From Methylococcaceae bacterium (GTDB taxonomy: Bacteria; Pseudomonadota; Gammaproteobacteria; Methylococcales; Methylomonadaceae): a stretch of DNA of 38,784 nucleotides. Shown one piece after another: positions 1 through 38,784 of this stretch. Made by a program: the position numbers and the translations under genes. How positions within the stretch are numbered: position 1 is the stretch's first letter; each line of letters opens with the position of its first letter. The notes under the pieces are model-generated. The model had not been told where the DNA came from. It ran no database searches and saw only the letters and a program-made list of their open reading frames with translations. The DNA lies in assembly GCA_024636875.1 (NCBI GenBank), contig JAGXGJ010000024.1:1-38784 (forward strand), in the 5' to 3' direction.

Positions 1-31
1 AAATTTATGATTTTGTTCATTGCGGTTAAGT

Positions 32-958
32 CTAAGTTATTTTAGGGCTTATTTTCAAGTTTTTTTTCGAAATAGTCTTAGGCTTAACAGATTTGTAGTG
101 TCTTGGTTTTTCCGCCGCGATAGCGGCTTCGTCCAACAAGGTTTTATGGCCAGCAAATACGCTTTGGGTAAATAATTTAAAATCCTTGGGTGTGACATTG
201 CTTGAACTGTCGAAAAACGCTTTTAAAGTCTGGTTAATTTCGATCTGTCGGTTTAATTCATTTTGCAGAACGTTATGCAGCAAGTTGGCGCGATTTTCAA
301 AAATGGCGTTTATCCGCGCCTGTTCCTGGCTTTTGCCCAAGTGAAACAAAGTTGCCACCAATAGTGAAAGCATAAGCAATGGCAAGGCAACCGAGTTGAT
401 CCGCAGCCGCCATTGGCTGTGGGGTGTGCCGATAAAACACAGCAGCAAAGGGGTAAAAATCAGCACTCCGATCACATCGCCAACCCACCAGGTCATCCAG
501 CTGAAAGCTAAATTATCCAGACTAATGATGCCTTCCAGATAAAGCGCTGTTATGCCGGTTGATGCGGTAATGATGCAGCAAAGTGGTCCACCCAAAGCAA
601 AAAAAAGCAAAATGCTGCTATCATCGATCAAGGTGTTGTTTGCGCCGATATAACGGTTGATCAGCCAGCCCCCCAATACCGCTTGCGCTGTAGCGGCAGC
701 ACTGGTGACGCCGCCTATAACCAGCGAGGCAAGGATATTTTGCAGATTGGCGATATCCAGGAACGCATAAACCTGAATAAAAAAAGCGCCCAGCCAGATT
801 CCGGGTATCACTCTTTTGCCATAGGTGATAATACCCGCCAGCGCAATACCCGCAGCCGGCCAGATAGAGCTGGCATAGCTGGGGGGGACGGCTAGCAGGG
901 TGCCAAGGTAGCCGCCCAAAAAATAGCCCAGAGCCAGGAAAAAATTAAGTCTTAGCAT
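32..958 (-). CDS. MASE1-domain membrane protein with truncated CHASE-like periplasmic region (no output domain)
   Basis: ORF of 308 aa; N-terminal multi-TM segment resembles MASE1 (SSIWPAAGIALAGI...); after LNRQIEINQTLKAFFDSS...FTQSVFAGH the CHASE-like similarity stops and a Lys-rich tail follows. Confidence 0.7.
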   Translation of the reverse strand: MLRLNFFLALGYFLGGYLGTLLAVPPSYASSIWPAAGIALAGIITYGKRVIPGIWLGAFFIQVYAFLDIANLQNILASLVIGGVTSAAATAQAVLGGWLINRYIGANNTLIDDSSILLFFALGGPLCCIITASTGITALYLEGIISLDNLAFSWMTWWVGDVIGVLIFTPLLLCFIGTPHSQWRLRINSVALPLLMLSLLVATLFHLGKSQEQARINAIFENRANLLHNVLQNELNRQIEINQTLKAFFDSSSNVTPKDFKLFTQSVFAGHKTLLDEAAIAAEKPRHYKSVKPKTISKKNLKISPKIT

Positions 959-1403
959 AATTGGCAGAAGTCTGGGGAACGGAATAAAGTAAAAATTGAC
1001 AAAAAGGTAGTCAAATCAAATTATTTTTCTAATAGCCATTTAAAATACCTCTTGAATTCTTACAATAAATACGGCGCAAGCCTAAAAAAACCACACAAAA
1101 ATATTCAAATGGTTTCTGGTTTTTTTTGAGAAAACCATTAATGGAGCATGCGGCTCATTGAATTAATGATAGGCTCATGTTGTTTAATGTAATTACAATA
1201 TTTTTAAGTAATTATCTTATAATAACCTACGTTAAGAATATATTAAGCTTTTCAGATAAGTGCTATGAGCTTACAGGGCAAAAAAATCTATCTTCACGAA
1301 CTACCCCTATCTTCGTCTACTTTTCAGTAATTAAAAACGTACCTAGGCTTTAACCAACTGCCCGCTTTACAATAGCAGTATTCTAAAAATATTTTATCGG
1401 TAT

Positions 1404-3065
1404 ATGACCCAAAGAAACTTTGTTTTATTGATATTACTCATCTCTGTATTAATCACCATCGCCGTTTTTGTTGCACCTGGCTTACGACAGAAAGCGGGCA
1501 TTGTACCACCTGAGACTGTTTATTACCGCTCAGCTGATAACAGCAGCATTGAAAAACCTTGCTCTAATGAACATCCTGACTGGCGGCCTGCACAAGTTAT
1601 TGATGGCGTCACCATTGATGCTGCTCCTTCATGCGAACCTGATAATCCCTATGATATTGCAACGGTGGTTAAAGGCACGAATAATGTGTCAATGGCGACG
1701 CTGATGCAGACTAATCTGGCGCAAGATGCTTTAACCTTGACGGACGATCTGGATAATGACGGAGATCCAGACGTTATTCACATTAAACTGGAGGTAGTCG
1801 AACTCAACGGCGCGAGTCCAGATGGCGATTTTTTAATTAATACCTTTGATATTGCTCCCGGGATTCAACCGGGTCTTTGGGTTTTCGCGCCAAAATCGCG
1901 CGGCATGGCGCTTAAAAACTTTAACTCCGTGGTCGCCAATCCCTTGTTGCGCGCTCCTTCGCCGGTGATTCGCGTTGAGCAAGGCGACCAGGTTTATATC
2001 ACCCTGGAAAACACGCATTATTTACCCCATACCATACATCTTCATGGTGTGGATCATCCATTTCTCACTGCGAAAGGCGAAGATAATGATGGCATGGAAG
2101 AACATGCAGTTTTTCCTGGCAAAAGTCACACCTATGAAATAAAGCCCAGACACGCCGGAACCATGCTTTATCATTGCCACGTGCAAACCGCACAGCATTT
2201 GATGATGGGTTTAAGCGGCCTGTTTATTGTCGAAGAAAATCAGCCTGACAACTGGCCGCAAACCTTCAATATCGGCGCCGGGCAAGTGCGTCATCCATCG
2301 GTTGCAGTAAAAAAATCCTACAGTCAGGAATATGATTTACATTATCAATCCGTCGATAAAAAACTGGCACAAATCATCCAGAATGCGAATGACCCTCGAT
2401 TGATCGCACAACGGATGAACCGCGGCTACAACATGACCGAATCATTTGAAAACTACTTCATGCTCAATGGCCACTCTTTCCCCTACACCCTGCGTGACTC
2501 AATGATTATCGCAGATGAAAATGAAGACATTAAATTGCATATTGCCAACTTGCAGCGTTCTTCAGCAGCGCTTCATATCCACGGGCATAAAGCAACCGTC
2601 ACTGCTTTGGACGGTGTTGACCAGGCCGCAGGCTTGCAAGTGACAAGGGATGTGTTTGACATCGCCCCGGCGCAGCGGCTTGATTTGCACCTGCAAACCA
2701 GAAACGATGGCTTGCACAGTTACGGACCCGGGTTCTGGATGTTTCATGACCATGTTCCAACAGGTACAACTTCAGACGGTATGGAGCCAGGGGGCAATAT
2801 GGCTTTCCTCGCCTACAAGCCTTTACTCAATGAACAGGGCATGCCAAAGATGCACGATGAATTGTTCGATCAGTTGTTTAATAAAGACTACTATGCCAAA
2901 AAACAGGCGGTGTGGGGTTTTGGCGAGTTTGCGCCGTTACTGGGCGACGCCGGATTACTCGCACCGGATTATATGTTTGTCATCATTTTTGGCCTGGTTA
3001 CGGGTTTAATTATCGGTCTCCTTGTTTTTATAATCCTGGCTTATAAACGGAAACAAAATCAATGA
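1404..3065 (+). CDS. Two-domain multicopper oxidase, membrane anchored at both ends
   Basis: HTIHLHG, LYHCHVQTAQHLMMGL, LHIHGH and FWMFHDHVPTGTTSDGM motifs; hydrophobic N-terminal and C-terminal helices. Confidence 0.85.
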   Translation: MTQRNFVLLILLISVLITIAVFVAPGLRQKAGIVPPETVYYRSADNSSIEKPCSNEHPDWRPAQVIDGVTIDAAPSCEPDNPYDIATVVKGTNNVSMATLMQTNLAQDALTLTDDLDNDGDPDVIHIKLEVVELNGASPDGDFLINTFDIAPGIQPGLWVFAPKSRGMALKNFNSVVANPLLRAPSPVIRVEQGDQVYITLENTHYLPHTIHLHGVDHPFLTAKGEDNDGMEEHAVFPGKSHTYEIKPRHAGTMLYHCHVQTAQHLMMGLSGLFIVEENQPDNWPQTFNIGAGQVRHPSVAVKKSYSQEYDLHYQSVDKKLAQIIQNANDPRLIAQRMNRGYNMTESFENYFMLNGHSFPYTLRDSMIIADENEDIKLHIANLQRSSAALHIHGHKATVTALDGVDQAAGLQVTRDVFDIAPAQRLDLHLQTRNDGLHSYGPGFWMFHDHVPTGTTSDGMEPGGNMAFLAYKPLLNEQGMPKMHDELFDQLFNKDYYAKKQAVWGFGEFAPLLGDAGLLAPDYMFVIIFGLVTGLIIGLLVFIILAYKRKQNQ

Positions 3066-3790
3066 AAGCATTAATAATGGGCTTATTGCTGCTGGGCATT
3101 GTCGAATCGGCTGTAGCGATGAATCACGGCGGTATGTTGATGGATGAAAAAGGCATGATCATGAATGCCAATAGTGACAATCTTCCCCGCGACTGTGCGA
3201 AAATTTCAGAAAATGTGGATATAACGATTCATGCCGGTCAAAAACACGCGATGAAATTCACTGGCCTTATGTTTGCCTTTGACCAGCAGGAGTGGGATGT
3301 CAAGCCCTGCGCCAAAATCAATATAACCTTTATCAACGATGACCAGATACGCCATCAACTGATGATTCATGGTCTGCCGGGTTATTTATACCCCGAAGGC
3401 ATGTTTCATCTGGAACTCTACGGCGAGGGTCGATTGCAGGCATCACTGATTATGCCCAGTCAGAAAAAAACTTATCTGGTCCATTGCGAAGTGCCGCAAC
3501 ACATGGAAAAAGGCATGAAAGCACAAATAAAGGTTGATGGCGGCGATGGCGATTTACCGAGTATTCCCGGCATCAGCGAACCGGTCAGAGCCGATGTTTA
3601 TCCAGTCGAATGGACTCGGCTAAGCATGGCAGTATTGCTGCTTAGTATACTGGCCGGTTGCGCCATTCCTTATTTTGTCATGATTAATGCGCAAGGGATA
3701 AATAACAAGGTTCAAAAAACGCTTGCAAAATTAAACCCTAAACGGAAGACAGACTTACTTAAGGCTGCTTCCAGGAATGAAGACACCTGA
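3062..3790 (+). CDS. Cupredoxin (type-1 copper) protein with signal peptide and C-terminal TM helix
   Basis: H...CEVPQHMEKGM (C-x4-H-x4-M) type-1 Cu ligand pattern; Met/His-rich mature N-terminus; ATGA overlap with the upstream multicopper oxidase. Confidence 0.75.
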   Translation: MKALIMGLLLLGIVESAVAMNHGGMLMDEKGMIMNANSDNLPRDCAKISENVDITIHAGQKHAMKFTGLMFAFDQQEWDVKPCAKINITFINDDQIRHQLMIHGLPGYLYPEGMFHLELYGEGRLQASLIMPSQKKTYLVHCEVPQHMEKGMKAQIKVDGGDGDLPSIPGISEPVRADVYPVEWTRLSMAVLLLSILAGCAIPYFVMINAQGINNKVQKTLAKLNPKRKTDLLKAASRNEDT

Positions 3791-3874
3791 AATTGTACAG
3801 GTTTGAAATGCTGAAAGCGGGAATATAACTCCCTGGAACTTGAAAAATTAATAAATAAATCAAAATAAGCCGAT

Positions 3875-3899
3875 ACGCTATAACTGCATGCTATAGCGT
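3875..3899. repeat. Inverted repeat CGCTATA-N9-TATAGCG upstream of the PilZ gene
   Basis: Perfect 7-bp arms at 3876-3882 and 3892-3898. Confidence 0.5.
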
Positions 3900-3934
3900 T
3901 GTGCAGCGTATTAAAATAAACAAGAGATAATTTT

Positions 3935-4564
3935 ATGGGTACAGAATTGGATCGGCCTTACCGCAAGAACTTGATGTCACACGGAATAATTTATATGGGG
4001 GAGGAGGAGCATGACATTACTATTAAAAATCTTTCGATAAATGGCGCACTTGTTGAATTACACAGCAACAGTGAAGATATAGATATTAAATATATCTTTA
4101 ATACCTTGCTGGTTTCAACAATATTGGATTTGTATCTTCCGGAAATGCGCCTGGCCGGTGAAGCTGAGGTGACAAGAGTCGATATGGATGGTGATCATAT
4201 TTTAATTGCCCTGGAATTCAAAAATATGACTTATGATGTAGACAAGGAAATGAACAAGCGAAAAGTCTATAGAAAAATCATGCCGGGGCTTGGAAAAATT
4301 TTATTAAATGATGAATATCGCGATTTTACAGCGGTCAATGTTTCGGTAGAAGGCTTGATGATTAGTCTTGCTGAAACCATAAGAGTAAAAGCCGGTACGA
4401 TATGCCCCTTTGAATTTAAACAACTGGACCTGGAAGGCGAGGCAAAAGTGATTTGGAGCGACAATATCCCTGATAATCGTACCTTGATGGGATTGCAGTA
4501 TGTCCATATGGAAAATAAAGCGATTAAGGGGATACCCCGTTTTGCCCGGCAACAAACTGCATAA
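3935..4564 (+). CDS. PilZ-domain protein (probably two PilZ-like units)
   Basis: YRKN...GIIY...DITIKNLSINGALVEL at the N-terminus; second unit KVYRKIMPGLGKILL...FTAVNVSVEGLMISL. Confidence 0.65.
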   Translation: MGTELDRPYRKNLMSHGIIYMGEEEHDITIKNLSINGALVELHSNSEDIDIKYIFNTLLVSTILDLYLPEMRLAGEAEVTRVDMDGDHILIALEFKNMTYDVDKEMNKRKVYRKIMPGLGKILLNDEYRDFTAVNVSVEGLMISLAETIRVKAGTICPFEFKQLDLEGEAKVIWSDNIPDNRTLMGLQYVHMENKAIKGIPRFARQQTA

Positions 4565-5342
4565 CCTCTTGCCACCAGGGCAATTCCGGCGCCAGCGGCA
4601 GGCTGTTATGGCCGGCGTCTTTAAATGTCCAGAGCCGCTTGCGATGGTGTAGTGAGTCAAAGAGATGCAAGCTGTACTTACTGGGGATAATTTGATCGTC
4701 TTCAGCTAGCAGAATCGCTGTGCTTCCCGAGTAATGCTGCAGATTTTTAATGTTGTTGAATCGATCACGGATCAGCCATTTAGCCAGAAAAAACCAGTAG
4801 TGGTGTTGTGCAACGTTGGCCAGGCTATCAAATGGAGCGATTAACACAATGCCTTTTGCCTGAATCTGCCCGGACTGCACTATCCCGCATACAACACCGC
4901 TTCCGAGTGATTCCCCCCAGAGAAAAATGGGCGCGCCAAAGTCATCCAATGCCTGCCTTGCGGTGTGAACACCATTCTCGATCAATACCGATTCCGACGG
5001 CGCGCCTTCTCTGGTGCCATAGCCCGGATATTCTGCCAAAATTACCCGGTAGTCCAGCTTTTCCAGTGCATCCAGATAATAGCCACGGTTTATTGCTGAA
5101 CCCGCATTGCCGTGAAATACGATAACTGTACCTTTGTAGGCAGTTTTGGCCGATTTTGACATCAAGCCGAGATAGTTATCAGTTGAAGGCCAGAGCTTCA
5201 GATTGACTTGTTCGGTCAGTTCTTGTTGTCTGTCGAGGGAATACTTTTCGGGAAAATAGATCATATTCCGCTGCAACAAAAACATGATGAGCAGGAGCAT
5301 TAAATAAGGCAGCAATATCGAAAGCATTTGCTTAATCGCCAT
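4524..5342 (-). CDS. Alpha/beta hydrolase (BEM46/ABHD13-like), membrane anchored
   Basis: N-terminal TM, VIVFHGNAGSAINRGYY, GESLGSGV nucleophile elbow, AEDDQIIPSKYS, DAGHNSL. Confidence 0.8.
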   Translation of the reverse strand: MAIKQMLSILLPYLMLLLIMFLLQRNMIYFPEKYSLDRQQELTEQVNLKLWPSTDNYLGLMSKSAKTAYKGTVIVFHGNAGSAINRGYYLDALEKLDYRVILAEYPGYGTREGAPSESVLIENGVHTARQALDDFGAPIFLWGESLGSGVVCGIVQSGQIQAKGIVLIAPFDSLANVAQHHYWFFLAKWLIRDRFNNIKNLQHYSGSTAILLAEDDQIIPSKYSLHLFDSLHHRKRLWTFKDAGHNSLPLAPELPWWQEVMQFVAGQNGVSP

Positions 5343-5357
5343 GGACAGATGCCTGCA

Positions 5358-6383
5358 TCAGGAGCCTGCATATTTTTGCTTGTCTCTGCCCAACCAGTAA
5401 TCAGTTGCCAGTTGCTGCGCCTGTTGCTGACTACCCGCTTTACCTAACAGTTTAAGCGCAATCGCTGCCGTGCCGGTGATTGACGCTTCACCGAACTCGT
5501 CCTCGATTGTTCCCTGCCAGATTAACGCCAGTTGCCGGGGATCAAGCTGCCCGGATTTGACGTGGCGGCGGGAAAATAAGGCCGGCCAGTTTTCGTCAGA
5601 TAATTCACCGTTGTGGACGCTTTGCACCAGGCATTCCATATCAGGATTGCGTTCGGTTTCACCGCCTTCCCCTTTCAAAACCGCTGCATGAGGTTGCTGT
5701 AATAAAGCGGCGGCTTGTTGATGGACGGGGCGATAACCGGGATGGAATATGCCCTGAATGCTGTATTCAGCATTAAAAGGATTTATCATGCGTACCAGCG
5801 TGTGTACCGGTGAGCGCAAACCCATTATCGGGCGCAGTTCTATGATCTCATGCAGTTTCGGGCAAAAATGCTCCAGTGGCAAATAACTGAAACGCTGTTG
5901 CTCAAGCTGCTGTTTGGCTTGTTCAATAGAGCTTGCATATTCCAGTCCCAGGTATTTCAACATATCCTGAGTATAAAGCCTGCCGGCGCTGTGACCGCCC
6001 GCGCCGTGCATAAAAACGCTAATGCCGTTTTCTGCCAGTAACAGCGCCGACAACAGAAACCAGGGTAAATGACGGCGTTTTCCTGCATAAGATGACCAGT
6101 CCAGGTCTACTATATTGTTGTCACCGGCAAGATGGCATGATTCTCTGGCCGCCAGAACGAAACCGGCCAGTTCTTCAGGCGTTTCTTCCTTAACCCGCAT
6201 TAGCATTAAAAAAGCACCCAACTGAACAGGCAGCACTTCGTCTGCCAGAATCATTTTCATGGCCTGATAGGCTTCATCCCGGGTGAAGGGCCGTGAGCCT
6301 TTTTTGCCTTTGCCCAGTATGCGGATGTACTGTGCAAACGGGTGTTCGGGACGGGGTGTTTGTTCGTGATGCGTGAAATTCAT
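5358..6383 (-). CDS. ybiB: Anthranilate phosphoribosyltransferase-like protein (YbiB/TrpD2 family)
   Basis: FAQYIRILGKGKKGSRPFTRDEAYQAMKMILADEVLPVQLGAFLMLMRVKEETPEELAGF; consistent with the TrpD2 family. Confidence 0.75.
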   Translation of the reverse strand: MNFTHHEQTPRPEHPFAQYIRILGKGKKGSRPFTRDEAYQAMKMILADEVLPVQLGAFLMLMRVKEETPEELAGFVLAARESCHLAGDNNIVDLDWSSYAGKRRHLPWFLLSALLLAENGISVFMHGAGGHSAGRLYTQDMLKYLGLEYASSIEQAKQQLEQQRFSYLPLEHFCPKLHEIIELRPIMGLRSPVHTLVRMINPFNAEYSIQGIFHPGYRPVHQQAAALLQQPHAAVLKGEGGETERNPDMECLVQSVHNGELSDENWPALFSRRHVKSGQLDPRQLALIWQGTIEDEFGEASITGTAAIALKLLGKAGSQQQAQQLATDYWLGRDKQKYAGS

Positions 6384-7267
6384 AACGTAAAATTCAGATA
6401 ATGATCGATTAACAAAGCCGCAAACAGGAGCGTTATATAAACGATCGAATAAACAAAAGTTTTCATGGCGGTTTTATTATCTTTATTACGCATCATCAAC
6501 ACCGCGTAATAAATAAAAATAATGCCCAATAACACGGCGGATAGCAGATAAATTAAACCGCTCATGCCCGTTAAATAGGGTAACAATGTCACACACATCA
6601 ACAAAATAGTATAGAGCAATATTTGCAAGCGGGTAAACTCCGGGCCGTGTGTGACGGGCAGCATGGGGATGTTCACTTTGGCGTATTCTTCACGTCTGGC
6701 GATAGCCAATGCCCAGAAATGCGGCGGTGTCCAAACGTAAATAATGAGTGCCAACAGCAGGGCATAGGGATGCACTTCATTCGTCATTGCACACCAGCCT
6801 AACAAGGGCGGCGTAGCACCGAAAATACCGCCGATGACAATATTTTGCGGAGTCGCTCTTTTAAGGTAAAGCGTATAGATAATAGCGTAACCAAATAACG
6901 ATAGAAATGTCAGAATAGCCGTTAATGTATTGACTAACAAGATCAAAATCAGCATCGAGCTTACGCCTAACACAATTGAAAAAGTAATGACATTGCCGGT
7001 GCTTAATTCACCTGTGGGCAGTGGGCGTTTTTCAGTGCGGCGCATAAGTGCATCCGCTTTTCGATCAATAAAATGATTCATTGCCGCAGCTGAAGAGGCT
7101 GCCAGAGCAATGCCTACCGTACCGTAAATAAAAGGCCCTACAGTGGGCATTCCGGGTACGGCTAATAACATACCGACTACTGCGGTAAAAAGCATTTCCG
7201 CAACAACATTGGGTTTGCACAGTGTGTAGTAGTTCTTCCAGGAAAGCACAGAGGATTTGCTAGGCAT
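6380..7267 (-). CDS. cyoE: Protoheme IX farnesyltransferase (heme O synthase)
   Basis: YYTLCKPNVV, AAAMNHFIDRKADALMRRTEKRPLPTG, WTPPHFWALAIARREEYAKVNIPMLPVTHG; UbiA superfamily signatures. Confidence 0.95.
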   Translation of the reverse strand: MPSKSSVLSWKNYYTLCKPNVVAEMLFTAVVGMLLAVPGMPTVGPFIYGTVGIALAASSAAAMNHFIDRKADALMRRTEKRPLPTGELSTGNVITFSIVLGVSSMLILILLVNTLTAILTFLSLFGYAIIYTLYLKRATPQNIVIGGIFGATPPLLGWCAMTNEVHPYALLLALIIYVWTPPHFWALAIARREEYAKVNIPMLPVTHGPEFTRLQILLYTILLMCVTLLPYLTGMSGLIYLLSAVLLGIIFIYYAVLMMRNKDNKTAMKTFVYSIVYITLLFAALLIDHYLNFTL

Positions 7268-7366
7268 TGTTTAATAAGTTCCAACTTTTATATTATTGTA
7301 TAGAATACCGTGAACTATTGATTATTGAAATAGTCCGACGCGCTTACCATCAAGAAAGAGGGAGTT

Positions 7367-8719
7367 ATGAATAATCGATTACTGTGTGCCGCCTTACTGT
7401 GCCTGCCCGCGTTTACCAGCAGTGCAGAAACAAAAGTCTTTGAACATAAATTGACGAATGGTCTGAAAGTCCTTGTAAAAGAAGATCATCGATCACCGGT
7501 TGCAGTGTCTCAGGTCTGGTATAAGGTGGGTTCCAGCTACGAACCTGGAGGCATTACCGGTATCTCACATATGCTGGAACACATGATGTTTAAAGGCACG
7601 GACAAACATTCTGCCGGAGAGTTTTCTCGCATTATTGCCGAAAATGGCGGTGATGAAAATGCCTTTACCGGCCAGGATTACACAGCCTATTTTCAAACCA
7701 TGGAGGCATCCAGGCTGGCAGTCAGTTTTGAACTGGAAGCCGATAGAATGCGTCATCTGCATTTGCTACCCAACGAATTAAAAAAAGAATTACAGGTGGT
7801 GACTGAAGAACGCAGAATGCGGACTGACGATAATCCCCAGGCAAAAATGGCAGAACAATTTAATAGCATAGCTTATTCCAATAGCCCTTACAAGCATCCT
7901 GTTATCGGCTGGCCGGCGGATATTGCCAATTACACCGTCGACGATCTGCAAGCCTGGTATCAACGCTGGTATGCACCGAATAATGCAACTTTGGTTGTAG
8001 TGGGCGATGTCCAGACAAAAGCTGTTTTTGAGCTGGCAGAAAAATATTTTGGCGCACTTAAACCCAGTGATATTAAAGCGATAAAGCCGCAAACTGAAAT
8101 CGAACAACTGGGTGTGCGTAAAATGACAGTCAAGGTACCGGCAAAACTGCCTTCGATTCTAATGGGATATAAAGTGCCGGTATTAAAAACAGCAGCAAAT
8201 GCATGGGAAGCCTATGCCCTGGAAGTATTAGTGGGGGTATTGGATGGAGGCAGCAGCGCCAGACTAAGCTCAGAGCTGGTCCGAGGCAAACAAATAGCCG
8301 TCTCTGCGAGCGCCGGCTATGGACTGACGTCAAGAATATCCAATTTGTTCATGTTGGAAGCAACGCCCGCGGAAGGAAAAAAAGTATCGGAGCTAGAATC
8401 CGCATTAAAGGCTCAGATTAATAAATTGCAACAAAACCTGATCAGTAATGAAGAATTGCAGCGTATTAAAGCCCAGGTTTTAGCCAGCGATATATACCAG
8501 AAGGATTCGAATTTTTATCAGGCAATGCAGCTGGGAACGCTGGAAACAGTCGGTTTGGGTTGGCAAAAAGCTGATGAATATGTCGCTAAAATCAATCAGG
8601 TGACAGCGGAACAGGTGCGTGATGTGGCGCGCAAATATTTGCTTGAAGATCGTCTGAGTATCGCTTATCTGGAACCACAAACTATCAATACAAGAACTGA
8701 AAAAAAGGGAGCCAAGTAA
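7367..8719 (+). CDS. M16 family zinc metallopeptidase (catalytic member)
   Basis: Signal peptide; HMLEHMMFKGT (HxxEH) zinc motif. Confidence 0.92.
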   Translation: MNNRLLCAALLCLPAFTSSAETKVFEHKLTNGLKVLVKEDHRSPVAVSQVWYKVGSSYEPGGITGISHMLEHMMFKGTDKHSAGEFSRIIAENGGDENAFTGQDYTAYFQTMEASRLAVSFELEADRMRHLHLLPNELKKELQVVTEERRMRTDDNPQAKMAEQFNSIAYSNSPYKHPVIGWPADIANYTVDDLQAWYQRWYAPNNATLVVVGDVQTKAVFELAEKYFGALKPSDIKAIKPQTEIEQLGVRKMTVKVPAKLPSILMGYKVPVLKTAANAWEAYALEVLVGVLDGGSSARLSSELVRGKQIAVSASAGYGLTSRISNLFMLEATPAEGKKVSELESALKAQINKLQQNLISNEELQRIKAQVLASDIYQKDSNFYQAMQLGTLETVGLGWQKADEYVAKINQVTAEQVRDVARKYLLEDRLSIAYLEPQTINTRTEKKGAK

Positions 8720-10032
8720 TGCGTATTTATTTGTTAGGTCTTTTCTTATTGGCATTTAGCCAGTTCGCATGCGCCGCCGCAAAAATTGAAAACTGGCAAA
8801 CTCCGCAAGGCACCCGCGTTTATTATGTGCGTACTGAAGGTTTGCCCATGGTGGATATCCAGGTTGTTTTTGATGCGTGTAGTGCGCGCGACGGACAGCA
8901 GTTTGGCTTGGCGGCATTAACGGCTGATTTACTCGATACCGGGGCAGGGAAGTGGAATGCCGATGAAATTGCGCAACGCTTTGAAAACGTTGGTGCGCAG
9001 TTTAGCGTGAGCAGTTCAATTGATATGGCTACCGTTTCTCTGCGGACATTGACCGATAAACCCTTATTCGATAAAGCCCTTGAAACAATGCAAGTCATCC
9101 TGACCAAGCCGGTTTTTAACGAGGCTGATTTTAAACGGGAAAAAAACCGGACTTTGGCAGGCCTGAAACAGCAGGAGGAGTCACCCGCTGAATTGGCCAG
9201 CATAGCCTTTTATAATACGCTTTATGGAAAACACCCCTATGCCCATCCTGAATCAGGTGTGATTAAAACAGTAGCCGCTCTTAAGAGCACCGATCTACGG
9301 CATTTTTATCAGAAATATTACGTAGCCGCCAATGCGATAGTTGTCATTGTCGGGGATTTATCCAAACAGGAAGCCGAACAAACAGCAGAAAAGCTGGTTG
9401 CCGGATTGCCTGTCGGTAAAAAACAAGAAGCTTTGCCGGACGTGGTAATGCCGCTGAAATCGACACAGCAGCACATCGAGTTTCCGTCAACACAAACGCA
9501 TGTCTTGGTGGGATTGCCAGGCACTTATCGCAAGGATCCCGATTATTTTGATCTGTATGTCGGCAATCATATTTTGGGCGGCAGCGGCCTGGTTTCCAAG
9601 CTATTTAAGGAAGTAAGGGAAAAGCGGGGTCTGGCTTACAGTGCTTCCAGTTATTTTATTCCTATGTTGAAACCAGGCCCGTTTATGGTGAGTTTACAAA
9701 CCCGCAACGATCAAACAGCGCAAGCCATGCAAGTGCTCAATCAAACCTTGACCGATTTTATCGCCCAAGGTCCGACCGAAGCCGAGCTTGTCGCTGCCAA
9801 GAAAAATATTACCGGCGGTTTTGCGATGCGTTTTGATACCAATAAAGAGTTGTCCAGCTATGTTGCCATGATCGGTTTTTATGCTATGCCACTGGATTAC
9901 CTGGATACCTTTCAACAAAAAATCGAGCAAGTGACGGCCGCATCCATAACGGATGCCTTTAAACGCCGTGTCGATCCACAGCTACTGCAAACCATTACCG
10001 TCGGCAAATCAGCAGAAAAAAGTGCAAAATAA
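8719..10032 (+). CDS. M16 family peptidase-like protein (HxxEH motif absent; partner subunit)
   Basis: M16 fold similarity (LVGLPGTYRKDPDYFDLYVGNHILGGSGLVSKLFKEVREKRGLAYSASSYF); no HxxEH; overlaps the upstream M16 gene by 1 nt. Confidence 0.9.
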   Translation: MRIYLLGLFLLAFSQFACAAAKIENWQTPQGTRVYYVRTEGLPMVDIQVVFDACSARDGQQFGLAALTADLLDTGAGKWNADEIAQRFENVGAQFSVSSSIDMATVSLRTLTDKPLFDKALETMQVILTKPVFNEADFKREKNRTLAGLKQQEESPAELASIAFYNTLYGKHPYAHPESGVIKTVAALKSTDLRHFYQKYYVAANAIVVIVGDLSKQEAEQTAEKLVAGLPVGKKQEALPDVVMPLKSTQQHIEFPSTQTHVLVGLPGTYRKDPDYFDLYVGNHILGGSGLVSKLFKEVREKRGLAYSASSYFIPMLKPGPFMVSLQTRNDQTAQAMQVLNQTLTDFIAQGPTEAELVAAKKNITGGFAMRFDTNKELSSYVAMIGFYAMPLDYLDTFQQKIEQVTAASITDAFKRRVDPQLLQTITVGKSAEKSAK

Positions 10033-10576
10033 ACTTAAGATAATCGGAGGGAACTGGCGCAGTCGATGTATAACCATTGTCGATGCGCCAGGATTGAGAC
10101 CGACACCTTCAAGAGTGCGCGAAACGGTATTCAATTGGCTGCAAAATGACATCATCGGCAGCCGTTGTCTGGATTTATATGCCGGCAGCGGCGCTTTAGG
10201 CTTTGAAGCTGCTTCCAGGGGAGCAAAGTCGGTTGTTCAGGTAGAAAATAATGCACTGGCCTGCAGAACATTAAAAGACAATGCAATCAAGTTGGCCGCC
10301 GACCAGATAAAGGTTGTGCAAATGGAGGTATTCCGTTATCTGGTGGGCGATGCCGAACCTTTTGACGTGGTTTTTATTGATCCGCCTTTTGCTATGGGCT
10401 TGGCCGTTCAGACCTGTCAGTGGCTGGAAGAAAAAGGCTGGCTGAACAAGCATGCAAAAATCTATGTTGAAGTGGAAAACATACTGAAGCTCAATGGCAT
10501 CCCTGAAAACTGGCGGCAACTGAAAAGTAAAGTTGCCGGAGAGGTCGGGTATCATTTGTTTCAAAGGGCAGGCTGA
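10022..10576 (+). CDS. rsmD: 16S rRNA (guanine(966)-N(2))-methyltransferase RsmD
   Basis: GTG start at 10022 gives VQNKLKIIGGNWRSR...GLRPTPSRVRETVFNWL...LDLYAGSGALGFEAASRGA...FIDPPF; track ORF start 9953 is over-extended. Confidence 0.92.
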   Translation: MQNKLKIIGGNWRSRCITIVDAPGLRPTPSRVRETVFNWLQNDIIGSRCLDLYAGSGALGFEAASRGAKSVVQVENNALACRTLKDNAIKLAADQIKVVQMEVFRYLVGDAEPFDVVFIDPPFAMGLAVQTCQWLEEKGWLNKHAKIYVEVENILKLNGIPENWRQLKSKVAGEVGYHLFQRAG

Positions 10577-10733
10577 TAAGCTGATTACAGTAGCTGGATG
10601 CTCGCGCAGGATTGGATTTGTAACACCATCCATCACGTAAAGACTTAGCCGCTATCTTTGAACCATACGAGCAATCCTGATGTTTTTGCTTGATTGTGAA
10701 TTAAGAGCTAAATATCTAAAGCACAGAAAATAA

Positions 10734-10790
10734 GCCCTCTCCAGAGGGAGAGGGCTGCCCTGAGCGGTGCCGAAGGGCTTGGATGAGGGT
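10734..10790. repeat. Composite dispersed palindromic repeat
   Basis: GCCCTCTCC-AGA-GGGAGAGGGC hairpin followed by CCCTGAGCGGTGCCGAAGGG; the second motif recurs in reverse complement at 19897-19920. Confidence 0.6.
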
Positions 10791-10904
10791 AAATCTGAAC
10801 AACATAACCCTTTGATTTCATATTATCAATTTTAGCTCTTAATTCGGATTTGGGAAGACATGTTTGTGGATAATAGCAGCGCATACACACCAAGAGATAT
10901 TTGA

Positions 10905-10943
10905 CCTTGGAGTCGGGCATAAAAAGTTTGCCCGACTCCAAGG
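10905..10943. repeat. Perfect 15-bp inverted repeat (CCTTGGAGTCGGGCA ... TGCCCGACTCCAAGG, 9-nt loop)
   Basis: Arms 10905-10919 and 10929-10943 read directly. Confidence 0.8.
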
Positions 10944-10975
10944 CTATCGCTTCAAACCATCTACGATCTATATCT

Positions 10976-11848
10976 TTATTTAAAGACAGGCGGAAATAAA
11001 GGTAAAGGCTGTAGGTTGCCAGGCAACGGGCAAACGGTTGCCAATATGGCTTGATCGATTGTTTCAATCGAGAACAATTTTTCGACCTCAGAATCAATCA
11101 AATTAAACGAAGGATCGGCCAGCAACGCGTTGATTTCAGTTTTAAAGCTGTCGAGTATATCTGCCTGCTTATCGTATATTTTACTTTCGATCCAGTCATC
11201 CGGAAGATAAGTAGACGCTTGGGGATGAAAATAAGTAAATCTTGGAAACACCACGCCATTAACTGTATTGAATGCCAAACGCATTGTTAAGCGAACGGAT
11301 GGATTGGGGCCGAATTTATCGACTTCAAAATACATGGTGATGGACAAACCGCTGGGCGATATGACTATATCTGCGTCACGAGTTTGCTTGATTTCTGATT
11401 CATCGGCATCGTATTCATCCAATACATCCTGAATCATCGGCTCCAGAAGTGCGCCTGGCAGTTCCGGTTGACGGCAAGCATTGGTGTTGACTGTAACGCG
11501 GGCACGAGCAAGTGTGCTGCGTAGCCCCAGCATACGACCTTCCAGCGAATAGCTGTTGACCGGGAAGGTGGGGGTAACAGACATGGTTCCGGTCCGTTCT
11601 ACATGTCTTCCGTTAACATAAAGGCTGACGCTACAACCTGACGGAACAGTGGCCTGCCAGCCTAGCGTTGTTGCATTGCCTGGAAAAACAATGCCAGGAC
11701 TGGCGTTGAATCGATTGACAATCGTATCGCCTAAGCAATTGGCAGCGCGGTCGATCGCCTCTTCAGGCGGTAATGCCGTAACTGCGTTTGAAAAGAAAAG
11801 CGCAAAAAAAGTCAGCGCTGTTAATTGTCTTATCAGGGGCTTTTTCAT
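10976..11848 (-). CDS. Secreted hypothetical protein
   Basis: 290-aa ORF with a clear N-terminal signal peptide (MKKPLIRQLTALTFFALFFSNAVTA); no recognised family. Confidence 0.6.
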   Translation of the reverse strand: MKKPLIRQLTALTFFALFFSNAVTALPPEEAIDRAANCLGDTIVNRFNASPGIVFPGNATTLGWQATVPSGCSVSLYVNGRHVERTGTMSVTPTFPVNSYSLEGRMLGLRSTLARARVTVNTNACRQPELPGALLEPMIQDVLDEYDADESEIKQTRDADIVISPSGLSITMYFEVDKFGPNPSVRLTMRLAFNTVNGVVFPRFTYFHPQASTYLPDDWIESKIYDKQADILDSFKTEINALLADPSFNLIDSEVEKLFSIETIDQAILATVCPLPGNLQPLPLFPPVFK

Positions 11849-12023
11849 AAGGGGTTACCTCATCCAGTTGATTATTTCTAACAGGATTGTTAGTAAAATC
11901 AATTTATCCGATGAAGATTATTAATGAAGCGAATGAATTAACATCATAGTTGTCAAATTTTATTCTTGACACGGGATTATTTAACAATCAATTTTTCACT
12001 CATTAACCCGTAACACGGATGTG

Positions 12024-12135
12024 CGTAGGTTGGATTAGCGAGTCGTAATTCGACATCAGAGTGACGCAGAGTGACGGAGTCAGGTCTCACAATCAAACAT
12101 GCTGTGATGTTAGATGTGACCCCGTCATTTTCAAG
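12024..12135. repeat. Dispersed-repeat debris (GTAGGTTGGATTAGCG...CGTAATTCGACA, then GTGACGGAGTCAGGTCT...GTGACCCCGTCA)
   Basis: First part resembles a widespread bacterial short repeat; second part has imperfect inverted ends (TGACGGAGTCA / TGACCCCGTCA). Confidence 0.35.
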
Positions 12136-12355
12136 TTTAACAAAAGTGCGATGTCTTGTTTTTCTCCCGAAAGCGGCTTCGTTTTAATACAATAATTCAA
12201 TCAGCTGGACGCCCAAAGAGCTGCGCTTTTTTGGTTCCCTCCGAACTGTGTATAATACGGAAAGTCAACAAGAGTCCACGTTTGTCGAACAGGCAGGGTG
12301 CATTTTTTGCAGTCCCGCCACTTTAATTTCCAGCGTAGAGAAGGGGGGAGCTTCC

Positions 12356-13099
12356 ATGTCTGAACTGAAATCTTATGCTGTATGGGATGTGGGCACCCGC
12401 TGGTTTCACTGGATCAATGCGCTCAGCGTAATCGCCCTCGTGGCTGCGGGCTTCGTGATTCTCAATGCGGGTGATCTCGGCATCTCCAATGCTGGCAAAG
12501 TGACCCTCAAAACATTTCACGTCTGGATCGGTTATGTCTTTGCACTGAACCTTCTCTGGCGCATCGTGTGGGCTTTTTTTGGTAACCGCTACGCCAGGTG
12601 GCGGGCGTTCCTTCCCGGAGGAAAAAAATATTTCCATGCGTTACGCAGCTATGTCGCAGCCTTCGTCGCAGGTTCCCCGGAGCAGTATCTGGGACACAAC
12701 CCGGCGGGGCGTCTCGGTATAGTCGTGCTGTTTCTCCTTCTCACTATCCAGGTCATTACCGGCTTGATCCTGGCGGGTACTGACCTGTTTTATCTACCCA
12801 TCGGGCATTGGATTGCGCAGTGGGTGGCGGCACCTGATATCGCTCCGGATTCGTTGGTACCCTATGAGCCCGGGATGTATGATGCGGCAGCCTACGAAAG
12901 CATGCGTGCTTTCCGCAAACCCATTGTATTGGTCCATTTGTACAATTTTTATGTGCTGATCGTTGTTGTCGTAATGCACGTGGCAGCGGTAATCATCACC
13001 GAGGTAAGGGAAGGCGGCAGCATTATTTCTGCAATGTTTACGGGACGAAAAATTATTAGCGGGCGTCCTGTAGATGACGATAGCCGCAGCCTTGACTGA
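12356..13099 (+). CDS. Cytochrome b561 / Ni,Fe-hydrogenase b-type cytochrome-like membrane protein
   Basis: WDVGTRWFHWINALSV, TFHVWIGYVFALNLLWRIVWAFFGNRYARW, multiple TM helices with His; ATG at 12356 preceded by AAGGGGGGAG. Confidence 0.8.
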   Translation: MSELKSYAVWDVGTRWFHWINALSVIALVAAGFVILNAGDLGISNAGKVTLKTFHVWIGYVFALNLLWRIVWAFFGNRYARWRAFLPGGKKYFHALRSYVAAFVAGSPEQYLGHNPAGRLGIVVLFLLLTIQVITGLILAGTDLFYLPIGHWIAQWVAAPDIAPDSLVPYEPGMYDAAAYESMRAFRKPIVLVHLYNFYVLIVVVVMHVAAVIITEVREGGSIISAMFTGRKIISGRPVDDDSRSLD

Positions 13100-13206
13100 G
13101 AGCCCCCAGCCCCAGCGCGGAAGAGCGCCGGGTTTCCGCTATCGTTTCAACTCAATATGTAAGCCGGATGTGCGTCGTGATGTATATTTCGTAAGGAGAC
13201 TGGAAA

Positions 13207-14388
13207 ATGAAAAAAATGAAATTCGGGACGCTGTGTGTGCATGCCGGAGAGCGCCCTGATCCGTCAAGCGGAGCTCATACAACGCCCATTTATCAGACCT
13301 CAACGTTTGTATTTGATAGTGCGGAGCAGGGGGCGGCCAGATTTGCCGGGGAAGAGGATGGTTACATCTATACCCGATTAATGCCTAACACGCCTACTCA
13401 CGCTGTTTTGGTAGAGAAAATGGCTGCTCTCGAAGACGGCGAGACTGGACAAGCCTTTTCCAGCGGCATGGCTGCAATCACCGGGGTTGCTTTCTCGTTG
13501 CTAAAAAAGGGCGATCATTTATTGTCAACCGATGCCGTTTATGGTGGCACTTATGAACTGTTTGAGTCAGTGTTGACCCGGTCGGGAATCGAAGTCAGTT
13601 TCGTGGATACGACAGATCTTGAAAAAGTGCAGCGTAATCTGAAAAAGAACACCCGAATGGTTTTCCTGGAGACGCCTGCGAATCCTACCATGAAGATATG
13701 TGATATAGCGGCTATTTGCGGGATGGCCAGGCAAACCGGCGCTGTATCCATTGTGGACAATACCTTTGCGACACCGATGTTTCAGAAACCTTTGGCAATG
13801 GGCGCTGACGCAGTTCTGCACAGCTGCACAAAATATTTAGGCGGTCACGCAGATTTAGTGGGGGGGGTTGTGGTTGGAAGCCGCGAATTCATCAAAAGTA
13901 TGAGGCCGGTCGTTAACATAACGGGACCCACCATGTCCCCGCACGAAGCGTGGCTATGTATACGCGGACTGAAGACCCTGCACTTGAGGATGGCGAAACA
14001 TTCAACTAACGCTTTGGAGGTAGCCCGGTTTCTGGAAGCACATCGGAAAATCGCCTGGGTCAGATATCCAGGCTTACCCAGTCACCCGCAGTACGAAATT
14101 GCGCAGCAACAAATGAGTGGTTTTGGCGGCATGCTGTCATTCGGAGTAGCCGGTGGCATCGAAGCGGGACGCAAGCTCATGAATAGCCTGGAGCTTTGCA
14201 GCTTGGCCGTCAGTCTTGGTGCTGTCGATACCTTGATTTCGCATCCGGCTTCCATGACTCATGCCGGTGTAACGGAGCAGGTGCGAATCAAAACCGGTAT
14301 TACCGACGATTTGGTCAGACTTTCTGTCGGCATTGAAGAGCCGGAAGACATCATTGCGGATCTCGATCAGGCTTTGGAGAGGCTGTAG
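13207..14388 (+). CDS. Trans-sulfuration family PLP enzyme, best fit methionine gamma-lyase
   Basis: TLCVHAGERPDPSSGAHTTPIYQTSTFVF, GQAFSSGMAAI, HSCTKYLGGHADLVGG (PLP Lys), SLGAVDTLISHPASMTHAGV. Confidence 0.85.
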   Translation: MKKMKFGTLCVHAGERPDPSSGAHTTPIYQTSTFVFDSAEQGAARFAGEEDGYIYTRLMPNTPTHAVLVEKMAALEDGETGQAFSSGMAAITGVAFSLLKKGDHLLSTDAVYGGTYELFESVLTRSGIEVSFVDTTDLEKVQRNLKKNTRMVFLETPANPTMKICDIAAICGMARQTGAVSIVDNTFATPMFQKPLAMGADAVLHSCTKYLGGHADLVGGVVVGSREFIKSMRPVVNITGPTMSPHEAWLCIRGLKTLHLRMAKHSTNALEVARFLEAHRKIAWVRYPGLPSHPQYEIAQQQMSGFGGMLSFGVAGGIEAGRKLMNSLELCSLAVSLGAVDTLISHPASMTHAGVTEQVRIKTGITDDLVRLSVGIEEPEDIIADLDQALERL

Positions 14389-14655
14389 CTGATCGGGCAG
14401 AATATTCCTAATCCTGTTCAACAGCATGGTGAATCTGGTTTGCAGGAAGAAATCACGACGTTATTTGTTTTTTTCGGACACTATTTGTTGTAAAATTTTG
14501 TTCACCTGCCTTGAAATAGTGATGTCGTTGATTTGCGGCAGCGATACCCGCCAACCCGGATTCAATGGCCATAATATTAATGCATCGGTTTGACCAGGCG
14601 AATGGATTTATCGCTACGCATGAATCACAAGCTAATAAAAGATATAAAATTTAGA

Positions 14656-14683
14656 TTGCTAAATACCATAAAATCTTTATAAT
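14656..14683 (+). promoter_or_regulatory. Sigma70-like promoter of tRNA-fMet (TTGCTA-N16-TATAAT)
   Basis: -35 at 14656-14661, -10 at 14678-14683, 13 nt before the tRNA. Confidence 0.6.
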
Positions 14684-14696
14684 ATATCAAATCAAT

Positions 14697-14773
<77 letters not shown>

Positions 14774-14781
14774 TATACAAG

Positions 14782-14803
14782 GACCCCGTTTTGGGGTTTT
14801 TTT
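14782..14803 (+). terminator. Intrinsic terminator after tRNA-fMet
   Basis: ACCCC-GTTTT-GGGGT followed by a T tract. Confidence 0.8.
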
Positions 14804-14850
14804 ATTTTCCGGGTTTCGGTTTGTGAAACTTACAGCTGATTGTTAATGGA

Positions 14851-14873
14851 GGAGCCTTTGGCTCTTTTTTTTT
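14851..14873 (+). terminator. Second hairpin with U tract in the rimP leader (GGAGCC-TTT-GGCTCTTTTTTTTT)
   Basis: Read directly; lies 24 nt before the likely rimP start. Confidence 0.6.
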
Positions 14874-14896
14874 GTGCGGACATTAGTGAGGAAACG

Positions 14897-15382
14897 ATGA
14901 GGCAGGCCCCTGAGCATTTGGTCAACTTGATCGAACCAATTGTTGAAGGTTTAGGTTATGAATGTGTAGGCATTGACTATAATCCACATCCTAAACATGG
15001 ATGCTTAAGAATTTATATTGACAGTGAAAATGGAATTCTGGTCGAAGACTGTTCCAAGGTTAGTCATCAAATCAGTGGTGTCCTGGATGTGGAAGATCCT
15101 ATACAAGGCAACTATCAATTGGAAATTTCTTCCCCCGGAGCTGACCGGCCTTTTTTTAAAATAGGTCAATTCGAGAAATTTATTGGCAGCACCGTGATGG
15201 TCAATCTATTTAAAGCGATAAATGGCCGTAGAAAAATTACCGGCAAGATTGAAAAAGTTGAAGACGATATTATTATGCTTCAGGAGGATGGTCAGATTTT
15301 TGAGGTACCCTTTAGCGCCATGAGTAAAGCGCGTTTGGTGCCTGAATACTTAATTGAAAAAGGAGGACACAGTGGCAAATAA
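14897..15382 (+). CDS. rimP: Ribosome maturation factor RimP
   Basis: ATG at 14897 after [26 protein letters not shown]...[32 protein letters not shown]...[11 protein letters not shown]. Confidence 0.95.
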
Positions 15383-16871
15383 AGAAATTTTGTTGGTAGT
15401 GGAAGTTTTTTCTAATGAGAAGGAGATTGAAAAAGAAATTATTTTTCAGGCCATAGAGTCTGCACTGGAAACCGCTACGATAAAACGTCACGCCAATCAA
15501 ATTAAAGCACGTGTTACGATTGACAGAAAAACCGGTGACTACGCTACCTATAGACAGTGGGAAGTGGTTGACGCTAATCCAGCTTGTGCCGGCGATGTGG
15601 AATTTCCAACCACGCAAATTTTGTTGGAAGTTGCCAGACTGGATAACCCGGATGTTCAGGTCGGCGATATTATAGAGGAAGAAATTGAATCGGTTGAATT
15701 CGGTCGTATTGCTGCTCAAACAGCCAAGCAGGTGATCATCCATAAAGTCAGAGAAGCCGAGCGCAGAAAAATTGTTGAAGCCTATAAGAATCGCGTCGGC
15801 GAGCTTATTACCGGTATTGTCAAACGTATTGAAAAAGGCAGTGTTTTTCTGGATCTGGGAGGACACGTAGAGGCTTATATCGCCAGGGAAGATATGATTC
15901 CGCGCGAGGCGATTCGCATCGGCGACCGGATCAGAGGTTATTTAAAAGACGTACACTCAGAACCGCGCGGCCCGCAATTGTTTGTTAGCCGTACGACACC
16001 GGAATTACTGATTGCATTATTTCGTCTGGAAGTACCTGAAGTCGGCGAAGGCATGATTTCCGTAATTGGGGCCGCGCGTGATCCCGGTTCCAGAGCGAAG
16101 CTTGCGGTAAAAAGCAATGATCCAAGGCTGGATCCGGTAGGCGCTTGTGTAGGTATGAGAGGATCGAGAGTACAGTCAGTTACTAATGAACTCGCCGGCG
16201 AACGGGTCGACATTATTCTCTGGAATCCAAGTGATGCTCAATTCGTTATTAATGCCATGTCACCAGCCGAAATTCAGTCCATCGTTGTGGATGAAGATAA
16301 ACACAGCATGGATTTAGCAGTAAGTTCGGATAATCTGTCTCAGGCCATTGGCCGGGGCGGACAAAATGTGCGTCTGGCAAGCCAGCTAACCGGCTGGGAA
16401 TTGAATGTCATTGATGCGTCTAAAGCAGAACAACACGCTGAAGCTGAAGTTGATAAAATAAAACAGTTGTTTATCGATCAACTGGATGTTGATGAAGATA
16501 TAGCCTTGATTTTGGCTGAAGAGGGCTTTAATACCGTCGAAGAGATAGCCTATGTGCCGGTCAGTGAAATGCTGGAAATTGAAGGGTTTGATGAAGATCT
16601 GGTTAATGAGCTGAGAAGCCGGGCTAAAGATGCCTTGTTGATAAACGCAATTGCAGCTGAAGAAAAAATTGAGACAGCGCATCCGGCGCAGGATTTGCTG
16701 GAAATGGAAGGGATGGATAAAGATTTGGCTTATGACCTGGCAAGTCAGGGTATTATTACGATGGATGATTTGGCAGAGCAATCCGTAGATGATTTGCTGA
16801 TTTTTTCTGGTATGAATGAAGAGCGGGCGGCAAAGTTGATCATGAAGGCGCGTGAGCCTTGGTTTGCTTAA
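15372..16871 (+). CDS. nusA: Transcription termination/antitermination factor NusA
   Basis: GTG start at 15372 ([36 protein letters not shown]); S1/KH domains; C-terminal repeats. Confidence 0.97.
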
Positions 16872-16901
16872 GGCACAGAGCGAGTAGGCAAGGGGTATGA
16901 A

Positions 16902-19544
16902 ATGAGCGATAAAACAGTACAGCAGTTAGCGGAGATAGTAAAAATACCTCTGGAACGATTATTGGAACAGCTAAAAGAGGCGGGTTTATCTGCGAGCACC
17001 CATGATGATTTCATTAATGAAGATGAAAAGATGAAGTTGCTTGCGCATTTGCGTAAACGTCATGGCAAGGCGGAAGGAGAGGCTAGTAATTCACCGCGGC
17101 GAGTAACTCTAGAGCGCAGAAAATTGACGGAAATTAAACAGGCAAGCGTGCCCGGCAGTTCCACTAAAACGATTAGTGTTGAGGTGCGTAAAAAGAAAAC
17201 CTATATAAAGCGTAGTGAAGTAGCGGCTGCTGAAGAACAGAAGAAAGCAGAGCCGGTAATTCCTCCTGTTCCGGTAGAGCAGATCAAGCCAATCGCTCCC
17301 GTGCATGACGAGGCTGTCAAACCAGCCGAGAAGACAGCTCCGTCTGTTGAGGAACAGGAAATTGTGCTTGAAACGGTTCCGGAGGAACCCGTTTCCGCTC
17401 CTGTTGAAGTTGAGCCACAAGTCGTTGTTGAACCCGAATTTGAGCCTGAAGTCGAGATTGAATCTGAAGCAAAATTTGAGGCCTTAAAGATCAAGGAAGA
17501 AAAGAAAAACAAGCAGGACAAGGCAATAAAAGCCAAGGAATCGGATGAGGCCAGAAAAAAGCAGCAAGAGAAAGAGCGCCGGCTTGAAGAATCGATCAAA
17601 AAAAATGCTGACAAGGTAAGGCAGCAGGCGGAGGTCAAACAGGAAACACTGCACAGGAAAAAACAGGACGAAGGCTCTCGCACATCAGGCAAGAATGCCA
17701 AAAGAGGCAAGAAAAAAGGCAAGCAACCTTTACGAGCCATGCAGCCTGAAGGCAAGCATCAATTTGAGATGCCGGTGGCGCCAATAGTAAAAGAAGTCGC
17801 TATACCGGAAATGATTCTGGTCTCCGATCTTGCCCAGAAAATGAGTGTTAAAGCGGCACTGGTAATCAAGCACTTGATGAAACTGGGTATTATGGCGACC
17901 ATCAATCAAAGCATAGACCAGGAAACGGCGGCTATTCTGGTTGAGGAAATGGGCCATAAAGCCATTATGCAGAGTGATGATGACCTTGAACAGGAAATGC
18001 TGGCTGAAGCGCAGGTAGAAGATAAGCGCGTTGAATTGCCGCGAGCGCCGATTGTTACCATTATGGGTCATGTTGATCACGGTAAGACTTCGTTGCTGGA
18101 TTATATTCGCAAAACGCGAGTTGCCGCAGGTGAGGCGGGTGGTATTACTCAACATATCGGCGCTTATCAGGTAAAAACCGATCATGGTTCAGTGACTTTT
18201 CTGGATACCCCGGGACATGCTGCATTTACTGCCATGCGAGCCAGAGGTGCTGATGTTACAGATGTGGTGATTGTCGTTGTTGCTGCTGATGACGGCGTGA
18301 TGCCGCAAACCAAAGAGGCAGTTGAGCATGCGAGAGCGGCCAATGTGCCGATTATCGTGGCGATAAATAAAATCGATAAACCTGATGCCAATCCTGAAAA
18401 AGTGATGCAAGAGCTATCAGTCATTAACGTTCTGGCGGAAGAATGGGGAGGCGATGTACAGTTTCTGAAGATTTCGGCTAAAACCGGTGAAGGCATTGAT
18501 GATTTAATCGAGGCATTAATTGTACAGACTGAAATTCTGGAATTAAAAGCGCCTGCCGATGGCCCTGCATCGGGTATCGTGATTGAATCAAGACTGGATA
18601 AAGGTCGTGGCGCTGTGGCAACGGTACTGATTCAAAAAGGTAAGTTGGAAAACGGACAAATGGTGTTGTGTGGTCAGGAATATGGCCGCGTCCGGGCGAT
18701 GTTTAACGAGAACGGAAAAACCATTAAAGAGGCGGGGCCTTGTGTGCCGGTAGAAATTCTGGGGCTTTCCGGTACTCCGAATGCAGGTGATGAATTCCTC
18801 GTGGTACAAAACGAACGTATTGCCAAAGAGTTGGCAAAACACCGCGAAGAACGCAAAAAATTTACCAAACATGCGGCACAACAGGCTTCCAAGCTGGATG
18901 AAGTATTTTCCAGAATGGCGACCGGTGAACTTGCCAGCGTGAATCTGGTTATCAAAACCGATGTACAAGGCAGTCTGGAAGCGCTGCGCGGTTCCCTGGT
19001 TGCTTTGTCCAATGAAGAAGTAGATGTTAAGGTTGTTTTTGGCGGCGTTGGCGGTATCAATGAAGGTGATGCCAATCTGGCGTTGGCTTCAGGCGCAATC
19101 CTTATGGGCTTTAATGTGCGTGCTGATGCGACGGCCAGAAAGCTGATTGAAGAAAAAGGCATCGATCTGCATTATTACAGTGTCATATATGACGCGATCG
19201 ATGAAGTCAAAAAAGCTATTAGCGGCATGTTGGCTCCTGAAATTAAAGAACAGATTGTAGGGCTCGCTGAAGTACGTGATGTATTCCGCTCGCCAAAATT
19301 CGGAGCGGTTGCCGGTTGTATGGTCATTGATGGCTATGTGAAACGGAATCTGCCAATACGTGTGCTGCGTGAAAACGTGGTGATTTTTGAAGGGCAACTG
19401 GAATCTTTGCGGCGCTATAAAGATGATGTCGCCGAAGTTAAAATGGGCATGGAATGTGGCATCGGCGTGAAAAATTACAATGACGTCAAACCAGGTGACC
19501 AGATCGAAGTGTTTGAACGTGTAGAAATCAAGCGGGAATTGTAG
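16902..19544 (+). CDS. infB: Translation initiation factor IF-2
   Basis: [48 protein letters not shown]; charged low-complexity N-terminal region. Confidence 0.98.
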
Positions 19545-19548
19545 GCTT

Positions 19549-19947
19549 ATGGCAAGAGAATTTGGTCGTAATGTACGCGTTTCATCGCAGATGCAGAAAG
19601 AGCTTTCTTTAATCCTGCAGCGGGATATTGATGACCCCAGGCTGGGATTTATTACCATCAATGAAGTTGTAGTCACTAAGGACCTTGCCGTTGCCAAGGT
19701 GTATATCACCGTATTAAATGTTGACGAGCAGGGCAAACGCGCCAATGTCAAACTGTTAAATGAATTGGCCCCGGTGATTCGCCATCAATTGGCAAAAAGA
19801 ATGCGGCTGCGGCATATTTCCGAGCTGCGTTTTTATTACGATGATTCATTTGATACCGGTATGCGTGTTGCAGAAATCCTGAGTGATTTGAAAAAACCCT
19901 CCGACTCCGCTCAGGACAAGCATGATTTGGATAAGCCCGATCCATGA
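19549..19947 (+). CDS. rbfA: 30S ribosome-binding factor RbfA
   Basis: MAREFGRNVRVSSQMQKELSLILQRDIDDPRLGFITI; position between infB and truB. Confidence 0.95.
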   Translation: MAREFGRNVRVSSQMQKELSLILQRDIDDPRLGFITINEVVVTKDLAVAKVYITVLNVDEQGKRANVKLLNELAPVIRHQLAKRMRLRHISELRFYYDDSFDTGMRVAEILSDLKKPSDSAQDKHDLDKPDP

Positions 19948-20870
19948 GTAAACGCAAATCCGGGCGCGATGTGCACGGCATAGTACTGTTGGACAAGCGT
20001 GTGGGCGTGTCTTCAAACAGGGCTTTACAGGAAGCAAGACATTTGTTTAACGCTAATAAAGCAGGACACACCGGCAGCCTGGATCCTTTGGCGACGGGTT
20101 TATTGCCGCTTTGTTTTGGCGAGGCAACCAAAGTATCCGCGTTGATGCTGGATGATAATAAACGCTATCGAGTCGTTATTCAGCTGGGTGTTATGACCGA
20201 TACCGGTGATGCTGAAGGCGTTGTTATAGAGACCAGGCCGGTGCCTGATTTGTCGCTTGATCAGCTACAAGCCTGTTTGCAACAGTTTACCGGTGAAATC
20301 GAGCAGATTCCTCCGATGTATTCTGCGTTAAAGTATAACGGTAAAAAGCTCTACGAATTGGCAAGGGCAGGCAAAACCGTCGAGCGCAAAACCCGACATA
20401 TCTGCATATTTGATTTGAAAATACTGGATTTTTTCAAAGACCGGCTAACGTTGGAGGTCTTTTGTTCGAAAGGCGCCTACATCAGGTCACTGGCTGAGGA
20501 TATTGGCCGTACTCTGGGATGCGGCGGAACCGTAGCAGCATTGCGTCGTCTGGAAGCCGGTCAATTCAGTATCGAAGATGCCAGAACCATTGAGCAGTTG
20601 ACAGCAATGAATGAGCAGGACTTGTTTCAATGCTTGATTAATGTCGATAAACCTTTGGAAGGGCTGCCAGCTGTGAGCTTATCCGCTGAACAGGCCGTTC
20701 TTGTAAAATACGGGCAATCGATTATATTCCCCGCGTTGCAAAACCCCGGCCTTAGTGCGATGCAAGGTACAGTGCGGATGTACCAGGAAGCTGTCTTTTT
20801 GGGCTTGGGAGAAATGCTAATGGATGGTAAAATAGCGCCGAAAAAGATGTTCAATATGAATAACGATTAG
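19944..20870 (+). CDS. truB: tRNA pseudouridine(55) synthase TruB
   Basis: HGIVLLDKRVGVSSNRALQEARHLFNANKAGHTGSLDPLATGLLPLCFGEATK. Confidence 0.97.
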   Translation: MSKRKSGRDVHGIVLLDKRVGVSSNRALQEARHLFNANKAGHTGSLDPLATGLLPLCFGEATKVSALMLDDNKRYRVVIQLGVMTDTGDAEGVVIETRPVPDLSLDQLQACLQQFTGEIEQIPPMYSALKYNGKKLYELARAGKTVERKTRHICIFDLKILDFFKDRLTLEVFCSKGAYIRSLAEDIGRTLGCGGTVAALRRLEAGQFSIEDARTIEQLTAMNEQDLFQCLINVDKPLEGLPAVSLSAEQAVLVKYGQSIIFPALQNPGLSAMQGTVRMYQEAVFLGLGEMLMDGKIAPKKMFNMNND

Positions 20871-20874
20871 AAGC

Positions 20875-20922
20875 GCGATTTATCGCATCTGTGAAATCCG
20901 GAGACGCAATACATCGCGTCTC
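20875..20922. repeat. Two small palindromes (GCGATTTATCGC; GAGACGC-N8-GCGTCTC)
   Basis: Perfect arms 20901-20907 / 20916-20922; no U tract. Confidence 0.55.
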
Positions 20923-21024
20923 TGCAATAAATATATTGATTTCTACACCCTATCGTGGAAACAGTGTATTAAGAAGTTGTCATTTGACGACGTTACTTTT
21001 AACTTTTAATCTTAGGGATTATAA

Positions 21025-21294
21025 ATGCCATTTACTGCAGAACAAAAAAAAGCGGTTGTCGAAGCGTACCGCCAGTCAGAAACCGATACCGGGTCGCCTG
21101 AAGTACAAATTGCACTGTTGACAGCCCACATTACCCATTTGACTCCACACTTCGCGGCGCACAAAAAAGACAATCATTCACGTCGTGGTTTGTTGCGTAT
21201 GGTTAATCAGCGCCGCAAATTACTGGATTATTTGAAAAATAAAGACAGCAACCGTTATCGCTCACTGATTGAGCGGCTGGGTTTGCGTAAGTAG
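21025..21294 (+). CDS. rpsO: 30S ribosomal protein S15
   Basis: [53 protein letters not shown]. Confidence 0.98.
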
Positions 21295-21310
21295 AAAGTC
21301 TCCAGGAAAC

Positions 21311-21378
21311 GGTGCAGCTGAGGGTCGTCATAGTCTGTCTGCGTATATTGCACAGGCAGTCGATAGCGTCCCGACACC
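21311..21378 (+). promoter_or_regulatory. Long imperfect hairpin in the pnp leader, candidate RNase III site
   Basis: GGGTCGTCATAGTCTGTCTGCG pairs, with wobbles and mismatches, to TGCACAGGCAGTCGATAGCGTCCC. Confidence 0.6.
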
Positions 21379-21417
21379 AAACTTTTAAATAACCTTTATA
21401 CAAAGGAACCCCAAATA

Positions 21418-23496
21418 GTGAAGCCTATCAGGAAAGAATTTCAGTACGGCGATCAACTCGTTACGCTAGAAACTGGTGAAATAGCACGTCAAGCAGACGG
21501 CGCGGTCATAATTGATGTCGATGGTACATCACTGCTGGTCACCGTCGTTGGTAAAAAAGAAGCTAATGGCGGCGATTTTTTTCCATTAACTGTTAATTAT
21601 CAGGAAAAAGCTTATGCAGCGGGCAAGATACCCGGCGGCTTTTTCAAGAGGGAAGGGCGGCCAAGTGAACAAGAGACCTTGACGTCCCGATTGATTGATC
21701 GGCCTATTCGTCCGCTCTTTCCTGAGGGCTATACCAACGAAGTTCAGATTATTGCCACAGTGATGTCTTTGAACCCCGAAGTTGATCCGGAAATTCCTGC
21801 ACTGTTGGGGGCGTCTGCTGCATTGGCGGTTTCAGGATTACCCTTTAACGGGCCAATCGGCGCAGCTTGTGTTGGTTATAAAGAGGGCAGTTTTTTATTA
21901 AACCCGTCCCCAACTGCATTAAAAGAATCTCAATTAACCCTGGTCGTCGCCGGGACTGCGCACGCCGTATTGATGGTTGAATCTGAAGCGGATGGTTTAT
22001 CAGAAGAGGTCATGTTGAGCGCTGTTCTTTATGGTCATGAACAAATGCAGCTCGCAATTAATGCCATTAATGAATTTGCGCTGGCGGCGGGAACAGGTGT
22101 CGTTGAGTGGGTAGCTCCCGAGGCCAATGCTGACCTGGCCAGATTAATTACTGAAGAGGTTGAAGCAGGCATTAAAGCAGCGTATCAGGTGCCTGAAAAA
22201 CTGGTTAGACAAGAACAGCTAAAAGCAATCAGAAATGCTGTTGTTGAAAAACTGGTTACCAAGGGTGATTATGCAGAAAATGACATACGCGACATCATCG
22301 AACACCTGGAATACCGCATTGTTCGCAGCGCCATTCTTAATGAAAGCAAGCGTATTGATGGCCGGGCTTTAGACAAGATCAGACCCATTACTATCAGAAC
22401 GGGTGTATTACCCAGAACTCACGGTTCCGCCTTGTTTACCCGTGGCGAAACCCAGGCATTAGTCGTTGCAACACTGGGTACTCAACGTGATGCGCAAATT
22501 ATTGATGCCCTGGCGGGTGAATATAAAGAGCCGTTCATGCTGCATTATAACTTCCCTCCCTACTGTGTCGGTGAAACGGGCTTTGTCGGTACGCCTAAAC
22601 GCCGTGAAATCGGTCATGGCAGACTGGCTAAACGCGGCTTAACAGCCGTGCTGCCTAATATGGATGAATTCCCCTACACCATTCGAGTGGTTTCTGAAAT
22701 TACAGAATCCAATGGTTCAAGCTCGATGGCTTCGGTTTGTGGCAGCAGCCTGGCATTAATGGATGCGGGTGTGCCGATTAAATCACCGGTTGCGGGTATC
22801 GCAATGGGCTTGATTAAAGAAGGTGATAGCTTCGCGGTGCTGTCTGATATTATGGGTGATGAAGATCATCTGGGTGATATGGACTTTAAAGTCGCAGGTT
22901 CGGTGGACGGTATTACTGCACTGCAAATGGACATCAAAATAGATGGCATTACCGCAGAGATCATGAAAACTGCACTGGAACAGGCAAAACAGGGTCGTTT
23001 GCATATCCTGGGTGAAATGAACAAGGCTTTATCAAGCACACGCGGCCAAATGTCTGATTTTGCACCGCGCATCATTACCTTCAAAATCGATCCCAGCAAA
23101 ATTCGTGAAGTTATCGGCAAAGGCGGCGCAACCATACGCGGCATTACTGAAATAACCGGAGCCAGTGTTGATTTAACCGATGACGGCATCGTCAAGGTAG
23201 CTTCTGTCGATAAAGCCGCAGGTGAAGAAGCGCGTCGCCTTATCGAAGAAATTACCGCGGAGGTTGAAGTAGGCAAGGTTTATGAAGGTAAAGTTGCCAG
23301 ATTAATGGATTTCGGCGCCTTTGTCACGATTTTGCCGGGTAAGGATGGTTTGGTACATATCTCGCAAATTTCAGATGAACACGTCGATAAAGTCAGCGAC
23401 AGGTTGAATGAAGGCGATGTGGTGAGAGTTAAAGTGCTTGAAATCGACCGTCAGGGAAGGGTTAGATTAAGCATTAAAGAAGTGGATAAAGGATAG
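21418..23496 (+). CDS. pnp: Polyribonucleotide nucleotidyltransferase (PNPase)
   Basis: GTG start; [30 protein letters not shown] ([15 protein letters not shown]) and S1 C-terminal domains. Confidence 0.98.
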
Positions 23497-23518
23497 ATCT
23501 ATTTATCTGTTTTGAAAG

Positions 23519-23545
23519 AAAAAGGGGCCGAAAAGACCCTTTTTT
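23519..23545 (+). terminator. Intrinsic terminator after pnp
   Basis: AAAAAGGG...CCCTTTTTT hairpin with T tract. Confidence 0.7.
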
Positions 23546-23652
23546 GTGAGCAACGGCCATTAGACTGAGCTAACACCTGTATGGCTATAATGAAAATATT
23601 CAGAGTTGCCGGCCAGGATAGTTGACGCCGGACATCTACACACGTTGGCGTT

Positions 23653-24672
23653 TTAATACTCCCTGGTAGAGACAGGGGGAGTAATCTGCGTTAATACGTT
23701 TTGTGCCCGGATATCAGCGCCAGAAGGTAATTTTTCAAGGCTGTTGTCGATCCAGGCAGCAATATCTTTCAATGCCGCGGGTGCTTGTAAATCGCGCAAT
23801 AGCATGTGATAACCATGCTGATAGAAAGCCACTGTTTTTTCTGTTTCATCTATAGCGAGAAATTTCTTTAAAAAGGTATAGGTCGGTTTCTTGGGAATAA
23901 TTTCATCCTTTTCACCGTAAAGTATCAAAATATTTCCTTGTAACAATGATGCATTTTTAAATGCGGTATCCATCAAGTCGGTTAGTCCATAAAGAGTTTC
24001 AACCCGGGTCGCCTTGATGACTAAAGGATCCCGACCTAAGGCACGGAGCATTTCGATATTGTCCGAGGCCATGACACCCAGACCGTCGCCCGTTAAAGTT
24101 AGCCATGGCATACTATGCGCCATTATCCAAAGCAGGCTTCTTTGATACCAGGGCATGGTTGGACGCGCCCAAAGTGCCGGGGCAACAAGGATAATACCGT
24201 TTACATGCGGTTTATTGGCGTGACTTAAAATGGAAATAATGACCGCACCCCCCATACTTTCACCCAGCAAATAGAATGGTTGGTTTGGGTAGCGTTTTTT
24301 TAACAGACGCACTAAAACCAGTAAGTCGTCGGTAAGGGTTGCTTCACCAACCCATAAACCACGCCGTGAAGTTGCGCCAAAGCCTCTTTGATCATAAGCA
24401 AAACAGGCGATGCCCAGTTTGCTAAAATACTCTCCCGGTTGTTGAAAAAAATTACTGTAATCATTAAATCCGTGAAGCGCTATGAGTACAGCGCGTGTTT
24501 CGGTTTTGGGCAACCAGTGGCGTAAGGGCAGGTATGTGCCATCTTCGGTGAGAAAATAATTTCCGCTTATCTGTGCCGTCATTATTTTCCTGCCAGGTGG
24601 ATAAGTCATAGGCATACAAGCACTTAATACAGTGAGTAACAAAAGAGCGATTATGGCATATTGCGTGTTCAT
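23653..24672 (-). CDS. Alpha/beta hydrolase lipoprotein (monoacylglycerol lipase/lysophospholipase-like)
   Basis: Lipobox LLTVLSAC; ALHGFNDYSNFF; FAYDQRGFGATS; GESMGGAV. Confidence 0.85.
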   Translation of the reverse strand: MNTQYAIIALLLLTVLSACMPMTYPPGRKIMTAQISGNYFLTEDGTYLPLRHWLPKTETRAVLIALHGFNDYSNFFQQPGEYFSKLGIACFAYDQRGFGATSRRGLWVGEATLTDDLLVLVRLLKKRYPNQPFYLLGESMGGAVIISILSHANKPHVNGIILVAPALWARPTMPWYQRSLLWIMAHSMPWLTLTGDGLGVMASDNIEMLRALGRDPLVIKATRVETLYGLTDLMDTAFKNASLLQGNILILYGEKDEIIPKKPTYTFLKKFLAIDETEKTVAFYQHGYHMLLRDLQAPAALKDIAAWIDNSLEKLPSGADIRAQNVLTQITPPVSTREY

Positions 24673-25029
24673 GATGTCTGATAACTATTTGACCGTAAAT
24701 GGCCTCAAGACTACAAATAAAATAGTTTGCCTGTTTCCTCCGAGGGTCTTCAGTGCTTGAGAAGTGAAGAATTATAGAATGTGTCGGTTTTGCTGTCATT
24801 GAAAATCAAATAAGAGACTTATTACCTGATCTAAATTCAATTTTCAAGTTATTTTAAGTGCGATTGCCCTGTTGAGGTAAATAGTCTTTGATGAAGCCCG
24901 TGGGGGGGATTTGTGTATAATGATTTATTTACGCAGGAGGTTTTAAACGCATGAGCGTGGTCGCTTTTGCTGTCAGGGCAATTGCACTATATACATAGTA
25001 ACCTATTAATTTGTTGTGGATACAAGCCC

Positions 25030-25143
25030 ATGTATGCAGGTGCAGATCTTTTTCCCTTCATTCCCTTTATCTTGACCATCTACTTTGTGAACTTTGGGGC
25101 TTTGATTGCCCTGAACAGATACTTTAATTTTACGGTTGACTGA
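25030..25143 (+). CDS. 37-aa hydrophobic small ORF, TGATG-coupled to the flippase gene
   Basis: MYAGADLFPFIPFILTIYFVNFGALIALNRYFNFTVD; stop overlaps the next start by 1 nt; below the track length cut-off. Confidence 0.4.
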   Translation: MYAGADLFPFIPFILTIYFVNFGALIALNRYFNFTVD

Positions 25144-26366
25144 TGATTTTCCGCTTTCTAGGCGCTCAGTGGCTGGCCATTGCTTACATAGGTCTTGCTT
25201 CTTTCGGCCTAAGCATTCTGGTGGCGCGAACCTTGGGGCCGGATTTGTTTGGTGTTTATGCAGTGGCTCTTTCGCTTGGGGCGCTGGTAGCTATTCTAAT
25301 AGATGGCGGTTTCAGCAAGTTGCTTCAACGTGAGGGTGCGCGAGGTAGCGCGGCGCTTGTGCAGGTAAGAGCAGCCTTGCCCGCACTGGCTTATGGGCAT
25401 GCAATGATCGCTATTTTTGCACTGTCTGTTCTTGCAGTGGTGCTTTTTCCACGAAATAAAATGACCTCGCTTATAACGGTCTGGTGCTTTGGAGCGGCGG
25501 TATTGAATCAGTATGGACTTGCTATCCTGCGCGGAGACGGGAGGTTGGTGCGCGATGCCTCCTGGCAAATAGGTAACCGCACCCTTTCGGCAGTTTGCAT
25601 GGCGGCGGCTGTGTTATTTCTCGGGGCGAGCCTGCCGTGGCACGTGTTGATGGCACAGTTTGTGGGTACTGCGGCTTTCGGCCTTTTTGTAACGCTTTTT
25701 TTAAGGGTACGGCCTAGATTTGTTGTTCCATCTACTGTTTACCGGGCAGTACTGCCGCTGGTGTGGCTGGATTTGGCATCGGCCGTATATTTCAGGTCTG
25801 ATATGGTGTTGCTTAAGCTTTTGCATGCGCCGAATATCGAGGTCGGTCGCTATGGGGTGGCATACAGATTGGTCGAGGCCTTGATTTTACTGGCATCGCC
25901 AATAGGGTTAATCCTATTCCGTCATTTTCGGCAGGGTAGTGAGATGCCGGTACGGATGGTGAAGCAAATGCTGTTGCCGCCTATGGCCTACGCAACATTG
26001 GTTGGTAGTGCCCTGGCTTTGTTAATGTGGTTTTGTAGTGACACTATCGTTAGCCTGGCGTATGGACAAAGCTATCAGGGTACGGGTACACTGCTGGCAA
26101 TTCTGGGCTGTTCACTGATTTTTATTTTGCCTAATGGCATACTGAATCAGGCCGCATTGGCGTTGGGTCTCGAGCGATGGTTTGCAGTTTCAGCTACCAT
26201 CACAGCATTAACCAATGTGGTAGGAAATCTGTTGTTTATTCCGGTTTATGGCGCCATGGCATCAGCGTGGATGACGGTGTTGACCGAGGGGGTGCTGGGT
26301 TTTTGTGTTGCTCTGGGCGTTGGTTTACATTGCTGGCGTGCTGTAAACACCAAGGGAGATCGTTGA
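25143..26366 (+). CDS. Oligosaccharide flippase / polysaccharide biosynthesis membrane protein (Wzx-like)
   Basis: Multi-TM; GAQWLAIAYIGLASFGLSILVARTLGPDLFGVYAVALSLGALVAILIDGGFSKLLQREG. Confidence 0.85.
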   Translation: MIFRFLGAQWLAIAYIGLASFGLSILVARTLGPDLFGVYAVALSLGALVAILIDGGFSKLLQREGARGSAALVQVRAALPALAYGHAMIAIFALSVLAVVLFPRNKMTSLITVWCFGAAVLNQYGLAILRGDGRLVRDASWQIGNRTLSAVCMAAAVLFLGASLPWHVLMAQFVGTAAFGLFVTLFLRVRPRFVVPSTVYRAVLPLVWLDLASAVYFRSDMVLLKLLHAPNIEVGRYGVAYRLVEALILLASPIGLILFRHFRQGSEMPVRMVKQMLLPPMAYATLVGSALALLMWFCSDTIVSLAYGQSYQGTGTLLAILGCSLIFILPNGILNQAALALGLERWFAVSATITALTNVVGNLLFIPVYGAMASAWMTVLTEGVLGFCVALGVGLHCWRAVNTKGDR

Positions 26367-26367
26367 A

Positions 26368-27495
26368 TTGAGTTTCTCGGTATTGCATGTGTATCGTACT
26401 TACTTCCCTGATCCTCCCGGTGGTTTACAGGAAGCGATACGCCAGATTGCGTTGGCAACGGGTGCACAGGGTATTACTAATACGATCTTCACGCTTTCGC
26501 CGCAGCCAGACCCAGCCATATTGTTGCGGCCGGAAGCGCGGGTTGTGCGCAGTCGCTCCTGGTTTGCTCCGGCTTCCTGCGATATAGGCGGCATAGCGTC
26601 ATTCAAGGCCTTTGCGCACTTGGCCCGCGAAGTCGATGCGTTGCACTACCTATTCCCATGGCCTTTCTCTGATGTTTTGCACACAGTTACACGTCCGGAT
26701 ACACCAGCGGTACTGACATACATTTCAGATGTGGTTCGCCAGCGTTGGCTGGGTGCAGCTTACGCACCAATGATGTGGCATACCTTGCTGCAGATGCGCG
26801 TTATTGTGGCCAATTCGCCAGCCTATGCAAGAACCAGTCCGATATTGTCGCATCCCGACATTCGCGAAAAAATACGGATTATTCCGTTGGGGATTGAGGA
26901 AAGCTCATATCCAAAGGATGGCGATGATGCGGTTTTTAAACGGATAGGAGTAAATATAGGCGAGCCGTATTTTTTATTTATTGGCGTATTGCGCTATTAC
27001 AAAGGCATACATTTTTTGGTGCGGGCCGCTAAGGCTTTGGGTGCCAAAGTGGTGATTGCCGGCTCCGGGCCGGAGGGTCCAAGCTTACAAACACTGGCAG
27101 CAGAGACCGGCGCAGATAATGTGGTGTTTGCCGGGCAAGTAACCGATGCAGAAAAGGTTGCGCTATTGAAGCGATGCTGGGCGCTGGTACTGCCTTCGCA
27201 TTTGCGATCAGAGGCATATGGCATGGTGTTGGTGGAAGCGGCAATGTTTGGCCGGCCATTGATTTCTTGTGAAATCGGCACCGGAACCTCGTATGTGAAT
27301 GCTCACGAAGAAACTGGCTTTGTCGTCGAGCCGGAGTCTCCAGAGGCCCTGGTATCAGCTATGAATACCCTTTTGTTAGATGAAACACTTTCTGCTCGAA
27401 TGGGTACGGCTGCACGCAACCGGTATGAAAAGCTGTTCTCCGGGCCAGCGCTAGGCCAGGCGTACGCTGGGCTTTTCCGTGAGATTGCGGATTAA
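26368..27495 (+). CDS. Glycosyltransferase family 4
   Basis: YFLFIGVLRYYKGIHFLVRAAK...VVIAGSGPEG...LPSHLRSEAYGMVLVEAAMFGRPLISCEIGTGTSYVN; TTG start. Confidence 0.9.
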   Translation: MSFSVLHVYRTYFPDPPGGLQEAIRQIALATGAQGITNTIFTLSPQPDPAILLRPEARVVRSRSWFAPASCDIGGIASFKAFAHLAREVDALHYLFPWPFSDVLHTVTRPDTPAVLTYISDVVRQRWLGAAYAPMMWHTLLQMRVIVANSPAYARTSPILSHPDIREKIRIIPLGIEESSYPKDGDDAVFKRIGVNIGEPYFLFIGVLRYYKGIHFLVRAAKALGAKVVIAGSGPEGPSLQTLAAETGADNVVFAGQVTDAEKVALLKRCWALVLPSHLRSEAYGMVLVEAAMFGRPLISCEIGTGTSYVNAHEETGFVVEPESPEALVSAMNTLLLDETLSARMGTAARNRYEKLFSGPALGQAYAGLFREIAD

Positions 27496-27615
27496 GCAAG
27501 GTTATCTGCCACGAAGAAAGGCAATGACCTTAATTGTAAAAGCTTCGTGGGAGATGGTCGCTTATAGTATTGGTATCGATATAAAAAGTAACATTCAGGT
27601 AAATGAGTTTTAGTA

Positions 27616-28581
27616 ATGACCAAGGTATTAATAACCGGCATGAATGGGTTTGTGGGTAAGGCGTTGGGTGATGAACTGCTTGCTAAAGGCTTCAATGTCA
27701 ATGGTGCAGTCCGGTCATCGGTGCAGGTTGATTTTCCGGATGCTATTAAGCAATTTGTTATTAAGGATATTGACTCCAAAACAGATTGGCAAAAAGCGCT
27801 GGAGGGTGTCGACGTGGTCATTCATTTAGCTGCCCGTGCGCATATAATGAAGGATACAGCTAGCGATGCCCTAGCGGAGTTTCGCAGAGTGAATGTTGAA
27901 GGCACCTTGAATCTTGCTCGTCAGGCGGAACAGGCAGGCGTGCGGCGATTCATTTTTATCAGTTCTATCAAGGTAAACGGTGAAACAACGCCTTTGGGAC
28001 AGCCTTATACCGAAGCAGATAAGCCTGCGCCGGTTGACCCTTACGGCATGTCCAAGCGCGAAGCAGAAGATGCCTTGCGTCAGTTAGCCAGTGAAACGGC
28101 TATGGAAGTGGTGATTATTCGCCCGCCGCTGGTTTATGGGCCCGGCGTGAAGGCCAATTTTCATAGTTTGATCCATTGGTTGGATAAGCGTGTTCCATTG
28201 CCTCTGGGTGCGCTTCATAATCAGCGCAGTCTGGTCGCATTGGATAACCTGATTGATTTAATCATAACGTGTATTCATCACCCGGCCGCGGCTAATCAGA
28301 CCTTTTTGGTTGGGGATGGCGAGGATCTTTCTACGACCGAAATATTGCAGCGTACAGCCGCTGCTTTAGGTAAGAAGGCATGGCTGGTGCCGGTGCCGAT
28401 GCAAGTGATAATGTGCGGAGCAAGTTTGTTGGGAAAACGAGCAGTAGCACAAAGACTCTGTGGATCGCTGCAGGTCGATATTTCCAAGGCTCGCGATTTG
28501 TTGGGCTGGACGCCGCCGGTAAGCATAGACGATGCTCTGAACAAGACAGCGCAACATTATATGAAGTCCCGCAAGTGCTAA
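27616..28581 (+). CDS. NAD-dependent epimerase/dehydratase (WbpK/WbpV-like)
   Basis: VLITGMNGFVGKALGDEL; VIHLAARAHIMKDT; PYGMSKREAED (Y-x3-K). Confidence 0.9.
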   Translation: MTKVLITGMNGFVGKALGDELLAKGFNVNGAVRSSVQVDFPDAIKQFVIKDIDSKTDWQKALEGVDVVIHLAARAHIMKDTASDALAEFRRVNVEGTLNLARQAEQAGVRRFIFISSIKVNGETTPLGQPYTEADKPAPVDPYGMSKREAEDALRQLASETAMEVVIIRPPLVYGPGVKANFHSLIHWLDKRVPLPLGALHNQRSLVALDNLIDLIITCIHHPAAANQTFLVGDGEDLSTTEILQRTAAALGKKAWLVPVPMQVIMCGASLLGKRAVAQRLCGSLQVDISKARDLLGWTPPVSIDDALNKTAQHYMKSRKC

Positions 28582-29597
28582 AGGTTGGCTGGATTTTTCT
28601 GATCGCCTTTATGGCTACAGCAGTGTTGACTGGGCTATTGCGCCGTTATGCACTGGCAGCCAGTTTGATAGATATTCCCAATGCGCGTAGTTCTCACAAG
28701 CTGCCGACGCCGCGCGGTGGTGGTGTGGCGATTGTCATTGTTTTTCTGGCAGGGCTTCCTGCTCTTAACGTGGCCGGGTTATTGGCTACAGAGGTAATGT
28801 GGGCTGTATTCGGAACCGGAGCATGGGTGGCTTTGGTGGGGTTTCTGGATGATCATGGTCATATTCCGGCGCGATGGCGGCTACTGGCCCATTTTATCGG
28901 GGCAGCATGGGGGCTTTTTTGGCTGGGGGGAATGCCTCCGTTAGTGATTGTTGGTTATACATTGGATTCTGGTTGGCTAGCCCAAATTCTGGGGATATTT
29001 TATTTGGTCTGGTTATTGAATCTCTATAATTTCATGGACGGTATAGATGGGCTGGCCAGTATTGAGGCGATTACGGTTTGCCTGGGCGGGGCGCTTTTGT
29101 ATTTGGCAGGATCAGAAACCATTAATCAATGGTGTGCGCCAGTATTATTGGCTATGGCCGTCGCCGGTTTTTTATTGTGGAACTTTCCGCCTGCCAGGAT
29201 TTTTATGGGCGATGCGGGTAGTGGTTTTTTAGGCATCGTGTTAGGGCTTTTTTCTATTCAGGCGGCTTGGGTAACACCAAAGTTTTTCTGGAGTTGGTTG
29301 ATTTTACTGGGTGTGTTTATCGTGGATGCGACCTGGACATTGTTGCGCCGATTTGTGCGAGGTGAAAAAATCTATGAGGCGCACCGCAGTCATGCTTATC
29401 AATATGCGTCGCGCCATTATGGCTCACATAAGGCGGTAACTTTGGCTATTGGTGCTATCAATGTGTGTTGGTTAATACCTATATCGCTGTGGGTAGGACT
29501 AGCTGGACTGAATGGTCTGTTGGGGCTGGCGCTGGCTTATTTGCCGCTGGTGTTGCTGGTTATCTGTTTCAGGGCGGGTGCGAAAGAGCTGGAATGA
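28575..29597 (+). CDS. Undecaprenyl-phosphate glycosyl-1-phosphate transferase (WecA/WbpL-like)
   Basis: GTGCTAA start/stop overlap with the epimerase; IDIPNARSSHKLPTPRGGGVAIV; NLYNFMDGIDGLASIEAI; FPPARIFMGDAGSGFLG. Confidence 0.9.
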   Translation: MLKVGWIFLIAFMATAVLTGLLRRYALAASLIDIPNARSSHKLPTPRGGGVAIVIVFLAGLPALNVAGLLATEVMWAVFGTGAWVALVGFLDDHGHIPARWRLLAHFIGAAWGLFWLGGMPPLVIVGYTLDSGWLAQILGIFYLVWLLNLYNFMDGIDGLASIEAITVCLGGALLYLAGSETINQWCAPVLLAMAVAGFLLWNFPPARIFMGDAGSGFLGIVLGLFSIQAAWVTPKFFWSWLILLGVFIVDATWTLLRRFVRGEKIYEAHRSHAYQYASRHYGSHKAVTLAIGAINVCWLIPISLWVGLAGLNGLLGLALAYLPLVLLVICFRAGAKELE

Positions 29598-31603
29598 TGC
29601 AAACACGTGCACGGACCTGGTTTATAGAGCTTTCACGGCGGAATAAGGCGTTGATTTTAATCTGCGCTGATGTGTTTTTTACCGTACTTGCTCTCTGGAC
29701 GGCTTTTTCTTTGCGTTGGGGGGTGCTGTATATTCCCAAAGGTAATGAGTGGTATCTGTTTGCAGCGGCGCCTTTTATTGCAGTGCCTATTTTTGTCAGA
29801 TTAGGTTTGTACCGCGCGATTATTCGCTATATCGAGATTAGAGCGCTATGGACAATTATTCAGGCAACCACGCTTTATGCCCTAATTTTTGCGTTTGTCT
29901 TGTATCAGTCCGGTCTCAAGCTTATTCCCCGGACGGTCTCTCCGCTGAACTGGCTGATTGTGATGCTGTTGGTTGGCAGCAGCCGTTTTTTTGCGCGTTG
30001 GTGGTTGGGAGAGGCTTATTTTCGCGTGGTGGGCGGCGGTCGAAGTGCAGCAGATTTCCGAAAAAAAAATGTGGTTATTTATGGTGCGGGTAGCGCCGGT
30101 GTGCAACTGGCCTCTGCGCTATGGCATGGGCGTGAGTTTAGACCAGTGGCTTTTATCGATGACGATAAATTACTGCACAGAAGAAAGGTCAATGGCTTGC
30201 GGATTTATCCACTCAGTTCCTTGAGTTATTTGATAAAACGGCATCAGGTTTCAGATGTTTTACTGGCGATTCCCTCAGCGAAGCGAGCCCGTATTAGTGA
30301 ACTAATACGCTTGCTGGAACCTTACGCCATTCATGTGATGTCAATGCCGGGGTTGGCTGATATTGCCCAGGGCAGAGTCACGGTAGATGCACTTCAGGAA
30401 GTCGATATTGCGGATCTGCTGGGCCGCGATCCGGTAGCGCCCGATCAAACGCTGCTTCGAGCCACTATAAGCGGCAAAGTGGTTATGGTGACTGGAGCGG
30501 GTGGCTCCATCGGGTCCGAGTTGTGCCGGCAGATAATCCAGTTACAGCCACTTTCGCTAATCCTTTTTGAGTTAAGTGAATTCGCTCTGTATGCCATAGA
30601 GAAAGAATTGAATCACCTGTTAACCAAGGCCAAAGGAGCAGGGCAAATAGAAATTATCGCCGTATTGGGTTCTGTTACCAACGCTGAACGTATTGAAAAG
30701 GTATGTAAGGCTTTCAAGGTACAAACAATTTATCATGCTGCCGCTTACAAGCATGTACCGATGGTAGAAAAAAACCCGGGTGAAGCAGTATGGAATAATA
30801 TCTTTGGGACTCTTCATGCAGCGCAGGCGGCAATAAACGCTGAAGTTGAGCTATTTGTGTTAATTTCAACCGATAAGGCAGTGAGGCCGACTAATACGAT
30901 GGGTGCGACCAAACGTTTTGCAGAACTGATTTTGCAAGCGCTCAGCGTGGAAGCGAGCGGTAAACATCACGACTGCATGGATGCAGGAGTTAGAGCAATG
31001 CAGGGAGCGATTGCCGGAACCCGCTTTACCATGGTGCGATTTGGTAATGTATTAGATTCATCAGGATCGGTGGTGCCATTGTTTAGGGAACAGATAGCAA
31101 GAGGCGGGCCGGTAACGGTGACCGATGCAAGAGTTATTCGTTATTTTATGACCATACCGGAAGCATCACAACTGGTTATTCAAGCGGGAGCGCTGGGCCA
31201 CGGCGGCGACGTGTTTGTGCTGGATATGGGCGAGCCCATTCGGATTATTGATTTGGCAAAGAGAATGATTCATTTGAGTGGTTTGGAAATAAAGGACGAA
31301 GATCATCCGGCCGGTGAGATAGAAATTAGTTTTACCGGATTGAGACCCGGCGAGAAGCTTTATGAAGAGCTGTTAATCGGTGACAATGTTTCAGAGACCA
31401 GTCACGCAAGAATCATGCGTGCGCAGGAGCAGGTTATTCCCTGGGTTGAGCTGGAAAAAATGCTGTCGATATTGGAACAAGCAACGAGGAATGATGATTT
31501 TGAGCGAATCAGGGACGTGTTAAAGCGCGCCGTTTCCGGTTTTGTGCCGCAGTGTGAAATTGGTGATCTGTTGTGGAATCGTAGAGACACGATTCCTCAG
31601 TAG
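29594..31603 (+). CDS. Polysaccharide biosynthesis nucleotide-sugar 4,6-dehydratase (WbpM/CapD/FlaA1 family)
   Basis: TM N-terminus; VVIYGAGSAGVQLASAL; VMVTGAGGSIGSELCRQI; STDKAVRPTNTMGATKRFAEL; ATGA overlap with the previous gene. Confidence 0.93.
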   Translation: MMQTRARTWFIELSRRNKALILICADVFFTVLALWTAFSLRWGVLYIPKGNEWYLFAAAPFIAVPIFVRLGLYRAIIRYIEIRALWTIIQATTLYALIFAFVLYQSGLKLIPRTVSPLNWLIVMLLVGSSRFFARWWLGEAYFRVVGGGRSAADFRKKNVVIYGAGSAGVQLASALWHGREFRPVAFIDDDKLLHRRKVNGLRIYPLSSLSYLIKRHQVSDVLLAIPSAKRARISELIRLLEPYAIHVMSMPGLADIAQGRVTVDALQEVDIADLLGRDPVAPDQTLLRATISGKVVMVTGAGGSIGSELCRQIIQLQPLSLILFELSEFALYAIEKELNHLLTKAKGAGQIEIIAVLGSVTNAERIEKVCKAFKVQTIYHAAAYKHVPMVEKNPGEAVWNNIFGTLHAAQAAINAEVELFVLISTDKAVRPTNTMGATKRFAELILQALSVEASGKHHDCMDAGVRAMQGAIAGTRFTMVRFGNVLDSSGSVVPLFREQIARGGPVTVTDARVIRYFMTIPEASQLVIQAGALGHGGDVFVLDMGEPIRIIDLAKRMIHLSGLEIKDEDHPAGEIEISFTGLRPGEKLYEELLIGDNVSETSHARIMRAQEQVIPWVELEKMLSILEQATRNDDFERIRDVLKRAVSGFVPQCEIGDLLWNRRDTIPQ

Positions 31604-31623
31604 AAATGCATCCTTAATTTAGG

Positions 31624-31719
31624 CAAAAAAAACCTCCTAATGCGTTGCTGCATAAGGAGGTAAAAGCAAGCAGAGCATTATGAGGAGGATCTGCTTGGAG
31701 GTATAACACCAGGAGGTAG
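31624..31719 (-). ncRNA. Candidate 3'UTR-derived sRNA with four CCUCC (anti-SD-like) motifs ending in an intrinsic terminator
   Basis: Minus strand from 31719: CTACCTCCTGG...ATACCTCCAAG...ATCCTCCTCA...TACCTCCTTATGC-AGCAAC-GCATTAGGAGGTTTTTTTT; the third motif lies in the loop of an 8-bp stem. Confidence 0.5.
31625..31661 (-). terminator. Strong intrinsic terminator, minus strand
   Basis: 12-nt arms (31650-31661 and 31632-31643, one mismatch), 6-nt loop, then eight T on the minus strand. Confidence 0.85.
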
Positions 31720-31887
31720 TTAATTTTTTAGCGCTTTGCTGTTCAGTTTTGCTCTCATTACAATGTTGCTATAAATAGCAGCGCCGGCAAATAAGACGGT
31801 TGAAATGATAAATTGTCCGGAAATAAAGCTCGAGATCCCGGCGATAAACATTAAGGCAATAATTATGTCTTTGTTGAAATTGTTCAT
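31720..31887 (-). CDS. 55-aa hydrophobic small protein (not in the ORF track)
   Basis: MNNFNKDIIIALMFIAGISSFISGQFIISTVLFAGAAIYSNIVMRAKLNSKALKN; ends in front of the terminator. Confidence 0.6.
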   Translation of the reverse strand: MNNFNKDIIIALMFIAGISSFISGQFIISTVLFAGAAIYSNIVMRAKLNSKALKN

Positions 31888-31958
31888 TGATTGGATCCTG
31901 AAAAGTTAGAAGTTCTTTGTTGCTGGTTTACAAACTTTGTTGCGTTATTGCATGGTTC

Positions 31959-31996
31959 TTAGTATATCGTGTTATTTATAGGATACAATATACTAA
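31959..31996. promoter_or_regulatory. Operator-like inverted repeat TTAGTATAT-N20-ATATACTAA upstream of the small minus-strand ORF
   Basis: Perfect 9-bp arms 31959-31967 and 31988-31996; a TATAAA-like box lies between them on the minus strand. Confidence 0.45.
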
Positions 31997-32154
31997 ATGA
32001 TAAATTTATTATTTCTTGTTGAGAAACAATTTGTAATGTCAAGTTTTTTATTGATATGAATAAGACAAAAGGCGAAAGGCAAAAAGCGGAAGGCGGAAGG
32101 TACAGATGATAGCTTGTGTCTTTAGCCTTTTACCTGGTTTTTTATGGGGTTTAA

Positions 32155-33063
32155 GTGGATAAGTTAACGAGTATGAATGTTTTCGTTCGTGTCGCAAAAG
32201 CCGGAAGTTTTGCGGGTGGTGCTCGCGAGCTGGGGATTTCCAGAGCAATGGCGACCAAGCATATTATGCAACTTGAAGGCAGCTTGGGAACACGATTAAT
32301 CAATCGTACTACACGCAGTTTAAGTCTGACTGATGTGGGTGTATCTTATCTTGAACGTTGTCAGCAAGTGCTGCTGGATGTTGAGGAAATGGAGTCTGCT
32401 GTAACGCATTTACAGACGGAGCCTCGGGGGGTTTTAAAAATCAGTGCTCCACCGGTTATTGGTGCTACCCATATTGCGCGTGCTGTGGCTGAGTTTTTGA
32501 AAATGTACCCTGATTTAATGATTGATATGGTTTTACAGGGCAGTCCGGGTGATTTGATTGATGAAGGCATCGATGTCGCTATTTATCTGGGGGCTTTAGA
32601 TGATACCAGTATGGTTGCCAGGAAATTAGCCAGTTCGTCACTGGTTGTTTGCGGCTCTCCGGACTATTTGGAACACTATGGAATTCCACAGACACCGGAA
32701 GATTTGGCAGAGCATAGCTGTCTGGTCAATTGGGCGATTGCGCCACGGAATAAATGGAAATTTAAAAGTGAGACAGGGTATAAGGTAGTGCCTGTCTCCG
32801 GGCGAATGCAGGCTAATGCGGCACACGCGATTCGTATTGCTGCGATTAATGGCCTGGGATTGGTTATGTTGCCGACTTACGTAGTGGGCAGGGATATTGA
32901 AAATGGCACACTGAAAGTGGTATTGGGGAATTACCCATTGCCGCCTTTGGATATTCATGCAGTCTATCCGCATAGAAAGTATTTATCAACCAAGGTCAGA
33001 AGTTTTATGGACTTTTTACAGGCTTGGCTGGAACATCGCGTGAGTATGCCAGGAGCAGAATAA
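32155..33063 (+). CDS. LysR family transcriptional regulator
   Basis: N-terminal HTH MNVFVRVAKAGSFAGGARELGISRAMATKHIMQLEGSLGTRLINRTTRSLSLTDVG; GTG start. Confidence 0.95.
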   Translation: MDKLTSMNVFVRVAKAGSFAGGARELGISRAMATKHIMQLEGSLGTRLINRTTRSLSLTDVGVSYLERCQQVLLDVEEMESAVTHLQTEPRGVLKISAPPVIGATHIARAVAEFLKMYPDLMIDMVLQGSPGDLIDEGIDVAIYLGALDDTSMVARKLASSSLVVCGSPDYLEHYGIPQTPEDLAEHSCLVNWAIAPRNKWKFKSETGYKVVPVSGRMQANAAHAIRIAAINGLGLVMLPTYVVGRDIENGTLKVVLGNYPLPPLDIHAVYPHRKYLSTKVRSFMDFLQAWLEHRVSMPGAE

Positions 33064-33641
33064 TGGATGCTTTGATCGACAAATGGAACAAGATCTATAG
33101 TCAGCCTGGTCAGGAGAATTATTCCGCTGTACAGGTTCTAACCGAAAATGACTTTTTATTACCGGCGACCGGGACGGCTCTGGATGTGGCTTGTGGTCAG
33201 GGTGCTAATGCAATTTTTCTCGCTGAACAGGGGCTGGTAGTGACCGCCTGGGATATTTCTTCGGCTGCCATTGATAAATTAACGTCTTATTCAGTCTACA
33301 GAAAATTGAAGGTCAATGCTTGCCAACAGAAAATCACAGCTTATAGCTTTAGCGAATGCAGCTTCGATGTCATCGTTGTGAGTCGATTTCTTGACCGTAC
33401 TTTAAGTGATGCGATAATAGGGGCACTTAAACCGGATGGATTGCTTTTTTATCAGACTTTTTCGCGCGAAAAAACAAGCCCGAAGCCGCCCAATAATCCA
33501 GATTATCTGCTTGGCTGTAATGAGCTGTTGGCGATGTTTTCATCGTTGAGGGTGGTTTTTTACAGAGAAAATGCCTTGGTCGGCGAACAGATGCGCGGTT
33601 TGAGAAATGAGGCTCAGTTTATCGGCCAGAAACGAACATAA
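33063..33641 (+). CDS. Class I SAM-dependent methyltransferase
   Basis: ALDVACGQGANAIFLAEQGLVVTAWDIS; start overlaps the lysR stop (TAATG). Confidence 0.85.
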   Translation: MDALIDKWNKIYSQPGQENYSAVQVLTENDFLLPATGTALDVACGQGANAIFLAEQGLVVTAWDISSAAIDKLTSYSVYRKLKVNACQQKITAYSFSECSFDVIVVSRFLDRTLSDAIIGALKPDGLLFYQTFSREKTSPKPPNNPDYLLGCNELLAMFSSLRVVFYRENALVGEQMRGLRNEAQFIGQKRT

Positions 33642-33653
33642 TGGGTTAATACG

Positions 33654-34046
33654 ATGATAGAAAATTTAAATCCACGACAGGCCTGGGATTTGTTGCAGCA
33701 GAATACTGACGCCGTATTGGTCGATGTGCGAACAAAAGTTGAACATGCTTTTGTCGGCCATCCTCCAGGCGCCATTCATATTGCCTGGAAAGAAGCGCCT
33801 GACTGGCAGATCAACGCAAACTTTGTTGACGAAGTTAAAAAACTCGGGCCTGATAAAAGTGCACCGGTTTTATTGCTGTGCCGCAGCGGACAGCGTTCAC
33901 TGGATGCTGCAAAAGCGCTTGAAGAGGCGGGTTACGAGCGGCTTATCAATATTATTGACGGTTTTGAAGGCTCCCTGGATGAGCATAAACATCGGGGTAA
34001 TCTTGGCGGCTGGCGCTTCAATGGCTTGCCTTGGGTGCAGAGTTAA
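33654..34046 (+). CDS. Rhodanese-like domain protein
   Basis: AVLVDVRTKVEHAFVGHPPGAIHIAW; VLLLCRSGQRSLDAAKAL (active-site Cys loop). Confidence 0.92.
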   Translation: MIENLNPRQAWDLLQQNTDAVLVDVRTKVEHAFVGHPPGAIHIAWKEAPDWQINANFVDEVKKLGPDKSAPVLLLCRSGQRSLDAAKALEEAGYERLINIIDGFEGSLDEHKHRGNLGGWRFNGLPWVQS

Positions 34047-34244
34047 TTTTTCTTCAGGTTGGATTAGGTTTGGCCTTGCCAACAAAAACTAACGCCTTGA
34101 TGGAACTATCGCCATCCTCTCTTTGCACACGCTAAAGTTAAACCCGGCTTTATCTAGTACGGTGCAATCATACCCCTATTATGCTAAACAGAATGCGTAA
34201 AACGCATCTTACACTTATTTTATAAACCCTTAGAGAAAATACAA

Positions 34245-36056
34245 GTGATCGAAAATTTAAGAAACATCGCCATTATAGCTCATGTTGACCACGGCAAGAC
34301 GACGCTGGTTGATAAGCTATTACAACAATCGGGTACGTTTGCCGCTCATACCAAAGTGACCGAGCGTATTATGGATTCCAACGATATTGAAAAAGAACGC
34401 GGCATTACCATTCTGGCAAAAAATACGGCGCTGGATTGGAACGGTTATCATATCAACATCGTTGACACCCCCGGCCATGCTGATTTTGGCGGTGAAGTAG
34501 AGCGCGTTTTGTCAATGGTTGATTCAGTGTTACTTCTGGTTGACGCAGTCGATGGCCCGATGCCGCAAACCCGTTTTGTAACCCAAAAGGCTTTTGCTTT
34601 AGGTTTAAAACCGATTGTTGTTATCAATAAAATTGACCGTCCGGGCGCACGTCCGGACTGGGTTGTCGATCAAACCTTTGATTTATTCGATCGCCTGGGT
34701 GCAACCGATGAACAGCTGGATTTTCCTATCGTTTTTGCCTCGGCTATTAATGGCTATGCCGGTTTGGAGCACACTATAACCGAAGGCGATATGACCCCGT
34801 TATTTGAAACGATAGTCGAAAAAGTCAGCCCGCCGCCCGTTGATATGGACGGTCCTTTTAAAATGCAGGTTTCCAGTCTGGACTACAACACTTATGTCGG
34901 CGTCATTGGTATTGGCCGGATTCAGCGCGGCAGCATCAAACCCAGCCAACCATTGATTATTGTCAATCGGGAAGGTGTCGAGCGCAAGAGCCGCATGTTG
35001 CAAATTTTCGGTTTTCATGGCCTGGAGCGTGTAGAAGTGCCTGAAGCCCGCGCCGGCGACATTATTGCCTTTGCCGGCATTGAGAAGCTTGAAATCTCCG
35101 ATACAATCTGTCATCCCGATGCAGTAGAAGTCATGCCCCCGTTATCGGTGGATGAACCTACCGTGACCATGACGTTTCAGGTCAATAACTCACCCTTTGC
35201 CGGGAGAGAAGGTAAATATGTCACTACCCGGCAAATACGCGACCGGCTCGACAAGGAACTGCAACATAACGTCGCCTTAAAAGTTGAAGACACAGGAGAC
35301 CCCGATAAATTTAAAGTATCAGGCCGTGGCGAGTTGCATTTGTCCGTTTTGATTGAGAACATGCGCCGCGAAGGTTTTGAGATGGGCGTATCGCGTCCGG
35401 AAGTAATCATTAAAGAAATTGATGGTAAAAAGTGCGAACCCTATGAAATGGTCACCATTGAAGTGGAAGAAATCCACCAGGGCACCATCATGGAAAAAAT
35501 AGGTGAGCGTAAAGGCGATTTAACCAATATGGTTCCCGACGGCAAAGGCCGCATTCGTCTGGAATATATGATGCCTTCACGCGGCCTGATTGGTTTCCAG
35601 ACCGAATTTATGACGGCAACATCAGGCTCCGGTCTGCTCTACCATGTGTTCGATCATTACGGCCCGATGAAACCGGGTGAAGTCGGCAATCGTCAACGCG
35701 GCGTGATGATTTCAATGGTTGCAGGCAAGGCCGTCACTTATTCATTGCATCCCTTACAAGAACGCGGCGAATTGCTGTTAGTCAATGCCGATGAAGTCTA
35801 CGAAGGCATGTTAGTGGGCCTGCATTCCCGCAGTAATGATTTATGCGTCAACCCCTGTAAACCGAAACAATTAACCAATGTTCGCGCCTCAGGCACCGAT
35901 GAAAGCCTAGTGCTGGCACGGATTCAGAAAATGACGTTAGAACAGGCATTGGAATTTATTGCTGAAGATGAACTGGTTGAGGTTACGCCAAAGTCCATCC
36001 GTCTGCGTAAGAAGCTGTTGACTGAAAATGAGCGGAAGAGAGCGGCTAAGAGTTAA
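34245..36056 (+). CDS. typA: Ribosome-binding GTPase TypA/BipA
   Basis: [32 protein letters not shown]...[25 protein letters not shown] start. Confidence 0.98.
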
Positions 36057-36088
36057 GATTGTAGGGGCAATCCCTTGTGGTTGCCTTG

Positions 36089-36174
36089 CTAGTTCCCAAG
36101 CTCTAGCTTGGGAATTTGATTGTGGAAGCTCCAGCTTCGCTTTCGTGGTTCCCAATCCGGAAACTGGGAACTAG
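36089..36174. mobile_element. MITE-like element, about 86 bp, with 10-bp perfect terminal inverted repeats
   Basis: CTAGTTCCCA (36089-36098) and TGGGAACTAG (36165-36174); internal hairpins CCCAAGCTCTAGCTTGGG and GAAGCTCCAGCTTC. Confidence 0.6.
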
Positions 36175-36254
36175 TAGAACCCGACGCTGGTTGTGTTATG
36201 CCAAGGCTGCTCAATTCGCCATGCTTTATCGAAAACAATAAAAAAGGGGATACG

Positions 36255-38033
36255 ATGTCTTACAACGCGACAAATATTCGTGATGTTGTTGAATTCATAA
36301 ATAGAAAGTATTTCTTGCCAGCAATACAAAGACCATTCGTTTGGGAACCAGAGCAAATTGTTGCTCTTTTTGATTCCCTTATGAAAGGTTATCCAATCAG
36401 TTCATTTCTATTTTGGGAAATAAAACCGGAAAATAGAAAAAATTGGGATATTTATGATTTTATAGAGAATTTTAAATATGGTTCAACCCATAATCAGCTC
36501 GTAGAGCCTGATGGAAGAGAATTAACTTTGGTATTAGATGGACAGCAGCGACTCACATCGCTTCTTATTGGATTGAGAGGAAGCTATACAGTAAAGTTAA
36601 AGCATAAGCGTTGGGATAGTCCAGGTGCATGGATCAGACAGCGGCTTTATCTTAATTTATTAAAAGATCCAGGTAATGATGATGAAACGGATGATCTAGG
36701 CGTAACCTATGGATTCAAATTTTTTGCGGAAGCTCCTCAAAACTCAGAAATGGCTTATTGGTTTAAAGTTGGTCAAATTCTTGATTTTGATGATGAAGAT
36801 GCCTTTCATAATACCAAAGATGAGCTTGTCGATTCACTTCCTGGCGCGCTAACAAGAGATGCGGAAAGAATATTTAGGAAAAATATAGAACGACTTTACA
36901 GATTGATTTGGAAAGAAGAAGTCATTTCTTATTACACCGAGAGAAATCAGTCGTATGATCGAGTATTAGATATTTTTATTCGAGCGAATGATGGTGGAAC
37001 GAAATTAAGTAAGTCAGATTTACTTCTTTCTATGATTACCTCCAAATGGAACGGAGTGAATGCTCGAGAAGAAATTTATCAATTCGTCGATTATATTAAT
37101 GATGAATTAGAAAGGAAAAACTCATTTGATAAGGATTTTATCATGAGGTCATGCTTGGTCGTATCTGATCTCGATCAACGATATAAGATAAATAATTTTA
37201 CTTCTAAAAACTTATCGATTATTCAAAATAATTGGGGGAATATAAAAGCTTCAGTCGAAGCTACATTGAGGCTTATTAATCGATTTGGAATTGATCGGGA
37301 TACATTGAGTAGTGCCAATGCTTTGATGCCGATTATTTATTATGTTTCAAAATTAGATGGTAGAAAATTGGATGGAACTACCCCTTTTGACACCCAAAAT
37401 TCTGAACGTATCAGGAAATGGCTTATCGGTGCCTTGTTGAATAATGTGTTCGGAGGCACCTCTGATCAAACAATCGGGATATCCAGAACTATTGTCAAAG
37501 AGGCATTAAAAAGTGGTGATTACTTCCCGTATAAAGCCCTAGTTGCTGGGTTAAGAGAAAAAGGTCGTATTTCTGATTTCGACAACGGAAATATAAATAC
37601 AGTTTTAGATACAAAGTTTGCTCAAAAGAAAACGTTTTTAGCAGTGTCTCTCTTTTATGATAATCACAATTGGGGATCAACTTTTTTGCATGTGGATCAC
37701 ATTATTCCAAGATCATTATGTACCCGACAAAAACTTGTTCAAAAAGGACTTAATGAATCACATATTGAAAAAATCATTACCTCGGTTGATAAAATAGGAA
37801 ATTTACAACTTTTATTAGGTAGGGAAAATCAAGAAAAGTCTAACCAACCGTTTGATCAATGGATTCAAACCAGATCAAATGAGTTTTTGAGCACAAACCT
37901 AATTCCTCCTGATCAATCATTGTGGGCAGTGGAAAACTTATCAGAATTTGTTATAGCCAGGGAAAAATTAATAAGTCAGAGATTAAAAAATATAGGTTTC
38001 TCAGAACCAGAGTTCGAAAGTGAGGAGACCTAA
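36255..38033 (+). CDS. DUF262/DUF1524-type protein (GmrSD/SspE-like, putative nucleic-acid defence)
   Basis: LPAIQRPFVWEPEQIVALFDSLMKGYPISSFLFWE; LVLDGQQRLTSLL; C-terminal HVDHIIPRS HNH-like motif; start at 36255, not 36120. Confidence 0.85.
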   Translation: MSYNATNIRDVVEFINRKYFLPAIQRPFVWEPEQIVALFDSLMKGYPISSFLFWEIKPENRKNWDIYDFIENFKYGSTHNQLVEPDGRELTLVLDGQQRLTSLLIGLRGSYTVKLKHKRWDSPGAWIRQRLYLNLLKDPGNDDETDDLGVTYGFKFFAEAPQNSEMAYWFKVGQILDFDDEDAFHNTKDELVDSLPGALTRDAERIFRKNIERLYRLIWKEEVISYYTERNQSYDRVLDIFIRANDGGTKLSKSDLLLSMITSKWNGVNAREEIYQFVDYINDELERKNSFDKDFIMRSCLVVSDLDQRYKINNFTSKNLSIIQNNWGNIKASVEATLRLINRFGIDRDTLSSANALMPIIYYVSKLDGRKLDGTTPFDTQNSERIRKWLIGALLNNVFGGTSDQTIGISRTIVKEALKSGDYFPYKALVAGLREKGRISDFDNGNINTVLDTKFAQKKTFLAVSLFYDNHNWGSTFLHVDHIIPRSLCTRQKLVQKGLNESHIEKIITSVDKIGNLQLLLGRENQEKSNQPFDQWIQTRSNEFLSTNLIPPDQSLWAVENLSEFVIAREKLISQRLKNIGFSEPEFESEET

Positions 38034-38035
38034 GA

Positions 38036-38308
38036 ATGAAGTTTGAATTTACATCAGAAAGAATTTTCAGTGATCTATATACAAAAAATAAGGAAGGTGA
38101 ATTTGTGTATCCTCATGAGAAATCAAAAAGAGGCTCGGACAATAAAGGATTAGAAATTACATTAACTGGTAAAAAAGTGGATTACCATATTGTAGGAATT
38201 GAGCAATTTATCGAACATATTGCAAATGGTGATTTTGACGAAATTGGAAGAGTAAGAATGAAGCCAAATTTTCCCAGCGAATTTTTTTGCGTTTCTATTT
38301 TATGGTGA
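38036..38308 (+). CDS. Short ORF directly downstream of the DUF262 gene, possibly 3'-truncated
   Basis: 90 aa, 2-nt gap from the upstream stop, similar AT-rich composition; abrupt end FFCVSILW followed by repeat-like sequence. Confidence 0.55.
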   Translation: MKFEFTSERIFSDLYTKNKEGEFVYPHEKSKRGSDNKGLEITLTGKKVDYHIVGIEQFIEHIANGDFDEIGRVRMKPNFPSEFFCVSILW

Positions 38309-38329
38309 CATGGTGTTCATTGTTGGCAT

Positions 38330-38355
38330 TGGCGGTTTGCTATCGCGAAACCGCC
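38330..38355. repeat. Palindromic repeat GGCGGTTT-N8-GAAACCGCC
   Basis: Arms read directly downstream of the 38036 ORF. Confidence 0.5.
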
Positions 38356-38389
38356 CTACGGTTTTACGGTTCTACTCTACATTAAGATA

Positions 38390-38620
38390 ATGAGCACCGT
38401 TCAAGAACTTAAAATGGCTGTTTCACAACTGTCTGCTAACGAACTTATGCAATTTTCAGAATGGTTTGAAGAGTTTGTGGCTGATCAATGGGATAAAAAG
38501 ATTGAGGCTGATATTTTGGCTGGTCGTTTGGATGCTGCTGGCAAGCGTGCTGATGATGAGTTTCTCGCTGGTCGCGCAAAGCCCTGTAATGTGTATTTTA
38601 TGCACCAATCTCGGTTATGA
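38390..38620 (+). pseudogene. Antitoxin-like protein (VQELKxAVSQLSANEL..FSEWFEEFVADQWDKKIEADILAGRLDAAGKRADDEF), 3' end probably frameshifted; no toxin adjacent
   Basis: Conserved small antitoxin-type family; one extra C in GCCCTGTAA would restore ...AGRAKPL-stop. Confidence 0.55.
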
Positions 38621-38629
38621 TAGATAAAT

Positions 38630-38646
38630 GGTGCGTATAACGCACC
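38630..38646. repeat. Short palindrome GGTGCGT-ATA-ACGCACC immediately upstream of the intron
   Basis: Perfect 7-bp arms. Confidence 0.6.
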
Positions 38647-38649
38647 CTA

Positions 38650-38784
38650 GTGTGCCCGGCATGGGCTAAAACTTGTTATCTGAAAGGAGATAACCGGAAG
38701 TAGTAACGACAACCGTAGCGAAACGCAAGGGGGAAGCCGTGAGGTCAGCCTGAAAGAAGCGCGTAGCAAATGCACGACCGTAGG
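38650..38784 (+). mobile_element. 5' end of a group II intron (runs off the window)
   Basis: Starts GTGTGCCCGGCATGGGC; GTTATCT-GAAAGG-AGATAAC stem; ACGCAAGGGGGAAGCCGTGAGGTCAGCCTGAAAGAAGC resembles domain I of bacterial group II introns. Confidence 0.75.

Follow-up and report, generated by a model that had tools for sequence, protein, structure and literature searches.

A conserved RNA family encoded divergently from the putative watR gene of methanotrophs, and its probable role as a WatR-controlled anti-Shine-Dalgarno regulator

For small RNAs that carry C-rich, anti-Shine-Dalgarno-like motifs, described systems include those of the cyanobacteria and of Rhodobacter sphaeroides. In the cyanobacterial RNAs Yfr1 and Yfr10, the UCCU of the anti-Shine-Dalgarno-like core is needed for mRNA binding (PMC6778093), and in R. 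sphaeroides the CcsR1-4 RNAs belong to the 3′ part of an mRNA for a small protein, within the ccaF1 3′UTR (PMC8625941). A separate body of work concerns acid tolerance in the methanotroph Methylomonas sp. DH-1, where the regulator WatR keeps the watS small ORFs repressed and turns to activating them when acetate is present, watS1-5 being acetate-induced, and binds a site defined by ChIP-seq as ATTGTT-N11-AACAA (PMC10355033). The locus described here, which has features of both kinds of system, lies in the window, the whole 38,784-nt stretch of methanotroph DNA that was analysed.

The RNA module on the minus strand (Table 1) coincides with the densest CCTCC cluster of the window, four occurrences within 96 nt. 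A preliminary description of this DNA had reported the four CCUCC motifs, the loop hairpin and the terminator with eight U, and had placed all of them correctly. The cluster by itself is only mildly unusual and proves little, because an equal density is reached in 4 of 200 Markov-simulated windows. Folded alone, the stretch has a minimum free energy of -30.4 kcal/mol (z = -5.1), and none of 200 shuffles folds as well. On the comparative evidence, it is conservation, rather than the motif cluster, that establishes the element as real.

Table 1. Positions in the window of the RNA module, its predicted promoter and the neighbouring genes
Feature	Position	Strand	Remarks
RNA module, covariance-model match R1	31620..31724	-	linear CCUCC motif to terminator end; 103.6 bits
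Intrinsic terminator, U8 end	31625..31661	-	5′ arm is the fourth CCUCC; covarying stem
Hairpin, 8-bp stem CAAGCAGA/UCUGCUUG	31667..31697	-	arms 31667-31674/31690-31697
15-nt hairpin loop holding CUCCUCAU (third CCUCC-type motif)	31675..31689	-	from fold and alignment
Second CCUCC	31697..31701	-	some clades only
Motif 1, CUACCUCCUGGUGUU	31705..31719	-	contains ACCTCCT; largely unpaired, kept family-wide
WatS-like 55-aa hydrophobic small ORF	31720..31887	-	same predicted transcript as the module; missing in other lineages
Predicted promoter	31961..31988	-	-35 TTGTAT 31983-31988, -10 TATACT 31961-31966; conserved among homologues
WatR-box-like palindrome ATTGTT-N11-AATAAT	32008..32030	-	one mismatch to ATTGTT-N11-AACAAT (12-position palindrome)
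LysR-type regulator, watR orthologue by gene order	32155..33063	+	divergent to the RNA
SAM-dependent methyltransferase, smtM by gene order	33024..33641	+	neighbour gene
Rhodanese-like protein, rstM by gene order	33654..34046	+	neighbour gene

Relatives supplied homologues of the upstream 55-aa ORF, many of these homologues being followed by the element seen in the window, and a covariance model was built from 19 that were aligned. A covariance search across the Methylococcales had been proposed in the preliminary description, and it bore out the element: within the window's family the model matches 213 of 237 genomes, mostly as a single copy each and spread over 28 of the 29 genera, and the order's other families, sampled by 74 genomes, give no match. 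Genomes of one genus, g16, often carry two to four copies. A scan of named genomes places the RNA in Methylomonas koyamae, M. methanica, M. lenta, M. fluvii and Methylomonas sp. LW13 as well as in Methylobacter, Methylovulum and Crenothrix. Among 65 distinct sequences, in an alignment that had been fitted to the model's own structure, 96.7% of pair cells are standard pairs and 10 of the 12 pairs show changes on both sides, values that no shuffle attains; sliding the partner register by one base lowers pairing to 43-51%. RNAalifold, run on a plain MAFFT alignment, returns the same two helices with double-sided changes. As far as such comparisons reach, the module is a real RNA family, close to universal in one methanotroph family. 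No family in Rfam 15 reaches its gathering threshold for the module, and a relaxed E-value yields only weak scores for NsiR1, Yfr10 and Pseudomon-1; a tRNA gene at 14697-14770 is the sole above-threshold Rfam match of the whole window. The literature covered on methanotroph small RNAs, consisting mostly of papers available without subscription, contains no description of an RNA at the watR locus. The module thus looks like a new RNA family, absent from Rfam 15, whose putative working parts resemble those of known C-rich anti-Shine-Dalgarno RNAs.

The preliminary description had listed four CCUCC motifs and had read repeated, loop-exposed CCUCC as the hallmark of RNAs that bind ribosome-binding sites; two of the four are conserved throughout the family. 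Among 99 distinct homologues, the linear CCTCC of motif 1 is present in 86, a count inflated by the partial use of motif 1 in choosing the set, and the loop TCCTC in 85. The second CCTCC is found in 27. The terminator arm reads CCTCC in 44 and in the others changes together with its paired partner. Because the linear and loop motifs are kept family-wide while the second is clade-limited and the terminator arm varies with its partner, the unpaired parts that appear to be under selection are thus CCUCCUGGUGUU (linear) and CUCCUCAU (loop). All four motifs acting as functional seeds is ruled out, the second being clade-specific and the fourth a covarying stem. Of the features expected in a C-rich, trans-acting anti-Shine-Dalgarno small RNA, conserved unpaired CCUCC, both linear and in a loop, and a conserved structure closed by an intrinsic terminator are present. 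To this extent the earlier picture is sound: the RNA is conserved and structured, closes with a terminator, follows a small-protein gene in a gammaproteobacterial methanotroph and keeps CCUCC in unpaired positions.

Upstream of the ORF lies a conserved predicted promoter with a predicted transcription start near 31954, which would give a transcript of about 330 nt in the window, with the WatS-like small membrane protein encoded first and the RNA module embedded in the 3′UTR. Two elements of this neighbourhood had escaped the preliminary description, the adjacent watR gene and the WatR box. The order of the LysR-type regulator, SAM-dependent methyltransferase and rhodanese genes equals the watR-smtM-rstM order of Methylomonas sp. 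DH-1, and the regulator is probably watR, an identity drawn from gene order and from relatives such as M. koyamae and LW13 rather than from the DH-1 sequence. A divergent watR lies within 900 nt of the RNA in 81 of 92 loci. The 450 nt upstream of the module were scanned for the palindromic form of the WatR box in 90 distinct loci. When up to one mismatch is allowed, the box occurs upstream in 48 of the 90 and in none of the 90 downstream regions or 270 shuffles; when up to two are allowed, it occurs in 77 upstream and 9 downstream regions. Counted back from the last base of the -10 hexamer, the start of the box is about 70 nt away in most loci. The box at its promoter and the WatS-like ORF suggest that the RNA most likely shares WatR control. 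A purine-rich low-complexity stretch, AAAGGCGAAAGGCAAAAAGCGGAAGGCGGAAGG, lies on the plus strand between the WatR box and watR (32069-32103).

The small ORF itself shows the traits of WatS, with about 50 amino acids, a hydrophobic segment and multiple related copies in a genome that are preceded by WatR boxes. It is thus best described as WatS-like, a comparison made on these traits rather than on the DH-1 WatS1-4 sequences, because its paralogues carry box-like sites upstream, as the DH-1 watS genes are WatR-controlled: in eight of nine RNA-less paralogues such a site, with 0-3 mismatches, lies between -117 and -133. Within the window's genome, the copy described here is the only small ORF of this kind that bears the RNA. 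In the same genome, a second WatS-like ORF (G000:C173:2745-2885; L002, L003) is followed by a different, ordinary terminator without the module and has a WatR-box-like site 118 nt upstream with two mismatches.

As the module lies about 10 nt downstream of the small ORF in most loci, where a terminator would be required regardless, it could be a cis element only, serving as the stabilising 3′ end and terminator of a watS-like mRNA without trans targets. This reading is unlikely, and three observations stand against it. The first is that the module and its promoter persist where an intact ORF is gone. No intact WatS-like ORF is found upstream of the module in 13 loci from at least eight genera, and two loci of genus g29 (L041, L065) preserve a decayed remnant, its C-terminal ...KLNS still legible, flanked by a WatR-boxed promoter and a module that are both intact. 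In five others (L069, L071, L077, L078, L079) the promoter is just 40-70 nt or so ahead of the module, which predicts transcripts of about 140-170 nt. Since the ORF-less loci span so many genera, and since relatives of the same genus can keep the ORF (L072 and L081 for L071; L015 for L069), the loss probably happened repeatedly. The second is that a terminator alone would not require the degree of conservation seen in the linear and loop sequences, and the third that the RNA-less watS-like paralogues have different 3′ ends. In the genomes compared, then, the constant part of the locus is the RNA with its predicted promoter rather than the ORF, because both persist where the intact ORF is gone. 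Two of the 13 loci, both in genus g16 (L068 in genome G085, L082 in genome G082), have the RNA but lack watR in the vicinity as well as the small ORF, and differ in their upstream sequence, which tells against the WatR-controlled reading given below. The origin from a 3′UTR that the preliminary description proposed is accordingly a fair account of the window, and falls short for the lineages in which the RNA follows the same promoter directly. That description had also named a pattern that would speak against a regulator, loci that keep the ORF and lose the motifs; the loci that differ mostly show the opposite, having lost the ORF and kept the motifs.

The best reading of the locus, and one that we consider probable, is that of a WatR-controlled small RNA that represses translation by anti-Shine-Dalgarno pairing. 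A WatR-boxed promoter, divergent from watR, would drive a small-RNA gene of one methanotroph family, that of Methylomonas and its relatives. The module would be expressed as the 3′ part of a longer transcript, from which it may be processed, and in some ORF-less lineages the same promoter would yield a free-standing RNA. Ahead of the U8 terminator it would display the two unpaired anti-Shine-Dalgarno motifs, and it most likely pairs, probably with the help of Hfq, with a group of mRNAs at their ribosome-binding sites, the translation of these mRNAs being lowered, on this reading, when WatR is active, under acetate or weak-acid stress. A trans-acting RNA that covers ribosome-binding sites would fit the unpaired CCUCC motifs, the U8 terminator and the presence of an hfq gene in the genome.

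Candidate targets were scored by pairing start regions with each genome's own RNA. In this scoring the CCUCC core stayed constant and the flanks were permuted, so that Shine-Dalgarno strength was controlled for. A pattern scan for complements near ATG had pointed to truncated globin and bacteriohemerythrin and otherwise to mostly unrelated genes. For bacteriohemerythrin, the 14 genomes scored with the discovery genome left out give p = 2e-4, and a replication in 29 further genomes with motif 1 alone gives p = 0.025 (genus means, p = 0.16). With both motifs, p is about 1e-7 over all 43 genomes and 6e-5 for genus means without the discovery genome, values to be read with the decision to combine the motifs having been taken after the replication result was seen and with the target signal itself having come from a scan. 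Compared with fabI, a control that was itself drawn from the pattern scan and has a partial signal for motif 1, the combined score is higher (p = 0.001), but that of motif 1 alone is not (p = 0.25). The loop is also fitted by six bacteriohemerythrin genes from RNA-less genomes. Bacteriohemerythrin may be a target, and is a suggestive lead only. As a target it would be biologically sensible, because hypoxia strongly raises Bhr-00 in M. denitrificans, and deletion of bhr-00 halts growth of LW13 in a methane-oxygen countergradient (PMC12607906). Truncated globin was rejected as a target: it came up in two genomes of the pattern scan and gives p = 0.02 without the discovery genome, yet is no better than fabI. 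Feedback on watR translation was likewise rejected as a general feature, as the mean z over 83 watR start regions is -0.04 with motif 1 and -0.40 with the loop. In several Methylomonas (L083, L110, L124), the watR ribosome-binding site is CCAGGAG or CCAAGGAGG, complementary to motif 1, a match that is not general in the family. A conserved small exported protein (MNKKQILTACMMTGALL...), with the ribosome-binding site TATGAGGAG (L190 in genome G007, L206 in genome G033), may be a further target of the loop.

The two C-rich motif copies on each molecule could alternatively make the module a sponge, binding a protein (Hfq, ProQ or another) or titrating another small RNA, in the way that such motifs let Yfr2 sponge Yfr1 and Yfr10 (PMC6778093). 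The conserved flanks GGUGUU and CAU, however, resemble pairing seeds and have a partial counterpart in the bacteriohemerythrin start regions, and a sponge is accordingly judged less likely even than a cis element. A chance CCTCC cluster beside an ordinary terminator, for which the equally dense simulated windows are the one argument, has a negligible probability and, within the reach of comparative data, is refuted by conservation, covariation and synteny over 28 genera.

If the regulatory reading is extended to physiology, the LysR-type weak-acid sensor and the divergent anti-Shine-Dalgarno RNA might form a conserved pair that links the build-up of acetate, as in oxygen-limited fermentation, to translation of the oxygen carrier bacteriohemerythrin, so that part of the WatR/WatS acid tolerance, including that of the evolved strain JHM80, would be RNA-mediated. 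This extension is speculative and rather improbable. In JHM80 a TT dinucleotide is missing from the intergenic DNA upstream of watR, transcript levels are given only for the annotated genes flanking that region, and the watR overexpression clones included 500 bp of upstream DNA (PMC6767647). The region of the deletion is the place of the RNA promoter in relatives. A clone with the upstream DNA and only smtM and rstM gave no tolerance (PMC6767647), a result that speaks against any large effect of this upstream DNA by itself, with the qualification that at the spacing of the window 500 bp would exclude the terminator. As the watR promoter mutation and the 500-bp upstream clones overlap the RNA's intergenic region, the existing strains allow a direct test of its role. 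The RNA lies in a locus already exploited for industrial acid tolerance, the genetics of which may need re-reading. It also adds a near-universal RNA family to the methanotrophs, a group with few small RNAs described, and provides a natural series of mRNAs reduced to small RNAs, in which the coding part is gone and the promoter and the RNA are kept.

Among known RNAs, the cyanobacterial NsiR1 (RF02399) is the best relaxed Rfam match (E = 0.007), mainly through the terminator and with no common seed, and the module scores 25.7 bits against a cutoff of 39. Yfr10 (RF02362) and Yfr1 are similar in that a hairpin loop displays a CUCCUCA motif and a terminator comes next, but the module reaches 25.4 bits against the Yfr10 gathering cutoff of 43 and differs in its phylum, its extra linear motif 1, its WatR-type promoter and its watR neighbour. 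The resemblance is likely convergent. The preliminary description had likened the module to CcsR1-4, and this likeness amounts to a functional analogy, consisting of the position towards the 3′ end of an mRNA for a small protein and of the C-rich motifs that the description ascribes to CcsR1-4. The CcsR locus comprises four RNAs and a DUF1127-type RNA-binding protein, whereas here a single module accompanies a small protein that has no Pfam match, and hence is not DUF1127/CcaF1, and no CcsR-like Rfam match to the module is found. The WatR/WatS system of DH-1 corresponds in its operon order watR-smtM-rstM, its binding motif and its membrane peptides of about 50 amino acids; that work, in the parts of the reports that are accessible, is about peptides and an efflux pump and describes no RNA (PMC10355033, PMC6767647), whereas here the region divergent from watR holds a conserved RNA.
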